Assembly: GCA_020444065.1 (NCBI GenBank)
Contig: JAHLLQ010000006.1
Coordinates: 1 to 64,000, forward strand
Reading direction: 5' to 3'
DNA from: a bacterium
GTDB taxonomy: Bacteria; Sumerlaeota; Sumerlaeia; SLMS01; JAHLLQ01
DNA: 64,000 nucleotides
Below the pieces are notes generated by a model. That model was given only the letters and a program-made list of their open reading frames with translations, had not been told where the DNA came from and ran no database searches. Position numbers and translations under genes: made by a program. Shown in pieces: positions 1 to 64,000 of the stretch. Each line of letters opens with the position of its first letter. The first letter of the stretch is position 1.

Positions 1-6
1 GCGGCC

Positions 7-30
7 GCATGGTTCCCTCGGGAACCATGC
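7..30. repeat. Perfect inverted repeat (hairpin)
   Basis: A perfect 10-bp stem (GCATGGTTCC / GGAACCATGC) closes a 4-nt CTCG loop. No T-tract follows on either strand, so it is not a typical intrinsic terminator. It could be a REP-like element or the end of a transcription unit lying outside the window. Confidence 0.6.
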
Positions 31-73
31 CCCGGCGGAAGTCGGCCGGCTCGGGCACATCCCTGGTCGGCCC

Positions 74-175
74 AAAACCGCGAAAAGCTAACATCCCCGC
101 TGGTACAGAAAAGGGGAGAGCATCAAAACCGCGAAGGGCTAACATCCCCGCTGGTACAGAAAAGGGGAGAGCATC
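74..175. repeat. Tandem duplication of a 51-bp unit
   Basis: Two head-to-tail copies (74-124 and 125-175) differ only in a short AAAAG/AAGGG patch. Each copy contains TCCCC and GGGGA segments about 14 nt apart that could fold into a small hairpin. The array lies just downstream (minus strand) of the tRNA-Ser(CGA)-like gene. A C5/G5 hairpin at 177-195 follows it but lacks a T-run. No coding function is seen. Confidence 0.85.
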
Positions 176-226
176 ACCCCCGGACTGGCCGGGGGCACTC
201 GAAGGGCTTTATTCTCAGGGTGATAA

Positions 227-315
227 TGGCGGTGGAGGAGGGATTCGAACCCCCGGTACCGTTGCCGGCACACCCGCTTTCGAGGCGGACAGCGCAAATG
301 TGCCTGCTCTCCCCT
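227..315 (-). tRNA. tRNA-Ser(CGA), probably defective 5' half
   Basis: On the minus strand the anticodon arm is intact (stem TCCGC/GCGGG, loop CTCGAAA, anticodon CGA). The long class-II variable arm, the T arm with a TTCGAAT loop, an acceptor 3' strand CTCCACC, discriminator G and encoded CCA are all present. The 5' acceptor strand should read GGTGGAG. The best in-register candidate is AGGGGAG, which leaves two mismatches, and the D arm is unusual with a loop lacking the usual layout. It is either a diverged functional tRNA or a decaying copy. The sister tRNA-Ser(GGA) at 9043-9132 is fully regular. Confidence 0.6.
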
Positions 316-472
316 GTTTTTCCTTGAGCACTCATCGCTGTTTTGACCTAATCGCGTGTTCGTTTCAAGTTTCCAGGCGTCTTGTTCAGAATGTGAGGGA
401 TGAGACGCGAGGTGCCGCCCACGACTCGGCGGGTGCGCCGATCTGTTGAGGCATCCTTGAGGAGGGGCCATC

Positions 473-3400
473 ATGTTTCTATCACGTCGCTGTTCTTCAT
501 TCCTATTCATCTGCGTCTCCATTCTGATGGTTGCCGCGGGGGGAGTCGCTCAGCCGGATGACTGGACGAACCCTGCCCAGGACGCCAACGAACAGTGGCC
601 CTCCTTTGATGAGTTCCACCGCATGTCCGACCATGACAAAGAGCAGGTCGAACTCTACTGGCTGATGAACGTTTATGAGAGTGATCCGAAGTGGGAAAGC
701 AACTACCACTTCACCTCGACCGGCTATGCCGATGATGGCCTGTCCGATGTGCCGGGGTGGTTGCGCGACGCGGCATGGTCTTCTTCCGCTTCTGTGGATG
801 CGGTTCTTTACGGGGAGGAAGTCGGAGAGTCCAAAATCTGGGGCAGCTGCGCGGAGACGGCCGAGCGTGTCGAGAGTGATCTCAAGCTGGCCCGCGAGAC
901 GTTTCTGGAGACCTACTACCCGCCCGAACCGCCGCCCGGCGCCTCCTACGTTCCGGACGACTACGCGGACCTGGTTTCGCAACCAGTCCGCAATCTGCAG
1001 TGGGACTTCACCAACAAACCAGAAAGCGTCAGCTTCACGGGACTGGAACCCGCCTGGGCAACGCATCAGAGCGTGAAAGTCTATCCTAAAGGCGCCGATG
1101 GCACTGATGAGGGCTACGTGTTCGATCCGTGGGCCACGGGCTACCCGGAAGTCCTGGCCCCCGAGGTCGCCCACAACCGAGCTTACGTGTATAGCGGCGA
1201 ACCCATGACGCGGCCCCTGTCGCCCTGGGAAATGCCCCCTCCTCCCTGTGAGGATTGCCCCCCGGGGGATGATGGAACCGACGGAAAAACCGGCGGCGAC
1301 GATCCTCCGTCGGACGACACAACACCCGCTCCTCCCGGTGGAAGCGGGGGAGACATCAACTGGCTCCCCCAGGAGCATGATCGCCCTCCCACGAACCGCG
1401 ACACTCCCGATGACAACGTGGATGCCGCTCGTGGCTCTCTTGCCTCCGGCCACCGCGCCGGCGTACCCGAGGCCCGAGTGATCGCCTCCTGGGTGCGAAC
1501 GGCTCGCTGGCGGCAGGACACACTCCTGGCGGACCAATGGGCGAGTGACGAGTTCCCCTTCCTCATCGGGAATGTAAATGACGCCCGGCTCTTCTTCGAC
1601 CCCTGGCGACTCTTCTGCCTGGATCATGCCGGACTCGTCGCCCCGGGCGGTCTGGCGGGATCCATTCAGGACACGGTGGACATGATGCGGCGGACACCCC
1701 GCATCGCGGTTCTCGCCAACGGGTACTTCCGCGATATGGCAGGAATCCTTGCCGCCCAGAGAGTCCCTGTTACTTTGGTCCGCCCCCAGGATATTGCGGC
1801 GGAGGCGGAGAACTACTCCGTTCTGATCGTGCCTTCGGGCGGCTTCTCGGGACTGGACAACGCCGAGTTCTTCCGCCAGGCCCTGGACGACTATGTGAGT
1901 GCCGGCGGGACCCTGGCCGTCTTCTGCCAGGCGACCGGCGACCAGTACCTCGCTGCCCCGGGCACTGCGGGATTGCAGGCCGCCGGCTGGCAGGAAGACC
2001 AGACCTGTGTCCACAATTCCGCCGTCATTACCCAGAGCCACCCGATCCTGGCCGGGCAACACACTGTGACTCCCGATTTCAAGGTGGATGGCTACTTCTC
2101 GTCCTGGCCGGACCACATGACTCCCGTCCTCTATCGGACGCGTAATCCCGTGCCGATGGTTCTGGTCTACGATCACGGGGAGGGGCACGTTCTGCTCACG
2201 ACGAGCTACGCGGACTGGGGCGGCGTCCGATCCGCCATCGGGCGCGACGACGCGAACCTGCTGCGCCACATCAGTCATTGGGGTCTTTGGGCGGGGACGG
2301 AGATGCCACTTGTAGGAGCCGGCCTCCCCATCAACTTGCCGGTCACTGTCACCAACTACACGCTCGAAGTGGGAACTCAGGCTACCTTCCGGGTTGTCGA
2401 TTCCTCCGGGATGCAGACGGGCGAGCCGATCATCAGGGAGGTCCTCGTTCTGCCGGGGGAGACGACGCAGGTGAACATCGACGTCGTGGCTCCGGATACT
2501 CCCGGCATCTATGAAATCGACGCGGACTTGCTTGCCGGAGACTTGACGGTCCCGCAGATCAGCGCCGCCGTCTTTGCGGCGGTCCGGCAGTTCCCGATGA
2601 ACAGCGGCGCCACGCAAATCCCCGAGATCACCGCGCTGCTGACCTCCGATCGCCAGACATACGCGCCTGACGAAGTGGCTGACGTCACCATGACGGTCTA
2701 TAACCAGTCGGCTCAGGATCAGGTCGTCGAACTGACATTTCCCGGCTATTTCGGCCAGCAATCCGAAGTGCGTCCCGGGGTCACCGTCCCTGCTGGGGGG
2801 TCAGCCGCTGAGGTCTTCCAGCTGGAGATGAGCGGGCGGCCGAGCGACGCGTTCCGAGCCTATGGGACCGTGTACAGCTCCCCGGAGCATTCCGCCATCG
2901 CCAGAGTCTGGCGAGGCATCTGGGTCAATGAACCGGAACCGCGCGCGTCGGTGGAAGTCGTTCCCGGCGGGGACACGCCCGCTGCGGGGGCGACGGTCGC
3001 CTTCGAGTGCCTCATTCAGAAGGACTACTTCGAGTCCGACCAGGATGTCTGGGCGTTTGACTTCACTCTCACAGGCCCGGGCGGGGAAGTACTCCACCAG
3101 GAGAGTTTTGGTACCTCTCCCCAGCCGAGTTCCTTTGCCCACCTCGTAGAGTATTCTTTCCCGAACGATGCCCCCTTCGGACCGTATCGCGCCACGTGTC
3201 AGGGCCAGTTCGAAGGAGCCGCTGGCGGTGCCTCGGTCCTGCTGCTGCTGCGCCCCGGCGTCGCCGGTCTGCGCCCGGCCGACAACATCTGGACGACCGC
3301 CGCCGGCAGTACCAAGGAGTTCACTGCAAGCTTCGAGACCTTCGCCCCCGGTGGCCAGACCGGGACCTTGCGGCTGGAAGTTCCCAGTGTCGCCTTCGAT

Positions 3401-6400
3401 CAAACAGAACCCTTCATGCTGGGCTCGCCCGGAGTGGCCGAAGTCAGCTTCGACGTTCCCTTCCCCCCGGCTACGGCTTCCGGCGAGCATACCGTGACAC
3501 TCACCGCGGACGCCTCGGGACAGGATCCCCAGGCTGTCGATCTCACACTCTTCGTCCCCGCGGCGGCTATCGTTGCCGAGCTTAACACCGGTTCCGTTCT
3601 GGCTGGCGATCCAGTGCAGGTACTTCTAACCAACTACGGAGGCGCCTATTCTACCGGTTGGGAGTATGCCCTCACGCTCAAGGATGGCTTCAAAGACATC
3701 TCGGAAACCTCCGGGACGGTTTCCCTGGCACCGGGCGAATCCGCCACTGTCGCTGTCGACACGTTTGTCGACCTGCGCGGAGGAGCCTACGCGATGGCCG
3801 CCGCCGTCTCGGAGCCGGGAGAATCCCCCCGCCTGCAGAGGCTCCCCCTGGAGATCCAGGGAACCACGGCCTGGATCACCGCCGACACCGACCGGAAAGT
3901 CTACGCGACAACCGACAATCTCAGCCTCTCCTCCGAATTTGGCCTCACATCCGATCTACTCCCGGACGCGATGGTCGAATTCCAGATTCTCGAAGGCAAC
4001 AACGCGCTGACCATCAAGGGAGAGACCGGAAGTTTCCGGAGCGACGCCACCCGGATCGCGACATCGACCGGGGGTATCATCGCGGTGTATGGCCCCGAAA
4101 TGGGCCTCAAGATGATTCACCACTTCACCGGCGCCACCCAGGCCACTTGGGGGGATATACGCACCGGGGCAGATCCGGTTGAGTATGGCGATGTGGCGTT
4201 CGACAGCACCGGCCAACTCCTTTTCCTCGACGGACCGGCTGGACGCATCGAAACGTGGGACCTGGATCCTTCACCGGTTCTGGTTTCGGATTGGATGGTG
4301 CGTGATTCAGAGGGACTCCCTCGTGTCTCGATGGATGTCGGCCCCAATGACAACGTGTATGTGCTGCGCCACGAGGATGACTCGGGATCTCGGGCCGGAA
4401 CTTCCTATGTGGAGTTGTACGATTCCGCGGGCACATTCCTGTCCCAGGCCGGCAGCTACGGGTCGAGCGATGGCCAGTTCCTCAGCCCCACACATGTTGT
4501 CGCGGATTCCGAGGGGTCCTTCTTCGTCGTCGATCCGGGGAACCACCGGGTCGTCCGCCTCGGGACTGATGGCGTCCTTCTGGCTTCCTATGACGTCGGA
4601 GAACTCGCGCCCGTTGGCGTCGCGTTTGATCCGAATTTCGTCCCGAATGGACGTGTTGCCGTGTTGACGGAGGACGACTACAGCGGTCCCAACTCCGAGG
4701 AGATCTACTTCTTCACAACGGATGGCGTGCCGGACGGAACCTATGGAGTCTATGTGACGAAGGGGCGCGACCTCGCCCAGGATCGCACAAACCCCGCGCG
4801 CTTTGTGGCTTTGGAAGCCCTGAATATCTATGGTGCGCGGATTAACGTTCTCGCTTTCGAAGGTTACACCGAGTGGACGATCCGTTCCTACTCTCGACCG
4901 GCGGGGATCGATCGCCTCTCTGACGGCCGCCTTGTGATTGCCGATCCAGGATCCTACTCCGTGTGGATGTACGACCCGGCATCCGGACTTTCACCCTTTG
5001 TCGTCCCGCAGGCCGAGCCCGCGCTCGGGAACTTCTCCCCTCAAGACCTCATCGTTGGCGAAGGAGACATCATCTATGCCATCGATGGTGGTGTCTATAA
5101 CCAGTACCTGCGCGTCTTCGATGCCAATGGGGCGCTCGTCCAGACTCTTCCCGGCGAAGGTACCCCCTTCCCCGAGACGCCCGAGTTCCTTGACATGGAC
5201 GGTTCCGGGAACCTGTATGTCTACTTCAATACTGATGGCCGTGTTGTGAAGATGGATCCGGAGGGGAACGAGCTCAGCTCTTTCTACGTCGCCGGATCCG
5301 AGCAGAGGCTGACCAACGTGGACGGTATGGCGGTCGATCCCCAGGGACGTGTCTGGCTCGCCTGGGACGATGACGTGACGCTCCGCAACATGGATGGCTC
5401 GGTCGTCGCTGAAGCTGGGAGTTTCACCTACGTGTACGGCCTCGATGTCGGGTCCGATGGCTTGCTGTACCTGTGGGATCTGCTTCAGCGAGGTTTTGTC
5501 ATTGATGACTCCGGCGATGTGATCAGCAGTTTCGCGCCTTCTCCTCCGTCACTGGTTACCTGCATCCGTGCGATGGATTCGCACGTTTATTTCGGCCTCA
5601 ACTCCGCCTGGGGGATTGGTTGGACCGGCGGCTCCATCCATCGCGACAGTGTCGTGCCCGACATCGCGCGCGGCCTCTCGGGGACTGCCGGACAGACCAT
5701 TGCCCCGCCGGTCAGCTACCCGTACGAAGGAACCCTGGTGGCCTCGTTGAGCAACCGTTTCGGTCAAGTGCTGGCTAGCGGATCCAGTTCCTTCAGCGTG
5801 ACGGACGACGCTGTCGCCGTCGCCGTCCTGGCGGATCGGGCGAACTACTCCAGTGGAGAACTCGGCCAGCTCCGGTGCCTTGTCGCCAATCAGACAGACC
5901 AGCCTCTCAACGATCAACTGGTCCTTGCGAAAGAGGATGGAGACGTCTTCTTCGAGCAGTCCCTCGAACTGGGACCCTCGGAGACCTTGTCCTTCGAGTA
6001 TCCCTTTGAAACCTCCTCCTCGTCGTTCACGGCGACCCTGGACTTTGGTCCGTATCACGCCGAATCGCCCATCAATGTGGTAAGTGCCGCCGTGCAGATC
6101 CAGGCAGTTGTCCCAGAACGGGTCACGTGCGAGCCCTTCGACGTCCCTGTGACATTGACCAACCTGAGGAATTCCCCCGCTTCTGGGCGGCTGACTGTCT
6201 CCACGGCGGCCGGCTCACGTTGGGCCGATGTCGCGCTGGCTCCGAAGGAAAGCCAGACGCACAATATCTCAGCCTGGGTTACGGCCGACGATTCCGTCAG
6301 AATTGTTCTCTCGAGCGGCTTGCGGGGCTCGGCCAGCTATCCTGTCACCCTGGGGCCCGCGGTTACCATCGATGTGACGGCCGACGAGGTCTATCCGCTA

Positions 6401-8236
6401 GGCAACGTCACCGTTCCCTACATGATAACGAACGCTGGCGCGTTGGGTGCCTCCGTCCCCATCACGTTCTCTACACTGGACGAATCCACTGTTTTGGAGC
6501 ATTTCGTGGATGCCGCTGAGCAGGTAGCCGGCAAAGTCGCTGTGACACTGCGGGAGCCGGTGACCGAGCTGTTCTGGCAATCTCCTTACGCCAGCGGCAG
6601 CGCCCTCCTCCGGGCCGGCGGTGCCAGCATGCAACTTGTGGGAGCACCCGAGTGGACACTCGAGCCGGGGGATTCCGACATCTCAGGCGGGGACGCCGTG
6701 ACGGTCACCCTCCAGATCGAAAACCTCTCCGACTTCCCCGATTCGGCGGACCTGTGCCATGACGCAAAAGGTGTGTTCCGGGGCGAGAGCCAGCTCTTCC
6801 TCGAAGGCGGCGAGACGGGGACGGCACACTTCTCCTTCAAGATTCCCGATGACCTGCCGGCCGGAACGTATCCCCTGCTTGTCTCCGTCGACAGCCTGGT
6901 CTCGCCTTTCGAGTACGAGGTGGCCGGTCCGGCTTTCGGAGTCTCCGCGGCATTGGATGCGGGCTGTTATTCCAGTGGCGACTCAGCGGCGCTGGCCGTT
7001 CACCTGGACAGCAGTTCCGCCGATTTGAGCGGGATCGAGATCATGGTAACCGCCCCGGAATTCCAGGAAACGCGGCTGGTGGACCTGCCGAACGGCGTGG
7101 CGGTGGATGAAGAGTTCGCAATCCCTGTTCTCGCATCGGGCCTCGTGGTCGTTGATGTCTCGATGCCACAGCAAGGGCGCTCCGCCTGGATCGATATGCT
7201 GAATCTCAGCACATGCGGCGGGTTGCGCGTGACCGTGGATGAGGAGTCGTACCTGCGCGGAGAAGTAGTTGCCGTGACGGTTGTTACCGACGCCCCCACG
7301 ACAGCCAGCCTTTCGGCCTTTGAGGCGAATGTCGACATGGTGTTCGACAGCGCAGGGACGCAGGAGTGGGCCTTCACCGTCCCCGATGTTCCCGCCGGGC
7401 GGTATACCGTTGACTACCTGATCGGAGCGGGGGAAACCCCCGGAGAAGTCTACTTCGATGTCGACGGCCCCGAACTGCGTGTCATCCGTGTCGCAGCGAC
7501 TCCCTCCATTCCCGTGGGCACTTGTGACCTTGCGGTGTCTGTGACTGCCGTCCCTCATCTCGTTCAGGAGGGAACGGTCAACTTCGAAATCCGGGATGAT
7601 CTCGGAGACATTCTGTCCCGCTGGGCGGAGCCATTTTCCGGCATGACCGAGGGAGCCGAAAGCACAATCTCCACACGCCGCCAGGTCGCCTTCCACTCCT
7701 CCGGTCTGCATGTTCTCACCTACGCTGCCTACGCCGACGATACCGACGGGGCAATCGCGACCGGCCAGGTCTTCTTCGACGCCTTCTCCGAAAGGCAACC
7801 TGAGGTCGTGGAAGTAAGCCCCCGAGAAGGATCTGAAGAAGTCCCGGTCGGCATGCCCGTCAGCATCCGCTTCAACCGGAGAATGGACGCCCCGTCCGTC
7901 GAAGCCGCCTTTGCGGCCCAACCGGCCTTCACTCCGCAGTTTGAATGGCCCGCGGCGAATGTTCTCGTTGTTCGCCCGGCCGACGGCAGGTTCCGTCCTC
8001 TGCAGGCTTACACCTGCACGATTGACACACAGGCGCGCGACCGCGAAGATCAGGCTCTGGCAACTCCGTTCTCCTGGTCGTTCACCGCCGGGACCGGCGT
8101 GACCGCCGCGACGATCAACGAAGTCCTGGAAGGCGAGCGAGAGGTGACCACAGAGGAAGTCCTCCTGATGGATCTCAACGGAGATGGCGTCATCGACGTC
8201 GCCGATATCATCCTGGCGATCACCATGGGGTTGTAG
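473..8236 (+). CDS. Giant secreted multidomain protein: transglutaminase-like, GATase-like, propeller, Ig-like, dockerin-like end
   Basis: The 2,587-residue protein has an N-terminal signal peptide (about 1-27) and a good ribosome-binding site (GGAGG) 10 nt before the ATG. Residues about 60-245 contain a plausible papain/transglutaminase-type triad: Cys126 in GSC, His198 in ATHQSV and Asp218 in VFDPW. A Pro/Asp-rich linker (255-293) follows. Residues about 405-600 look like a class-I glutamine-amidotransferase-like fold, as in ThuA-type proteins. The middle consists of CARDB/Ig-like modules, with an NHL-type beta-propeller at about 1240-1700. Residues about 2460-2555 match the SbsA/Big_5 Ig-like domain. 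The last 25 residues hold a calcium-loop motif, DLNGDGVIDVADII, as in half a type-I dockerin. The protein is probably exported and surface-exposed or released. Enzymatic activity is not established and the substrate is unknown. Confidence 0.85.
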   Translation: MFLSRRCSSFLFICVSILMVAAGGVAQPDDWTNPAQDANEQWPSFDEFHRMSDHDKEQVELYWLMNVYESDPKWESNYHFTSTGYADDGLSDVPGWLRDAAWSSSASVDAVLYGEEVGESKIWGSCAETAERVESDLKLARETFLETYYPPEPPPGASYVPDDYADLVSQPVRNLQWDFTNKPESVSFTGLEPAWATHQSVKVYPKGADGTDEGYVFDPWATGYPEVLAPEVAHNRAYVYSGEPMTRPLSPWEMPPPPCEDCPPGDDGTDGKTGGDDPPSDDTTPAPPGGSGGDINWLPQEHDRPPTNRDTPDDNVDAARGSLASGHRAGVPEARVIASWVRTARWRQDTLLADQWASDEFPFLIGNVNDARLFFDPWRLFCLDHAGLVAPGGLAGSIQDTVDMMRRTPRIAVLANGYFRDMAGILAAQRVPVTLVRPQDIAAEAENYSVLIVPSGGFSGLDNAEFFRQALDDYVSAGGTLAVFCQATGDQYLAAPGTAGLQAAGWQEDQTCVHNSAVITQSHPILAGQHTVTPDFKVDGYFSSWPDHMTPVLYRTRNPVPMVLVYDHGEGHVLLTTSYADWGGVRSAIGRDDANLLRHISHWGLWAGTEMPLVGAGLPINLPVTVTNYTLEVGTQATFRVVDSSGMQTGEPIIREVLVLPGETTQVNIDVVAPDTPGIYEIDADLLAGDLTVPQISAAVFAAVRQFPMNSGATQIPEITALLTSDRQTYAPDEVADVTMTVYNQSAQDQVVELTFPGYFGQQSEVRPGVTVPAGGSAAEVFQLEMSGRPSDAFRAYGTVYSSPEHSAIARVWRGIWVNEPEPRASVEVVPGGDTPAAGATVAFECLIQKDYFESDQDVWAFDFTLTGPGGEVLHQESFGTSPQPSSFAHLVEYSFPNDAPFGPYRATCQGQFEGAAGGASVLLLLRPGVAGLRPADNIWTTAAGSTKEFTASFETFAPGGQTGTLRLEVPSVAFDQTEPFMLGSPGVAEVSFDVPFPPATASGEHTVTLTADASGQDPQAVDLTLFVPAAAIVAELNTGSVLAGDPVQVLLTNYGGAYSTGWEYALTLKDGFKDISETSGTVSLAPGESATVAVDTFVDLRGGAYAMAAAVSEPGESPRLQRLPLEIQGTTAWITADTDRKVYATTDNLSLSSEFGLTSDLLPDAMVEFQILEGNNALTIKGETGSFRSDATRIATSTGGIIAVYGPEMGLKMIHHFTGATQATWGDIRTGADPVEYGDVAFDSTGQLLFLDGPAGRIETWDLDPSPVLVSDWMVRDSEGLPRVSMDVGPNDNVYVLRHEDDSGSRAGTSYVELYDSAGTFLSQAGSYGSSDGQFLSPTHVVADSEGSFFVVDPGNHRVVRLGTDGVLLASYDVGELAPVGVAFDPNFVPNGRVAVLTEDDYSGPNSEEIYFFTTDGVPDGTYGVYVTKGRDLAQDRTNPARFVALEALNIYGARINVLAFEGYTEWTIRSYSRPAGIDRLSDGRLVIADPGSYSVWMYDPASGLSPFVVPQAEPALGNFSPQDLIVGEGDIIYAIDGGVYNQYLRVFDANGALVQTLPGEGTPFPETPEFLDMDGSGNLYVYFNTDGRVVKMDPEGNELSSFYVAGSEQRLTNVDGMAVDPQGRVWLAWDDDVTLRNMDGSVVAEAGSFTYVYGLDVGSDGLLYLWDLLQRGFVIDDSGDVISSFAPSPPSLVTCIRAMDSHVYFGLNSAWGIGWTGGSIHRDSVVPDIARGLSGTAGQTIAPPVSYPYEGTLVASLSNRFGQVLASGSSSFSVTDDAVAVAVLADRANYSSGELGQLRCLVANQTDQPLNDQLVLAKEDGDVFFEQSLELGPSETLSFEYPFETSSSSFTATLDFGPYHAESPINVVSAAVQIQAVVPERVTCEPFDVPVTLTNLRNSPASGRLTVSTAAGSRWADVALAPKESQTHNISAWVTADDSVRIVLSSGLRGSASYPVTLGPAVTIDVTADEVYPLGNVTVPYMITNAGALGASVPITFSTLDESTVLEHFVDAAEQVAGKVAVTLREPVTELFWQSPYASGSALLRAGGASMQLVGAPEWTLEPGDSDISGGDAVTVTLQIENLSDFPDSADLCHDAKGVFRGESQLFLEGGETGTAHFSFKIPDDLPAGTYPLLVSVDSLVSPFEYEVAGPAFGVSAALDAGCYSSGDSAALAVHLDSSSADLSGIEIMVTAPEFQETRLVDLPNGVAVDEEFAIPVLASGLVVVDVSMPQQGRSAWIDMLNLSTCGGLRVTVDEESYLRGEVVAVTVVTDAPTTASLSAFEANVDMVFDSAGTQEWAFTVPDVPAGRYTVDYLIGAGETPGEVYFDVDGPELRVIRVAATPSIPVGTCDLAVSVTAVPHLVQEGTVNFEIRDDLGDILSRWAEPFSGMTEGAESTISTRRQVAFHSSGLHVLTYAAYADDTDGAIATGQVFFDAFSERQPEVVEVSPREGSEEVPVGMPVSIRFNRRMDAPSVEAAFAAQPAFTPQFEWPAANVLVVRPADGRFRPLQAYTCTIDTQARDREDQALATPFSWSFTAGTGVTAATINEVLEGEREVTTEEVLLMDLNGDGVIDVADIILAITMGL

Positions 8237-8929
8237 AGACGTCAAAGCCGGGCAGCGCGAGTCCCGGGAGTTCCTGGATGGAAGACTCAAGAGCCCGGCA
8301 GCGTGACATGGGGCGGCACCCTTCACGGGAGAATGCCCGCAAATTGCGCGGGCAGCATCCGGCTGCATACAACGGTTGAAAAGGGACCCGGAGGCGGGTG
8401 TGTGCGCCCAGCCGTATGACCTGCCCCCGAGAACGCTACCAGGTCGTATGTTAGGTTTTCGGGGCCTGTCGAGGGTGGCTGGGCGGCGGAACCGGGGTCG
8501 GGGGGGAGGTCAGCCAAAAGGATTCCTCTTCCCCTTCTGAATACGGGACCAGTCATCACATCCCCGCGCATCGAAGGGCAAGAAGAACGTCCTCTCGATA
8601 CCCCCCTCTAATTCACGATTCGCATGGGATATATCGAGGGAAAGCACCCGCGGGGGGACGAAAGTCGTTCGGGTGCCTCCGCATTGCCCTCCCCCCTCGA
8701 CGCTTCTGCTCCAGATGGGGAGCCCGAGGCGAGGATTCCTGTCCTTCCCAACTCCTGGAGGGAATCGCCATCCTGATGACTCAAAGCCACCAGTCGACCT
8801 GAGGAAGGGACCACAGCACCGCTCGCCTTGTGACCTTGCCATTCCCCCGTGGCCGCCCCCTTCCCTCCGAGTGTCCTGGCGTGGCAAGAACTCTGTCTTG
8901 GCGAAAGGGCACAAGGAAGTTGGTGCCCA
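8237..8929. other. Intergenic region without a supported gene
   Basis: About 700 bp follow the giant secreted gene. A small inverted repeat (GCCCGC/GCGGGC at about 8334-8352) and several G/C-runs are visible. The minus-strand open frames here run through the downstream tRNA gene and have low-complexity, arginine/serine-rich translations, so they are not considered real. No riboswitch or known RNA is recognised. Confidence 0.5.
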
Positions 8930-8956
8930 ATTGGTGCCCAAACTGTGGGCACCAAT
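8920..8956. repeat. Iterated TTGGTGCCCAA element with inverted copy
   Basis: TTGGTGCCCAA occurs at 8920-8930 and its first ten bases recur at 8931-8940. ATTGGTGCCCA (8930-8940) then pairs perfectly with TGGGCACCAAT (8946-8956) across a 5-nt spacer. The 11-bp stem has no T-run. It lies about 90 bp downstream of the tRNA-Ser(GGA) gene. Confidence 0.7.
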
Positions 8957-8981
8957 GTCCAATTCCGGTCCAAAGGGGAAA

Positions 8982-9011
8982 TAAAAGCAAAGCCCCCGGA
9001 CGGGCCGGGGG
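8982..9011 (-). terminator. Rho-independent terminator of tRNA-Ser(GGA)
   Basis: Read on the minus strand, CCCCC and GGGGG arms close a short GC-rich loop and are followed by the T-rich tract CTTTGCTTTTATTT. It lies about 30 nt past the tRNA 3' end. Confidence 0.75.
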
Positions 9012-9042
9012 TACTCAAAGGGTACTGTTTTCAAAGGTTTAG

Positions 9043-9132
9043 TGGCGGAGAGAGGGGGATTCGAACCCCCGATAGAGTTGCCCCTATACACGCTTTCCAA
9101 GCGTGCGCCTTAAACCGCTCGGCCATCTCTCC
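9043..9132 (-). tRNA. tRNA-Ser(GGA)
   Basis: A regular 90-nt class-II tRNA. The acceptor GGAGAGA pairs with TCTCTCC, the D arm contains GAGCGG, and the anticodon stem CACGC/GCGTG holds loop TTGGAAA (anticodon GGA). A long variable arm, a T arm with loop TTCGAAT, discriminator G and encoded CCA complete it. It decodes UCC/UCU. Confidence 0.97.
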
Positions 9133-9335
9133 GTAAGCGGGGCTATGGAAGTGGGCCATCGGGCCGGGCTGGGTCAATGACAAATTCGCCGAAAGTACGG
9201 ATTTCACGGAGCTCACGGATAAGGGCACGCTCAACTGGGGGCGGTTATCGTTGCGTCCGGTCGGAGAGGCTGGAACCCTGACGGCCCTGATCTTGCCCGC
9301 AGGGCAAGGCCCGGCCTGGGAGCGGCCAGTCTGTG

Positions 9336-10055
9336 ATGTCGAGCCACCATGTCATCTTGTGCTGCGATTGCGAGGGCACCCGCGAGCAAATCGAGCGCAT
9401 CCGCGGAGCGATCGATGGCGCGGGCGTGCCGGCCAACTGGTTCTTCGTCGGCGAGACGACCCGGGCCTTCCCAGATCTGATCCGCTCAATCTCCGAATCG
9501 CACCAGGTCGAATCTCACACGGACACGCACCCAAATCTGCGCAAACTGCGAAAAGAGCGCCAGAGAATCGAGATCATGGCCGCTCGACGCGCCGTCGAGG
9601 ATGTCATCGGCCGTCCAACACGCGGATTCCGCGCGCCGATGCATTGCTTCAATCGCAACACGGTGGAAATCCTGCACGAGGAAGGCTTCGCCTTCGACGC
9701 CAGCCGCTTGTACTTCCGTCTCAATATGGGCGAGTTGGAAGAACTCCACCCGACTTGGTTTCGAGAGTGGATGCCGCTCTATGAGATGATCCACCTGCGG
9801 CCCAAGACAGCGTTTCGGCTGTTCCGGCTGTTCACGCGGGTTCGCACGCTCAGCGTTCTGCCGGTCCATCCCCATTACGCCGGCAAGAGCGATGAGTTGG
9901 CCGCGGCATTCCGCTGGTTCCTTGACGACGCCCTTGCGCGCGGCGTGCGGTTCTGGTCCATTGATCGCTGGCTGGCAGTGAAGCGCGATGTTCCGCCGCC
10001 CGAGTGGATGTCTCCGCTCGAAGAACCTTTGAAGAGCAAGAGAACTCGCAGATGA
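9336..10055 (+). CDS. NodB-type polysaccharide deacetylase
   Basis: A 239-residue protein of the carbohydrate esterase 4/NodB fold. It shows the metal and catalytic motifs in order: DCEG at residues 11-14 (motif 1), SHTDTH with His61 and His65 (motif 2), RAP at 99-101 (motif 3), and VHPHY near 180 (late His motif). There is no signal peptide, so it probably acts in the cytoplasm on a lipid-linked or nucleotide-linked glycan. A GTG three bases upstream (9333) is an alternative start. The stop overlaps the next ATG (ATGA), so the gene is translationally coupled to the methyltransferase. The exact substrate cannot be told from sequence. Confidence 0.85.
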   Translation: MSSHHVILCCDCEGTREQIERIRGAIDGAGVPANWFFVGETTRAFPDLIRSISESHQVESHTDTHPNLRKLRKERQRIEIMAARRAVEDVIGRPTRGFRAPMHCFNRNTVEILHEEGFAFDASRLYFRLNMGELEELHPTWFREWMPLYEMIHLRPKTAFRLFRLFTRVRTLSVLPVHPHYAGKSDELAAAFRWFLDDALARGVRFWSIDRWLAVKRDVPPPEWMSPLEEPLKSKRTRR

Positions 10056-10726
10056 CGGCGAATCCTCGCGAATCGTACTGGGAAAAGAAAATCCAGCGCT
10101 GGGCCGAATCGTCCTACGAGGCCGAACGGCGCGGCGTGTTGGACAAGTTGCGCACGTCCATCGACGCTCGCAAAGAAACAGCGCTTCAAGTGATCGAGAA
10201 GCACGCCAACCGCGGCGGCAAGCTCCTGGATCTCGGATGTGGCGCCGGACAGTTTGCAATCGAGGCCGCTCGTCGCGGCCTCGTCGACCAGTCCATCGGT
10301 GTGGACTTCGCCCGTCCCGGCATCGAGGCCGCTCGCAAAATGGCCGAGGATCTCGATCTTTCAGAAGCAGTTCGATTCGAAGTCGCCTCGGTGCTGGATT
10401 TCCCAATCGATGACGACGTCACCATCGTGACGGGCCTGGGTTTGCTGGACTGGCTTCACCACGATGAGGTCCTGCGCCTGTTCGAACGCGTCCGCGGCCG
10501 CCACTTTGTCTTGTCGTATTCAGAGCAGGACAATTCACTCGCCGAGATCGTGCATCGACTGTGGCTTTGCGAACGCCTGCGCTGGTTCGGCGGTGGTGTG
10601 CGGGCGTACCATCACAAGCGCACCTTTATCGAGAATGCAGCGCACCAGCAGGCCGGCGCCGACAAGGTCTCATTCGTGAAGAACCGGGAAATGCGCTTCG
10701 GAACTCTGGCGCACAATCTTGGGTGA
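10052..10726 (+). CDS. SAM-dependent class I methyltransferase
   Basis: A 224-residue protein with Rossmann motif I LLDLGCGAGQF, an acidic residue at the end of strand 2 (GVDF), and a following EVASVLDF segment. These are typical of class I SAM methyltransferases. An upstream in-frame ATG at 10004 exists, but the ATG at 10052 is preferred because it overlaps the deacetylase stop codon as ATGA. The substrate is unknown. Its position between a deacetylase, a second methyltransferase and a glycosyltransferase suggests modification of a glycan or glycolipid. Confidence 0.85.
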   Translation: MTANPRESYWEKKIQRWAESSYEAERRGVLDKLRTSIDARKETALQVIEKHANRGGKLLDLGCGAGQFAIEAARRGLVDQSIGVDFARPGIEAARKMAEDLDLSEAVRFEVASVLDFPIDDDVTIVTGLGLLDWLHHDEVLRLFERVRGRHFVLSYSEQDNSLAEIVHRLWLCERLRWFGGGVRAYHHKRTFIENAAHQQAGADKVSFVKNREMRFGTLAHNLG

Positions 10727-10769
10727 CTAAGCGCGTGGAATTGATGCAAAGCTCTCTCTAGGCCAACAC

Positions 10770-11408
10770 ATGAAATCCTCCACCGATCAGGCGCGCGCTT
10801 TTTTTGACGCCGAGGCAGAGCAGTACACGCTCCGCAGCGACACGGGCTTCTGGCGTTGGTGGCGTCGGCGCGAGCGCGCAGCGATCTGGCGTTTGCTCCG
10901 GCCGCGCGCGGGCGAACGAGTGCTTGATGCAGGTTGCGGAACGGGGTACTACGCGCGAGCGCTGCGCGATGCAGGGGCAAAAGTCTTCGCCGTGGACTTC
11001 GCACCGGCCATGGCGCGAGCAGTTTCCGAAGGGCTCTCCATCCCCGCGCTTGCCGTCGATCTGCAGCGCCCCTTCACCCGCCCTGTCTTCGACGCTGTGC
11101 TTTGCGCGGGAGCTCTCGAATTCTGCAGCGATCCGGAGGCCGCCATGCGCCACATGGCCGGTGCCCTCTCCCCCACTCCCGGGTCGCGACTTGTCGCGAT
11201 GTTGCCCGCGGCGGGACTGTCCGGCTGGCTCTACAGCAGATACCACAGGCGCCACGGCCTGCAGTTGCAGCTCTTCCCCCCGGATCGCATTCGACAAATG
11301 GCGTGGCAGGCTGGGCTTCGCGTTGACGAAGCAGGCACGATCGGGTTCAACTACGTCGTTCGGTTCCGCCCGATCGGACTAGTCGGAACTCGAAACGAGA
11401 GGCAATGA
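10770..11408 (+). CDS. SAM-dependent class I methyltransferase (second in cluster)
   Basis: A 212-residue protein with motif I VLDAGCGTGYYA, an acidic post-strand-2 residue (AVDFAPAM) and ALEFCSDPEAAM in the motif IV/V region. It resembles Methyltransf_11-type enzymes. It is not a close copy of the preceding methyltransferase, so it is unlikely to be a recent duplication. Its TGA overlaps the ATG of the next gene (ATGA), indicating coupled translation with the glycosyltransferase. Confidence 0.85.
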   Translation: MKSSTDQARAFFDAEAEQYTLRSDTGFWRWWRRRERAAIWRLLRPRAGERVLDAGCGTGYYARALRDAGAKVFAVDFAPAMARAVSEGLSIPALAVDLQRPFTRPVFDAVLCAGALEFCSDPEAAMRHMAGALSPTPGSRLVAMLPAAGLSGWLYSRYHRRHGLQLQLFPPDRIRQMAWQAGLRVDEAGTIGFNYVVRFRPIGLVGTRNERQ

Positions 11409-12463
11409 AGAAATTCCTCTTCTGCATCGTCGGCGTCGGCGCCGGCAACACGACGCGCAACCTCGCGATCATCGAGGAGTTGCGCGCGATGGGGGACTGC
11501 GAGGTTCGCCTGGCGGCGCAGGGAAACGCCCTGAAGCTCCTCCGAGATCGATTCCGTACCTACCCGCTGGAAACTGTCGAGTACACTTCCGGCGGAGATT
11601 TCAACGCCGCCGACATCCTGCGCAGTAACTTGAACTTCCCCGCCCGATTTGTGGGAAACATGCGCGAGATCGCGCGCATTCTGCGCGAATACCAGCCCGA
11701 TCTGGTTGTCGCCGACTCGGACTTCTACTGCTTGCGTCCGGCTCGGAAGTTGGGGTTCGGCCTGGTCTCGATCAATAACTCGCCGTGGGTTGTCGAAGGC
11801 ATCCGCCGCATGGGCGGCGTGCCAAGGGACTGTCGATTCTCCTACCAGTTCATTGAGAAGACCGACTACTGGCTGCAGCGCCGTTACCCGCAGCGGGTCC
11901 TCTGCCCCGTTCTGCGCGCGCTGAAGGGCCTGCCCGGCAAGTACCACCAGGTGCCGCCATTCGTCCGACCGGAAATCCAAGCGTCCACGTCGCCCGGCGA
12001 TGAAGTCGTCGTTCTCACGGGCGGCTCCGGCATCGGGACCGCGGACATCGATCTGCGCGCGTTGAAGGGGCAGAAGATCACCGTCTTGGGCGCTCAGCTC
12101 GAGAAGGTCCCCGATGGGACCAACCAGCCGGGGTTTACACTGGATGTCACCGAGCACCTCCGCCGGGCGAAGGTCCTGGTCGTGCAGGGAGGATTCAGCT
12201 CCGTCAGCGAAGCCGTCGCGCTGCGCATCCCGACCGTTGTGGTGCCGATCAGTCGGCACGCCGAGCAGTGGTCAAACGCTCGTCACATCGAGGAGCTCGG
12301 CCTCGGCCTGATGTGCCGCGAGGGGGCGAAGACCGGCGCCACCGTGAAGCGCATCCTCGACGACTACCCGCGTTATTGGGAACAGGCTCAGGCCCTTCGT
12401 GTCCCGACCGACGGGCACAAGAAGGCCGCGGAACTCCTCTGGCGCTGGGTAAATCTGCTGTAG
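11405..12463 (+). CDS. MurG-like (GT28-type) glycosyltransferase
   Basis: A 352-residue GT-B-fold protein. The N-terminus carries a glycine-rich loop (GVGAGNTTRN). The C-terminal half has VVLTGGSGIG and VVQGGFSSVSEAVALRIPTVVVPI, the GGxxS...EA...P pattern of the UDP-sugar binding region in MurG/GT28 enzymes. A separate true murG is not in the window, and this protein lacks the full MurG signature, so peptidoglycan synthesis is not implied. It ends the four-gene deacetylase-methyltransferase-methyltransferase-glycosyltransferase cluster. It probably adds a sugar to a lipid or glycan acceptor at the inner membrane. Confidence 0.8.
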   Translation: MKKFLFCIVGVGAGNTTRNLAIIEELRAMGDCEVRLAAQGNALKLLRDRFRTYPLETVEYTSGGDFNAADILRSNLNFPARFVGNMREIARILREYQPDLVVADSDFYCLRPARKLGFGLVSINNSPWVVEGIRRMGGVPRDCRFSYQFIEKTDYWLQRRYPQRVLCPVLRALKGLPGKYHQVPPFVRPEIQASTSPGDEVVVLTGGSGIGTADIDLRALKGQKITVLGAQLEKVPDGTNQPGFTLDVTEHLRRAKVLVVQGGFSSVSEAVALRIPTVVVPISRHAEQWSNARHIEELGLGLMCREGAKTGATVKRILDDYPRYWEQAQALRVPTDGHKKAAELLWRWVNLL

Positions 12464-12648
12464 AAAATGCAGCGATCGGAATGGACTCGGCAACTTCGCC
12501 AGGGCGGCACTTTTCTCGCTCCGCTTCCGAAGTGACTCCTTGACCGACGGCCCTCCGGGCCATCAGGCTCTTGCGTCTTCGAGGACGAGAGGGAGCCGAG
12601 CGGGGAGGATATTCCGCGCACAAACCGAACAAAACAGGAAAGAGGATC

Positions 12649-13896
12649 ATGGCGACATTCGACAAGCTGACGCCCCCGACAACGGGCGAGAAAATCACTG
12701 CCGACGCGAAGGGACACCTGACTGTCCCCGACAATCCGATCATCCCCCGCATCGAAGGCGATGGGATCGGCCCCGACATTTCCAAGGCCATGACGCGCAT
12801 CGTCGATGCGGCCGTCGAGAAGGCATACGGCGGAAAGAAGAAGATCGTCTGGTTCGACATCTACGCCGGCGACGCCTCGCAGGAGAAGTATGGCGAGTGG
12901 CTGCCGGACGACACGATCAAGGCCATCAAGGAATACCTGGTCGCAATCAAGGGCCCACTGACGACTCCGGTCGGCGGCGGCATCCGCAGCCTGAACGTGG
13001 CGCTGCGCCAGATTCTCGACCTCTACTCTTGCGTGCGCCCGGTGCGTTGGTTCCGCGGCGTTCCGTCGCCCGTCAACCGTCCGGACCTTCTGGACGTGGT
13101 GATCTTCCGTGAGAACACCGAAGACATCTACAAGGGCATCGAGTTCAAAGAAGGCACACCCGAGGCCAAGAAGATGATCGGCCTGCTGAAAGATGAATTC
13201 GGCAAGGAAGTCAACGCAGACAGCGGCATCGGCATCAAGCCGATCTCGATCAGCGGCTCGAAGCGTCTCGTTCGCATGGCGATCGAATACGCCATCGCGA
13301 AGAAGAAGCCCAGCGTGACCCTGGTTCACAAGGGCAACATCATGAAGTTCACCGAAGGCGCTTTCAAGGAATGGGGCTACGAAGTTGCTACGCAGGAATA
13401 CCGCGAGCACATCGTGACCGAAGACGAACTCTGGGGCGAGCACGACGGCAAGATGCCCGAGGGCAAGATTCTCGTGAAGGACCGCATCTGCGACGCGATG
13501 TTCCAGCAGCTTCTTCTGCGCCCGGACGAGTACAGCGTGATCGCTACGATGAACCTGAACGGCGATTACCTGAGCGACGCCTGCGCCGCGCAAGTCGGCG
13601 GCCTCGGCATGGCCCCCGGCGCGAACATCGGCAATCCGTACGCCGTATTCGAAGCGACCCACGGCACCGCACCGAAGTACGCCGGCAAGGACATGGTCAA
13701 CCCCGGCTCGCTTGCCCTCAGCGCTGTCATGATGCTCGAGCACCTCGGCTGGGACGAAGCTGCCAACCTGATCATCCATGGCATCGAGCAGGCCATCGAA
13801 GCCAAGACGGTGACCTACGACCTCGAGCGCCAGATGGAAGGCGCCACCAAGGTCAGCACCTCCGAATTCGCCACCAAGGTGATCGAGAAGTTCTAA
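12649..13896 (+). CDS. icd: NADP-dependent isocitrate dehydrogenase
   Basis: A 415-residue enzyme that aligns along its whole length with E. coli Icd (416 residues). It converts isocitrate to 2-oxoglutarate in the TCA cycle. Visible signatures include RSLNVALRQ (Ser114, equivalent to the E. coli phosphorylation and isocitrate-binding serine), [25 protein letters not shown] and [11 protein letters not shown]. The Lys-Tyr pair in HGTAPKY and the YDLER segment match the NADP-specific form. The start at 12649 has an AAGAGG-type ribosome-binding site. A longer in-frame start at 12571 would add 26 residues absent from the family. A strong terminator follows. Confidence 0.97.
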
Positions 13897-13927
13897 TCGA
13901 TCCGGCCAAAAGCCACGATACACCTCA

Positions 13928-13957
13928 ACACCCCCGGGATTTCTCGGGGGTGTTTCT
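13928..13957 (+). terminator. Rho-independent terminator after icd
   Basis: ACACCCCC and GGGGGTGT arms close a short loop and are followed by TTTCTT, 31 nt past the icd stop. Confidence 0.85.
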
Positions 13958-14077
13958 TATGTAAGAGAAACAGCACGAAGCCCTCTTGCACGGCGCACGC
14001 TGAGAATTCACCTTGGCGCCTCGGCCTGTTGGGGAATACCCAGAATTCTTACTCCATCCCCTTCAGGAGGCCTTCGT

Positions 14078-14545
14078 ATGGCACCCCAGGCAGTCGCGAC
14101 TGTGCAGCCACAGCGCCAGTTTCTGATGAATGTTCTCAAGGACTTCAAAGAAGAGCACGAGAACTTCAAACCGACGGACGACATGATGACGGTCGCGCAG
14201 CAGATTCGTCATATCGCGCGCGTCACGGATTGGTTCCGCGAGGCGGGATTCGGGGCGGGGTTCAACATGGATTTCGAGGCGGAGATGGCCGAGATGGTGA
14301 AGCCGGTCACACTGGCGCAGGCGATGGCGGAGTTGAACGAAGCTTTCGATCGCTTCATGGAAGTCGCGGAGAAGGCAACCGAGGCGGAGATCTTCGCGCC
14401 GTTGCCCCCGAACCCGATCCTGGGCGAGGCACCGCGCATCGTCATCTTCTCGGCCAACGCCGACCACGTCGCGCACCACCGCGGCGCGCTGACGGTTTAT
14501 CAGCGATTGCTCGGGATGACTCCGCGCATGGCCTACGACGGCTGA
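14078..14545 (+). CDS. DinB-fold metal-dependent protein
   Basis: A 155-residue protein resembling DinB/YfiT-like four-helix-bundle proteins. An N-terminal histidine in QQIRHIARV and a C-terminal ADHVAHHRGALTVYQRLLGM segment supply the usual three-histidine metal site. Family members include thiol-dependent transferases and stress-induced proteins, and many remain uncharacterised, so the reaction is unknown. AGGAGG lies 8 nt before the ATG. The gene is convergent with the minus-strand SDR-like gene, leaving a 3-bp gap. Confidence 0.8.
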   Translation: MAPQAVATVQPQRQFLMNVLKDFKEEHENFKPTDDMMTVAQQIRHIARVTDWFREAGFGAGFNMDFEAEMAEMVKPVTLAQAMAELNEAFDRFMEVAEKATEAEIFAPLPPNPILGEAPRIVIFSANADHVAHHRGALTVYQRLLGMTPRMAYDG

Positions 14546-14548
14546 CGG

Positions 14549-15175
14549 TTACTTTTTCTTTTCGGACGACGGCACCGCGTCCAGGCGAAGTCGCGCAGGG
14601 CGTGCGGAGGGCGGAAGCTGCAGCAGAAAGACGACCGCATCGCCGATGGCTCCGGCCTTCAGCACCTTCGGATCCATCGGCGCCGGTTGGGCTTCCGTCG
14701 GATCGGTACGCTGGAAATTGTCCAGCTCGATGATGCCGTGCCATGCCTCGGGATGAACCGGATCGCACGTGCCGTTCGCCACAGGCCACAGCGTCAACAT
14801 GCGGAGCGGCCCACGGCCACCCAGTAGTTCAAAGCAGACCTGATCCGCCTTGCGTGCTAGAGCCGCGGCTGCTTCGGCATCGCCATCATGAACCAAAGCC
14901 AGGGCGTTCACGACCAGATGCACATGGCCGGCCATGTCGCGCGTCGTGCGCAACACATCCTGCCACTTCTCCGAATCCGCCGGCAAAACGACTTCCGTGA
15001 CATCGCCGCCCTTCTGGGTCAACTGATCCGCCAGGGTATCCAGCCGGGCTTCGTTCTGCGCGGCCAGCCACACGCGGCACCGCGCGCGAGACAACTGCTG
15101 TGCGCACGTCCGCCCCGGGGCTGATTCCACCCCCAGCACCAGCACATTGCGTCCTTCGATCGTCGATTTTGCCAT
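14549..15175 (-). CDS. SDR-like Rossmann-fold protein, degenerate
   Basis: A 208-residue protein starting MAKSTIEGRN with GGGAG upstream of the ATG. The beginning, VLVLGVESAPGRTCA, resembles the nucleotide-binding loop of short-chain dehydrogenases, and VNALALVHDG sits where the SDR NAG motif would be. The glycine pattern TGxxxGxG is altered, and no YxxxK catalytic pair is seen. It is therefore probably an atypical or non-catalytic SDR. The C-terminus ends in Lys-Lys-Lys. It is divergent from argB, with about 170 bp between starts. Confidence 0.6.
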   Translation of the reverse strand: MAKSTIEGRNVLVLGVESAPGRTCAQQLSRARCRVWLAAQNEARLDTLADQLTQKGGDVTEVVLPADSEKWQDVLRTTRDMAGHVHLVVNALALVHDGDAEAAAALARKADQVCFELLGGRGPLRMLTLWPVANGTCDPVHPEAWHGIIELDNFQRTDPTEAQPAPMDPKVLKAGAIGDAVVFLLQLPPSARPARLRLDAVPSSEKKK

Positions 15176-15347
15176 TTTCGGTCGTCTCCCGTGGGATGCA
15201 ACGGGCAATCCCCGCCGCGAGGCCCGAGTTGGCGGAATGGCGGCCCTGCACGCAAGGGGAATGCGGCTCGTCACTCGCCACTTGCTCCGCCCCGCCCCCT
15301 CCCGCACCATATTCGCGATTCTCGGACTCCCGCAGAAAGGCCCTGCA

Positions 15348-16220
15348 ATGCGCAATCTGTCCATCGAAGAACTGACCGCCCGGGCGGAAATCCTGATCGA
15401 AGCCATGCCGTACATCAGCCAGTTCCGCGGCTCGATTGCCGTGATCAAGTACGGCGGTGCGGCCATGGTGGAGGAAGAACTGAAGAAAGCCGTGATCCAG
15501 GACATTGCCCTGATGCAGACCGTCGGGATTCACCCGGTCGTCGTCCACGGGGGCGGGAAGGAAATCACCGCGCTGCTCTCCCAGATGGGCGCGCAGACGC
15601 AGTTCATCGACGGCCAGCGCGTGACAGACGCCCAGGCGCTGGACGCCGCCGAAATGGTCCTGGCCGGGCGCATCTCGGGCGAGATCGTGGCCGGCCTGAA
15701 CGCCGCGGGGGCGCGTGCCGTCGGCGTTTCGGGCAAGGACGGCGGGTTACTGCGGGCTCGCAAGCACCAGCCGGGCGGCACGGATCTGGGCTTCGTCGGC
15801 GAGGTCGAAGAAGTCCACCCCGAAGTCATCGAAGTCCTCTCCTCCAGCAATTTCATTCCGGTTGTGTCGCCGATCGGTGCGGACGCCGAAGGCCAGACTT
15901 ACAACATCAACGCAGACACGGCGGCCTTGGAAATCGCGAAGGCGATCAAGGCGCGAAAGCTGATTTTCGTCAGCGACATTCCCGGCGTGATGCGCGATCC
16001 GAGCGATCCCAAGTCAGTCATCGGGACGATCCGCCGCGGCGAGGTGGAGTCCATGATCAGCGACGGAACGCTGTCCGGTGGGATGATTCCGAAGATTCGC
16101 GCGGCTTCCGGTGCGCTCGACATCTGTCGGAAAGTCCACATCCTCGATGGACGCCGCCCGCACGGATTGTTATTGGAGCTCTTTACGAACGAAGGAATCG
16201 GAACGCAAATCGTCCGCTGA
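15348..16220 (+). CDS. argB: Acetylglutamate kinase
   Basis: A 290-residue amino-acid kinase that phosphorylates N-acetylglutamate, step two of arginine biosynthesis. Signatures are VIKYGGAAM (the N-terminal Lys-Gly-Gly ATP site), VVVHGGGKEI (acetylglutamate loop), NINADTAA and SGGMIPKI near the C-terminus. Length matches the family. The longest open frame begins about 200 bp upstream, but the ATG at 15348 with AAAGG before it gives the normal N-terminus. The clc-type gene starts 10 bp downstream and is probably co-transcribed. Confidence 0.96.
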   Translation: MRNLSIEELTARAEILIEAMPYISQFRGSIAVIKYGGAAMVEEELKKAVIQDIALMQTVGIHPVVVHGGGKEITALLSQMGAQTQFIDGQRVTDAQALDAAEMVLAGRISGEIVAGLNAAGARAVGVSGKDGGLLRARKHQPGGTDLGFVGEVEEVHPEVIEVLSSSNFIPVVSPIGADAEGQTYNINADTAALEIAKAIKARKLIFVSDIPGVMRDPSDPKSVIGTIRRGEVESMISDGTLSGGMIPKIRAASGALDICRKVHILDGRRPHGLLLELFTNEGIGTQIVR

Positions 16221-16230
16221 CAGGTAGACG

Positions 16231-18258
16231 ATGCGAGAACGACTGCAAGCATATTGGATTCGCGTTGGTCGGTTCATTCGCTCCGACCAGGTGCTGATTC
16301 TCGTGATGGCAGCGGTCGTTGGTGTCCTCTCTGCATACGGTGCAATTCTCTTTCGCTGGCTGATTCACTGGAGCCAGTTCGCCTTCTTCCAGTCCAGCAA
16401 CGTCGACCTCGCCTACCTCGAAACCCTGCCGTGGTATTGGAAGTTGCTCGCCCCAGCCTTAGGTGGCCTGCTCGTGGCGGCCGTGGTCGTCAAGTGGTCC
16501 CCCGAATCAAAAGGCAGCGGAATTCCCGAGGTCATCGAGTCCGTTGCCCTTCGCGGCGGCGCCGTACGCAAACGCGTTGCACCTCTGAAGGCCGTCGCCG
16601 CGGCAATCTGCATCGGCAGTGGTGGCTCGGCCGGCCGTGAAGGCCCCGTCGTGCACATTGGTGCTGCTGTGGGTTCCTGGATCGCCCAATCGCTGCGGGT
16701 CTCCGTGAAGCAGATGCGCACGCTCGTTGGCTGCGGCGTGGCGGGCGGTATTGCTGCCACGTTTAACACGCCATTCGCCGGCGCTCTGTTCGCCGTCGAG
16801 GTCGTCCTCGGCGACTTCGGCACGGCAAAGATCAGCCCGATCGTTATTGCCTCCGTCGTCGCCACCGTGATCAGCCGTCATTACATTGGCGACTTCCCAC
16901 AGATCACGGTACCTCCCTTTCACGAAGACATCAATCTGATCACGATCATCCCCTATTTCATCGTTGGTATCGGCAGCGCTTTCGTCTCGGCCGGCTTCAT
17001 CAAGTCACTCGGTTGGGGCTGGAAGTTGGCCGATCGGTGGAAGTTCAGCCCGTTCCTGCTGCCCGCAATCGGCGGTCTTCTCGTCGGAACAATCGGCATC
17101 TTCGTGCCGGACGTGTTTGGTGTCGGTTACGATACGATCAACGCCGTACTCGAAAACCAGATCGGTCTCGGGATGCTGATCCTCATTCTCTTGCTGAAGG
17201 TCTTCGCGACATCCGCAACTCTGACATCCGGCGGATCGGGCGGTGTGTTTGCTCCGTCCCTTGTGATCGGTGCGCTGCTGGGTGGGATTGTCGGCGTCAT
17301 CACGATGCGGATCGCGCCCGGGTGGGTACAATCGCCACACGCATTGGCGCTCGTTGGGATGGGCGCTCTCGTTGCCGGCACAACGCGCGCACCGATCTCG
17401 GCCGTGCTCGTCATCTTCGAAATGTCCTACGAATACAGCGTCATTCTCCCGCTGATGGCCGCCTGCATTCCCAGCGTTCTCATCTCTGCCTGGCTGCATC
17501 GGGATTCGATCTACATCGCAAAGCTGACGCACAAGGGCGTGAGCCTGAAAGCCCGCGGCGATGTCAATCTGCTGAAGGGCCTCCAGGTCGGCGACGTGGT
17601 ACAACCTCGAGTCGAATCGATCAATGCCGGCGCGCCGCTGACGGAAGTGCTCGAACGATTCATGGAAACGCGTTTCCCGATCATGTGGATGGTCGATGGC
17701 AACGGCAAACTCCTCGGCGTTTTGGAATCGAAGAACCTGGAGATCGCGATCCTCGAAAGGGAATCATTGTTGGAACTTATCGTCGCTCAGGATATTGCCG
17801 TGCCCGTCGAGGCGCCCATTCATCCAAAGGATGATCTAAGTTTCGCAATGAAGCTCTTCGCCGACGTGCCGTTCGAGGTCCTTCCAGTCGTCGACAAGGC
17901 GGATGGACATTTGCTCGGCGATCTACTGCGCAGCGATGTCATCGATGCCTACAATCGCGAGCTTGCGATGCGCGACTCGATGGCCACTACGGTCGATGCG
18001 ATCAATGTGGCGGACCGGCTCGGCCATGTCGACATCGGTGACGGCTATGCCCTGATCGAGTACGAGGTACCCGTCCACCTAGTTGGCAAGACGCTGGTGG
18101 AAATCGACCTTCGCAAGAAGGCGGAGGCTCAATGCGTTCTGATCAAGCGCCACAAGCAGCGACTCGTTCCGCGCCCGGACACGGTCTTCCAGGCCGGCGA
18201 TGCGCTTCTGCTGGCCGGCGACCCGCGCAAGATGAACGAACGACTCAGGAAGCTGTAG
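16231..18258 (+). CDS. ClC-family chloride channel/transporter with CBS pair and RCK (TrkA-C) domain
   Basis: A 675-residue membrane protein. The ClC core (residues about 15-430) shows the anion-pathway motifs GSGIPEV at 95-101, GREGP at 135-139 with the gating glutamate Glu137, and GSGGVFAP near 338. Residues about 445-570 form a tandem CBS module. The last 75 residues form a TrkA-C/RCK-C domain (EVPVHLVGKTL, LLLAGDP), giving a ClC with two possible ligand-sensing cytoplasmic parts. It lies 10 bp after argB and 10 bp before a channel that also has RCK domains, suggesting a shared ion or osmotic function. Confidence 0.92.
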   Translation: MRERLQAYWIRVGRFIRSDQVLILVMAAVVGVLSAYGAILFRWLIHWSQFAFFQSSNVDLAYLETLPWYWKLLAPALGGLLVAAVVVKWSPESKGSGIPEVIESVALRGGAVRKRVAPLKAVAAAICIGSGGSAGREGPVVHIGAAVGSWIAQSLRVSVKQMRTLVGCGVAGGIAATFNTPFAGALFAVEVVLGDFGTAKISPIVIASVVATVISRHYIGDFPQITVPPFHEDINLITIIPYFIVGIGSAFVSAGFIKSLGWGWKLADRWKFSPFLLPAIGGLLVGTIGIFVPDVFGVGYDTINAVLENQIGLGMLILILLLKVFATSATLTSGGSGGVFAPSLVIGALLGGIVGVITMRIAPGWVQSPHALALVGMGALVAGTTRAPISAVLVIFEMSYEYSVILPLMAACIPSVLISAWLHRDSIYIAKLTHKGVSLKARGDVNLLKGLQVGDVVQPRVESINAGAPLTEVLERFMETRFPIMWMVDGNGKLLGVLESKNLEIAILERESLLELIVAQDIAVPVEAPIHPKDDLSFAMKLFADVPFEVLPVVDKADGHLLGDLLRSDVIDAYNRELAMRDSMATTVDAINVADRLGHVDIGDGYALIEYEVPVHLVGKTLVEIDLRKKAEAQCVLIKRHKQRLVPRPDTVFQAGDALLLAGDPRKMNERLRKL

Positions 18259-18268
18259 GAGCCTATTC

Positions 18269-19717
18269 TTGACGAGAGCCGCCGCCAAATCGCGCGTCTT
18301 GCGATCGAAGGTTCGCGCCTTCATCACGCATCCGATCACGGATAACGTGGTTGCCTTCCTGATTGTCGCGTCGGTCGCGCTGCTCTTTGCCGAGCTCTTC
18401 ATCGCCGGCTACCAAATGGTCCACCTTGCGGGCGATATCATCACCGCGCTCTTCGTGATCGAACTCTCCATGCGGTTCTATTCCGCCTCGTCGAAGCGTT
18501 CCTTCTTCCGCCTGTACTGGCTCGACATCATCTCGGTGCTTCCACTTCTGCGGCCGTGGCGACTTCTTCGACTGTTCCGATTACTGAGGCTCTTCCGCGT
18601 CGGCCCGCTCTTGATGCGCAGCAATCGACGCATGGCCAGCGTTCTTCGCCAGGTTGTCGGCGAGCAGCTTCAGATCGTCATGCTCATTCTCGTTACTGTC
18701 GTCGGTGTCGCATTGGGTTTGCGTGGCGTCGAATCCGCCAATCCCGCCTTCGACAGCTTTGGCGAAACGCTTTGGTGGTCGATCTTCTCGATCATTGCCG
18801 GCGAACCGGGGGGAGAAATCCCGTCCACGTTCGCAGGCAAACTGCTGACCGTGATCATCATGGCGGCAGGGCTGACTGTTTTTGCACTCTTCACTGGTAC
18901 GGTCTCCGCCGTGATGGCGGATCGATTCCGAACAGGCCTAAGGAGCAATCTGATGAACCTGGACGATCTGAAGGATCATGTGATCATCTGCGGATGGAAT
19001 CGTTCCGCGCGCACTCTGCTGGAAGAACTCCGAAGCCCCCGCGGCGGCAAGGCGCGAAGCATTATTATCCTCGCAGAGCAGAAGCCCACTCTCAGCGAGG
19101 CTCACGAGAACGACCCCAGCATCTTCTTCATCGAAGGCGATTACACGCGCACGGACGTCCTCGAAAAGGCCGGCGTCGAGCGGGCCTCCCGCGCGATCCT
19201 CCTGGCGGACAAATCCATCGCCACGCGCTCCGACCAGGACCGCGATGCCCGGACGATTCTGGCTGCGATGATGATCGAGAAGGTTTCGCCCGGGATCTTC
19301 ACATGCGCTGAGCTGCTCTCGCGCGACAACATTCAGCACCTTCTCCTGGCCGGAATTGAAGAAGTCGTCATCGCCGACGACTACAGCGGCACACTGCTGG
19401 CCGCCAGTTCCCGCATTCGCGGCGTGACAGAGATCGCCGACGAGATCTTCAGCAGCCAGTACGGGAATCAGTTCTACAAGCGCGAAATCCCCTCGGCCTG
19501 GATCGACAAGTCGTTCCTGGAGGTCCAGAAGCTCGTCAAAGAGCAATACGACGCCCTGGCCGTGGCGGTGGAGCGCGCGGGCGGTTCGGGCCTGGAGGCC
19601 AATCTGCCGGGCGAGACGACCCTGCGGCACCGCACGGTGACCAATCCCCCAGCGGACTTCCGGCTGCACACCGGCGATTGGCTGATCACGATCGCGACGG
19701 AGGAGCCGAAGTGGTGA
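18269..19717 (+). CDS. Voltage-sensor-like cation channel with TrkA-N (RCK) domain; non-canonical filter
   Basis: A 482-residue protein starting at TTG with GGAG 6 nt upstream. Segments S1-S3 precede an arginine-rich S4 (RPWRLLRLFRLLRLFR, residues 95-110). A pore region with an S6 helix (about 190-215) follows. Where K+ channels have T-V-G-Y-G, this protein reads IIAGEPGG (175-182). The cytoplasmic part (about 235-482) is RCK: HVIICGWNRS is the Rossmann loop with Gly, and a TrkA-C-like tail follows. Overall it resembles Kch/Kv-like proteins, but ion selectivity cannot be assumed. It is probably co-transcribed with the upstream ClC gene. Confidence 0.85.
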   Translation: MTRAAAKSRVLRSKVRAFITHPITDNVVAFLIVASVALLFAELFIAGYQMVHLAGDIITALFVIELSMRFYSASSKRSFFRLYWLDIISVLPLLRPWRLLRLFRLLRLFRVGPLLMRSNRRMASVLRQVVGEQLQIVMLILVTVVGVALGLRGVESANPAFDSFGETLWWSIFSIIAGEPGGEIPSTFAGKLLTVIIMAAGLTVFALFTGTVSAVMADRFRTGLRSNLMNLDDLKDHVIICGWNRSARTLLEELRSPRGGKARSIIILAEQKPTLSEAHENDPSIFFIEGDYTRTDVLEKAGVERASRAILLADKSIATRSDQDRDARTILAAMMIEKVSPGIFTCAELLSRDNIQHLLLAGIEEVVIADDYSGTLLAASSRIRGVTEIADEIFSSQYGNQFYKREIPSAWIDKSFLEVQKLVKEQYDALAVAVERAGGSGLEANLPGETTLRHRTVTNPPADFRLHTGDWLITIATEEPKW

Positions 19718-19812
19718 GGCAATCCACCTCGCCTTCGCCGAAACTTCGCCCTTGAGCGTCTGCGCCCCCGGTGCTACATCCGGCTCCAGTTGCGTGCCGA
19801 AAGGATGTCCCC

Positions 19813-22137
19813 GTGAGCGTCGACGCCTCTGCCAGCCGATCCAATGACAAGCGCCCTATCGAGGCACTGATCGAGGAGTTTCTCCACCACCCCTCCGTCC
19901 GGCGGAATATTGCCCACGTGGAGCGCGTGCCCGCTCGCCCGGCGCGCACGGCGCCGTGGCCCGAGGCCGTCTCGCAGCCACTGCGCGATGCCTTGCTCGC
20001 CCGCGGGATCGCCCAGCCCTACACGCACCAGGCGCAGGTGATTGAGAACGCCATGGCAGGAAAGAACTCTGTCGTTGTCACGCCGACCGCGTCCGGCAAG
20101 ACGGTCTGCTACAACGTGCCCGTCCTGCAGAGCATCCTCGACGACACGAACGCCCGCGCCCTCTACTTCTACCCCACCAAGGCTCTCAGTCACGACCAGT
20201 ACCGAGAGCTCTACGAACTCTCGCAGGCCTGCGGGAAAGATATTCGCGTCTACACGTATGACGGCGACACGCCGCCGGCCACTCGACGATCGCTGCGCAA
20301 CGCCGGGCACATCGTGATGACGAATCCGGACATGCTGCACAGCGGCATTCTCCCCCACCACACGAATTGGATTCAGCTATTCGAAAACCTGCGCTACGTC
20401 GTCATCGACGAGTTGCACCAGTACCGGGGCGTCTTCGGCAGCCACCTGGCCAACGTGATGCGCCGCCTGAATCGCATCTGTGATTTCTACGGCTCGAAGC
20501 CGACCTTCATCTGCTCCTCAGCAACGATTGCCAACCCAGCGGAACTGGCGACGCAACTCACGCAGAAGGACTTCGCGCTGGTCGACGATTCCGGCGCGCC
20601 GACTGGCGAACGCGTCTTTGTTTTCTACAACCCGCCGGTCGTGAACAAGGAACTCAACATCCGCAAGTCCGTTCGGACAGAGGCCAGTCGCCTCGCTTCG
20701 CGCTTCATTGCGCGCGGGCACCAGACGATTGTCTTCGGATCGTCGCGCAACATGGTGGAGGTCATCACGACCTACCTGAAGCGCACGATGTCTCGCATGC
20801 ACCGCGATCCCGACAGAATCGCCGGCTATCGTTCGGGCTACTTGCCCCTCGAACGACGCCGCATCGAGCAGGGCTTGAAGAACGGTCACTTGCTCGGTGT
20901 TGTGTCGACGAACGCTCTTGAATTGGGGATCGACATCGGTGGGCTTGACGTCTCAATCATGGCCGGCTATCCGGGAACGATCGCCAGCGCCTGGCAACAA
21001 GCCGGCCGCGCCGGTCGAAAGGCCAGCACAGCCCTCTCCATCTACGTCGGCGGCAATTCCCCGATCGACCAGTTCCTGATGACGCATCCGGAGTTCTTCT
21101 TCGGGCGCTCGCCGGAGCAGGGCATCATCAATCCGGACAACCTGACGATCCTCGCGTCGCACTTGAAATGCGGTTCGTTCGAGCTCCCGTTCGAGCGCAC
21201 CGAAGCCTTCGGCGGTACGGATCCAAAGCCGATCCTGCAGTACTTGGAAGATCAGCACGTGCTGCGCCACAGCGGAAACCGCTGGCACTACTCGGAGGAC
21301 GCGTACCCGGCCGAAAACGTCAGCCTGCGGACAGGCGCGAACCAGAACTTCATTATTCTTGATACGGGCAACAACAACGAGGTTCTCGGCGAGGTCGACT
21401 ACAACGCCGCGCCATTTCTGATTCACGATCACGCGATCTACATTCACAATGCCGTGACGTACTACGTCGAGAAGTTGGAATGGGATCGCCGCACCTGCTA
21501 TGTGCGCCAGCGCCGCGTCGATTATTACACCGACGCCGAGGCGAGTTCGAACATCCAAGTGCTTTCCGTTGATGAAGAACTCATGGTCTCTGAATCAAAT
21601 AAGGTGCTCGAGGCAAAGCGCTTTGGCGACATCAGCGTCGCGACCGTGATCGCGCGTTTCAAGAAGGTGAAGTTCGAGACACACGAATCGATCGGTTATG
21701 GCCCAGTCAGCGTTCCACAACTCGAGATCCAAACCGAAGCAATGTGGTTCACATTCCGTCCGACGCTGCGTGCAGAACTGAAGAAGCGCGGCCACGATAT
21801 CGCCGCCGGGCTCAAGGGCCTGGCACATCTGCTGCGCAACACCGTCCCCATCTACGTGATGTGCGATCCGCGCGACATCGGTGTGACCGCAATGGTGCGA
21901 GCCCCGTACGATCAATTGCCGACGATCTACATCTGGGATCGATTCGCAGGCGGGATCGGCCTGGCGCGCAGACTCTTCACAATGGAAACGAAAGTGCTGA
22001 AGGCCGCCCGCGAGATGCTGAACGGCTGCACCTGCCAGGGCGGCTGCCCATCGTGCGTCGGTCCAATTCTCGAAGCAGGCGAAGGCGCACGCGAAGTGGC
22101 AGGCGTATTGCTCGAAGAATTGCTTTCGGAACGCTGA
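19813..22137 (+). CDS. MrfA/YprA-type DEAD/DEAH helicase
   Basis: A 774-residue superfamily 2 helicase. Motif I is TPTASGKTVC, motif II is DELH in VIDELHQYRGVFGSH, motif III is SSATIANP, and motif VI is QQAGRAGRK. A DUF1998-like C-terminus ends with four cysteines (CTCQGGCPSC), as in Bacillus MrfA, a 3'-5' helicase in mitomycin-C lesion repair. No mrfB-like exonuclease is next to it. GTG at 19813 is preferred because AAGGA lies 8 nt upstream. A GTG at 19771 would add 14 residues. Confidence 0.9.
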   Translation: MSVDASASRSNDKRPIEALIEEFLHHPSVRRNIAHVERVPARPARTAPWPEAVSQPLRDALLARGIAQPYTHQAQVIENAMAGKNSVVVTPTASGKTVCYNVPVLQSILDDTNARALYFYPTKALSHDQYRELYELSQACGKDIRVYTYDGDTPPATRRSLRNAGHIVMTNPDMLHSGILPHHTNWIQLFENLRYVVIDELHQYRGVFGSHLANVMRRLNRICDFYGSKPTFICSSATIANPAELATQLTQKDFALVDDSGAPTGERVFVFYNPPVVNKELNIRKSVRTEASRLASRFIARGHQTIVFGSSRNMVEVITTYLKRTMSRMHRDPDRIAGYRSGYLPLERRRIEQGLKNGHLLGVVSTNALELGIDIGGLDVSIMAGYPGTIASAWQQAGRAGRKASTALSIYVGGNSPIDQFLMTHPEFFFGRSPEQGIINPDNLTILASHLKCGSFELPFERTEAFGGTDPKPILQYLEDQHVLRHSGNRWHYSEDAYPAENVSLRTGANQNFIILDTGNNNEVLGEVDYNAAPFLIHDHAIYIHNAVTYYVEKLEWDRRTCYVRQRRVDYYTDAEASSNIQVLSVDEELMVSESNKVLEAKRFGDISVATVIARFKKVKFETHESIGYGPVSVPQLEIQTEAMWFTFRPTLRAELKKRGHDIAAGLKGLAHLLRNTVPIYVMCDPRDIGVTAMVRAPYDQLPTIYIWDRFAGGIGLARRLFTMETKVLKAAREMLNGCTCQGGCPSCVGPILEAGEGAREVAGVLLEELLSER

Positions 22138-22169
22138 AGTCTCGCTCAACACCACACAAGGATTCACAA

Positions 22170-23027
22170 ATGCGCAGTGAGAAATTCTCCGTCCCCATTT
22201 CCGGTGAAGGCTCCGTGCTGGTTCGTGCCGCGGTCGCCGAAGGAACGCCGCTGTTTCTGATGCATGGCGGCCCGGGAGGGACGGACTATCTGTTCCCATA
22301 CTTCGCCGTGCGGGCTGCCGAAGCGGGATACCGCGCCATCGGTATCTGCCAGCGCGGCACTCCGGGCTCGCCGAGCGATGGCCCCTTCACGGCCGATGCC
22401 AATATCGAAGACATGGAGGCCGTGCGCCAGTATCTCGGAGCAGAGCGAATCGGCGTGCTCGGACATTCCTGGGGTGGTGTGCTCTCCACCTTCTATTCCT
22501 CGCGCCACCCGGAACGCGTGGAACGCCTCACACTCATCTGCCCGATCGGTCCGCGAAAAGGCTGGCTCGTAGGATTCCGCAAACGCGTCGAACAACGCCT
22601 CTCCGCCGCGGAAAGCGCTCGCGTGCGCCAGTTGAAGGAGCAGGCGGATGCGGCCCCGACACCCGAAGAACGCGGACGCCTGATGGCCGAGCGTTCCAAT
22701 ATCATGGTGCACACCTACTACGCGCCACTTCACCGCGAAGGGAAACCCGGGCTCGCGAATCTGACATGGGAAGTCTATGAATCGGTGATGGCGTCGGTCG
22801 AAGATTGGTACAACAACACCGATTGGGAACTCGGATTGGATGGACTCGACTGCCCGATCACAATCATCCACGGCGAACAGGATGTGGTCCCGCCATCCGT
22901 GCCACGCGACTACGCGAACCTGTTCCCCACCGCACATTTCATCGCTATGAAGACTGCGGGGCATTTCCCCTGGCTGGAAGAACCGGAGGAGTTCAACGCG
23001 CACCTTGAGGTCGCATTGGCGGACTGA
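22170..23027 (+). CDS. Alpha/beta hydrolase, proline-iminopeptidase-like
   Basis: A 285-residue cytoplasmic hydrolase. HGGPGG supplies the oxyanion loop typical of prolyl aminopeptidases, GHSWGG the nucleophile elbow (Ser), HGEQDVV the acidic residue, and KTAGHFPWLEEP the catalytic histidine. AAGGA precedes the ATG by 8 nt. The longest frame starts far upstream inside the helicase gene and is not used. The substrate is uncertain because this family includes peptidases, lactonases and C-C hydrolases. Confidence 0.88.
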   Translation: MRSEKFSVPISGEGSVLVRAAVAEGTPLFLMHGGPGGTDYLFPYFAVRAAEAGYRAIGICQRGTPGSPSDGPFTADANIEDMEAVRQYLGAERIGVLGHSWGGVLSTFYSSRHPERVERLTLICPIGPRKGWLVGFRKRVEQRLSAAESARVRQLKEQADAAPTPEERGRLMAERSNIMVHTYYAPLHREGKPGLANLTWEVYESVMASVEDWYNNTDWELGLDGLDCPITIIHGEQDVVPPSVPRDYANLFPTAHFIAMKTAGHFPWLEEPEEFNAHLEVALAD

Positions 23028-23039
23028 AGCGGAGGCGCG

Positions 23040-23402
23040 TCACTCCCAAGACCACGAAGTCAACTCGCACGTGCCGTCCAGCTTCTTCCAGACGATCGCA
23101 GACGCAGTCCTCTCCTTGCCGGAATCCTCCACTCGCAGAGTCAGCCGATAGTTGACCCCGGCCACAACTTGCATCTGGGCCGCCAGAACTTCCTGGAATT
23201 CCAACGCCTCTCCCGATTCCTCTGCGCGAAGAGAAACCGCCTTCGTGGCAACCTCTTCCACTTCAGCGTTAATGACATCAGCCTTCGACCACGCACCCAC
23301 CATCTGAGTGGCAGGCTCCTCTGTCGCTGACCTCTCTGTGCGACATCCGCCCAGAAGCGCAACTGCGCCAACCAATAGCACAATTCCCACAAATCGATTC
23401 AT
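23040..23402 (-). CDS. Cystatin-like lipoprotein
   Basis: A 120-residue protein with a lipoprotein signal peptide and lipobox LGGC (Cys20). The mature part looks like a cystatin fold: an early glycine in VGAWSKADV (about residue 36), a helix with EEVATKAV, the central hairpin motif QVVAG at 78-82 (cystatin QxVxG), and a late Trp-containing segment (LTSWSW). Cystatins inhibit papain-like cysteine proteases by inserting these loops. Inhibitory activity here is inference. GGAGG lies 8 nt before the ATG. The gene is convergent with the preceding hydrolase. Confidence 0.75.
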   Translation of the reverse strand: MNRFVGIVLLVGAVALLGGCRTERSATEEPATQMVGAWSKADVINAEVEEVATKAVSLRAEESGEALEFQEVLAAQMQVVAGVNYRLTLRVEDSGKERTASAIVWKKLDGTCELTSWSWE

Positions 23403-23710
23403 CTCGCTGATCCTCCAAGGCCCAGAATCGCCGCAGACTATCCAGGTCAATTCCCCACGCCCGTGCCCGTGGAATCAACGGCATTCATCGCGCAAATGGG
23501 CGGGACCTTGATTTTGATCTCACTCAGCGACATTGCAGTGCGGGAATATTCGGGACGGAGAGGTGAACTGCTGGCAACCGACGTTCGAGTTGACCCGCCC
23601 ATCTCTTTGATTTTAGCTGTATATGCGCTCACCAGTATCCACTGTTTTCTCACGGGGAGGATCTCAGTCTACTCTGTATGAGTGAGCATTACCAACGGAG
23701 GAAGGGAACC
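23403..23710. other. Divergent intergenic region
   Basis: About 300 bp separate the cystatin-like gene (minus) from the secreted gene (plus). Short open frames on both strands have no ribosome-binding site or recognisable product. A TTGACC at about 23592 is a possible -35 box, but no convincing -10 is found at the right spacing. Promoters for both neighbours should lie here. Confidence 0.4.
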
Positions 23711-25705
23711 ATGAAGCACATTCTGTGCGCTATTCTTGGAAGTGTTCTGCTGTGTCTGCTGGTCTCGCCGAGCTACGCCGATGTCGGCGATGCCGTCGAC
23801 AACACCGATCTCGTTTGGGGAGACAGCGTCGCCTCGATCTCGCCCTGGTTTTCCCAAACCGCCTACACGCACGATGGCGTGGATGCCGCTCGCAGTGGCG
23901 CAGTCGGCAACGTCCAGCAATCCGATCTCACGACTGTGGTACAAGGTCCCGGAACCTTGAGTTTCTGGTGGAAGGTTTCTTCCCAGAACGATTCGGGAGC
24001 CGGCCGGTACGATATTCTGTACTTCTGGTACGACAATTCCGTCGGCATGACAATGATCTTCGGCGATGTGGACTGGGAACAGAAGGTCATCGAGATCCCT
24101 GAAGGGACGCACACGCTGAACTGGAGCTACGCCAAAGACATCGGCGGCTCCGCAGGTCTCGATGCCGCATTTCTCGATCAGGTCACCTGGTCGACCGGAG
24201 GATCGGACACCACGCCTCCGGAGAACGTCTCCGGCTTCAACGCGCAACCCGGCGATGGCCAAGTGACTCTTCTCTGGACCAATCCCGTAGACGATTTTGC
24301 CGGCACAAGAATTCAGCGCCGCACGGATGATTTCCCAGCAGACGAGAATGATGGTGACAATATCTACGACGGCACGGGGACGCAGTACGTCGATTCGGGC
24401 CTTGTGAATGGCACGACCTTCTACTACACGGCATTCAGTTACGACGGCGTGCCGAACTATGCGGGTGGCGTTCAGGCCAGCGCTTCTCCACGAGTTCCGC
24501 CGACTCCGGTCCCAGGAGATGTCGTGACTTCCATCTGGAGCAAAGTGTTCGATGGAGGAGGCGGCGACGATCACGGACGAAGTCTAGCCATCGACAGCCA
24601 GGGCAACCTCATCGTCGGTGGGCAATTGAAACAGGAGTTCTCTGCATCTGGCATTGATGCTTATGCCGCCAAATACGACCCGACGGGTGAGAATGTCCTT
24701 TGGTCGAATACCTACACGACCGGCGTCAATTCTGACCAGGAATTGTACCGCGGAGTTTGCGTGGACAGTCATGACAACATGATCCTGGTCGGCCAGAAAG
24801 CGGCTTCTGAAGCAGCCCTCCTGATTAGGAAGTTTTCAGCCGATGGCCAGACCTTGCTTTGGGAGCACGACTACGCAGTCGGGGCCTGGAATTATGGGCG
24901 AGGCGTGGCTGTTGATGGAAGCGACAACATCTATGTCTGCGGATACGAGTTCGGCGGTTGGGATGATCGGAGGGGACAATGGGTCATTCTGAAATACGAT
25001 CCGGATGGAAATCTCGCTACGGGATTCCCGATGCACTACAACTACTCGACGGAATTCGATTACAAGGACATCGCGCTCGACATCGCAGTCGATACGGCAG
25101 GCAACATGACAGTCGTCGGCTATCGCGGCAATGTGCCGGCCGAAAATCTTGACTGGCACGTCCGGAAGTACAGCGCCGCCGGGACCCTGATGTGGGAAAG
25201 CACGTATGCTCCGAATCCAAACACGGGAGACGATATCGCGTGGGCGGTGGTTCTTGACGAGGCGGGCGACGCCTATGTTTCCGGCTATACCCATAACGGG
25301 AACGATCTGGACATACTGGTCATGAAATACGCGTCCGGAGATGGAAAATCCCCTGGCCGCGAAGCCTCTCCACTCTGGACCAAGACGATTGCCCATCCAG
25401 CCGCTAAGACCGACCAGTCCCTCACTCTCGCGCTGGTAAGCGAAGAGACTCTGCTGGTCGGAGGGTACATCACAGATGAGAACGACGTGGCGCAGTCGGC
25501 GCTTTACCGCTTTGATACCGTCGAAGGCATTCTGCTTGGCGAACAGGTCATGGACCTGACGGTTCCCAATCTCATTCGTTGGCTTGACTACCGCGATGGG
25601 ATCCTCGGGACGGCAGGATCTTTCGGCAACGGAACAGACTACGACATTCTGATTTCAACCTCTACTCTCAGAGAGCCTCCCGTGAGCGGATGGATGATGA
25701 AGTAG
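23711..25705 (+). CDS. Secreted protein with fibronectin-III-like domain and SBBP-type propeller
   Basis: A 664-residue protein with a signal peptide ending near SPSYA and a strong GGAGGAAGGG ribosome-binding site. A lectin/jelly-roll-like segment (about 25-165) is followed by a fibronectin-III-like domain (NVSGFNAQPGDGQVTLLW, about 175-265). From about 285 onward come repeats with the pattern GRSLAID..GNLIVGG and GVAVDGSDNIYVCGY, as in SBBP/NHL-like beta-propellers. It is probably exported and has a binding or structural role; no catalytic motif is seen. A hairpin that may end transcription lies 25 bp downstream. Confidence 0.8.
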   Translation: MKHILCAILGSVLLCLLVSPSYADVGDAVDNTDLVWGDSVASISPWFSQTAYTHDGVDAARSGAVGNVQQSDLTTVVQGPGTLSFWWKVSSQNDSGAGRYDILYFWYDNSVGMTMIFGDVDWEQKVIEIPEGTHTLNWSYAKDIGGSAGLDAAFLDQVTWSTGGSDTTPPENVSGFNAQPGDGQVTLLWTNPVDDFAGTRIQRRTDDFPADENDGDNIYDGTGTQYVDSGLVNGTTFYYTAFSYDGVPNYAGGVQASASPRVPPTPVPGDVVTSIWSKVFDGGGGDDHGRSLAIDSQGNLIVGGQLKQEFSASGIDAYAAKYDPTGENVLWSNTYTTGVNSDQELYRGVCVDSHDNMILVGQKAASEAALLIRKFSADGQTLLWEHDYAVGAWNYGRGVAVDGSDNIYVCGYEFGGWDDRRGQWVILKYDPDGNLATGFPMHYNYSTEFDYKDIALDIAVDTAGNMTVVGYRGNVPAENLDWHVRKYSAAGTLMWESTYAPNPNTGDDIAWAVVLDEAGDAYVSGYTHNGNDLDILVMKYASGDGKSPGREASPLWTKTIAHPAAKTDQSLTLALVSEETLLVGGYITDENDVAQSALYRFDTVEGILLGEQVMDLTVPNLIRWLDYRDGILGTAGSFGNGTDYDILISTSTLREPPVSGWMMK

Positions 25706-25730
25706 CACTACCCGAAAACCAAAGACGTTC

Positions 25731-25758
25731 GCTGGCGGCCTCAACAGGGGCCGCCAGC
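25731..25758. terminator. Strong hairpin after the propeller gene
   Basis: A 10-bp perfect stem (GCTGGCGGCC / GGCCGCCAGC) closes an 8-nt loop and is followed by TTCAT rather than a long T-run. It may terminate transcription or stabilise the mRNA end. Confidence 0.5.
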
Positions 25759-25855
25759 TTCATGAGGAGTATCCATTGCGCGCATGGGACGAGGTTGCGA
25801 CGATATTGACGCATTCGGGAAGATGCGCCGCCGGCGCGCGAAGGAGAGAAACAGG

Positions 25856-27283
25856 ATGTCTGCAGCCTCGCCAACGATAGTGCGCAGTCTCCTCGCGCTT
25901 CCCGCGTTTGTGATCTTTGTTGCCAGCGCGTACGCCCAAGCCGAAAGCATCGCGGATGTCCACGATTACGATGCAATCGTTTATGTCGATCCATCTGCGC
26001 CAGATCCAGGCAATGGAAGTTCGCCGGAGAAACCGTTGCATTCCTGGATAGATGTGCGATTCCAACCCGCAACAGCTTATCTGCAAAAGCGCGGCACACG
26101 GGATCGACTCGAAGCATCAATCACCGTCAATGGAACGAACATCCTCCTCGGTGCGTACGGCGATGAAACCGCTCCTCGTCCCGAGATTCACGCGAATGTC
26201 CCCGGTGCGCATGCCTTTGATTTCCGAGGCGCTGGATCCACTATCCGCGATTTGCGAATTACCTCGTCCGAGGCCACCAGCCTGATCAGATTCGCTTCCT
26301 GGAACCACGCAGAAGACGGAACGGTCTACAATTGTGAGTTGCTTGGCCAGGGCACCGATGAAAGCCCCACCTGGGCCGTACGAGTCTTCGCGAATGGCGC
26401 GCGGATTCTGAGCACGAGGATCCAATATACAAAGGACGATGGGATATTCGTCCAGAACGCCGCCAATGTGGAGATCGCCAACTGTCACATTTCTGCGGTC
26501 AATCAAGCGTGGCTACAGGAAGGAGTGAGCCCCAGGAATGGGAAGCCTTGGACCGAGGAAATCAACTCGCCGGGCGATGGGATTCAACTGGATGGCGCCA
26601 TCGATGGCTTCCACATACACCACAACACTATCGATCGGACCGACACGCAAAACAAGTTCTGTATCATCGCCAACGCTCGCACTCCGGGTGTCACTGGTGT
26701 GATCGAGAACAATCACATCTTGTTTCATGATGGTGTGGCTGGCATCTATGCCGCGCAGTTTTCTGCGGAACCAATGGACTTTCGCATTCTGATTCGGAGC
26801 AATCTCTTTGAATCGAGCGGAGGCGGTGCCGCTGTCTATGCGCATGCTGCGCGGACCGTGTTCTCCACAAATATCTTCGAGAACCCGGATGCCGGGATCT
26901 TGCTCGTGACTCCGGCGGCGACCTCCGAAATTCACCACAACACATTTCACGGAATCTCAAACGTCGCCATTCGCGGCGATCAGACGACCATGAACATCTC
27001 CAACAACATCTTCGATCTGGCAGACGGGGCGAAATCCGTCAGCACCATGCGTGGAGATACTCGGATGACGCACAACCTCTTCACAGAGGCTGAAAGCGCG
27101 CTGGGCAGTCATCCCATCATCGGCGAGCCACGCTTCACCAATCCCACAGACCACAACTACACGCCCGGCGCCGGCTCCCCGGCCATCGAGGCTGGAATAC
27201 CCATCGAAGGCCTGACCAAAGATGCCCGAGGCCAAGCCTATATCGGCGAGCCCGATGTTGGTGCGTTCGAATCTGCGAATTAG
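25856..27283 (+). CDS. Secreted right-handed parallel beta-helix protein
   Basis: A 475-residue protein with signal peptide (about 1-27, ending ASAYAQA) and AAGGAGAG upstream of the ATG. A DUF1565-like start (YVDPSAPDPGNGSSPEKPLHSW) leads into repeated beta-helix rungs of the form GIFVQNAANVEIANCHIS and IENNHILFHDGVAGIYA. A closing segment, PAIEAGIP...GEPDVGAFE, is typical of secreted pectate-lyase-fold proteins. Such proteins bind or cleave polysaccharides. Catalytic residues cannot be assigned. The gene ends 7 bp before a defective tRNA-Leu copy. Confidence 0.85.
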   Translation: MSAASPTIVRSLLALPAFVIFVASAYAQAESIADVHDYDAIVYVDPSAPDPGNGSSPEKPLHSWIDVRFQPATAYLQKRGTRDRLEASITVNGTNILLGAYGDETAPRPEIHANVPGAHAFDFRGAGSTIRDLRITSSEATSLIRFASWNHAEDGTVYNCELLGQGTDESPTWAVRVFANGARILSTRIQYTKDDGIFVQNAANVEIANCHISAVNQAWLQEGVSPRNGKPWTEEINSPGDGIQLDGAIDGFHIHHNTIDRTDTQNKFCIIANARTPGVTGVIENNHILFHDGVAGIYAAQFSAEPMDFRILIRSNLFESSGGGAAVYAHAARTVFSTNIFENPDAGILLVTPAATSEIHHNTFHGISNVAIRGDQTTMNISNNIFDLADGAKSVSTMRGDTRMTHNLFTEAESALGSHPIIGEPRFTNPTDHNYTPGAGSPAIEAGIPIEGLTKDARGQAYIGEPDVGAFESAN

Positions 27284-27290
27284 GGAAACC

Positions 27291-27356
27291 TGGTGCCAGG
27301 GGGGGACTTGAACCCTCACGCCCTTACGGACTGCGGATGTTAAGCCCGCTGCGCCT
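27291..27356 (-). pseudogene. Defective tRNA-Leu(TAA) copy lacking the D arm
   Basis: The sequence matches the intact tRNA-Leu(TAA) at 30374-30460 over about 66 nt in the same orientation. Shared parts are the 3' CCA, acceptor 3' strand, T arm, variable arm (CGGACTGCGG region) and anticodon loop CTTAACA. The remaining 5' side passes directly from a CCAGG acceptor-like stretch into GCGCAGCGGG, so the D arm is missing. It cannot fold as a normal tRNA. It probably records duplication or integration at the tRNA gene. Confidence 0.85.
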
Positions 27357-27500
27357 GGGACGAACAAGCTGAACGGAGTCAGTCTTCCGTGGAGGGGGCT
27401 GGGTCTAACCCATTCAGTCCCACAGGTTGCGTTTTTCTCTTTCTTTCGGCCTGCCGAAGAGACACAATGCGGCTCAGGAAAAATAAGAGGAGGATTTCGA

Positions 27501-28217
27501 ATGGCTCGATGCACAGCACCAGTTTACGGCCACAGAACAGAAAGCGGGAGGGCGAACTGCCCTGTTTGTGGTCGCCAAGGCCGCGGTTACGGTTACAGAC
27601 CGACTTACTCCCCTTCCTATGCTTCTCCATTGGCTGGAAGCAACTCGTCCGGTAGCGGAAGAGTGCAGGGCAGCGGCAAGCGCACAACGAGAGCGACGTG
27701 GTCCAGACCGGGTTCTCCCGTTCTCTATACGCCCACCCAGTTGCAGGATCTCACTCCGATCCGCGAACGTATCGAGGTCGTCGCGAAGGAGAAGCCTGAG
27801 CTCTGTGATGCGTTTCTCTGCCACGCCTGGGCCGACAGGCAAGGAGTGGCCAAGGATCTGCACGATTTACTCAATGCGCGTGGGGTTCGAGTCTGGTTTA
27901 GTGAGAATGACATTCCTCTCGGCGTTCCGTTTCTCCGCAGCATAGACAAGGGCTTGGCGAAGTCGCGCGTGGGACTAGTGCTCGTAACCCCGGCGCTGCT
28001 GCAGCGACTTGCGGAAGAGAGCGTTGCTGACAAGGAGCTTTCGGTATTACTCCAGCGTCAGCAACTAGTTCCAATCGTTCATGGGACAACTTACGATGCT
28101 CTCCGCGATGTCAGTCCTCTGCTCGCCTCGCGAAACGGGGTAAGTACAGCGGAAGAAGATACACTGGAGAAGGTCGCAGAGAAGCTCGCAGATTTCCTCA
28201 TCGTACGGCCCTGCTGA
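27501..28217 (+). CDS. TIR-domain protein with N-terminal zinc-ribbon-like motif
   Basis: A 238-residue protein; AGGAGG precedes the ATG. The N-terminus has Cys4, His11, Cys20 and Cys23 (CTAPVYGHR...CPVC), resembling a small zinc ribbon, then a Ser/Gly/Tyr-rich linker (25-75). The TIR domain spans about 102-225: AFLCHAW (strand A), RVWFSENDIPLG (BB-loop region), LVLVTPALL (strand D) and LVPIVHG. In NAD-cleaving TIRs a glutamate lies a few residues before the BB-loop glycine. Here Glu135 and Asp137 are the candidates. TIR proteins serve in NAD depletion or signalling in bacterial defence. No dedicated TIR-defence partner such as SIR2 or Argonaute is adjacent. Confidence 0.85.
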   Translation: MARCTAPVYGHRTESGRANCPVCGRQGRGYGYRPTYSPSYASPLAGSNSSGSGRVQGSGKRTTRATWSRPGSPVLYTPTQLQDLTPIRERIEVVAKEKPELCDAFLCHAWADRQGVAKDLHDLLNARGVRVWFSENDIPLGVPFLRSIDKGLAKSRVGLVLVTPALLQRLAEESVADKELSVLLQRQQLVPIVHGTTYDALRDVSPLLASRNGVSTAEEDTLEKVAEKLADFLIVRPC

Positions 28218-28614
28218 AATGACAGGATCATGAAAACACAGGGATCTAGGATGCCGTGTGAGCACTAGTGTTCCGAGTTTTGGGACACGCCATCAAGCGC
28301 GTACTCTTCCACACTGCGGCGAACACTGGTGCGATCGTCGCGGCTCGGACGGATGGGATGTGGTTGTTGACTGTGACCCACGAGAGCGAACTGATCGCGT
28401 GGCCCAGCGCTTGTTCGATCGGCGTCACGCTGATTCCCAATTCAAGAGCTCGGGCAGTACAAGCCAGAGGCCGCCGGGTCGTCGGGGAAGCGAGCAATTC
28501 AATCAGGATGATGTGAGCAGAACGGCTCCGCTGGGGCGTCAGAACGGAGAGAGCGAGGAAAAGGGGTTTCACGTCCTATGTTCGGGTATGGGTCTGATGC
28601 TGAGAGTCTCGAGT
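28218..28614. other. Island interior without a supported gene
   Basis: About 400 bp lie between the TIR gene and a small minus-strand ORF. Overlapping open frames of 80-125 residues occur on both strands, but none has a convincing ribosome-binding site or recognisable domain. It may hold decayed coding sequence. Confidence 0.4.
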
Positions 28615-28764
28615 TCAACTGCTGCTCGCTAACTCGGGATGATTGCGGACTTCGATTTCATCATTGAGTCTAAAACCGCGATCGATCTGTTCCGCGGACT
28701 GGATCTGATAGTTGCGCCATGCACAGAATCTTGCAGGGGACAGCTTCGGGTCTTCAGTCCACAT
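28615..28764 (-). CDS. Small hypothetical ORF coupled to the Nudix gene
   Basis: A 49-residue frame begins MWTEDPKLS at an ATG inside the last 11 bases of the Nudix gene, so its start overlaps that gene's stop as in translational coupling. The composition is protein-like (RFCAWRNYQIQ, GFRLNDEIEVR) and probably helical. No family is recognised and there is no membrane segment. It is reported because of the overlap geometry; it may be a chance frame. Confidence 0.35.
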   Translation of the reverse strand: MWTEDPKLSPARFCAWRNYQIQSAEQIDRGFRLNDEIEVRNHPELASSS

Positions 28765-29383
28765 CCGCCTTAAGCTGTCCCTCCTTGACCATTTGAGCCA
28801 TCCGCTTGATCTGTTCCGCGGTAACCCGGGATACGGAAAGCTCTGGCAGATCTTCCGGATCGAAGAATCGGACCTCAGAAGTCTCTGTGGATGCCGCGGC
28901 CTCGCCGCCGGTAATCTCGCAGAGGAAGAACATCTTGTAACAGTGCCTCGGCTCGGGTGGACGATGATCATGACGACGCCGATCGAAGACAGCCAGCAGC
29001 CGTTCTACCCGCGTTTCAAAGCCGGATTCCTCGCGGATTTCCCGCACTATGTTTTCAGCAGGAGTAAGACAAACGTCAGCCCACCCTCCCGGCAAAGTCC
29101 ATCGGCCGTAGTCCGCTATCTCGCGCACCAGAAGCACTCTTCCTTCGCGCAATACTACACCCCGAACTTCGACTTTTGGAGTAACGTATCCTGTCTCATT
29201 GACGAAGAGATCAGGAATTTCGCCGCGCGGAATTCCAGATCCTTCAGCCATCATCTCCATGGCGAGTTGTTCCACCTGTTCATATCGATCGATCTCATAG
29301 TGATTATCGGCATAGTGAAGTCCCGTTCGCGCGATCGCCTGCAACTTCATGGCGATGTCCAGCCATTTAGGATATTCTTCCAT
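28754..29383 (-). CDS. Nudix hydrolase with Nudix_hydro_N domain
   Basis: A 209-residue protein. Residues about 5-50 match the N-terminal helical Nudix_hydro_N domain (KWLDIAMKLQAIARTGLHYA...DRYEQVEQL). The catalytic Nudix domain follows, with LPGGWADV leading into REIREESGF (114-122), which carries the REUxEExGU metal-binding glutamates. The upstream conserved glutamate of the Nudix box is Leu106 here. Relatives act on ADP-ribose, CDP-choline and similar nucleotides. ATGs at 29383 and 29386 are both possible. Being convergent with a TIR gene that may produce ADP-ribose is suggestive but unproven. Confidence 0.88.
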   Translation of the reverse strand: MEEYPKWLDIAMKLQAIARTGLHYADNHYEIDRYEQVEQLAMEMMAEGSGIPRGEIPDLFVNETGYVTPKVEVRGVVLREGRVLLVREIADYGRWTLPGGWADVCLTPAENIVREIREESGFETRVERLLAVFDRRRHDHRPPEPRHCYKMFFLCEITGGEAAASTETSEVRFFDPEDLPELSVSRVTAEQIKRMAQMVKEGQLKADVD

Positions 29384-29566
29384 CATTCTCCAGACCACCT
29401 GGGAATTCGTTCAGAAGCCAAAGGGCATCTTCCATCGACTGGCCTTCACGGGCAAGGGATAGCTAAGGAAGAAGGTCGCTGATTCTTTGCGCGACTAGAC
29501 AGATCGGCGGAATCGTTCTCATCCCCTTACCAGAGTGGTATGCACAGGCCACCGCAAATCAAACTC

Positions 29567-30133
29567 TCATTTGGGAGCAGAAGGTGGCCTCTCGGACGCC
29601 AGTTGGGCAAAATCCTTCCTCTGTTCCTCGTGAGGCTTGTGAAGCCCTCTATGCATCAAGGTCACAAGAGAGAACACCATCAGTGGCAATACGGCAGTGG
29701 CGAGTAAGCACTTCCATGGATCGGCACCGCACCAGACTGGCCAATAGGCCACGAGTCCAAGAACCGCCATCGATATGATAAGAGCAACGAGAAGATTGAC
29801 TCCCATTCCGTAGGTCAGAAGAAATCCTCCGCTGTATCTTGTCTTATTAAGTCTGTTGTAACATCCTCTTCCGTTCTCGATCTTATCCGCAGCCAACTGG
29901 CATGCGTTCATCAACATGCGACTACGGTGTTCAAAAGCCCAGAAGACGATCGAGATGACGATTACGGCTGCAAAGAGACCTGTTCTGATGGGCGCTGCGT
30001 CATACCTTGAGTAGGCTAGGGCCACGCCTGCAAGGGCCGTTAGATAGCCCGCAAAGGATTTGTCTCGCCAAGACCCAAAATAGCGCCAAGTCTTGCCTGT
30101 CTCTTGGTAGAGTTCGGAATCTTCAATCGCCAT
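29567..30133 (-). CDS. Four-TM membrane protein of unknown function
   Basis: A 188-residue protein with predicted membrane segments at about 26-43, 50-68, 108-130 and 140-160. Between the two pairs is a conserved-looking cytoplasmic stretch (FEHRSRMLMNACQLAADKIENG). AAGGA lies 8 nt before the ATG at 30133; a TTG at 30148 would add five residues. No enzyme motif is seen. Its place in the tRNA-flanked island beside TIR and Nudix genes makes an accessory or defence-related membrane role possible, but that is guesswork. Confidence 0.7.
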   Translation of the reverse strand: MAIEDSELYQETGKTWRYFGSWRDKSFAGYLTALAGVALAYSRYDAAPIRTGLFAAVIVISIVFWAFEHRSRMLMNACQLAADKIENGRGCYNRLNKTRYSGGFLLTYGMGVNLLVALIISMAVLGLVAYWPVWCGADPWKCLLATAVLPLMVFSLVTLMHRGLHKPHEEQRKDFAQLASERPPSAPK

Positions 30134-30373
30134 GTCGAGATCCTTCAAATCGCGCTGTCGCGAGAGTTACCTGCGAGCTCGGATCAATTGGTTGTCATTG
30201 TCCCTGAAATGCGTGAATGCCCGCAATGGAAATGGCGAATATAATAGGTGATTGAAGAGTCCGTTTGGAAGACTGAATCATGTACAAATGTTTCGATTGA
30301 TCTTCGGGAATCGATGAGGTGTCAGGAGTATGAGAAGCGAATTCACCAACTGCTGCTCTGAAGAAGTGTGGTC

Positions 30374-30460
30374 TGGTGCCCGGGGGGGGACTTGAACCCC
30401 CACGCCCTTACGGACTGCGGATTTTAAGTCCGCTGCGTCTGCCGATTCCGCCACCCGGGC
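30374..30460 (-). tRNA. tRNA-Leu(TAA)
   Basis: A regular 87-nt class-II tRNA. The acceptor GCCCGGG pairs with CCCGGGC, the D arm contains GGAATCGGCAGAC, and the anticodon stem GCGGA/TCCGC holds loop CTTAAAA (anticodon TAA). A variable arm, T arm GGGGGTTCAAGTCCCCC, discriminator A and encoded CCA follow. It decodes UUA/UUG. Its 3' two-thirds is duplicated at 27291-27356. Confidence 0.97.
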
Positions 30461-30608
30461 ACGGCCTCAGACAAACCGAACTGACATGTTGAGCCAAGCC
30501 TTTTCAAGCACTCGCGGCCGCTTTCTCTTGCTGAGGCTCCATCGTCCGCACGTCCTGTCCTGGTTCCAGGCTTTGGTCCTCTGCTCAGCGTGAGTTGCTT
30601 CCAAAGCA

Positions 30609-30635
30609 CTGGCCCCTCCGTGCAGGAGGGGCCAG
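30609..30635 (-). terminator. Hairpin downstream of the cytochrome operon
   Basis: A perfect 11-bp stem (CTGGCCCCTCC / GGAGGGGCCAG) with a 5-nt loop lies 29 bp past the cytochrome stop on the minus strand. No T-run follows, so it may be a weak terminator or an mRNA-stabilising hairpin. Confidence 0.5.
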
Positions 30636-30664
30636 AGATTCGGGAGGTCGTCCAACAGCGTTCC

Positions 30665-32434
30665 TCAGTTGCGTGTGCCGTGGAAGTGGCAGTCGAAGCA
30701 ATTGTCCTTCTTGTCGCCCATGCTGCCTGTGTGGCACGTATTACACCACTCGTAGCCATTAATGTCTGGATTCTTCACGCTATTGTCGGTCATTTCGTAG
30801 GCACTGCCACTGTCGCTCGGGATGGCCGTCGTTCCGTCCTGCGACATGATGGTGTCCTTTGCCTGGAAGAGGTTCTGATTCGATGTTCCGGGGTGAGCGG
30901 TGTGGCAGGCAAGACAAGGCAGAGTCTGGTCTGCCGCCCATCCGTAGCCTGACTTCAGACTGGCGTTGCCGCCTGCCGTTCCGTGACTGTCCACCTGGTG
31001 GGATGCCAGGATGTCGACAAGAGCCGTCGTGGGCGGAGTGATTCCCGGTCCGTAGCTGCCATCGTGGCAATCGAGGCACCAGTCAGTCATCAAGTCGGAT
31101 CCCGTCACGTAGACGTCCCCAGGGATCTGCCCATCGTTGGGATCGGGATCACTTCGGAATGGCTGAGTCGAATCGTCGGCGTGCGGGTTGTGACAATCCA
31201 CACATTCGATCTTCGCCCCGCTCTGTGACTGAGCATCCCACTCCACATCGTGCCGGTCATTGAGATTGAGATTGGAGTTCGGTCCCGCGACATCCGCGAC
31301 CCAACGAATCGGAAGGCCAAACTGACTGGCGATATCGGTCGAAGCCGGCCCGTCTGGATCGTGGCAAGTAAAGCAGAATCCTTCTTCTTCTTCAGCATTC
31401 GCCGGGGCAGTGGGCGGCACGTTGAACGGCGCAAGCAGTTTGCGCTTCATCGAACCGTGCCCACCATCGTGGCAATCCATGCACTCCAGCAAGGCAACGC
31501 TGTGAGAGGCCGTAAGCCAGAGGGATTCAGAGATGACTGGAGGCATCAGGGCGCTCGAGAATGGAGCACCGCCTTGCTCCGTCGATCCATCGTCATCATG
31601 ACAGGATGTGCAGAAGGTTGACAGGTTCGGGTCAGTCAGAGTGTAGACGATTGCCGCGTTATCTGCGTTCATCAATCGAACGGTGCCCTGCTGGTGGAAC
31701 GTCATGTCATGGCAGACGACACAACCCGCATCCGTCACTCCGGTCGAGACGTGATGACTGGCATAGCCGAATTCATCCACAATTGCCCGACGGCCGCCTG
31801 GCGGGACGTTGTCTCCATTGTCCTGCGCCACTGCGTGGCAGCCGGTGCAGGTCCCCCCGGCCGGCGCGAAGCCGTCTCCGTGGGGATGGCATGTTGTGCA
31901 GGTACGCCCTGTCTCATGAGAGTGATCGCCAGAGGAGTTGTTGCGATGATAAGTGGTCGATGTGTGGCAAACCTCGCACGCGCCATCGTAGGTCCCGTTT
32001 CCATCTTCATCGTTGTCCGCGAAGGAATGCAGCGTCGGACCACCAAGATCCGTCCCGCGGCTCTCGAACACCGTATCCATCGAGCCGCTGTTCGGCGTTA
32101 TGATCGTTGGCAGAACCATCATAAGGTTGGTTCCAGCCAGCCAATTGGTCAGGTTGTTGTGGGGATCGTGGCACTCGAGGCACGTGAAGTCACCTCCCGT
32201 GTCCGTCCGGTGAAGATCAACTGTGGTGGCAATGCCTGCGGGCCCGTGGCAACTCAGGCAGACCGTCTCGGCGGTAATGTCCTTTAGGAGCGCAGGGCCA
32301 ACTGCCCCGTGGATACTGTGGCAATTGCTGCAACTCGTGTGATTTGCGTTGAGCGCTTCGGCCGACCGTGCGGAGAGCAGGATCATGAGGAGGGCTGCTG
32401 CGAAGAACGAAGTCGAGAAACTCATCCGAATCAT
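30665..32434 (-). CDS. Periplasmic/extracellular 15-haem c-type cytochrome (paired CxxCH)
   Basis: A 589-residue protein with a signal peptide (about 1-27). It contains fifteen CxxCH haem-binding motifs: CSNCH, CLSCH, CLECH, CEVCH, CTTCH, CTGCH, CVVCH, CTSCH, CMDCH, CFTCH, CVDCH, CLDCH, CLACH, CNTCH and CFDCH. These are spread over the whole length in the spacing of doubled-CxxCH proteins. Extra histidines (for example TASHSVA, SHQVDSH) could be distal ligands. It should be an electron-transfer protein outside the inner membrane; no catalytic signature is recognised. Its ATG overlaps the stop of the upstream propeller gene (ATGA), and GGAGG lies 9 nt before it. Confidence 0.93.
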   Translation of the reverse strand: MIRMSFSTSFFAAALLMILLSARSAEALNANHTSCSNCHSIHGAVGPALLKDITAETVCLSCHGPAGIATTVDLHRTDTGGDFTCLECHDPHNNLTNWLAGTNLMMVLPTIITPNSGSMDTVFESRGTDLGGPTLHSFADNDEDGNGTYDGACEVCHTSTTYHRNNSSGDHSHETGRTCTTCHPHGDGFAPAGGTCTGCHAVAQDNGDNVPPGGRRAIVDEFGYASHHVSTGVTDAGCVVCHDMTFHQQGTVRLMNADNAAIVYTLTDPNLSTFCTSCHDDDGSTEQGGAPFSSALMPPVISESLWLTASHSVALLECMDCHDGGHGSMKRKLLAPFNVPPTAPANAEEEEGFCFTCHDPDGPASTDIASQFGLPIRWVADVAGPNSNLNLNDRHDVEWDAQSQSGAKIECVDCHNPHADDSTQPFRSDPDPNDGQIPGDVYVTGSDLMTDWCLDCHDGSYGPGITPPTTALVDILASHQVDSHGTAGGNASLKSGYGWAADQTLPCLACHTAHPGTSNQNLFQAKDTIMSQDGTTAIPSDSGSAYEMTDNSVKNPDINGYEWCNTCHTGSMGDKKDNCFDCHFHGTRN

Positions 32435-33453
32435 TGCGCGGCACCTCCCTGCTCAAAGACTTCTATCCGCGCCGATCCATTGTTCGTGACCAGAATCCGG
32501 CCGTCATCGGGATAGACTACAAGATCGAGAGGGAGTCGCAACTGCCCTGGGTCCAAACCGAATTCACCAATTGTAGTCAATGTTTGACCGTTCGCCCGGT
32601 CGAAGACGAAGACCTCGCCTGACAGACTGTCGGTCATCAGAATGTGCCCCTCTCCGTCCACCGCCAAACCCTGTGGTCGCGAAAATCGGGAGCCCATCAT
32701 GCCTGCCTTTCCCGAAATCTGTCCCATCCGAGTGCCGTCCCACTGGAAGATCTGGATGCGTGGTGGGCCCCACCAACTGCCATCGCCGAAGTCACTGACA
32801 AGAACTTCGCCTCGCTCCGAATCGATCGCAATTCCGGTCGGTTCGGCCAGTGTGGATTCATTCGGAGGATTGGCGGGAATGGAGAAGGCAAACGTCCCGT
32901 CGAGATCGTAGACCTTCACACACTTATCGATCCCATCAACGACGTAGAGCCTCTCCCCCACGGGATCGATTGCCATGTCCGTCGGTTTACGGGCACGTTC
33001 ATCACCTTTGCCAATCGTGCCCTTCAGTTTTCCGCCGGGAGTATAAATCTGAACTGCCCCCAGGGTTTCGTTTCCGACGAATATCCGATCGTTGGCGTAG
33101 GCCACGCCGAGGGGCTTGCCGTTCACATCTAACGAGCGTAAGACCTTCAGCGAATCCCGGTGCAGCACACGGACCTTCCTGGCCTGGTAGTCCGAAACAA
33201 GGAGATGACCGTCCGGGCCGATCGCGATGCGAACGGGGCTGATGAGTTCCTTCTTCTCCACGTTGCCGTTGGGCTTCTTCGTATTCTGCGATCCTTTGGC
33301 ATCCGACTGCTGGCTTGTCCCACTGCCGGTCGACTGATCCCCGGAAGCGCCCGGTGGATCACCTGAGACAGACGACGGGAGCGCACTGCCCAGCAGCAGG
33401 AGAAGTCCCAGCAACACGCCCATCCGAAGAATGGAGCATTCCTGTCCAGCCAT
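32431..33453 (-). CDS. Exported NHL-repeat six-bladed beta-propeller protein
   Basis: A 340-residue protein beginning MAGQECSILRMG with a signal/anchor segment rich in leucine (about 12-31). A Ser/Gly/Gln/Lys-rich linker follows. Residues about 70-335 are NHL blades: PVRIAIGPDGHLLVSDY, PTDMAIDPVGERLYVVDG, PTGIAIDSERGEVLVSDF, PQGLAVDGEGHILMTDS and LPLDLVVYPDDGRILVTNN. Propellers of this sort often scaffold multihaem cytochromes. Its stop overlaps the cytochrome start, so the two are translated together. A longer frame from 33558 lacks a good start context. Confidence 0.85.
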   Translation of the reverse strand: MAGQECSILRMGVLLGLLLLLGSALPSSVSGDPPGASGDQSTGSGTSQQSDAKGSQNTKKPNGNVEKKELISPVRIAIGPDGHLLVSDYQARKVRVLHRDSLKVLRSLDVNGKPLGVAYANDRIFVGNETLGAVQIYTPGGKLKGTIGKGDERARKPTDMAIDPVGERLYVVDGIDKCVKVYDLDGTFAFSIPANPPNESTLAEPTGIAIDSERGEVLVSDFGDGSWWGPPRIQIFQWDGTRMGQISGKAGMMGSRFSRPQGLAVDGEGHILMTDSLSGEVFVFDRANGQTLTTIGEFGLDPGQLRLPLDLVVYPDDGRILVTNNGSARIEVFEQGGAAQ

Positions 33454-33730
33454 GCATATCCCCCTTTCGCACTGCGAGAGACGAGAAGAAGGCTCTGATC
33501 GGGATGCGGTAGGAAATGACGTGTTTTCTTGGGCCGATTGACAGCCCAATAGAAGCACTCCTCTCCTCCCTGGTCGTGCGAGAACCCTCCACCTCTAATT
33601 CTAATATGCACGCTAATTCATAAAGCAGAGGACTTCAAGGAAAAGGAACACACAAGCTAGGATCGCAGGTACAATCCAAAGCAGACCCGTCAGCGCGTGA
33701 TGAAAATGGAGAGTACGAAATGAAGGTGCC

Positions 33731-35464
33731 CTATGGCTCTTGAACGTCTCGCATTCCTCTGCTCATCCGGCGCACATACCCAATCCACGCAAGAACAACC
33801 ACGAGAGATAAGAGACTCAAAATCCCCGCAACACGCCGCACGGGCGTCGACTCGAATCGCAGTTCCAGTTCATACAACCCCGCCGGTTGTTGCCAGCCGA
33901 TGACACCGAATTCTGTGGTGGGCTCTGTCGGAATCTCCTTCCCATCCAATCGGACGTGCCAGCCGGGAAACCAGAAGGTGTCGGTGAAGACGATGCCCGG
34001 CTCGTCGGAATCGATCAGGTAGAGGCGCCGGACGCCGCTGTGTTCGATCAGCGTTCCTGAACCGCTCTTCTCCTTCCATGTGAGTCCGCGGATCGACGTG
34101 AAGTGTGGGCGCTCGAGCACAGCAACTGGCAAGTAATCGCCTTCGTCGGTGGTGCTCATGCTGCGACGCTCGATTTCGACCCCATATTCGGGGGCCGTAA
34201 GCCAGTAGTGGACTGGCGTCAGGAAGGGGGCAGTAAGCGCGGGAGGCACCCCGAGGAGGAAAAGGAACGCGATGCGATTCCGTTGTTGTGTGAGGGGGAA
34301 TTTCGCTACAAGTCGATCGCCCAGCCATCCGCCGAGCGCTGCCGCAAAGAAGCTGGCTGGAATCAGCAGTCGCCAAGGAAACTGCAGGAAGTTCGAAGCA
34401 GGAATGATCCGCCACAGCGGCGCGGCAAACTGAAGCATTGCTCCCACACAGAAGATGAATAGCGCCAGGATGCTCCAGGGGAAAGCACTTCGCTGGCGCT
34501 TCAGAATCAGGAGCAGCGCTCCCCCGCCGACTGCAGCCCAGAGCGCCCATCCGAGAGCAAAGGTCATCGTGTCGTCCGGGCCGGGGATGCTGATTCCCTG
34601 TCCCCACAGCGGGGTGAAGAGCTGGCGCAAATAGAGTAGATGCTCGGTCAGTTGGATGCCGAGGAGAGATTGTGACTGCACATACTTGAGCTCAAGGAGG
34701 GCCGGCAAAATGAAGAACGCGGAGAGCCCCAGCGCAAGAGCTGCGACACACGCCAAGCGCAAGAGACGGTGGATGGCCTCGGGAGTGCTCCTTCCTTCGA
34801 CGATTAGAAAGATACTCCATGTGCCGATGGCAAACGCCAACATATACGCGGTCAGGACGTGGCAGAGCGCGACAGCCGCCAGAGCGATTGCTCCCACGAC
34901 AATGCCGACCGATCGCCACGAACGGCGTGCGGCGATCTCGACTCCGAAGAAAGCCCACGGCCACAAATTGAGCGCTGTGAACTCCTGCAGGTTGCCGCGA
35001 ACATACAACGTAATCGCATGATAGTGTGCGGCGGCAAAGAGGATCGCTCCGACCATCGCGCCGGCACGACTTAGTCGTGTGCGCAGGAAGAAGTACATGC
35101 CGGCGATTCCCAGAAACCGCGCCAGCACAAGTTCAAGCTTCCACGAGGCCGTGATCGGGAATCCGAGCGTGTGAAAGAACTCGGCAGGGAAGAACGAAAG
35201 AGGGGGAAAGAAATTGAATAACGGATAACCGAATCCGGCGTGCAGATTGCCCGCCCAGCGCGGCGGAATCTGCCCTTCCCACAGTGCTTCGCTGAACTCC
35301 GAAAGGCGCACGAGCGCATGCGCCATCTCGTGACTTGCAAACCATTCGCCGCCAAGAAAGAGCGGCAGGATCGTCAGGGTGGAGAGAAGAGCGAATACCG
35401 CCAGCGCCCACGCGTCGCATGGCTTCCAATCGAGAACGGGAGGAACATCAGTGTCGTTGTTCAC
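33731..35464 (-). CDS. Polytopic membrane protein, PTPS-related/GT-C-like
   Basis: A 577-residue protein with about 10-12 membrane helices. The stretch GFGYPLFNFFPPLSFFPAEFF near residues 77-97 is the hallmark of the 6-pyruvoyl-tetrahydropterin-synthase-related membrane family, which resembles GT-C glycosyltransferases. A periplasmic C-terminal part (about 430-545) has a beta-rich YfhO-like character (FTDTFWFPGWHVRLDGKEI). It probably transfers sugars from a lipid carrier or modifies envelope glycans. The acceptor is unknown. It is separated by only 29 bp from the upstream esterase gene and is probably in one operon with it. Confidence 0.75.
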   Translation of the reverse strand: MNNDTDVPPVLDWKPCDAWALAVFALLSTLTILPLFLGGEWFASHEMAHALVRLSEFSEALWEGQIPPRWAGNLHAGFGYPLFNFFPPLSFFPAEFFHTLGFPITASWKLELVLARFLGIAGMYFFLRTRLSRAGAMVGAILFAAAHYHAITLYVRGNLQEFTALNLWPWAFFGVEIAARRSWRSVGIVVGAIALAAVALCHVLTAYMLAFAIGTWSIFLIVEGRSTPEAIHRLLRLACVAALALGLSAFFILPALLELKYVQSQSLLGIQLTEHLLYLRQLFTPLWGQGISIPGPDDTMTFALGWALWAAVGGGALLLILKRQRSAFPWSILALFIFCVGAMLQFAAPLWRIIPASNFLQFPWRLLIPASFFAAALGGWLGDRLVAKFPLTQQRNRIAFLFLLGVPPALTAPFLTPVHYWLTAPEYGVEIERRSMSTTDEGDYLPVAVLERPHFTSIRGLTWKEKSGSGTLIEHSGVRRLYLIDSDEPGIVFTDTFWFPGWHVRLDGKEIPTEPTTEFGVIGWQQPAGLYELELRFESTPVRRVAGILSLLSLVVVLAWIGYVRRMSRGMRDVQEP

Positions 35465-35493
35465 ACTGGGGTCGATTCTCTTGGCGAACTCGC

Positions 35494-36522
35494 TCAGCGA
35501 CTCGCCTCCGCCTCCAGCATCGCATCGCGCACCACGCGAGTCCAGATCGCGTAGCCGTTCTCGTTCATGTGCAGCATATCCGAACGATACAACTCCGGCC
35601 GCATCTTTCCGTCTTCCGTCAACATCGGCGTCGCTACGTCGATGTAAATCAGACGGTCATCCTTCGCGCATTCGGCAGCCAGCATATCGTTCAACTCCTG
35701 CATCTTCGGCCAGAACTGCTCACGGTTAGGGCTGGGTTTTGTGCTCAGGACGTAGATGTGCGTGTCCTCGCGCGAATCCCAGATCTTCTTGCAGAAAGCC
35801 TGGAACGTGTCCAGAATCGTCTCCGGCTGAACGCCATGGGCAATATCATTGTCACCCTCGTAGAGCAAGACCGTCTGAGGGTTGTACTTCAGGACGATAC
35901 GATCGGCGTAATACAGCGCATCGTTCATCATGCTGCCGCCGAATCCACGAGGAATGATCCGTAACGGATCGAGATCAGACTCGATGGAGTCGTGCCACAT
36001 CCTCATGCTGGATGAACCGACGGCCACGACCGAGTTCGCTGCATAGCGCGCTCGCATGTCGAGTTGTTCAAAAGCACGAATCTCATCTTCCCACCGCGTT
36101 GGATCCGGATAGGGAATATCTGCATCCAGCCCACGGAAAAGAGGGACGGAGTCATGCAGCGTAGCAGCTCCTTCCACAGTGTGGGTCCGATTTCCGGGCA
36201 CACTTCCATCCGGGTTGAGCGCTTCTTTGTCCCAGGAACCTCTCGTGAACTTGTACTCGATTTCCGTCCCTGCAGGAACGGCCAGGGTTGTCGTGAACTT
36301 CCCATCGCGGAACGTCATCTCTTTCTTCGCGGGGTCCCACGGGCCGAGTTCCTCCAGGTTGCCCGTCAAGTAGACGGGCGCCGAATTCGCAGGCGCTTCA
36401 AGAACAAAGGTGATCGGCACTCCCTCCGAGGCTTCCGCGGTGGCGGCCTCCGGCTGCTGAGCTCGCGCGCAAGCCACAAAGAAGATCAGTGCAGTCATTG
36501 AAATCAGAATCGTACGGTTCAT
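35494..36522 (-). CDS. Secreted SGNH/GDSL esterase with N-terminal CBM20-like domain
   Basis: A 342-residue exported protein with signal peptide about 1-21. Residues 33-120 resemble a starch-binding CBM20 domain (VPITFVLEAP...VYLTGNLEELGPWDP, EIEYKFTRGSW). The SGNH hydrolase (about 140-340) has block I VVAVGSSSM with candidate nucleophile Ser171, block II Gly in GFGGS, block III GDND, and block V DMLH...GY with the catalytic Asp/His. It could deacylate an alpha-glucan or other decorated polysaccharide; the substrate is inferred only from the binding domain. It precedes the GT-C-like gene. Confidence 0.85.
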   Translation of the reverse strand: MNRTILISMTALIFFVACARAQQPEAATAEASEGVPITFVLEAPANSAPVYLTGNLEELGPWDPAKKEMTFRDGKFTTTLAVPAGTEIEYKFTRGSWDKEALNPDGSVPGNRTHTVEGAATLHDSVPLFRGLDADIPYPDPTRWEDEIRAFEQLDMRARYAANSVVAVGSSSMRMWHDSIESDLDPLRIIPRGFGGSMMNDALYYADRIVLKYNPQTVLLYEGDNDIAHGVQPETILDTFQAFCKKIWDSREDTHIYVLSTKPSPNREQFWPKMQELNDMLAAECAKDDRLIYIDVATPMLTEDGKMRPELYRSDMLHMNENGYAIWTRVVRDAMLEAEASR

Positions 36523-36676
36523 GGGATTCCTCCGTTCCCCTTCTTTCTAACAGCGCGACCCCACGGGCAAGGCCGAAGGTGCTGATGTCCGCATTCCAAT
36601 TGACGAATGCACACTGCGATCGGGAGAAGGAGACCATGGGAGGCGTACATCCCGCGACGTTGACGGAGTCAAAGAA

Positions 36677-36982
36677 ATGCCAAAAGCATCGGCGGACCGA
36701 GTGGTCTGCGAGACACCCACACCAGGAAAGAAGCCCGTGCGCATCGACCGCTGGAAATACGATGCCATCCGGAAAGCCATACTGAAATCCATCCCGAGGC
36801 ACAGCGAAGGCGTTGCCTGGAAAGAACTTCCAGTCCTTGTCGAAGCGAACCTGAGCGAAGATGAGAAGGACCGCCTGGGTCATGTGGGGTGGTACACGAT
36901 CACGGTGAAGCTCGATCTTGAAGTGAAGGGCGAGATCAAGCGTCTCGAAGGAGTCAAGCCACAGAAGCTCGTTCGGACTTAG
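36677..36982 (+). CDS. DUF6958-like small protein
   Basis: A 101-residue cytoplasmic protein. The segments ETPTPGKKPVRIDRWKYDAI and HVGWYTITVKLDLEVKGEI match my memory of the DUF6958 family, whose members look like small winged-helix proteins and have no known function. The next gene starts 3 bp after its stop, so the two are probably co-transcribed. Family naming is from recall, not a search. Confidence 0.75.
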   Translation: MPKASADRVVCETPTPGKKPVRIDRWKYDAIRKAILKSIPRHSEGVAWKELPVLVEANLSEDEKDRLGHVGWYTITVKLDLEVKGEIKRLEGVKPQKLVRT

Positions 36983-36985
36983 CCG

Positions 36986-37633
36986 ATGCTCATCAAGTGG
37001 ATCCATTGCGAAGTCTCCTCCGAGCAGCGCGATGCCTTTGATCGCGCGCAGCAGCAATGGTCTTCCTTGGCCGATTGCGATGGCTTCATCCTGCAGGTCG
37101 GCGGATGGAACCTGAGGGCGAAGAATGAAGCGTGTGTGATCGGGCTCTGGCGGGATGAAGCAAGCTACTCCGCCTTCATGCGCGACATTCACGACAGCAT
37201 CACTACGATCTCGCATCAGGAAAAGACGTACGATTCCTGCCGGACGGAGAGGTTCGATGTGCAACTCCGAATGGATGGCACTTCCCACAACCTATCAGAG
37301 GGAATCAGCAACGCCGAAGTTCTCCGAATCGCACGATGCAAGTTGAGACCTGGGCGCGAAGAGCGCTTCACAGAAGTGCAAGAATCCATCTGGATTCCTG
37401 GAATGCGCGGCGCAGGGATGTCATGTGGACTCTTTGGAAAGCACAAGAGCGACCCCTCCCCCACCTGTATCGTTATCTCTGCGTGGGAGACTGAGCAGGT
37501 GCATGCAGCGTATGTCGATGGGCCGTTCCGAGATCTCCGCCGGCGGGCAAGTATCGAGGATGATGTCTCGGAACTGAGCGGCGCGCTGGTGAAGCTCCTC
37601 TCCGAATGGACGTGCCTGGGTCAGCGTCCTTAG
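36986..37633 (+). CDS. DUF4937/YdbC-like two-domain ABM-fold protein
   Basis: A 215-residue protein. The N-terminal half (KWIHCEV...FDRAQQQWSSL...FILQVGGW, ACVIGLWRDEASYSAFM) resembles DUF4937/YdbC proteins with a ferredoxin-like dimeric alpha/beta barrel. The second half (VLRIARCKLRPGREERF...IVISAWETEQVHAAYV) looks like a second barrel of the same fold. Similar barrels include monooxygenases and stress-responsive dimers. No catalytic residues can be assigned. Its stop overlaps the rnr stop by 4 bp in a convergent arrangement. Confidence 0.7.
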   Translation: MLIKWIHCEVSSEQRDAFDRAQQQWSSLADCDGFILQVGGWNLRAKNEACVIGLWRDEASYSAFMRDIHDSITTISHQEKTYDSCRTERFDVQLRMDGTSHNLSEGISNAEVLRIARCKLRPGREERFTEVQESIWIPGMRGAGMSCGLFGKHKSDPSPTCIVISAWETEQVHAAYVDGPFRDLRRRASIEDDVSELSGALVKLLSEWTCLGQRP

Positions 37634-39876
37634 CGCTTCTTGCCGCGGCCCTTCTTGGGAGACTTCTTCTTCCCAGTTCGGGGTGGAGCGTATCGGCGCG
37701 ACTTGCCCTTCGAGGCTGCCGGGGTCTCGCCCACGAGTTCCAGATCCAGTTCTCCTTCGAACGGATTCGCGCGCACGATCTTTACACGCACCTCATCGGT
37801 CAGCTTGTACTTCCGCCCAGACTTGCGACCGACCAAACTGATACCCAGATCATCCAGATCGTAGCGATCGTCCGTCATCGTGCGGATGTGAACAAGACCT
37901 TCAACCGAGTAGTGCTCGAGCTCGATGAAGAGGCCGAAGCCCTGAACGCCGGAAATCAGGCCGTTCATCTCGTCGCCTTCGAACTGCTTGATATACTCGG
38001 TCGCCTTGATCTGAGTCGAATCCCACTCGGCGGATTCAGCGACCCGCTCCTGTGTGCTTGTATGATCGGCCAGTTCGGCTATTTCCTCGCGACCATCCGC
38101 ATCGTCCGGATAGGGAAGAGGTTCATTACGCTCCAAAGCACGCAACTGGCGATGCACAACAAGGTCCGGATAGCGGCGAATCGGCGATGTAAAATGGCAG
38201 TAGCACTTCGATGCCAATCCGAAGTGCCCACGATTGTCCGGCGAGTACTCGGCTCGCTTCAGGGCACGTAGCACCATTCGCCGAATAATGTGACCGCCGC
38301 GTCGATCGCCAATCGATTCGATGGCCTTCTGCAACTGATGATGCTGCAAATCGCCATCTCGATTGGTTAGCCGGACGCGAACCCCAAGTGCCTTCAAAAC
38401 GTCTTCCAGCTTCGCAATGCGATCCGGATCGGCCGGTTCGTGAATTCGGTAGAGAGCCGGTGCCTGCTTCTTCGCCAGGAATTCCGCAACCGCCTCATTG
38501 GCGGCAAGCATGCAGTGCTCGACAAGGCGATGTGCCTCGAAACGCTCGGAGTAGCGCATGTCTTCGACTTCTCCGGTCTCGTGGAACATGATCTCCGTTT
38601 CCGGAATATCCAGGTCGAGGGAGCCGTTGCGCTCGCGCATGCTCCGCAACGTGCGCGAGCAATCGCGAAGCATAAACAGATCCTCGATGCAATCGCCGAA
38701 CTCCTCCTTCTTGGCCTCCGGCGTGTCCTCCAGAATCGCCTGCGCTTCCTCGTACGTCAGCCGATGATCGCTGTGGATGACGGAGGAATAGAACTTCGTT
38801 TTTCCAAAGGTCCCATCCGGCTTGATGATCATCTCTGCCGTCATGGTGAAGCGATCGACGTGCGGATTCAGGCTGCAGAGATCATTCGAGAGACGCTCCG
38901 GCAACATTGGAACGACTCGGTCGACTGGATACACGGAAGTCGCGCGGGCGCGGGCCTCCTCGTCAATCGTATCATTCGGCCTGACAAAGTAAGAAACATC
39001 GGCGATGTGAACCCACAGTCGCCAGCAATCGCCCTCTTTTTCAATGCTCAGCGCGTCGTCGAAATCCTTTGCCGTGGCGGGATCGATGGTGATTGTCTTC
39101 AGCTCGCGCAGGTCGTGGCGGATCTTCAGTTCCTCATCCAGATTCATCTCGAGTTCGGAAGCAGCCTTCTCGACCGAAGGAGGAAATTCCGGAACGATCC
39201 CGCGATCGCGCAGCAGCAACAGAACGTCGATGCCGCGTTCGTGCGACGCACCGAGGCGTTCTTTGATCTTCCCGCGCAACGGCTGATCGGTCGACGTGAA
39301 GTCGGTGATTTCCACCATGACCCAATCGAAGTTGGAAATGCCAAGTTCCTTCGGCGGCATCGCGACTTCGATGCGACGCTGGATGGACTTGTCGCGCGGG
39401 ATGACTTCGCCGCGCGTCCGGTCGGACTGCTGGAACATGCCGGCAAGTTCCGTGCGCGCGCGTTCCAGAACGTCGACGATGCGGCCGCGCAATCCGCGCG
39501 AAGTTCGCCGTGTCAGTTCGACGGCCACCGTGTCGCCATCGAGCGCGTCGGCCAGGTCTTCCTCGAAGACCATCACGTCGCGTTCGCCTTCGGCGGCTTC
39601 CGCGCTGTGCGGATCGAGGCGAACAAAACCATTTCCGCTCGAAACGACCTGGACCAGACCGATCAGGACCTTGCTCTGTGTTTTGCGTGAGACAACGCGC
39701 CAGTTCTTGCCGCCAACGCGTTCGATTCTGCCAGTGCGATCCAGCTTGCGGAGCGTGATTTGCAGATCGCGTCGCTCCGCAGAGTGCAAATTCAAGTCGC
39801 GCATCATCTCTCGCAGCGACATCGTTCCATGCGCCTTGCTGAGCAGGTGCAGGAGTTCTTTCTCATTTATGGGCAT
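37630..39876 (-). CDS. rnr: Ribonuclease R
   Basis: A 748-residue 3'-5' exoribonuclease. In order it has a winged-helix N-terminus (about 5-60), cold-shock/OB domains (about 70-230), and an RNB catalytic domain with DPATAKDFDDAL, whose aspartates bind the catalytic metal. RIHEPAD and HFTSPIRRYPDL follow. An S1 domain contains ISGVQGFGLFIEL, and a very basic tail ends KKSPKKGRGKKR. RNase R degrades structured RNA and works in rRNA and mRNA turnover. The ATG at 39876 comes 2 nt after the upstream gene's stop. It is the last gene of a four-gene minus-strand operon. Confidence 0.95.
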   Translation of the reverse strand: MPINEKELLHLLSKAHGTMSLREMMRDLNLHSAERRDLQITLRKLDRTGRIERVGGKNWRVVSRKTQSKVLIGLVQVVSSGNGFVRLDPHSAEAAEGERDVMVFEEDLADALDGDTVAVELTRRTSRGLRGRIVDVLERARTELAGMFQQSDRTRGEVIPRDKSIQRRIEVAMPPKELGISNFDWVMVEITDFTSTDQPLRGKIKERLGASHERGIDVLLLLRDRGIVPEFPPSVEKAASELEMNLDEELKIRHDLRELKTITIDPATAKDFDDALSIEKEGDCWRLWVHIADVSYFVRPNDTIDEEARARATSVYPVDRVVPMLPERLSNDLCSLNPHVDRFTMTAEMIIKPDGTFGKTKFYSSVIHSDHRLTYEEAQAILEDTPEAKKEEFGDCIEDLFMLRDCSRTLRSMRERNGSLDLDIPETEIMFHETGEVEDMRYSERFEAHRLVEHCMLAANEAVAEFLAKKQAPALYRIHEPADPDRIAKLEDVLKALGVRVRLTNRDGDLQHHQLQKAIESIGDRRGGHIIRRMVLRALKRAEYSPDNRGHFGLASKCYCHFTSPIRRYPDLVVHRQLRALERNEPLPYPDDADGREEIAELADHTSTQERVAESAEWDSTQIKATEYIKQFEGDEMNGLISGVQGFGLFIELEHYSVEGLVHIRTMTDDRYDLDDLGISLVGRKSGRKYKLTDEVRVKIVRANPFEGELDLELVGETPAASKGKSRRYAPPRTGKKKSPKKGRGKKR

Positions 39877-39878
39877 TC

Positions 39879-41624
39879 TCAAAAACCTCTAGTCGGGGAC
39901 GGCTCATCGGTCATGACGGGCAAAGGGATCCCCTTGTCGGCGCTCCACTTACATTCCCGCCAACGCAGGATGGAGCGCCCCTCATATTCAAATAAACCGA
40001 AGATGTATTCGGTGTTCCCGATTCTTCTTAGGCGAAATGCGCGCCAATCCTCCGGGAAATCAACGTCAAAGGGCTGCCAGTGGCGCAACGGATCGGCGGA
40101 GACCCAGACGCGGTGCGGGTCATCCGTGGTCATATAGTAGAGCTCTCCGCGATGGGAGAGAGCAATGTGCCTCGTGTTCGTCGGCAGTTGATTCGGAACT
40201 GCGCCCGCCTCGACCCAGTAGCGAATATCGGGCGAGACAAACGAAAGCAATCGCGGCTTCTTCCCACCGACCTGCGTCCAGGAAAGCAGCGCGTAACTGT
40301 CTCCATAATCGACGACGCTGTTCCCGCGCATGGCGAAAGGCTCCCCATCGACTTTCCCTGATAATGCTGCACCGGGCTCCAGAATCGGGTTTGCGGGAAC
40401 CGGCCGGAACACTCCCGATCCTGCACTGCCGGCCATGCTGATCGATTCAATGCCTTGCGCCGAAAGGCCCGAAAGAAAGACCGCCATCAGGCCTTCCCTT
40501 CTCCCGATTCCAATGGACTGGAATCCGCCTTCCCAGGAATGGCCATAGGCTGGAACGCGCCAAACGTCGCGCGACTCGAATTTGCCTGTGTAAGGACTCA
40601 AGATGTTCGCGACGACGTCGTGACTTGCAGTCGCTGCAAGTTGCGGCTCTTCGTGACTATAGAGATCATCGAGAATGGCAACGACCAGCATGTCGCCGCC
40701 GGATTCCGCGATCTCATAGTCGCGGATCGATCGGAATGGCTGTTCGAATTGGCCGTGGACACGACCGGGTGGAAGGATCTGCAGGATGCGCCGATCCAGG
40801 ACAGCGTACTTTTGACCTTCGAGATGAAGAAGCAGTCGGACATCGCGCGTATCACCGGCCTCGCCGTAATTGGGCAGCGTGAAGGTGCGCGTATACAGCG
40901 AGGCGTCCTCTGCCTTTTCGACATCGAGCTTCATGTCCGCAATGGGCCGCCCATCCAGAAGGAGCTTCATGTCCCTACCACCGCCTCGAACAGCAAGCAC
41001 TCCCGGCAGAACGACACTGACTTGCTGCGTGACGGTATTGGCTCCCGCCGGCATGGTGTAGTTTGGAACCAAGGCGCGGAAGGGGCTGGCTTGGATCACT
41101 TCCGAATCTGAGAGCAGTCTCGCGTCGATAATTCGCGGATTGGAGATAATCACTGGTTCTGACTTGAACGGCGTGTCGGGAATGAACTGAGTGGCCAATG
41201 TGAAGCTGGTCAGGTCAGTCGCCCGGCCGACGCGCTGCTTCAGCATCCAACGGACCTTTCCTTCAGCATTAGAAATCCGTCGCGCCGGGAAAACCTCGAA
41301 GCGATCCCCCGCCATCGAACCCGTCAGCACGAGCGCCACGGTGGCGGACGTCGAGACGGTGACCTCGAGGATATTGGCTTCATCATGAAGAACTGGTCCC
41401 GGGGTATCGAGAACGATCTGCGGCGAGGGCATCAAGCCGATGCCCGGCGCGCTTGCCTCGACGCTCCAACTGCTCGCTGAACCGGCCGCCTCAGGCAATT
41501 CACCAGAAAGTCGACCCGTCAGCGGGAATTGGAAGTCCTCGTAGTCTATTGCGTTGACCGACGCATGGCCGCCAAGAGGGAGGAGCAGGAAGAGAACGCT
41601 GAGGAGAGAGTAGAGCAACTTCAT
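39879..41624 (-). CDS. Exported protein of unknown function
   Basis: A 581-residue protein with signal peptide about 1-22 (LLLPLGGHA). No family is recognised. It is rich in beta strands. Residues about 30-290 look like two jelly-roll/Ig-like parts, and about 300-560 have propeller-like segments (DMLVVAILDD, SYALLSWTQVGGKKPRLLSFVSPD, YYMTTDDPHRVWVSADPLRHW). These resemble sialidase- or glycosidase-type propellers, but no Asp-box or catalytic residue set is clear. It lies 12 bp downstream of a GT-C transferase and just before rnr in one operon. Confidence 0.75.
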   Translation of the reverse strand: MKLLYSLLSVLFLLLPLGGHASVNAIDYEDFQFPLTGRLSGELPEAAGSASSWSVEASAPGIGLMPSPQIVLDTPGPVLHDEANILEVTVSTSATVALVLTGSMAGDRFEVFPARRISNAEGKVRWMLKQRVGRATDLTSFTLATQFIPDTPFKSEPVIISNPRIIDARLLSDSEVIQASPFRALVPNYTMPAGANTVTQQVSVVLPGVLAVRGGGRDMKLLLDGRPIADMKLDVEKAEDASLYTRTFTLPNYGEAGDTRDVRLLLHLEGQKYAVLDRRILQILPPGRVHGQFEQPFRSIRDYEIAESGGDMLVVAILDDLYSHEEPQLAATASHDVVANILSPYTGKFESRDVWRVPAYGHSWEGGFQSIGIGRREGLMAVFLSGLSAQGIESISMAGSAGSGVFRPVPANPILEPGAALSGKVDGEPFAMRGNSVVDYGDSYALLSWTQVGGKKPRLLSFVSPDIRYWVEAGAVPNQLPTNTRHIALSHRGELYYMTTDDPHRVWVSADPLRHWQPFDVDFPEDWRAFRLRRIGNTEYIFGLFEYEGRSILRWRECKWSADKGIPLPVMTDEPSPTRGF

Positions 41625-41636
41625 GAATTCACCTTA

Positions 41637-43628
41637 TCAGTTTTGATCAGTAGCTGTGTTCGCAGAAGCGGGAATGGGGGCGACCCAAATCTCTGAAACC
41701 GGGCCGACCGGAATTGTGCGAATCGCGTTTCGGCGACACAACACAAGGAACTCGTACAACACGCGCCGATTCCGAGTATCCAGACCCGCGAAACGGATCG
41801 ATGGATAGGCAGCCATTGCACGGTCGACTTCGTTCGGCATGGATCGCATCCCGATCTCGCCCATCAATCGAGAACCCTCCAGTCCGCCGTAGAAATCCAC
41901 AAGACGACCGAACTCGAACTCGTTGACGAAGAGCATTGTCAGACCTTGCTCTCGCAGGCGATTGGCAAAGTCGTCGGCCGAATCGCTCGCCTTCAGATCC
42001 TCCGACCAGGTTGGAACATCCCAAACCGTGCAGACGTTTGATGCTTCAGGAAACAGTCGGCTGCGGGCTTCGAAGACGAGAAGCGGCGCACCGTCGCCTG
42101 AGGACTCCCGAGTCGCCATCAGCAACTCCACGGGGATGATCTTGTTCCGATCCCAGATTTCATCGGCCCTGGCGACCGCCAGAGGGCGTTCCTCCAACAT
42201 CGTGCTGAGCAGCAGCAATCCCAATGCGCCAGCACCTGCGAACTGCAGTGGCCGCGCCCCTCGGACAAACGTCGCTCGCGCCGCCACAGCAGTCGCCAGC
42301 CCGATGGCCGGGAGCACAAACCGGTCCGGGTTCAAACCCACCAGCAGCCAGGCCCCATAGCCCGCAGCGGCAGCGAATAGCAGCAGCCGCGGCGCGGGCC
42401 GACGCAGAGCGACTCCGCCCAGCGCGGCAAGGAGCAGAACGCTGATCGGGAGGAATGGAATGGCGTAGCCGAACACGGTGGTTCGCGTGAATGCCGCCTC
42501 CCAATACTCGGCCGAGATAGGCGAACGCGGGTGATGCTGCTCCACGACGAACGCGGCCTGCTCGGCAGACCAGCCGGGCGCTTCGCCCTTGAACGGATGT
42601 AGCGGATTGCCGGCCAGGGCGGTTGAGCGAACAAACCATAAGCCCAGTCCTGTCAGAATTCCAATCGAGACAATTGCTCCGACCATGACGGCCCTTCGTG
42701 CGTCCGGACTATGTCTCTGGCGCAGCCCCCCGATCACCGCAACCATACCCAAAGGCACAGCAACGATCCCGAGGGCGGAGAACTTCACCGCCGCCGCCGT
42801 GCCCGCGAAGAAACCGGCGAGAAGAAGGGCGCTGAGCCTTGGCCGAGTTGGAGCCAGGGCGGACAAGAGGCGTTCGAAAGCCGCCAATGCGAACATCGCC
42901 GTCAGCAGATCCGAATGGGCATTCAACTGACCGGCCCAGACGATCGGGTGCCACGCATAAAGCGCCACCGCGGCCCACCGGCCCCGTCGACGTGCGCCCA
43001 ATTGACCAGCCAATCGGCCACACAGAAGCGACCCAGCCACGACTGCCAACCAGATCAGTACGCGGATACCCGGATCGTCCAGAGTTGAACTCCGATCGGA
43101 AAGCGCCGGCGCGTACAGCAGCGATGCCGCCTGTGGCAGGCGGCTGTAGAAATCGCCCGGAACGTACCGCAGGCCAGTGTCTCCGGCGACGGCATGTGCC
43201 AGCGGCAGATGATAACTGAGGATGTCGTAGGAAACATGTGGCTTCGGCAGAAGGGGCACGCCCGCCAGCCAGCCAAGGATCGCCACGCCGAGAAGAACAA
43301 CCGCGAGGCGATCGCGCAAAAGCTCTCGGCCAGGCAGGAATTGCGGGAACCCGCGCTTCAGAGATCCCAAAGCAAATCCAGCGATGCCAACAACCGACAA
43401 TCCCCACGCGAACGGAACAACCAGCCCGAAGAGCGCCCCCGCGAAGAGGACGGGAACGGCCACAGCCGCACCGAGGGCGAAGCAGACACTCCAAGGAATG
43501 CGGGCATGCGGGCGACGCTCCATGATCCGCCAGATCGCCAGCCCCCATGCGAGAAGTCCCGCACCCCAGAGCGCGGCGCGTATCAAATCGAGAGGTTGGG
43601 TGTCCAGATGGAGAATCTCAGAGGGCAC
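41637..43628 (-). CDS. GT-C (ArnT/PMT-like) membrane glycosyltransferase
   Basis: A 663-residue protein with about 12-13 membrane helices and a soluble C-terminal domain (about 500-655). The first large periplasmic loop has HVSYDILSYHLPLA with an Asp that may be catalytic, as in GT39/ArnT-type enzymes. AWHPIVWAGQLNAHSDLLTAMF is typical of the family. It probably uses a polyprenyl-phosphate sugar. The proposed GTG start overlaps the end of the upstream mqnA-like gene by 11 bp, and its ribosome-binding site is weak, so the exact start is uncertain. Confidence 0.8.
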   Translation of the reverse strand: MPSEILHLDTQPLDLIRAALWGAGLLAWGLAIWRIMERRPHARIPWSVCFALGAAVAVPVLFAGALFGLVVPFAWGLSVVGIAGFALGSLKRGFPQFLPGRELLRDRLAVVLLGVAILGWLAGVPLLPKPHVSYDILSYHLPLAHAVAGDTGLRYVPGDFYSRLPQAASLLYAPALSDRSSTLDDPGIRVLIWLAVVAGSLLCGRLAGQLGARRRGRWAAVALYAWHPIVWAGQLNAHSDLLTAMFALAAFERLLSALAPTRPRLSALLLAGFFAGTAAAVKFSALGIVAVPLGMVAVIGGLRQRHSPDARRAVMVGAIVSIGILTGLGLWFVRSTALAGNPLHPFKGEAPGWSAEQAAFVVEQHHPRSPISAEYWEAAFTRTTVFGYAIPFLPISVLLLAALGGVALRRPAPRLLLFAAAAGYGAWLLVGLNPDRFVLPAIGLATAVAARATFVRGARPLQFAGAGALGLLLLSTMLEERPLAVARADEIWDRNKIIPVELLMATRESSGDGAPLLVFEARSRLFPEASNVCTVWDVPTWSEDLKASDSADDFANRLREQGLTMLFVNEFEFGRLVDFYGGLEGSRLMGEIGMRSMPNEVDRAMAAYPSIRFAGLDTRNRRVLYEFLVLCRRNAIRTIPVGPVSEIWVAPIPASANTATDQN

Positions 43629-44484
43629 GGTTCACAGGGCGATAGACAGAGAAGTGAGGCGTTCCCGGAAGCAACCGGGCCTGGCCCAGTTCCTTCACAT
43701 AGGTTCGCAGCCCCGCAATCTCCGGCTCGCCCAGCGGTGTGCGCAAGGCATGTTGATAAATCTTGGTCATGATATTCGGCGGCAAGGTCAGGCGTTCGGC
43801 CTCTTTCTGGGCAATCATCGCCGCCTCGTTCGTGTTCAGATGGGCCAGGTCGGTGAGTTCCTGATCCAGGTTGTACAGATTAATTCCGCGGCGGCAGGCC
43901 CAGACGTGCATCACGTAAGGCGCGTTCGTCTGGCTGAACCAGCCCTGGCTCAGGTCCCAGGCCCAGGAAAAGGCCGACCGCCGAGCCAGCAATGCGTTCT
44001 CCCCCGCCAGAATGTACGCATCGTGTGGATCGCTATCGAAATTGAACCTACGCGCATCCAGGGGAACCTTCGACTGGGTGAACTGCGGATGCTGGCCGAT
44101 CTGGCGCGGCAGCAGGAGCTCTGCAAGCAACCCCGCACCGAGGTCGTTCTGGTCGACGAGGACTCGGCGGATTTCGGTCGGGAGCCCCTTCGAGAGGACC
44201 AGGAACATATTCGCCGAAGAAACCGTCGAAATGCCCGCGCCCTTCAGCATGTTCAGATTCGGCGTGGTCAGGAAATCGCTCGTCGGCAACAGCGCCACGT
44301 CGAGCACTTCATGCTTCAGCCCCTCGAGCAAATCGTCGCGCGAGTACTGCTGCGATATCACCGGCGTCCGCACGGCTTCGATGCCGCGGACCAGCGCTCT
44401 GGTCGTAAAATCGTCGAAGTATCCCAGCTTCAATCGCAGGGAACCGGGCGAAACCCGCGTCGTTGTGCCCCCGGGGGTGCGCAT
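43618..44484 (-). CDS. MqnA-like chorismate dehydratase (futalosine menaquinone pathway)
   Basis: A 288-residue periplasmic-binding-protein-fold protein without a signal peptide. It contains RLKLGYFDDFTTRALVRGIE, LDVALLPTSDFL, TEIRRVLVD, DAYILAGENALL and WAWDLSQGWFSQTNAPYVMHVWA. This order (LDVALxPS, RxVxxD, L.IGDxAL, DLGxxWxxxTGxPFVxAVWA) is that of MqnA/MqnD proteins. MqnA removes water from chorismate to start menaquinone synthesis. The sequence is somewhat divergent, so it could be an MqnA paralogue. GGAG lies 10 nt before the ATG. It leads the operon ending in rnr. Confidence 0.7.
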   Translation of the reverse strand: MRTPGGTTTRVSPGSLRLKLGYFDDFTTRALVRGIEAVRTPVISQQYSRDDLLEGLKHEVLDVALLPTSDFLTTPNLNMLKGAGISTVSSANMFLVLSKGLPTEIRRVLVDQNDLGAGLLAELLLPRQIGQHPQFTQSKVPLDARRFNFDSDPHDAYILAGENALLARRSAFSWAWDLSQGWFSQTNAPYVMHVWACRRGINLYNLDQELTDLAHLNTNEAAMIAQKEAERLTLPPNIMTKIYQHALRTPLGEPEIAGLRTYVKELGQARLLPGTPHFSVYRPVNRAL

Positions 44485-44679
44485 GCGTAACTGACTCCTA
44501 TATCCGAAACAGTGTCAGATCGTGTCGACCGTGTCATGGACAAAAATCCAAGGGAGGGCGTAAAGGGAAAATCTGGACAGTGTCTTTGGAACAGGAGTCA
44601 ATACGCGTTGACCATTGGCCCAATGCAAGGTTCACTGGCTGTGCGGTCAGTCAACTTGAGAAGGCAGAGGAGAATGGGG

Positions 44680-46602
44680 ATGAAGATGCTCACAGCGATC
44701 ACGCTTGCCCTGGTGTTCCTGACCGGCTGCGCGTCGATCGAATCTGCGAAGGAACCGAGGACGACCGTCACGTTCAAGGACGCCTATCTCCTTTCGCAAG
44801 GCGGCCAGGAAGATCACGCTAAGCTGTTCGCATTGCTCGAGAGTGAGGACGTAGAAGCCCGGGAAAGCGCAGCGTTTGCGATTCGCTTTCTCGATGAGAT
44901 TCCTTGCGATGTCTTTGAGAGGCTTGTCCTGATGGGGAAGGGAAATGGGGAAGGCCGATTGCCGGAGGTCATCGTCTCGACACTGGCGGCCCTCACTCCA
45001 AGCCACATGCAGTGCGTCCACGAAGTCCTGGCTCAAGAACCTGCTCTGGAGAACTTCGAAATTGCCCTGCTGGCGGCACTGTTTTCCAAATCTTCCCCTG
45101 ATACGCAAAGGGCGATCGAGACCTGGCTGGACGATCCCAGCCCAGCCGTTCGCGCCAGTGCACTCTTTGCCCTGGTAATGTCTGACAGAATCTCACCCGC
45201 TCGGTCGAGGTACATCGCGCGGTCGCTCCTGCAGAATGATAATGAACGGGTCGCGGAGACTGCGAGAATGCTGTGGGCCTATGGCACGCAGCAGATAGGT
45301 GTCAGCGAATCCGATATCATTGAAATCGAACAGGCCGTGCCCGTGGAGGTAGAGCCTTGGGGCGGGGAAGGCGCCTCTCCCATTCTCTCCCTGTGGGCCA
45401 AGGACTCGTTATTTGTTCTCGAAGCGATGTTTGAGGACGTCGAAACCGGGGATGAAGCATCCCGGAAGCAAGCCATTCAGTGCTTAGAGGGCCTGACTCG
45501 GTTGCCCGATGGCAGCGACGAGGTCCTTCTCCGTTACCTTTCGAGCACAGACGAGGAATGTCGCAGGCTGGCCGTGAATCTTGCTGGCCAGACTTCAATT
45601 CCAGTGGGCAGTCCACTCGAAGAAGCACTTGTCACTGCATTGAGGGACTCCAGTTCCACCGTTCGCCTCCGCGCAGCGATCACGCTTTCAGAACTCGATC
45701 GTGTGGATGATCAGAGGTTGGAGGAGATCAAGGCGGCATTCGATCAGGCAGTGTCGGAGGAGGAGCGGATAGAGTTCGCTTTGGGCGTGAACCGCCTGAT
45801 GTGGGAGTACTTCGATGCCTTTGAGCGCGCCGTGGACGCTGCGGGAGATCCAGGGGACCCACATTGCAGGGAGGCCCATGACTTGCTCTTTACTCCCCGA
45901 ATGGAGCGGATTCGCGAACAGCTTGGCGATCCCGAAGGCTTCTTTGCTTGGAAGGATTTGGAAGGGAACAGGATTGCAGACGCTCTGGCCAGGCAGGAGT
46001 TCGTCAAGTCAACGTCGGAGGACACCCCAACTTCGATCGGATTCAAGGCATTCTGTGATCTTGCGACCGGTGAGGCGGCCAGGAGGGATGAGCTATATCG
46101 ATTGCTACGAGAGGGCGATCAGCGATCGCAATTCTACGCGACTGTCGCCGTCTTCTATGTCCAAGACCTGCCATGCGATGTCTTTGAATCGCTACTGAGG
46201 ATCGAAGAAGAAGATAGCTTATCCCGACAATCAGTCTTTCTGTCGGCAGCCATGATCGCCACAAATCGCTTGAACTGCCTTCGAGATTGTCTATCCCGCC
46301 GCGATTCAGATGGATTCTGGACTACGGTATTTGTGGCTATCAGAGCGGTGAAACTGAGACCCAATGCCCTCGAAGCAATGAAGCTCTACATTAAGGATCA
46401 AGACCCATATGTCCGGGGCCGGGCACTCCTCGTACTTGCCGCTTCAGGAGTCGTTGCGCCAGAAGAGTTGAGACTCCTCTCTCAACCGATGATGGCCGAT
46501 GAAGACCCAGAGGTTTTGGAACTGGCGACTGAATTGGGCATACAACGTCTCGCACACGGAGGTTGCGGAGAAGGACATCTCTGCGCTGCGACAAGCAATT
46601 GA
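44680..46602 (+). CDS. HEAT-repeat lipoprotein, upstream part (apparent frameshift at end)
   Basis: A 640-residue frame with a lipoprotein signal and lipobox LTGC; AGGAG lies 7 nt before the ATG at 44680. The mature part is HEAT/ARM-like helical repeats (ESEDVEARESAAFAIRFL, LDDPSPAVRASALFAL, LRDSSSTVRLRAAITLSEL). The protein contains a long-period duplication: IPCDVFERLVLM at about residue 74 recurs as LPCDVFESLLRI at about 500. Where the second copy should continue, the frame instead reads a short unrelated tail and stops at 46602. The matching continuation lies in the next frame (following entry). Function unknown; HEAT scaffolds bind proteins. Confidence 0.75.
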   Translation: MKMLTAITLALVFLTGCASIESAKEPRTTVTFKDAYLLSQGGQEDHAKLFALLESEDVEARESAAFAIRFLDEIPCDVFERLVLMGKGNGEGRLPEVIVSTLAALTPSHMQCVHEVLAQEPALENFEIALLAALFSKSSPDTQRAIETWLDDPSPAVRASALFALVMSDRISPARSRYIARSLLQNDNERVAETARMLWAYGTQQIGVSESDIIEIEQAVPVEVEPWGGEGASPILSLWAKDSLFVLEAMFEDVETGDEASRKQAIQCLEGLTRLPDGSDEVLLRYLSSTDEECRRLAVNLAGQTSIPVGSPLEEALVTALRDSSSTVRLRAAITLSELDRVDDQRLEEIKAAFDQAVSEEERIEFALGVNRLMWEYFDAFERAVDAAGDPGDPHCREAHDLLFTPRMERIREQLGDPEGFFAWKDLEGNRIADALARQEFVKSTSEDTPTSIGFKAFCDLATGEAARRDELYRLLREGDQRSQFYATVAVFYVQDLPCDVFESLLRIEEEDSLSRQSVFLSAAMIATNRLNCLRDCLSRRDSDGFWTTVFVAIRAVKLRPNALEAMKLYIKDQDPYVRGRALLVLAASGVVAPEELRLLSQPMMADEDPEVLELATELGIQRLAHGGCGEGHLCAATSN

Positions 46603-47539
46603 CGATACGGATCGCTACTACACGATCCTCTCGAGATGGGCTGGGAGATCTTCTCTGGCTCTTCAGGCACTGTTCGAAGAGGTGGAGGCAGGCTCCGCCG
46701 ATGACTGTTTGCTTGGCGAGTTGAGGGACCTGCCAGATGGGAGCGAAGCCGTGCTGGTTCGCTTCCTATCCAGTTCCAATCCCGTGTGTCGGAAGTGGGC
46801 GGCAAAGTTGGCAGACCTAGTCTCGATTCCGGACGACAGTGCGCTGGAGAAAGCCCTTCTCGATCGACTTGTGGACCCGAATGTCGATGTCTGGTGCGCT
46901 GCAGGTTCATCGATCGCAAAGGGGATCGAATCACATCCCGCGCGGCTTACTCGTGCGTTCGAGATGTTTCCTCAATTGGACGCGGAGTCCCGAGCGCATT
47001 TCCTCGCGCGAATTGCCTCCAATGACGCTGTTGTCGACCGAGGTCATATTCCGTTCCTGGCAGACCTGGCTCTGAACAACCCCGCCTCGGCCGTGCGCCA
47101 GAATGCGGGCGGTGTTCTTGGAGACATCGCCTTGGACGATGCGGAATGGGGAGCCACCTCTTCGCCGGAACTGATTGCTGTGTTCAGAGAGGGACTGAGC
47201 GATCCCCTGCCCTCGATCCGATGCAACTCGGCCACCTACCTTACCTGGACGAGAGTGACCGATCCAGAGATCATTGCGGAGATCCGCGAGGGATATGAGA
47301 ACGCCGAGACACAGGAAGAACGAGGAACGCTGGCCCTCAGTCTTCTGCGTCTCGATCCCACCGCAACCGAAGCGCTGCCCGATGCGATTGCCATTCTGGA
47401 CAACCCCAAGCACCCGCAATACGGCCCCGCAATCAGGCGACTGCTTGGCGAAGATATTGACTCGATTGAGAGCGCGATTGAGAGCTCAAAGCCCTTCTTT
47501 GAATGGATGGGCCTTTCCCTCAGCGATCTCCTGGAGTAA
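46499..47539 (+). CDS. HEAT-repeat protein, downstream part in shifted frame
   Basis: This frame overlaps the previous one by 104 bp. From about 46535 it supplies the missing continuation of the duplicated unit: WAYNVSHTEVAEKDISALRQAI matches WAYGTQQIGVSESDI in copy one. ALQALFEEVEAG, LPDGSEAVLVRFLSSSNP and SIPDDSALEKALLDRL each have clear partners upstream. The ATG at 46499 has no good ribosome-binding site and no signal peptide, so independent expression is doubtful. A one-base insertion near 46531-46539 in a single 950-residue lipoprotein gene explains both frames. Alternatives are a sequencing error, a real mutation or programmed frameshifting. Confidence 0.6.
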   Translation: MKTQRFWNWRLNWAYNVSHTEVAEKDISALRQAIDDTDRYYTILSRWAGRSSLALQALFEEVEAGSADDCLLGELRDLPDGSEAVLVRFLSSSNPVCRKWAAKLADLVSIPDDSALEKALLDRLVDPNVDVWCAAGSSIAKGIESHPARLTRAFEMFPQLDAESRAHFLARIASNDAVVDRGHIPFLADLALNNPASAVRQNAGGVLGDIALDDAEWGATSSPELIAVFREGLSDPLPSIRCNSATYLTWTRVTDPEIIAEIREGYENAETQEERGTLALSLLRLDPTATEALPDAIAILDNPKHPQYGPAIRRLLGEDIDSIESAIESSKPFFEWMGLSLSDLLE

Positions 47540-47903
47540 TAGGCTCCCACATCTCGAGCATCGTGCCGCTGACCTGAACGGCGATCGGGTTTATGCCCGC
47601 GAACAGATTTCGACACATGTATGCAGTGGCGCCTCCCAGACCCTCCTCCGGCAGGGGCGTTTGGTGGAGATCGAGGAGCACTCAGACGTAAGCTGTGGAT
47701 GAGCGCGTGATGAGCCTCAAACTTCTGACGAAACCGAGAAAAAGCCGGGCTGGTTGGCTGGCGTCCCGTTTCATGCTCCTTCGGGCACGAATTCACCAAT
47801 TTTTATCCCTAGTTTTCCTTGCGGACAGCACTCCTGCGGTCATACCCAACACAGATGCTTGCCCGAAAGGGCGGGCCGATTTCCCGGAAATTTGACTGGT
47901 CCC
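47540..47903. other. Intergenic region before the ABC permease pair
   Basis: No gene is supported. Short frames on the plus strand are leader-like extensions of the permease frame without a ribosome-binding site. A GCCCGAAAGGGC mini-hairpin lies near 47862. A promoter for the permease pair is expected here, but no clear -35/-10 pair is seen. Confidence 0.4.
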
Positions 47904-48932
47904 ATGACAACCTACCAAGCCCGAAGGATGCGCGAGAATTTCGAAGCGTACCTGTACCTGGCCCCTGCAGGCATTATCCTGCTCGTTTTCTGGTTTCTGC
48001 CCGTCATCCTGGCGCTGATTGTCAGCTTCTTCGACGCGACGGCCCTGATGCCGATCAGTGAGTTCAAGTTCGTCGGACTCAGCCAGTACATGCGAGCATT
48101 CAAGGACGAGGAATTCGTCAAGTCGTTGTGGAATACGGTGAACTACGCGATCTACAGCGTGCCGCCGACACTGGCGCTGTCGCTGCTCGCGGCGATGTTG
48201 CTGAATTCGAAGATCAAGGGCCGCGCGTTCTTCCGCACGGCCTTTTTCCTTCCGTACATCACGACATGGGTCGCCATCTCGATCGTGTGGAAGTATCTCT
48301 TCCATCGCGAGTTCGGCCTGATGAACTGGTTCCTGACGGTCTGGCGCGAGGACATTCTCTATTCGCTGTCCTTCCATCAGTTCGGCGGCGTGCCGATGAA
48401 GTTGAGCTGGCTGAGCGAGCCGGCGGGCATCTGGGAAATGATTTTCCATTTCAATATGCCGGCGTTGCCCGGAGGGGTCGATGCTCTGATCGCCGGACCG
48501 AGTCTCGCCCTTTTTTCGATCGTCATCACGAGCATCTGGCGCGATATCGGTTACTTCATGATCATCTTCCTGGCCGGCCTGCAGAACATCGACAAGTCGT
48601 ACTATGAGGCGGCCGATATCGATGGCGCGACGCCCTGGCAGAAGTTCTGGACGATCACGTTCCCGCTGCTGAGCCCGGTGACGTTCTTCCTGATGATTAT
48701 CTCCGGCATCGGCGCCTTCAAGATCTTCGTTCCGATGCTGATCATGACGCCAAACGGCGGTCCGGAGTACAAGACCGCACCGATTGTGTTCCGAATGTTC
48801 GAGGTTGGCTTCCAAGGCCAATGGGAACTGAGTTACGCTTCGGCGATCGCCTACATTCTGACCATCATTATTCTGATCCTGACGTTCGCTCAGAATAAGC
48901 TGTTCGGGAAGAAAGTGGAGTATTCCCAATGA
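47904..48932 (+). CDS. Carbohydrate ABC transporter permease (MalF/UgpA type)
   Basis: A 342-residue inner-membrane protein with about six helices. The EAA loop is seen as YEAADIDGATPWQKFWTITFPLLSP (about 232-256), which docks with the transporter ATPase. An extra soluble-looking segment of about 60 residues (FHREFGLMNWF to ALPGGVD) sits in the loop after the second or third helix. The start at 47904 (MTTYQARRM) is chosen by family length; the frame is open 150 bp further upstream. Its stop overlaps the ATG of the second permease. No binding protein or ATPase gene is nearby. Confidence 0.9.
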   Translation: MTTYQARRMRENFEAYLYLAPAGIILLVFWFLPVILALIVSFFDATALMPISEFKFVGLSQYMRAFKDEEFVKSLWNTVNYAIYSVPPTLALSLLAAMLLNSKIKGRAFFRTAFFLPYITTWVAISIVWKYLFHREFGLMNWFLTVWREDILYSLSFHQFGGVPMKLSWLSEPAGIWEMIFHFNMPALPGGVDALIAGPSLALFSIVITSIWRDIGYFMIIFLAGLQNIDKSYYEAADIDGATPWQKFWTITFPLLSPVTFFLMIISGIGAFKIFVPMLIMTPNGGPEYKTAPIVFRMFEVGFQGQWELSYASAIAYILTIIILILTFAQNKLFGKKVEYSQ

Positions 48933-50098
48933 TCGCCCTCGCATTTCTCATTTTGCTGATACTGAACATCTTTGGGATCGGGACGCTGATCTGGATTTAC
49001 TTCCTGCCCTATCGTGGCGCGCTCGTCTCGAAGACAAACAAGAACATCAAGGCATTCTTCCTGTATGAGATGCTGCTGATCGGCGCGCTATCGATGCTGC
49101 TGCCGTTCTACTGGATGGTTATCACATCCTTCAAGGACGCCGAGACGGCCGTGGCCTTCCCGCCGCAGTGGCTACCGGAACGCGTCGAGTACATCTACAC
49201 GAATCCCGAAACCGGCGATGAGTCCCGCATTCGTTTGCTGGACGTTCAGCGCTACAAAGGCCAAAAGGTCCGCGCCGCCCCCGTCGATAAGATTGCATTC
49301 AAAGAAATCGACATGGGCGAGTACAAGATCACGCGCGAGGAAGCGGATCCGGAAGCGGTTATTCGCGTCGATCCCAACCTGCTCGAAAGCTCCACGGTGA
49401 TGCAGCTCGATGGCCGAAACTTCCTGGCTGCGTGGTACGCACCGGAAGCGGCCACGCGCGGCGGCGTGAACTTCGGGCGCTATTTCTGGGTCTCGATCTT
49501 TGTCGGTGTCGTTTCGACGGCCGGAACGCTGATCACGGCGGCATTCGCGGCATTCGCCTTTGCCAAGATGAAGTTCTGGGGCCAGGGCGCGTTCTTCTAC
49601 ATCGTGCTGACAACGATGATGGTGCCGGGACAGGTGCTGCTGATTCCGGACTTCCTCATTCTCTCGAAGCTCGGCTGGCTGGATACCTATCTCGCCCTGA
49701 TTGTGCCCTTCCTTGCATCGGTGTTCACAATCTTCCTGATGCGTCAGTTCTTCATGACGATTCCGGACGACTTGTGGGATGCGGCGCAGATCGACGGCGC
49801 GGGACGTTTCCGCTTCCTGTGGCAGGTTGTGGCCCCGCTCTCGAAGCCTGTGTTCATCACGGCCGGCATCTTCATCTTCCTGGGCAGTTGGAACTCGCTG
49901 CTCTGGCCGTTGATTGTGACGAGTACCCCCGAAATGCGAACGCTGATGGTCGGATTGCAGGCCTTCAACGAGGAGTCCGGAAGCGAATTCCAGCTTCTGA
50001 TGGCCGCCTCGACCATGGCGATTCTTCCCATCGTGATCATGTTCTTCCTGCTGCAGCGCTTCTTCATCCAGGGCATTGCCCGCACCGGTTTGAAGTAA
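48929..50098 (+). CDS. Carbohydrate ABC transporter permease (MalG type) with extra N-terminal helix and loop insert
   Basis: A 389-residue protein. The normal MalG-type core with the EAA motif WDAAQIDGAGRFRFLWQVVAPLSKP (about 283-307) is clear. Two additions are unusual: an extra N-terminal membrane helix (about 2-27) before the usual first helix at about 43-63, and a periplasmic loop about 75 residues longer than normal (about 75-185). The loop contains acidic and lysine-rich stretches (TNPETGDESRIRL). It starts by ATGA overlap with the first permease and is followed by a strong terminator, so the transcription unit appears to contain only permeases. Confidence 0.9.
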   Translation: MIALAFLILLILNIFGIGTLIWIYFLPYRGALVSKTNKNIKAFFLYEMLLIGALSMLLPFYWMVITSFKDAETAVAFPPQWLPERVEYIYTNPETGDESRIRLLDVQRYKGQKVRAAPVDKIAFKEIDMGEYKITREEADPEAVIRVDPNLLESSTVMQLDGRNFLAAWYAPEAATRGGVNFGRYFWVSIFVGVVSTAGTLITAAFAAFAFAKMKFWGQGAFFYIVLTTMMVPGQVLLIPDFLILSKLGWLDTYLALIVPFLASVFTIFLMRQFFMTIPDDLWDAAQIDGAGRFRFLWQVVAPLSKPVFITAGIFIFLGSWNSLLWPLIVTSTPEMRTLMVGLQAFNEESGSEFQLLMAASTMAILPIVIMFFLLQRFFIQGIARTGLK

Positions 50099-50125
50099 GC
50101 CCACAGGACGAACAGCCCCTGCTCA

Positions 50126-50166
50126 CGCGGGCCCGGCGATTCCATTCGCCGGGCCCGCGTTTTTCT
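50126..50166 (+). terminator. Strong rho-independent terminator after the permease pair
   Basis: A 13-bp perfect stem (CGCGGGCCCGGCG / CGCCGGGCCCGCG) with an 8-nt loop is followed by TTTTTCT, 27 nt past the permease stop. Confidence 0.95.
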
Positions 50167-50357
50167 GCTCTCTGAGCTTTCGCCCTGGCAGTGCTTCTCC
50201 TTGCCATCTTGGGCCCCATTGCATGTCATTATTGTGATCAACCATCAGGGCGGATGGGGTGGCTTTTCTGCTTCAAGAGACTTCGAGGTCTCGGTGTATG
50301 TGGAGAGGGATTCCGTATTGGATTCTGAACGTATCGTTGAAGGAGGAGAGTCCAGTG

Positions 50358-53186
50358 ATGACAAGAAACCTTCGCGGAGTTCGATGTCTACGGCGGCTCC
50401 TGGTCTGTCTGTTTCTATTGCTTTGTTCGGCGAGTGCCCTTGGACAAAGCACCACGCCGAAGGACCACTATTGGGAGCCCAACGGTACCGTCTATGCCAT
50501 CGACGAATCCGATGGGATCACGTATCTTGGCGGCAGTTTCACGCAGATGCAGGCGAACATCCACCGGGCTGCGGTTCTCGATGCCTTCTCGGGGGAACCG
50601 ACCGGGCATCAGCCTGAAACTAACGACATCGTTCGTGCCTGTGTATCGGAGGGCGACGGGGGCTGGTTTATTGGAGGGGATTTCACCGAGGTGGATGGCG
50701 TCGCCCGCGAGTTTGTTGCCCACCTTCTCTCGGACGGCTCGTTGGATCCGGATTGGCATGTGACTTTGGACGACTCCGTCCTCTGTCTCGCGCTTTCGGG
50801 AGAGACTCTCTACCTTGGTGGTCAATTCACGTCGGCGGAGTCGAATACCCGTGAGTATCTGGCCGCAATCGATGCAACAACGGGCGCAGTTCTTCCATGG
50901 AATCCAGGGGCGAATGATGCGATCCGCGCCATGACCATTTCAAGTTCGACAATCTTCGTGGGTGGGTCCTTCACGGAGATTGGGGGAAATCCCAGATCCT
51001 ACTTCGCAGGATTGGATGCTTCCGGCGGAGTTCTGGGCAGTTATCCCGTGCCTTCCGCCGCAGTTTACTCTCTCGCAACATCCGGCACACAAGTACTGCT
51101 GGGGGGCGACTTCACCAGCCTCGACGCCGAACCGCGTGAGCGGATTGCAGCGATTGAAGTCGATACCGGAGCCATCGCCTCATGGGCCCCGGAAGCCAAC
51201 GGCAGAGTTCTGTGCATCGCGGTCGCCGGCCCGCTTGCCTATGTCGGCGGTGAGTTCACCTCCATCGAGGGCCAATCGCGCAATCGACTCGCGGCGATTG
51301 AACTCGACACAGGACAACTCTCGGATTGGGGACCATCGATGTCGGGCTCGGTCAACGGGATCGCGGAACTGGGCGGGATGGTGTATGTGGGAGGGGACTT
51401 CCTAAGCATCAACGGCAGCTCGAATCCATACGTCGCGGCGATCAATGCAACGACGGGACTGGCCAAGGATTGGTGGCCAGTCCCGAACGCTCCCGTCCTA
51501 TGCGTCGCAGTGGCCGATTCACGAATTTTCATCGGAGGCGACTTCACAAATCTCAAGACGGAAACGCGAGACAGACTGGCGGCGTTGGATTCGTCTCTTC
51601 AACTCACGGATTGGGCTCCAAGCGCAAGCGATACGGTGAATGCGATCGATGTTTGGAGCTCCACCGCATACATCGGGGGCGACTTCACGAACATCAGTGG
51701 CGAGACGCGAAACCGAATCGCAGCGGTCGATGCGACCACAGGTGCACTCGCGTCGTGGGACCCGAACGCGAACGGACGAGTCTACGCGCTGATTGCCACG
51801 GAGGATTCGATCTTTGCGGGTGGTTCGTTTATTGGCATCGGCGGACAAAGCCGCAATGGGCTGGCGGGGCTGGATCCTTCAACCGGCCTGGCCACGAGTT
51901 GGAACCCGCAAGTGGACAGCTTCGTTCTGTGCCTGGCGGCATCGGAGACAAATCTCTATGTCGGTGGCGGTTTCATGCACGCCGGAGGGCAAAGCCGATC
52001 GCGGCTGGCGGCATTCGATCTGGCGTCCGGTGCACTGAACAATTGGAGCCCTGGCGCGAACTACTTCGTCCATTCCCTCGCAGTCCACGACTCTACTGTC
52101 TACGTGGGCGGAGACTTCGTGGCGATTAGCGGGAACGTCCGCTATCGACTGGCATCATTAGATGCGGCGACGGGAGCCGTCTCCTCCTGGAATCCAAACT
52201 CAAACGGGATTGTCCATTGTCTGGCAGCGGACAATTCCACGGTTTACGCAGGGGGCGATTTCAGCACCATCGGCGGGCAGAGCCGATCTCGCCTCGCCGC
52301 GTTCGATGCCGTGACCGGCAGTCTCGTTTCGTGGAGTCCTTCGCCCAGCGGATCGGTGCGCGCGCTTGAACTCCGCGAGAATGACCTGCATGTCGGTGGA
52401 GCATTCACCACGATTTCCGGCGAGTCATGTCGTTCCTACGCACAATTCGATATCACCCCGCCTGACATCACACCCCCGATTTCTCAAGTCGCCGTCTCGG
52501 ATCCGACACAGGTTGGAGGCGACATCGTGGGAACTTACTCCGCGGTCGACAGCGAGAGCGGTGTGACTTCTGCGACGTTGTGGATCATGCCACCGGGAGC
52601 CGTGTCCCCGGTCGGCCAGTCGATTTCCGGAGGCACTTGGTCATATTCACCCACGGCCGGGGACGGAGCATATCGATTCACCACTACAGCAATGGATGGC
52701 GCCGGCAACACCGAAGCCCTTTCCGGTGCCTCTGCGATTGTGGTGCTGTATAATGATATTGAAAACAGCCCATACGAAGTCACCAACCTCTCCGATGATC
52801 CAACAACGTTCCCAATGACGGGTGATCTGGATGTCGTCATCGAACTTTCCATCGGCGCGACGGGCGGCCCAGTTTCGGTCAGCCGAATCACCGGCGATGT
52901 CTCTCCAATTGGGCTCGATCCAGGAGCCCTGATCGATGAGATGCTTCACATCGAGGGAGTTCTGAATGGCGCTGCCACCATCATCTGGCCATACGACCCG
53001 TTGAATGATGATTCCCTGTGCGGGCCGATCGACACCGTGTTCCAGTACGAGGCGGGAATTCCAGTCAATCAGTACGCAGTTGCGCCCGCGTGTGAGACTC
53101 TGACTATCGGGCCGGTGTCGAGTTTCAGCGACTGGTACGCTGGGAACAGCACTGCCGATGTATCGGACTGGATGTTCCTCTATTAG
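50358..53186 (+). CDS. Secreted repeat protein: 14 GGxFT-type propeller repeats plus Ig-like end
   Basis: A 942-residue protein; AAGGAGGAG precedes the ATG at 50358. Signal peptide about 1-29 (CSASALGQ). Residues about 40-690 hold fourteen repeats of about 45 residues with the core Y-(V/I/L)-G-G-x-F-T-x-(I/L), then SRNRLAAxDxxTG and W.PxxNG. This is a DUF5122-type beta-propeller pattern. An Ig-like domain (about 700-800; ATLWIMPPGA, YRFTTTAMDGAGN) and a C-terminal beta-rich domain follow. No catalytic site is recognised. It is probably an exported binding protein. The high repeat identity suggests expansion by internal duplication. Confidence 0.85.
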   Translation: MTRNLRGVRCLRRLLVCLFLLLCSASALGQSTTPKDHYWEPNGTVYAIDESDGITYLGGSFTQMQANIHRAAVLDAFSGEPTGHQPETNDIVRACVSEGDGGWFIGGDFTEVDGVAREFVAHLLSDGSLDPDWHVTLDDSVLCLALSGETLYLGGQFTSAESNTREYLAAIDATTGAVLPWNPGANDAIRAMTISSSTIFVGGSFTEIGGNPRSYFAGLDASGGVLGSYPVPSAAVYSLATSGTQVLLGGDFTSLDAEPRERIAAIEVDTGAIASWAPEANGRVLCIAVAGPLAYVGGEFTSIEGQSRNRLAAIELDTGQLSDWGPSMSGSVNGIAELGGMVYVGGDFLSINGSSNPYVAAINATTGLAKDWWPVPNAPVLCVAVADSRIFIGGDFTNLKTETRDRLAALDSSLQLTDWAPSASDTVNAIDVWSSTAYIGGDFTNISGETRNRIAAVDATTGALASWDPNANGRVYALIATEDSIFAGGSFIGIGGQSRNGLAGLDPSTGLATSWNPQVDSFVLCLAASETNLYVGGGFMHAGGQSRSRLAAFDLASGALNNWSPGANYFVHSLAVHDSTVYVGGDFVAISGNVRYRLASLDAATGAVSSWNPNSNGIVHCLAADNSTVYAGGDFSTIGGQSRSRLAAFDAVTGSLVSWSPSPSGSVRALELRENDLHVGGAFTTISGESCRSYAQFDITPPDITPPISQVAVSDPTQVGGDIVGTYSAVDSESGVTSATLWIMPPGAVSPVGQSISGGTWSYSPTAGDGAYRFTTTAMDGAGNTEALSGASAIVVLYNDIENSPYEVTNLSDDPTTFPMTGDLDVVIELSIGATGGPVSVSRITGDVSPIGLDPGALIDEMLHIEGVLNGAATIIWPYDPLNDDSLCGPIDTVFQYEAGIPVNQYAVAPACETLTIGPVSSFSDWYAGNSTADVSDWMFLY

Positions 53187-53308
53187 GCGAAGTGACCGCC
53201 GCTTGAGCGACTGCGTCGCCCTGCCATTGACACATCGGCTGTGTCTGTTCTGGATAAGGGGCAACGGTCGATTCGGACCGGCGAATTCACTGCAGCCACA
53301 GGATGAAT

Positions 53309-54658
53309 ATGCGGATTCTCGTTCTTACCACTGAGCCCCTCCCCTTGCCGGGGCTGCCGACTACTGGAGCGGGGCTCCGCGCGTGGGGGCTAGCCTTTGG
53401 GCTTCGTTCTGCCGGATTTGATGATGTGCGCATCGGGTTTGCAGCGGATTCGGTTCGCGGTACGGAGGTCGATCCGTCGGTTGTTCCAGGCGTCTCGATG
53501 TTCGAGCGCGACCGTTTGCGCGAGTATCTGGAGGAGCAGAAGCCGGACGCAATTGTGCTGCAGCATTGGGGGCTCGGGGCGAGCCTGCCACCGGTCGATT
53601 GCCCGCTGGCCGTCGATCTGGCAGGGCCGCATCTGCTGGAGCGCCGGCTTTGGGGGTCCAAACGCCTGGATGCGGATCTGCGCGAAAAGGTGGAGACACT
53701 GTCGCGGGCGGACTTCGTGATTTGCTCGGGCAGATTCCAGCGCCACTACTTCCTACCTTTCCTTTTCCAGGCGGGGTTCGAGCCCGAAGCGAGCTTGTGC
53801 CCGGTGGTGCCGTTCAGCGTCGCGCCGGACATTCCAGCGCCGTCGGAGAACCGCGACCTGAGCGCGTTCCTGTACGGTGGGTTCTTCCTGCCGTGGCAGG
53901 ATCCGGAGAACTCGCTGCGCTGGACGCTGGAAACGCTCGATGAACGGGAAAAGGGCAAGCTGGTCGTCGTCGGTGGACCGCACCCGAGCATCGACGTGAG
54001 CGGTGGGCGCTTCGAGAAGCTCGGACGCCTGATCGATGAACATCCGCGCGCCGAAAGCCATGGCACGATGCCGTTTGGCGAGTACTTGTCGCTGCTGGGC
54101 CGGTGCGGGGCGGCGATCGATCTGATGCCTCGGAATTCTGAACGCGAGCTCGCTTTCCCGACGCGCACGGTGGTTGCGCTGTGGGCGGGACTGCCTGTGA
54201 TTCACAACAATTACGACGAATTGGCCGAGCCGATTGAGCGCGCAAAGGCGGGTTGGACGCTCGATCCGGGCGATCGGCAAGGATTCAGAAAGGTGATCGA
54301 TCGCCTCGTCGGACACGGCGAGGACATCGAACGCCGCGGCCAGAACGCCCAGGAACTGGTGCGAAAGCACTTCACCTGGGACAAGACGATTCACCCATTG
54401 GCCGACTGGTGCCGCGAGCCCCGGAAGCGCGAGGGGAAGACCACAGTAGCCATGCCGGCGGCCACCAAGGCGCCCAGGGATGCGGCTTCGAAGAAGGGGC
54501 GCGTTAGCTACTCTCCCCCGCCGCCGGTTGCCGGTCCGAACCGCCTGCAGCAAGTCCTCTCGCCGCTGGCGCTACTACTTGCACTGCCGATTGCACTGGT
54601 CCTGCTGATTCTCTTTGGCGGCGCGGAACTGGTCAAGATCCTGATGCGCAGGCGCTAG
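53309..54658 (+). CDS. GT-B glycosyltransferase with C-terminal membrane anchor
   Basis: A 449-residue protein starting MRILVLTTEPLPLPG. AGGA upstream favours this ATG over the one at 53303. It has an N-terminal Rossmann-like part, then FLYGGFFLPWQDPE and LVVVGGPHPS. A later ERELAFPTRTVVALWAGLPVIHNNYDELAE matches the nucleotide-sugar binding half of GT4-like enzymes. Residues about 360-405 form a Lys/Pro/Ala-rich linker. A C-terminal helix (about 417-445) could anchor it in the inner membrane. Donor and acceptor are unknown. It stands alone between the repeat protein and nadE. Confidence 0.8.
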   Translation: MRILVLTTEPLPLPGLPTTGAGLRAWGLAFGLRSAGFDDVRIGFAADSVRGTEVDPSVVPGVSMFERDRLREYLEEQKPDAIVLQHWGLGASLPPVDCPLAVDLAGPHLLERRLWGSKRLDADLREKVETLSRADFVICSGRFQRHYFLPFLFQAGFEPEASLCPVVPFSVAPDIPAPSENRDLSAFLYGGFFLPWQDPENSLRWTLETLDEREKGKLVVVGGPHPSIDVSGGRFEKLGRLIDEHPRAESHGTMPFGEYLSLLGRCGAAIDLMPRNSERELAFPTRTVVALWAGLPVIHNNYDELAEPIERAKAGWTLDPGDRQGFRKVIDRLVGHGEDIERRGQNAQELVRKHFTWDKTIHPLADWCREPRKREGKTTVAMPAATKAPRDAASKKGRVSYSPPPPVAGPNRLQQVLSPLALLLALPIALVLLILFGGAELVKILMRRR

Positions 54659-54770
54659 TCGCCTGAAATGTCCAATCGCGACAGTCTGGCGATGCCGCCT
54701 CTTTCGGCTGGCCCCTCGGCGCGTTTCGTGCTGAAGTCTTTGCAGACCCTCGATCTGAATGGAGCAGGCT

Positions 54771-56750
54771 ATGCGCTGGATTCGCATTGGAGCAGCCGCA
54801 GTCAATCAGACTCCGCTCGATTGGAGCGGCAACCGAGTCCGTTTAATCCGCATTGTGGAGGAAGCGCGCCTGGCGGGCGTGCAATTCCTCTGCCTGCCGG
54901 AGTTGGCGCTTTCCGGCTATGGGTGCGAGGATGCGTTCCATGGTTTGGCGCACAGCGCGCGCGCGATGGAATCGCTTCTGGAATTCGCGCCCGCGACAAA
55001 GGGCATGGTGGTGGCCGTGGGCGTTCCAGTTCGGATGCACCACGGGCTGTATAACTGCGTCTGTTTAATTGCGGGCGGAAAGATCCTCGGGATCTCGGCG
55101 AAGCAGAATCTGGCGGGCGACGGAATCCACTACGAACCGCGTTGGTTCCGGCCATGGCCGGCGGGCGAATGCACCAAGGTCGAGATCGGCGGCAAGGAAG
55201 TGCCGTTCGGCGATCTTGTGTTTGATGTCGGTGGGATTCGCATCGGAGCCGAGATTTGCGAGGATGCCTGGGTGCCGACTCGGCCCGGGCTGCGCATGTC
55301 GCGCGCCGGATGCGATGTGATCATCAACCCGAGCGCGAGTCACTTTGCATTCGGAAAGACGAAGCAGCGCGAACGAATCGTCACGGAAGCATCGCGGGCT
55401 CTCGGGACCGCGTACGTGTATTCCAATTTGCTGGGCAATGAAGCCGGCCGTGTGATTTATGATGGCGAGCTCCTGATCGCGTCAAATGGCGAGATCGTTG
55501 CGCGCGGTAATCGATTCAGTTTCTCCGATCATCAGTCGACCAGCGCGATCATCGACGTGGACATGATCCGCATGCGGCGTACGCGCCAGACGAGTTTCTA
55601 CACAAGCGATGCGGGCATTCATATCGTTGAGGCCGATTGGAACTGGAAGATCACGCATGATCCACCAACGCCCCCTGCAACACAGCCGCATGGCTGGGCA
55701 GGCGGCGAACACGTGAAGGAGGAAGAATTCTGTCGTGCAGTGGCATTGGGGCTCTTCGATTATCTGAGAAAATCCGGTAGCCGCGGATTCGTCGTTTCGC
55801 TCAGCGGCGGCGCGGACTCGACGGCAGTCGCAACGCTCGTGGCATTGGCGTATCAGTTCGCGCGCATGGAACTGAGTGCAGAAGAAGTCCAGGCGCGTCT
55901 TCCACGTCTAAAGCTCGATCGTCGATCGTTCTGCGGCGGTCTGCTGGAAACGGCGTACCAGGCTTCGCCGAACAGCTCTGAGACAACGCGCAAAGCAGCC
56001 GAGGACGTGGCGAAGGCGCTGGGCGCGGGCCACCACGAGTGGAACATCGGAAAGCTTGTCGAGGAATACACCAGCCAGGTCGAGATGGCCATCGGCGAGG
56101 AACTGACCTGGGACAAGCATGATATTGCGATGCAGAACATCCAGGCTCGCGTCCGTGCGCCGGGGATTTGGATGCTGGCGAATGTGCGCGGTTCTCTGCT
56201 GCTTGCCACGAGCAATCGAAGCGAAGCGGCGGTCGGCTACGCGACGATGGATGGCGATACGGCAGGTGGTCTGAGCCCGATCGCCGGGATCGACAAGTAC
56301 TTCCTGCGCAAGTGGCTGCGCTGGATGGGCACCGAAGGTCCCGAAGGGATCGGTGCGGTCGATGCGGTCATGTCCGTACTGGAGATTCCGCCGACCGCCG
56401 AGTTGCGTCCAGCCCATCACAAGCAGACGGACGAAGCGGACCTGATGCCGTATGATCTGTTGGACGCAATCGAGCGACTCGCGATTCGCGATCATATGTC
56501 GCCGCGCGAGGTGTTCGAGAACCTCGTTCATGAATGGGCGAACAAGGTGGGGGGCGAGGCGAACCTGGGCGATTACATTCGGAAGTTCTATCGTTTGTGG
56601 GTGAGGAATCAATGGAAGCGGGAACGTTATGCGCCGTCCTTCCATTTGGACGACGCGAATCTGGACCCGAAGACGTGGTGCCGGTTCCCGATTCTATCCG
56701 GTGGCTATGAGGAGGACTTCCTGCAATTGCCCGGGGCGCCAAATTCCTGA
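54771..56750 (+). CDS. nadE: Glutamine-hydrolysing NAD+ synthase
   Basis: A 659-residue two-domain enzyme that amidates deamido-NAD using glutamine. The N-terminal nitrilase-type glutaminase (about 1-270) shows Glu44 (PELALSGYG), Lys at about 116 (AKQNLAGDG) and Cys at about 170 (GAEICEDAW). The C-terminal synthase has the P-loop SLSGGADSTA near 345, then TSNRSEAAVGY and PIAGIDKYF. GGAG 6 nt upstream favours the ATG at 54771 over one at 54759. It is followed by pncA after 14 bp, a functional NAD synthesis and salvage pairing. Confidence 0.95.
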   Translation: MRWIRIGAAAVNQTPLDWSGNRVRLIRIVEEARLAGVQFLCLPELALSGYGCEDAFHGLAHSARAMESLLEFAPATKGMVVAVGVPVRMHHGLYNCVCLIAGGKILGISAKQNLAGDGIHYEPRWFRPWPAGECTKVEIGGKEVPFGDLVFDVGGIRIGAEICEDAWVPTRPGLRMSRAGCDVIINPSASHFAFGKTKQRERIVTEASRALGTAYVYSNLLGNEAGRVIYDGELLIASNGEIVARGNRFSFSDHQSTSAIIDVDMIRMRRTRQTSFYTSDAGIHIVEADWNWKITHDPPTPPATQPHGWAGGEHVKEEEFCRAVALGLFDYLRKSGSRGFVVSLSGGADSTAVATLVALAYQFARMELSAEEVQARLPRLKLDRRSFCGGLLETAYQASPNSSETTRKAAEDVAKALGAGHHEWNIGKLVEEYTSQVEMAIGEELTWDKHDIAMQNIQARVRAPGIWMLANVRGSLLLATSNRSEAAVGYATMDGDTAGGLSPIAGIDKYFLRKWLRWMGTEGPEGIGAVDAVMSVLEIPPTAELRPAHHKQTDEADLMPYDLLDAIERLAIRDHMSPREVFENLVHEWANKVGGEANLGDYIRKFYRLWVRNQWKRERYAPSFHLDDANLDPKTWCRFPILSGGYEEDFLQLPGAPNS

Positions 56751-56764
56751 CAAAGGAGCCAGTC

Positions 56765-57397
56765 ATGTCCAATCGAGCTTTGCTCTTGATAGACATTCAA
56801 AATGACTTCTGCCCTGGCGGAAACCTCCCTGTCGAGGAGGGCGACCAAGTCGTTCCCGTCGCGAACAAGTTGCGAAGTCGATTCAAAATTGTGGCCGCAA
56901 CGCGCGACTGGCACCCGGCGAATCACTGTAGCTTTGCATCAACGCATGCCGGGAAAGAAATCGGCGATACGGTGGAACTGGAGAATGGAGTCAAGCAAGC
57001 GCTTTGGCCCGCACATTGTGTCCAGGACACGCCCGGCGCAGAGTTCCATCCGGATCTTGATATTCGGCCAACGGACTTGATCGTCGATAAAGCTGCCGAC
57101 CCGAAGGTCGACGCCTACAGCGAGTTCTTCGACGAGGCAGGCCAACCGAGCACGGCGCTCGTCGATCTGTTGCGGGAGCGCGATGTCAGCGTCCTGTATG
57201 TCTGCGGCCTTGCAACGAATATCTGCGTACGTGCGACAACGCTGGATGCGCTGAAGCTGGGATTCGAAGTCCATGTCGTCACCGACGGAGTACGTGGGGT
57301 TGATTTGCAGCCCGGCGATTCGGAACGGGCCTTGCAGGAGATGGAGAAGGCGGGAGCGAAACTGGAAACGTCTGAACAGATTCTGGAGCATCTATGA
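56765..57397 (+). CDS. pncA: Nicotinamidase
   Basis: A 210-residue isochorismatase-fold amidase converting nicotinamide to nicotinate in NAD salvage. The catalytic triad is Asp10 (LLLIDIQNDF), Lys109 (VDKAADP) and Cys154 (GLATNICVRAT). The metal ligands are in RDWHPANH (Asp48, His50, His54). AAGGAG lies 7 nt before the ATG. Its stop overlaps the start of the first MscS gene (ATGA), so channel and salvage enzyme are translated together. Confidence 0.95.
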   Translation: MSNRALLLIDIQNDFCPGGNLPVEEGDQVVPVANKLRSRFKIVAATRDWHPANHCSFASTHAGKEIGDTVELENGVKQALWPAHCVQDTPGAEFHPDLDIRPTDLIVDKAADPKVDAYSEFFDEAGQPSTALVDLLRERDVSVLYVCGLATNICVRATTLDALKLGFEVHVVTDGVRGVDLQPGDSERALQEMEKAGAKLETSEQILEHL

Positions 57398-58407
57398 GCA
57401 AGATCTCGCGCACCAAGCGCATCTGGACAATCTCTGTAATCATCCTGCTGGTCTTTGTGATTCTCGTCGCACTGGGCAGCATCCAACTGCCGGAAGAGGT
57501 TGTTGAAATCGTTGAACCGGTCATCGCTGCGTTTACACGCATCTGGAATACGCGGCTGATGTCGATTGGCGATGGCTTTGTCACGCCGGGACAGATCGTC
57601 ATCGCCATGTTTATCCTGTCGATTGGCCTCGTCCTGGTCCGTCGATTGGCCGCAGAAGCGAAGAAGCGGTTGCTCTCGCGCTTCGCACTCGACGTGAACG
57701 CGATGATGTTGATCGAACGCACAGTCTATTATGCGCTCGTCGCGATTGTCATTCTACTGGCGCTCGACATCGTCAACATCCCGCTCACGATCTTCACCTT
57801 CCTTGGTGGTGCCGTTGCGATCGCGCTGGGCTTTGGTGGCCAAGCACTGCTGGGCAACTTCATCAGCGGCTTTATCCTGATGATCGAGAAGCCCATCAAG
57901 ATCGGGGACTTGATCGAGTTCCAAGGCACGTACGGCAAGGTCACGGAGATCGGCGCGCGTTGCACGACACTGCGCACTCCGGATAACCTGAGCATTCTGG
58001 TCCCGAACAGCCAATTGATCGAGAACGCACTGACGAACTGGACGCTGTCGGATTTCATGGTACGCACAAGCGTCACGGTCGGTGTGGCTTACGGCTCACC
58101 AACGCGGCAGGTCGCCGACTTGATCATGAAGGCTGTCACTGAACATGACAGCGTTCAGAAGCGCCCCGAGCCCGTCGTGCTCTTCACGGATTTCGGCGAC
58201 AATTCGCTGGGATTCAGGGTCCACTTCTGGGTTCACATGAAGAACTTCATGGATCGCCTTAAGGTTGAGAGCGACGTTCGGTTCCGCATCGACGATCTCT
58301 TCCGCGAGGCGGGAATCACGATCTCCTTCCCGCAACGCGACGTTCATCTCGACACACTGAAACCGCTGGATATTCGCCTTCTCAAAGACGCTCCACAGGA
58401 AAAGTAA
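57394..58407 (+). CDS. MscS-family mechanosensitive channel (first)
   Basis: A 337-residue protein with helices at about 10-30, 58-78 and 100-125 and a pore helix AVAIALGFGGQALLGNFISGF (about 138-158), the Gly/Ala-rich TM3 pattern of MscS. The beta domain follows, with IEKPIKIGDLIEFQGTYGKV and LVPNSQLIENALTNW, then a C-terminal alpha/beta domain ending near FPQRDVHLDTL. Such channels open under membrane tension in hypo-osmotic shock. Coupled to pncA by ATGA overlap and followed after 6 bp by a second MscS gene. Confidence 0.93.
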   Translation: MSKISRTKRIWTISVIILLVFVILVALGSIQLPEEVVEIVEPVIAAFTRIWNTRLMSIGDGFVTPGQIVIAMFILSIGLVLVRRLAAEAKKRLLSRFALDVNAMMLIERTVYYALVAIVILLALDIVNIPLTIFTFLGGAVAIALGFGGQALLGNFISGFILMIEKPIKIGDLIEFQGTYGKVTEIGARCTTLRTPDNLSILVPNSQLIENALTNWTLSDFMVRTSVTVGVAYGSPTRQVADLIMKAVTEHDSVQKRPEPVVLFTDFGDNSLGFRVHFWVHMKNFMDRLKVESDVRFRIDDLFREAGITISFPQRDVHLDTLKPLDIRLLKDAPQEK

Positions 58408-58413
58408 CCGACA

Positions 58414-59268
58414 ATGCTGCAAGATGTCTTTGCCGATTACGGCACGCAGTTGGTCGCGACAATACTGGTTATCCTGATCGCGGTGATCGCCCGATCGCTG
58501 CTGATTCGTCGCGTCATGAAGGCGTATACAGATTCGCCCGAGTTGCGCCGGCGCTACATCGTTCTGGTCCGAAACGTCTCGCTGCTCGTCCTGCTGTTGG
58601 CGCTGGTATTAATCTGGGCGAACGAGTTGCGCACGCTGGCGGCCTCCATTGTCGTGATTGCCGCCGCGCTGGTGATTGCAACAAAAGAACTCATCCTTTG
58701 TCTGAGCGGGACGTTTCTGCGCGCGAGCTCACGCGTTTTCAAAGTGGGAGATCGCATCGAAATCAACGGAATGCGCGGCGATGTGATCGATCATACGCTT
58801 CTGACAACGACGATCTTCGAAATCGGTCCCGGCCACAATATCCACCAATTCACGGGACGCTCGATCACCATCCCGAACAGCCTCTTCCTGAGCGCACCTG
58901 TATTGAATGAGACGTTCATGCAGGAATACGTTCTGCATGTGCTGATCGTGCCGCTGGCACTTGATGATGATTGGCAGGCTGCAGAAGAAGCGCTGCTTCA
59001 TGCCGCGCAGTCCGAGTGCGCGATCTATCTGGAGAGTGCACGGGGGCACATGAAACAGTTGGAGGAAAAGCACGGCCTCGACGCGCCGTCTGTCGACCCG
59101 CGGGTCTCGTTGCATTTTCCGGAAGCCGGCAAGGTCAACTTGTTGCTGCGCATGCCGCTACCGGTGCGCAAACGCGGGCGAATCGAGCAGGCTGTCTATC
59201 GCCGATTTGCAAACAAGTACACCAAAAAGATTCGCCCGAAGGCGAATGCAAAAGATACCGAAGACTAA
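58414..59268 (+). CDS. MscS-family mechanosensitive channel (second, divergent)
   Basis: A 284-residue protein with membrane helices at about 10-30, 47-67 and 72-95. The beta domain is KVGDRIEINGMRGDVIDHTL and TIPNSLFLSAPVLNETF. TM3 (VVIAAALVIATKELILCLSG) lacks much of the Gly/Ala packing pattern seen in the first channel, and the C-terminal domain is charged and ends in a basic tail. The two channels are not near-identical, so they could gate at different tensions or form distinct pores. Its end overlaps the convergent rimO stop by 4 bp. Confidence 0.9.
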   Translation: MLQDVFADYGTQLVATILVILIAVIARSLLIRRVMKAYTDSPELRRRYIVLVRNVSLLVLLLALVLIWANELRTLAASIVVIAAALVIATKELILCLSGTFLRASSRVFKVGDRIEINGMRGDVIDHTLLTTTIFEIGPGHNIHQFTGRSITIPNSLFLSAPVLNETFMQEYVLHVLIVPLALDDDWQAAEEALLHAAQSECAIYLESARGHMKQLEEKHGLDAPSVDPRVSLHFPEAGKVNLLLRMPLPVRKRGRIEQAVYRRFANKYTKKIRPKANAKDTED

Positions 59269-60686
59269 GACGTGATCACTTCACCCGTCAGATCGTAAGT
59301 GTCTGCCTGAACAATCTCCACATCCACAAAATCGCCAGTGGCAAGCGGTGTCGGCGATGCAACGCGGACAACACCGTCGATGTCGGCGGCTTCGCTATGG
59401 CTACGGCCGACATACCAGCCGGAATTAGGAACCTGGCCTTCGATCAGAACACGGCGCACGGTCCCAACCTGCTCGAATGCCCAGTCGGCGCTGATCTTTG
59501 ATTGCAGCTTCATCAAGCGATCTCGCCGACGGCGACGGACCTTGTCAGTCACCTGGTTCGGCATGCCGGCAGAAGGCGTTCCCTCTTCTCGGCTGTACTC
59601 GAACACACCCATGCGCTCGAACTTGATCTCGCGCACTCCATCCAGCAGCTTGCGGAACTCTGCCGAGGTTTCGCCTGGAAATCCGACGATGAATGTTGTT
59701 CGCAGAGTGACCTCGGGAAGATCGCGCCGGATCATTCGCAGCAGATCGAGCGTGCGCTCGCGATCGTGCGGACGCTTCATGCGCTGCAGGACCTTCTCAT
59801 CCAAATGCTGCAGCGGAATGTCCAGGTAGCGAGCGATCTTTGGCTGTTCCTTGATCAGTGCCACCAGGTCGCGCGTCACGGTCGAAGGGTAGAGGTAGAA
59901 CAGGCGGATCCAGAATTCGCCCTCCAACTCCGCCAGCTCCGACAGGAGATCGGGCAACGCAAGGCGCTTTTCGAGATCGAGCCCGTACTTTGTGATGTCC
60001 TGCGCGACGATATTGATCTCGCGCACGCCGTCGTCCAGCATTCGGCGCGCTTCGTCCAGCAACACATTGCGCGGCACGCTCGTGTAGATGCCCTTCATCA
60101 GCGGAATGCTACAGAAGGTGCAGGTGTGATTGCACCCATCTGCAATCTTCAGGAATCCGTGCGGGCGGCGATCGACTCTGACGCGGGGAAGTGTGCGCGG
60201 CACGACAACACGCGGTGCATCGGCGGCGAATTCTCGATCATCGAACTCAATATCCTTGCCTCGTGCAGACGCGCTCTGGCGTTCAAGTTCCCAGGCCGGG
60301 GCATTCTCCCCCGCCGGCGAAAGAAACCGGCTCTTCTCGTCGCCTGCCACGAGCCTTGCAACGCGTTCGAAATCACCGACTCCCGCTAGAAAGTCGATTT
60401 GCGGGAAGTCGCGCAGGAGTTCCTCGCCGCTGCGCTGCGCGAGGCATCCAATCACGCCCAGGCGCGTATCTGCCTTCTCGCGAATGTCTGCCCACTCGCG
60501 AATCGAATCCACCGATTGATCGCGTGCCGCCTGAAGAAACCCGCAGGTTGTCACCACAACAACATCCGGTGGATTGGCCGGGTCGGCCACTTCCACGGTG
60601 TGCCCCTTCGTCTTCAGAAGACCGGCAAGGTACTCGTTATCAACAGTGTTCTTATCGCACCCGAGGGTGACTAATCCGATACGCAT
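59265..60686 (-). CDS. rimO: Ribosomal protein S12 methylthiotransferase
   Basis: A 473-residue radical-SAM enzyme that methylthiolates an aspartate of ribosomal protein S12. The N-terminal cluster ligands are Cys10 (LGCDKNTVDNE), Cys48 and Cys81. The radical-SAM cluster is C185-x3-C189-x2-C192 (CNHTCTFC). YPSTVTRDL, YLDIPLQHLDEKVLQRMKR and FIVGFPGETSAEF are typical. A TRAM domain ends the protein. A loop of about 50 residues (115-165) before the radical-SAM part is longer than usual. LGCDKN rather than LGCPKN at the start is a minor variation. Confidence 0.95.
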   Translation of the reverse strand: MRIGLVTLGCDKNTVDNEYLAGLLKTKGHTVEVADPANPPDVVVVTTCGFLQAARDQSVDSIREWADIREKADTRLGVIGCLAQRSGEELLRDFPQIDFLAGVGDFERVARLVAGDEKSRFLSPAGENAPAWELERQSASARGKDIEFDDREFAADAPRVVVPRTLPRVRVDRRPHGFLKIADGCNHTCTFCSIPLMKGIYTSVPRNVLLDEARRMLDDGVREINIVAQDITKYGLDLEKRLALPDLLSELAELEGEFWIRLFYLYPSTVTRDLVALIKEQPKIARYLDIPLQHLDEKVLQRMKRPHDRERTLDLLRMIRRDLPEVTLRTTFIVGFPGETSAEFRKLLDGVREIKFERMGVFEYSREEGTPSAGMPNQVTDKVRRRRRDRLMKLQSKISADWAFEQVGTVRRVLIEGQVPNSGWYVGRSHSEAADIDGVVRVASPTPLATGDFVDVEIVQADTYDLTGEVITS

Positions 60687-60710
60687 TGGTTGCTCCGGGT
60701 AGGACTGGGG

Positions 60711-61544
60711 CTAATCGAGTCCACGCGCCGCAAGATCGTCCTCGTCGAGGCCGAGATAGTGCCCGATCTCGTGCTTCAGCGTAATGCCGAGTTCCTCGTA
60801 GAGCCGATCCACATCCTCCGCGATCATCGCGATGTTTTCGGCGAACAGCAGGATTCGCGGCGTGTCGGTCGGGGCGTCGAAGACGCTTTGCTCCGGGATC
60901 GGCACACCTTCAAAGAACCCGAGCAAGAGCGGGTCCAGGGGCGGTTCGCAGCTATGCAGGAAGGACTCGTCGGGGCGCTCCTCGAGAATGATCGGAACAT
61001 TGGTGATAGCAGTTCGGATTTCCAACGGAAGCTGCTCGAAAATCTCGTTTACCATCTTCTCGATGTCTTCGATCGGCAGGAAGCGTGGTTTCAGCCAGCG
61101 CTCGGGCTCCAACTCGTTGGCGCGTTCGAAATACAGGTTCGCCAACGACTTGTCGTCTCTGCGCAGTGCGAGCAATGCGAGGTAGTACCAGATCTCTCCT
61201 ACGTCGGGATCTTCCACGCTGGCCATTTCGAGCCAGTGCCGCGCGGCCTCGAACCGGCAGAGGAAGTAGAGCGTGACTCCCATCGCGACGACAGCTTCCA
61301 GGCGTCCTGGTTCGGTGTTGTAGGCCTGATGATAGTAGCGCTGCGCGTCCTCCAGGTAGCCCTCTTCGAAACAGGCGTGTCCCGCCAGCATCAGGAAGTC
61401 GGAGTACTGGAACTGGCTGTCCGAATCCGGGTTGAGATCGAGGATATCCATAGCGGACTTGCAACGCTTAATGACCTCTTCGACAAGGCCCTCGCTGGCG
61501 GCCGCTTCGGCACTTCGGTACAGACGTTGGAGTTGCTCGTTCAT
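60711..61544 (-). CDS. TPR protein with C-terminal zincin-like metallopeptidase domain
   Basis: A 277-residue protein. Residues about 1-160 are TPR-like helices (YSDFLMLAGHACFEEGYLEDAQRYY, WYYLALLALRRDDKSLANLYFERANELEP). Residues about 170-277 match the Zincin_1/MMP family: a conserved LLGFFEGVP, then HEIGHYLGLDEDD at the very end. HExxHxxGxxD supplies the zinc ligands His, His and Asp and the catalytic Glu. The peptidase substrate is unknown and many family members are uncharacterised. The ATG at 61544 is preferred over the longer 61604 start. It lies 24 bp upstream of rimO and may share its transcript. Confidence 0.85.
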   Translation of the reverse strand: MNEQLQRLYRSAEAAASEGLVEEVIKRCKSAMDILDLNPDSDSQFQYSDFLMLAGHACFEEGYLEDAQRYYHQAYNTEPGRLEAVVAMGVTLYFLCRFEAARHWLEMASVEDPDVGEIWYYLALLALRRDDKSLANLYFERANELEPERWLKPRFLPIEDIEKMVNEIFEQLPLEIRTAITNVPIILEERPDESFLHSCEPPLDPLLLGFFEGVPIPEQSVFDAPTDTPRILLFAENIAMIAEDVDRLYEELGITLKHEIGHYLGLDEDDLAARGLD

Positions 61545-61672
61545 CGGAGCCTTCAATCTCGTTGGTGGCGGGTGCGAATGGTGTCGCAAACCCGCGCGGA
61601 TCAATGGGCGGGGGCCGCCCCTATTTCAAGTGAATTGTCACGTCGCTCGGGAAACCGGTCAAGCGCGAGGGA

Positions 61673-61703
61673 AAGGAAAATCCCCCGAACGAGTCGGGGG
61701 ATC
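61673..61703 (-). terminator. Rho-independent terminator of the HU gene
   Basis: Read on the minus strand, TCCCCC and GGGGGA arms close a 9-nt loop and are followed by TTTTCCTTT, about 35 nt past the HU stop. Confidence 0.85.
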
Positions 61704-61733
61704 TCTCTCGAAGATTTGGAGTCCGCACCAATC

Positions 61734-62033
61734 TCAGCCGAGAACGGCATCCTTGGCAGCCTTGGAAATCCGGAACTTCAGAGCCTTGCGGGCCGGGATC
61801 TTGATGGCTTCGCCTGTGGCCGGGTTGCGGCCCATGCGAGCTTTGCGCTTCACGACGACCAGCTTGCCAACGCCGGGCAGGGTGAAGCCCTTTTCCTTCT
61901 TGGCTTCCTTGTAGGCGACGCCGATCAGCTCTTCCATGAGCATCGCGACGCTTTTCTTCGGGATTTCGCAGGTCTCTGCGAGGTGGGAAATCAACTGGGC
62001 CTTGGTAAGGGGTTTGTGAACTCTCTTCGCCAT
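61734..62033 (-). CDS. HU/IHF-family DNA-binding protein
   Basis: A 99-residue nucleoid protein. It has the N-terminal helices KAQLISHLAETCEIPKKSV, then the body GFTLPGVGKLVVVKRKARM. The beta-arm has the motif GRNPATGEAIKIPA with the DNA-intercalating proline, and RISKAAKDAVLG closes the protein. It binds and bends DNA. GAGAGGAAG lies before the ATG. Upstream is a long palindromic site (62093-62118). It stands alone with its own terminator and does not belong to the flanking zincin or kinase genes. Confidence 0.95.
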   Translation of the reverse strand: MAKRVHKPLTKAQLISHLAETCEIPKKSVAMLMEELIGVAYKEAKKEKGFTLPGVGKLVVVKRKARMGRNPATGEAIKIPARKALKFRISKAAKDAVLG

Positions 62034-62092
62034 GACAGGAGCTTCCTCTCGAACAGGTAGATTGAGATTAGCCCTGGGAAATGGGCCTAATC

Positions 62093-62118
62093 TTGAACAC
62101 GTTCATTCAAGTGTTCAA
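62093..62118. promoter_or_regulatory. Palindromic site upstream of the HU gene
   Basis: Perfect 8-bp inverted repeats TTGAACAC and GTGTTCAA are separated by 10 bp, centred about 72 bp before the HU ATG. On the HU strand, TTGAAC could serve as a -35 box with CAAGAT 17 bp downstream as a poor -10. The palindrome could then be an operator overlapping the promoter. Function is inferred only from symmetry and position. Confidence 0.5.
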
Positions 62119-62242
62119 CAAACGAAAAGATTCCCGGTGCGCCTTAGCGTCAATGAAAAGAAGCATCAAAAGCTGTGGAAAAGTCGTTTTTTTAGGGTTT
62201 TTGCCCAGTTTTGGGGCTTCAAATGCCGAAAACGACCATTTC

Positions 62243-63478
62243 TCAGGCCTTTTCGCTCCCTGAATCGGGCGCGGGAGGCTGCCCGGGAGGTACGATATTC
62301 TCCGAGTCAATCAGCCGGACAGGACGCTCATCGAGCGGCAAACCGATACGGAAGACGGTGCCCTGACCGAACTCGCTGTCGAGCCCAAGCGCCCCTCGGT
62401 GGGCACTGATAATCCGGAAGACAACCATCAGCCCCAGCCCGGTCCCCATCGATTTCGTCGTGTGGTAGGGCTCGAAGATCGCCAGTCGCTGATCCTCCGG
62501 GATGCCGCAGCCGTTGTCCTGGATTTCGATCAATGCGTGGTCGCCCTGGAGTGTCGTCCGAATTTCGATCCGCCCCTCAGGCTTGTCGATCGCTTCCATG
62601 GCATTTCTGGCGATGTTCAGGAGGGCCTGGCGAACCTGCTCGGGGTCGAGCTTCACCCGGGTCAGCGCACGCTCCAGATCGAGTTCCAGCTCGATGTTGC
62701 GCGCCTCGCACTCGGGACGGATGAGCTCGGCGACGGACTCGACCAGGTCGTTGATATCGGTCGGAATCAGCTCCAGCTTGGCCGGGCGCGCCGCGCGTAT
62801 GAACTGGTCGACTATGCGGGTCAGGCGATTGATCTCCTCCAGGAGAACGCCTGTGCTCCGCTTCAACCGTTGGGCGTAACTTTCGTCGATACAATCCCCC
62901 ACCAGCTCGTCGGCGGCCTGGCCGATCAGTTGCGCGTGAATGTTGAGACTGTTCAGCGGATTCTTGATCTCATGGGCGATGCCGGATACGAGCGTGGACA
63001 GCGAACGCATGCTTTCCATCTGGTGCCGCTCCGCAGCACGACGGTGTACGGACGTACGATCATCCAGGATCCAGACGCTGTGGGTCAGTTCCCCATTTGA
63101 ATCGTGGATTGGCGAAACGGAAAGCGCATAAATACGGGACTGGGGCGTTCGAAGGCGGACCTCTTCCTGATCCAGCATCTCACCGGACTCCAGGAATGAG
63201 CTAGCCAGATCCTGGAGCGCCTTCACCTTGAGGGCCCTCAGAATCTGCTCGCCGAGGATCTTCTTTCGACCGAGGCCGAGCAACCCCCGCCCGGTTTCGT
63301 TGATGAAGACGATGCGGTGCTCTGAGTCTGTGACGAGGATTCCCTCCGGCAGAGAGTCGAGAATGGCTCGGTGGAAGTCCTTCTCTTTGACGAGCTGAGC
63401 GAGGAATGCCTCTATCTGAGACCGATCGACACGCTGGATTCTGGACAGGAATTTCGTGGCAAAGGAGGATTGTTCCAT
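62243..63478 (-). CDS. PAS-domain sensor histidine kinase, NtrB-like
   Basis: A 411-residue cytoplasmic kinase with no membrane segments. A PAS domain (about 33-145; DSLPEGILVTDSEHRIVFIN) precedes the dimerisation H-box SGIAHEIKNPLNSL with phospho-acceptor His169. ATPase motifs are NIARNAMEA (N-box), DNGCGIPED (G1), FEPYHTTKSMGTGLGL (F/G2), and a final GQGTVFRIGLP. The layout resembles NtrB/AtoS-type kinases that phosphorylate a sigma54 activator. No response regulator is adjacent on the minus strand within the window. Confidence 0.93.
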   Translation of the reverse strand: MEQSSFATKFLSRIQRVDRSQIEAFLAQLVKEKDFHRAILDSLPEGILVTDSEHRIVFINETGRGLLGLGRKKILGEQILRALKVKALQDLASSFLESGEMLDQEEVRLRTPQSRIYALSVSPIHDSNGELTHSVWILDDRTSVHRRAAERHQMESMRSLSTLVSGIAHEIKNPLNSLNIHAQLIGQAADELVGDCIDESYAQRLKRSTGVLLEEINRLTRIVDQFIRAARPAKLELIPTDINDLVESVAELIRPECEARNIELELDLERALTRVKLDPEQVRQALLNIARNAMEAIDKPEGRIEIRTTLQGDHALIEIQDNGCGIPEDQRLAIFEPYHTTKSMGTGLGLMVVFRIISAHRGALGLDSEFGQGTVFRIGLPLDERPVRLIDSENIVPPGQPPAPDSGSEKA

Positions 63479-63605
63479 GATTGACTCGCAAAGTGTGGTG
63501 CGGAAACTGCCTCTCGGGTGATTTACAGGGGGCGGTTGGCCCGGAATTCGCCTCTAGAGTACGTTCAGCGGGGCCAGCACTGCAACGAGGGAAAGCCGAG
63601 AGGCC

Positions 63606-64000
63606 ATGTGGCGCAACTTCCAATCGATCGCAACCGTCGGATTCTTCGTGCTCATGATGAGCTTGCTCTTCGTGGATCACATCCTCCCGACGCTGGCTTC
63701 AGGGGATTCGACACCGATTAACACGACGATGCTGGCCGAGCAATGGACCGGCCAGGATGACTGGATGGAGTTGACGGTGAACGACGTCCCGGTCGGCGTA
63801 ATGCGGCTGACAGGCGGCACCATGGGCGAGGGTTACGCCTCGACGGCGGAAGTGCTCCTCGGCGCCTCGGACATCCTCTCGGGCACGATGGAGATGTCGG
63901 CTTTGCTGAACAGCCATCTGGAACTGACCCAGTTCGTTGCGCGGCTCAATTTCGAGGATCATGGAATTCCGCCTCTTGAGTTGGCCGGGATGGTGGAAGG
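63606..64000 (+). CDS. Membrane-anchored protein, 3' end beyond window (partial)
   Basis: An open frame from the ATG at 63606 runs to the end of the window without a stop (131 codons seen). The start is MWRNFQSIATVGFF followed by a hydrophobic stretch (about 9-31), a signal anchor or signal peptide. The rest reads DWMELTVNDVPVGVMRLTGG...GYASTAEVLLGASDILSGTMEM, a beta-rich pattern. No family is recognised. GAGAGG lies just upstream. It is divergent from the sensor kinase, with the promoter region between 63479 and 63605. Confidence 0.65.
   Translation, partial: MWRNFQSIATVGFFVLMMSLLFVDHILPTLASGDSTPINTTMLAEQWTGQDDWMELTVNDVPVGVMRLTGGTMGEGYASTAEVLLGASDILSGTMEMSALLNSHLELTQFVARLNFEDHGIPPLELAGMVE

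What the first reader, a model, noticed from the sequence alone, without database searches (positions are those of the whole stretch)
27291..30460. Small accessory island bounded by a defective and an intact tRNA-Leu(TAA)
About 66 nt of the tRNA-Leu 3' portion is repeated in the same orientation 3.1 kb away. The left copy lacks the D arm. The enclosed cargo (TIR, Nudix, four-TM protein) is accessory in type while both flanks are ordinary chromosome. This is the classic geometry of site-specific integration at a tRNA gene, but no integrase is inside. It could be a minimal defence hotspot or a decayed element.
Basis: partly seen in the sequence, partly recalled or inferred. Interest (0 to 1): 0.6.

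Follow-up and report, generated by a model that had tools for sequence, protein, structure and literature searches.

The report
Integrase-less mini-island in tRNA-Leu gene
In an uncultured Sumerlaeota bacterium, a 3 kb DNA segment carrying a TIR-domain (defence-type) gene and two others sits between a working tRNA-Leu gene and a leftover copy of its tail, the usual scar of DNA that inserted itself into a tRNA gene and no longer has its insertion enzyme; this is a known kind of element.

Summary
An intact tRNA-Leu(TAA) (30374-30460, minus) is followed 3,017 nt beyond its 3' end by a same-orientation copy of its 3' part (27291-27357; tRNA positions 20-87, 91% identity, E 2e-16). There is no homology outside the repeat and no integrase between. 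The enclosed 3.0 kb is low in G+C (54.1% against 59.6 +/- 2.1%, 2nd percentile). It carries a solo TIR protein (about 60% identical to plasmid-borne TIR genes), a Nudix hydrolase found in only 4 of 38 class genomes, and a membrane protein found in none of them. The best reading is an old tRNA-targeted integrative element that lost its integrase or is moved in trans, i.e. CIME-like. Context supports this: in the same genome tRNA-Glu(TTC) bounds a 1.35 kb one-gene, integrase-less islet with a perfect 24-nt repeat, and tRNA-Pro(GGG) bounds a 22.7 kb island with two integrases. In a same-family genome the same tRNA-Leu(TAA) is followed by three 3' copies separating different cargo. No tRNA had such a copy upstream or inverted. 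No genus-level relative was available, so an empty site was not seen. Function in defence is inferred only. New member of a known kind; modest interest.

The parts
30374..30460 (-). intact tRNA-Leu(TAA), CCA encoded; island-proximal end (reconstituted target gene)
   Evidence: ARAGORN; Rfam RF00005 60.5 bits
27291..27357 (-). displaced 3' part of tRNA-Leu(TAA) (positions 20-87), distal direct repeat, mutated and non-functional
   Evidence: alignment with sharp loss of homology on both sides
27358..30373 (.). island interior, 3,016 nt, GC 54.1% (1.9th percentile of 422 genome windows)
27501..28217 (+). solo TIR protein with N-terminal C-H-CxxC motif; full-length match to a PADLOC ThsB profile; catalytic-type Glu region ADKEL conserved
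   Evidence: PADLOC PDLC00424 335 bits; Pfam TIR_2; plasmid homologues about 60%; alignment
28218..28753 (.). 536 nt without a recognisable gene between TIR and Nudix stop codons
   Evidence: no family matched; no integrase remnant recognised
28754..29398 (-). Nudix hydrolase with Nudix_N domain (3q1p-type phosphohydrolase)
   Evidence: Pfam; PDB 3q1p E 1e-51; homologues in 4 of 38 class genomes
29567..30148 (-). small multi-helix membrane protein of no known family (start TTG 30148, or ATG 30133)
   Evidence: no Pfam/PADLOC family, no homologue in class, plasmids or viral contigs; hydropathy; model low confidence

Best explanation
The segment 27291-30460 is an old integrative element (genomic islet) that entered the chromosome by site-specific recombination at the 3' half of tRNA-Leu(TAA). 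The incoming element carried its own copy of the tRNA 3' half. Crossover rebuilt an intact tRNA at one end and pushed the former 3' half to the other end, where it drifts without selection. The integrase gene is now absent, either lost by deletion or never carried because integration was done in trans. The element is therefore CIME-like: att-type repeats and cargo without recombination or transfer genes. The cargo is intact: a horizontally spread solo TIR protein, probably an NAD-consuming phage-defence protein, plus a Nudix hydrolase and a small membrane protein. Shown here: anatomy, absence of integrase, foreign composition, patchy distribution, recurrence. Inferred: integration by a tyrosine recombinase, loss versus trans-mobilisation, defence role.
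For: Same-orientation 3' copy beyond the tRNA 3' end, ending at the encoded CCA and with no homology beyond either end. Island GC is at the 1.9th percentile; the part next to the tRNA is at the 0.1th. TIR (full-length family) and membrane genes are unique in the relatives searched and Nudix is patchy. TIR homologues sit on plasmids, mostly beside integrases or transposases. In the same genome, tRNA-Glu(TTC) has a 24-nt perfect 3' copy 1,351 nt downstream enclosing one TIR-like gene with 49.4% GC, and a terminator-like sequence lies beyond the displaced copy. tRNA-Pro(GGG) has a 26-nt copy 22.7 kb downstream with two integrases inside. The same-family genome G002 has three 3' copies after tRNA-Leu(TAA) bounding different integrase-less cargo. 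Control: among 44 tRNAs no copy lay upstream or in the opposite orientation on the same contig, within the stretches searched.
Against: No empty site in a close relative: nearest genomes are same-family and not syntenic. No recognisable integrase remnant and no arm-type repeats next to the window's copies. The repeat begins at position 20, further 5' than the anticodon-region starts seen in most other copies here. Tetranucleotide composition is only mildly unusual.
Confidence: 0.82

Rival explanations
1. Tandem duplication of tRNA-Leu(TAA) followed by truncation of one copy and unrelated gene acquisition between them.
For: Only one diverged partial copy is present and no integrase is found.
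Against: No homology beyond the 3' part on either side. The copy is a clean 3' part ending at CCA, in line with several other 3'-only copies in this genome and in relatives, and never 5'-only copies in the own genome. The enclosed DNA is compositionally foreign.
Confidence: 0.08
2. An active non-autonomous cassette: integrase-less islets with tRNA 3'-half ends are mobilised in trans by integrases resident elsewhere in the same cell (for example those at tRNA-Leu(AAG) or tRNA-Pro(GGG)). This is the 'still mobile' version of the best explanation, so the two overlap.
For: The own genome holds 8 PF00589 matches, including an integrase abutting tRNA-Leu(AAG) (L049:8847-10265). In G002 and G001 a GTTGCAA arm repeat is shared by integrase-less modules and an integrase-adjacent att end. 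The tRNA-Glu islet repeat is perfect, so that event may be recent.
Against: The window's repeat has diverged to 91% and the left copy is mutated. No arm sequence is shared between the window's island and any integrase locus; the G002-type arm is absent from this genome.
Confidence: 0.15
3. Chance similarity or conserved T-arm consensus only.
For: tRNA T arms resemble one another, and short matches to other tRNA-Leu genes exist.
Against: 68 columns at 91%, E 2e-16, including anticodon loop and variable arm specific for Leu(TAA); the next best tRNA (Leu AAG) matches at only 72%.
Confidence: 0.001

Closest known systems
CIME (cis-mobilizable element), as defined in PMC5704250
   Same: Flanked by att-type direct repeats at a tRNA 3' end, no integration or transfer genes
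   Different: Ancestry from an ICE/IME and retained att function are not shown; only 3 kb; repeat diverged
Dehalococcoides ssrA genomic islands without integration module (PMC3146451)
   Same: Islands bounded by 3'-end repeats of an RNA gene, some tandem, many without integrase
   Different: Target is tmRNA and repeat 20 bp; integrase there is a serine recombinase; cargo is reductive dehalogenases
Additive flexible island of Methylophilaceae at tRNA-Lys (PMC10872708)
   Same: Recurrent 3'-end tRNA repeats with variable cargo, sizes down to 330 bp
   Different: 20-nt repeat, other tRNA and other phylum
Thoeris ThsB TIR proteins (PADLOC PDLC00424)
   Same: Full-length profile match of the TIR protein
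   Different: No ThsA-like gene in the island or its neighbours; homologues inspected on plasmids are also solo genes

Membership tests
tRNA-integrated genomic island (general) | direct repeat of tRNA 3' end, same orientation, beyond the intact tRNA's 3' end | tested here: met
tRNA-integrated genomic island (general) | foreign composition and patchy cargo | tested here: met
   GC 1.9th percentile; cargo absent or rare in class
tRNA-integrated genomic island (general) | integrase gene inside or adjacent (usual, not obligatory: decayed islands lack it) | tested here: not met
   no PF00589 in window; no phage-type integrase in PHROGs
tRNA-integrated genomic island (general) | empty site with one tRNA copy in relatives | tested here: inconclusive
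   no syntenic relative; G003 and G004 tRNA-Leu(TAA) have no copy in the stretch read
CIME (cis-mobilizable element) | no integration and no transfer genes between two att-type repeats | tested here: met
CIME (cis-mobilizable element) | functional attL/attR, can be mobilised by a neighbour element | not testable with these tools
   needs excision assay or circular-junction reads
CIME (cis-mobilizable element) | derived from an ICE or IME | not testable with these tools
   no remnant genes left
Tycheposon | tRNA boundary plus tyrosine recombinase | tested here: not met
   boundary met, no recombinase; definition as used in PMC10872708
Thoeris anti-phage system | ThsB TIR protein | tested here: met
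   PDLC00424 335 bits full length; note the N-terminal half is specific to this solo family
Thoeris anti-phage system | adjacent ThsA effector | tested here: not met
   neighbours are Nudix, membrane protein, beta-helix and cytochrome; elsewhere in the genome not tested

The most novel reading that the evidence does not exclude
In this Sumerlaeota lineage very small, integrase-less cassettes with tRNA 3'-half ends, often carrying TIR-type defence genes, are a standing class of non-autonomous elements moved in trans by resident tRNA-specific integrases and accumulated in tandem at tRNA genes.
Probability: 0.17. Interest if true: 0.6.

Novelty: new member of a known kind. Interest (0 to 1): 0.36.

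Why it matters
It gives a clean, minimal example of defence-type cargo held between tRNA repeats without an integrase in a poorly studied phylum, and shows that the pattern recurs in the genome (tRNA-Glu) and in the family (tRNA-Leu array in G002). That makes the question whether such islets are dead remnants or trans-mobilised cassettes testable with reads and excision assays.

Tried and rejected
DNA comparison of the locus with 40 relatives found essentially only tRNA-Leu genes. Synteny of the tRNA-Leu neighbourhood with family and order members was absent. A genome-contig scan with the flanking helicase gave one Sumerlaeota contig (72%) whose synteny stops after the alpha/beta hydrolase, before the island. 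Searching 28218-28753 for an integrase remnant gave nothing. The membrane protein had no homologues and its single-sequence model is too poor for a fold search (pLDDT 60). The G002 arm motif was looked for in the window and own genome and is absent. A fold of the sequence beside the left copy is no better than shuffled. A Thoeris filing was rejected for lack of an adjacent ThsA. A first idea that the fragment at 227-288 belongs to tRNA-Ser(GGA) was dropped: it is 100% identical to tRNA-Ser(CGA) on another contig.

Full report
What is there. The window lies in contig C6 of a 5.2 Mb genome; its held relatives comprise 38 class members and one further member of the phylum. The only contig found in the public genome collection with a close helicase homologue is a Candidatus Sumerlaeota MAG, so I take the organism to be Sumerlaeota. 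An intact tRNA-Leu(TAA) with encoded CCA lies at 30374-30460 on the minus strand. Its 3' part, positions 20-87, recurs at 27291-27357 in the same orientation, 3,017 nt beyond the 3' end of the gene (91.2% over 68 columns, E 1.7e-16 in 1.39 Mb). Alignment of 179 nt around both copies shows homology only inside that block. The left copy has lost the 5' acceptor strand and most of the D arm and has mutations elsewhere; Rfam and ARAGORN do not recognise it. The beta-helix gene on the left ends 8 nt from it.

The cargo. Three intact genes are enclosed: a TIR protein (27501-28217+), a Nudix hydrolase (28754-29398-) and a small helical membrane protein (29567-30148-). The TIR protein matches a PADLOC ThsB profile over its whole length (335 bits) and has full-length homologues of about 60% identity on plasmids of Pseudomonadota and Paenibacillus. 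In the five plasmid loci inspected it stands alone, with integrases or transposases nearby in four of them. The family shares an N-terminal C-H-CxxC motif and the ADKEL stretch that holds the catalytic-type glutamate (that this glutamate is catalytic is inferred from TIR NADases such as AbTIR). In the 40-genome phylum set no other genome has the full-length TIR family, none in the class has the membrane protein, and only four of 38 have a close Nudix. There is no integrase: none of the PF00589 matches in the genome falls in the window, and no other recombinase family matched. The island interior has 54.1% GC against 59.6 +/- 2.1% for windows of equal size around tRNA genes (1.9th percentile). 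The 975 nt next to the tRNA has 50.7% (0.1th percentile). Tetranucleotide distance is only mildly unusual (6% of windows are further out).

Is this a pattern? I fetched about 20 kb on either side of nearly all 44 tRNA genes of this genome and searched each tRNA against all of it, and also searched the tRNA set against the whole genome. Copies outside tRNA genes are 3' parts only. On the same contig as their parent they lie beyond the 3' end in the same orientation: Leu(TAA), and Glu(TTC) with 24 nt, 100%, 1,351 nt away. Pro(GGG) with 26 nt, 100%, 22.7 kb away was found with a further stretch. None lies upstream or inverted. The Glu islet holds one gene on the minus strand, TIR-like by PADLOC (E 4e-5), has 49.4% GC, and a GC-rich inverted repeat with a T-run lies just beyond the displaced copy, as expected if insertion pushed the tRNA 3' end and its terminator away together. 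The Pro(GGG) island holds two integrases. So this genome holds both integrase-bearing and integrase-less tRNA islands. Orphan 3' parts of Ser(CGA), Gly(CCC), Pro(TGG) and Ala lie elsewhere.

The same tRNA in a relative. In G002 (same family) tRNA-Leu(TAA) is followed by three 3' copies (positions 31-87) at about 4.4, 8.6 and 13.2 kb, separating TetR/FG-GAP, LysR/enoyl-CoA hydratase/dehydrogenase, and sigma-factor-like cargo; no integrase was found in the nine main ORFs scanned. Each copy is preceded by a conserved arm containing GTTGCAA-N3-GTTGCAA. The same arm precedes tRNA-Asn copies in G002, a diverged form precedes a tRNA-Arg copy in G021, and the motif lies between tRNA-Gly(CCC) and an integrase in G001. 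This suggests that integrase-less modules there keep the recognition arms of an integrase. The window's island has no such arm. No copy is seen in the stretches read after tRNA-Leu(TAA) of G003 and G004.

Mechanism and standing. The best account is site-specific integration at the tRNA 3' half with rebuilding of the tRNA, then loss (or absence from the start) of the integrase. By published usage this is a CIME-like islet (PMC5704250). Integrase-less islands bounded by RNA-gene 3' repeats are known in Dehalococcoides (15 of them at ssrA; PMC3146451), and very small tRNA-Lys islands in Methylophilaceae (PMC10872708). The steps shown are anatomy, composition, distribution and recurrence. The steps inferred are the enzyme, its loss, and any defence role of the TIR protein. 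The main gap is the absence of a genus-level relative: the nearest contigs are not syntenic, and even the genes flanking the island are not conserved, so an empty site could not be shown.

Noticed in passing
window 227-288 (-): 62-nt 3' part of tRNA-Ser(CGA), 100% identical to the gene at C1:515404-515493 on another contig; it also lies in island-like geometry 8.8 kb beyond tRNA-Ser(GGA) 9043-9132, with a 2,587-aa Big_5/MG2-type ORF between and no integrase.
   Followed up: partly
L076:51-1502 (own genome C1:321137-322588): tRNA-Glu(TTC) with a perfect 24-nt 3' copy 1,351 nt downstream enclosing one TIR-like gene, GC 49.4%; a terminator-like sequence lies beyond the copy.
   Followed up: yes
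own genome C4:388383-411223 (part in L152): tRNA-Pro(GGG) island of 22.7 kb with 26-nt perfect repeat and two PF00589 integrases.
   Followed up: partly
L039:4338-17748 (G002:C255): Three tandem tRNA-Leu(TAA) 3' copies with conserved arm GTTGCAAAAAGTTGCAAGTTTCAGCGTG before each, bounding integrase-less cargo modules.
   Followed up: yes
L148:10331-15718 (G002:C155), L149:1088-1253 (G021), L147:8776-8933 (G001): The arm repeat recurs before tRNA-Asn 3' copies, in diverged form before a tRNA-Arg 3' copy, and between tRNA-Gly(CCC) and an integrase: one att-arm type used with several tRNA targets.
   Followed up: partly
L049:8847-10360 (own genome C11): Integrase-like gene (472 aa) ends 8 nt from the 3' end of tRNA-Leu(AAG); a tandem-repeat array lies at L049:670-1365 on the same contig.
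   Followed up: no
own genome C1:846884-846939 and 847110-847131: Orphan 3' parts of tRNA-Pro(TGG) (95%) and tRNA-Ser(GCT) (22 nt, 100%) 170 nt apart in opposite orientation.
   Followed up: no
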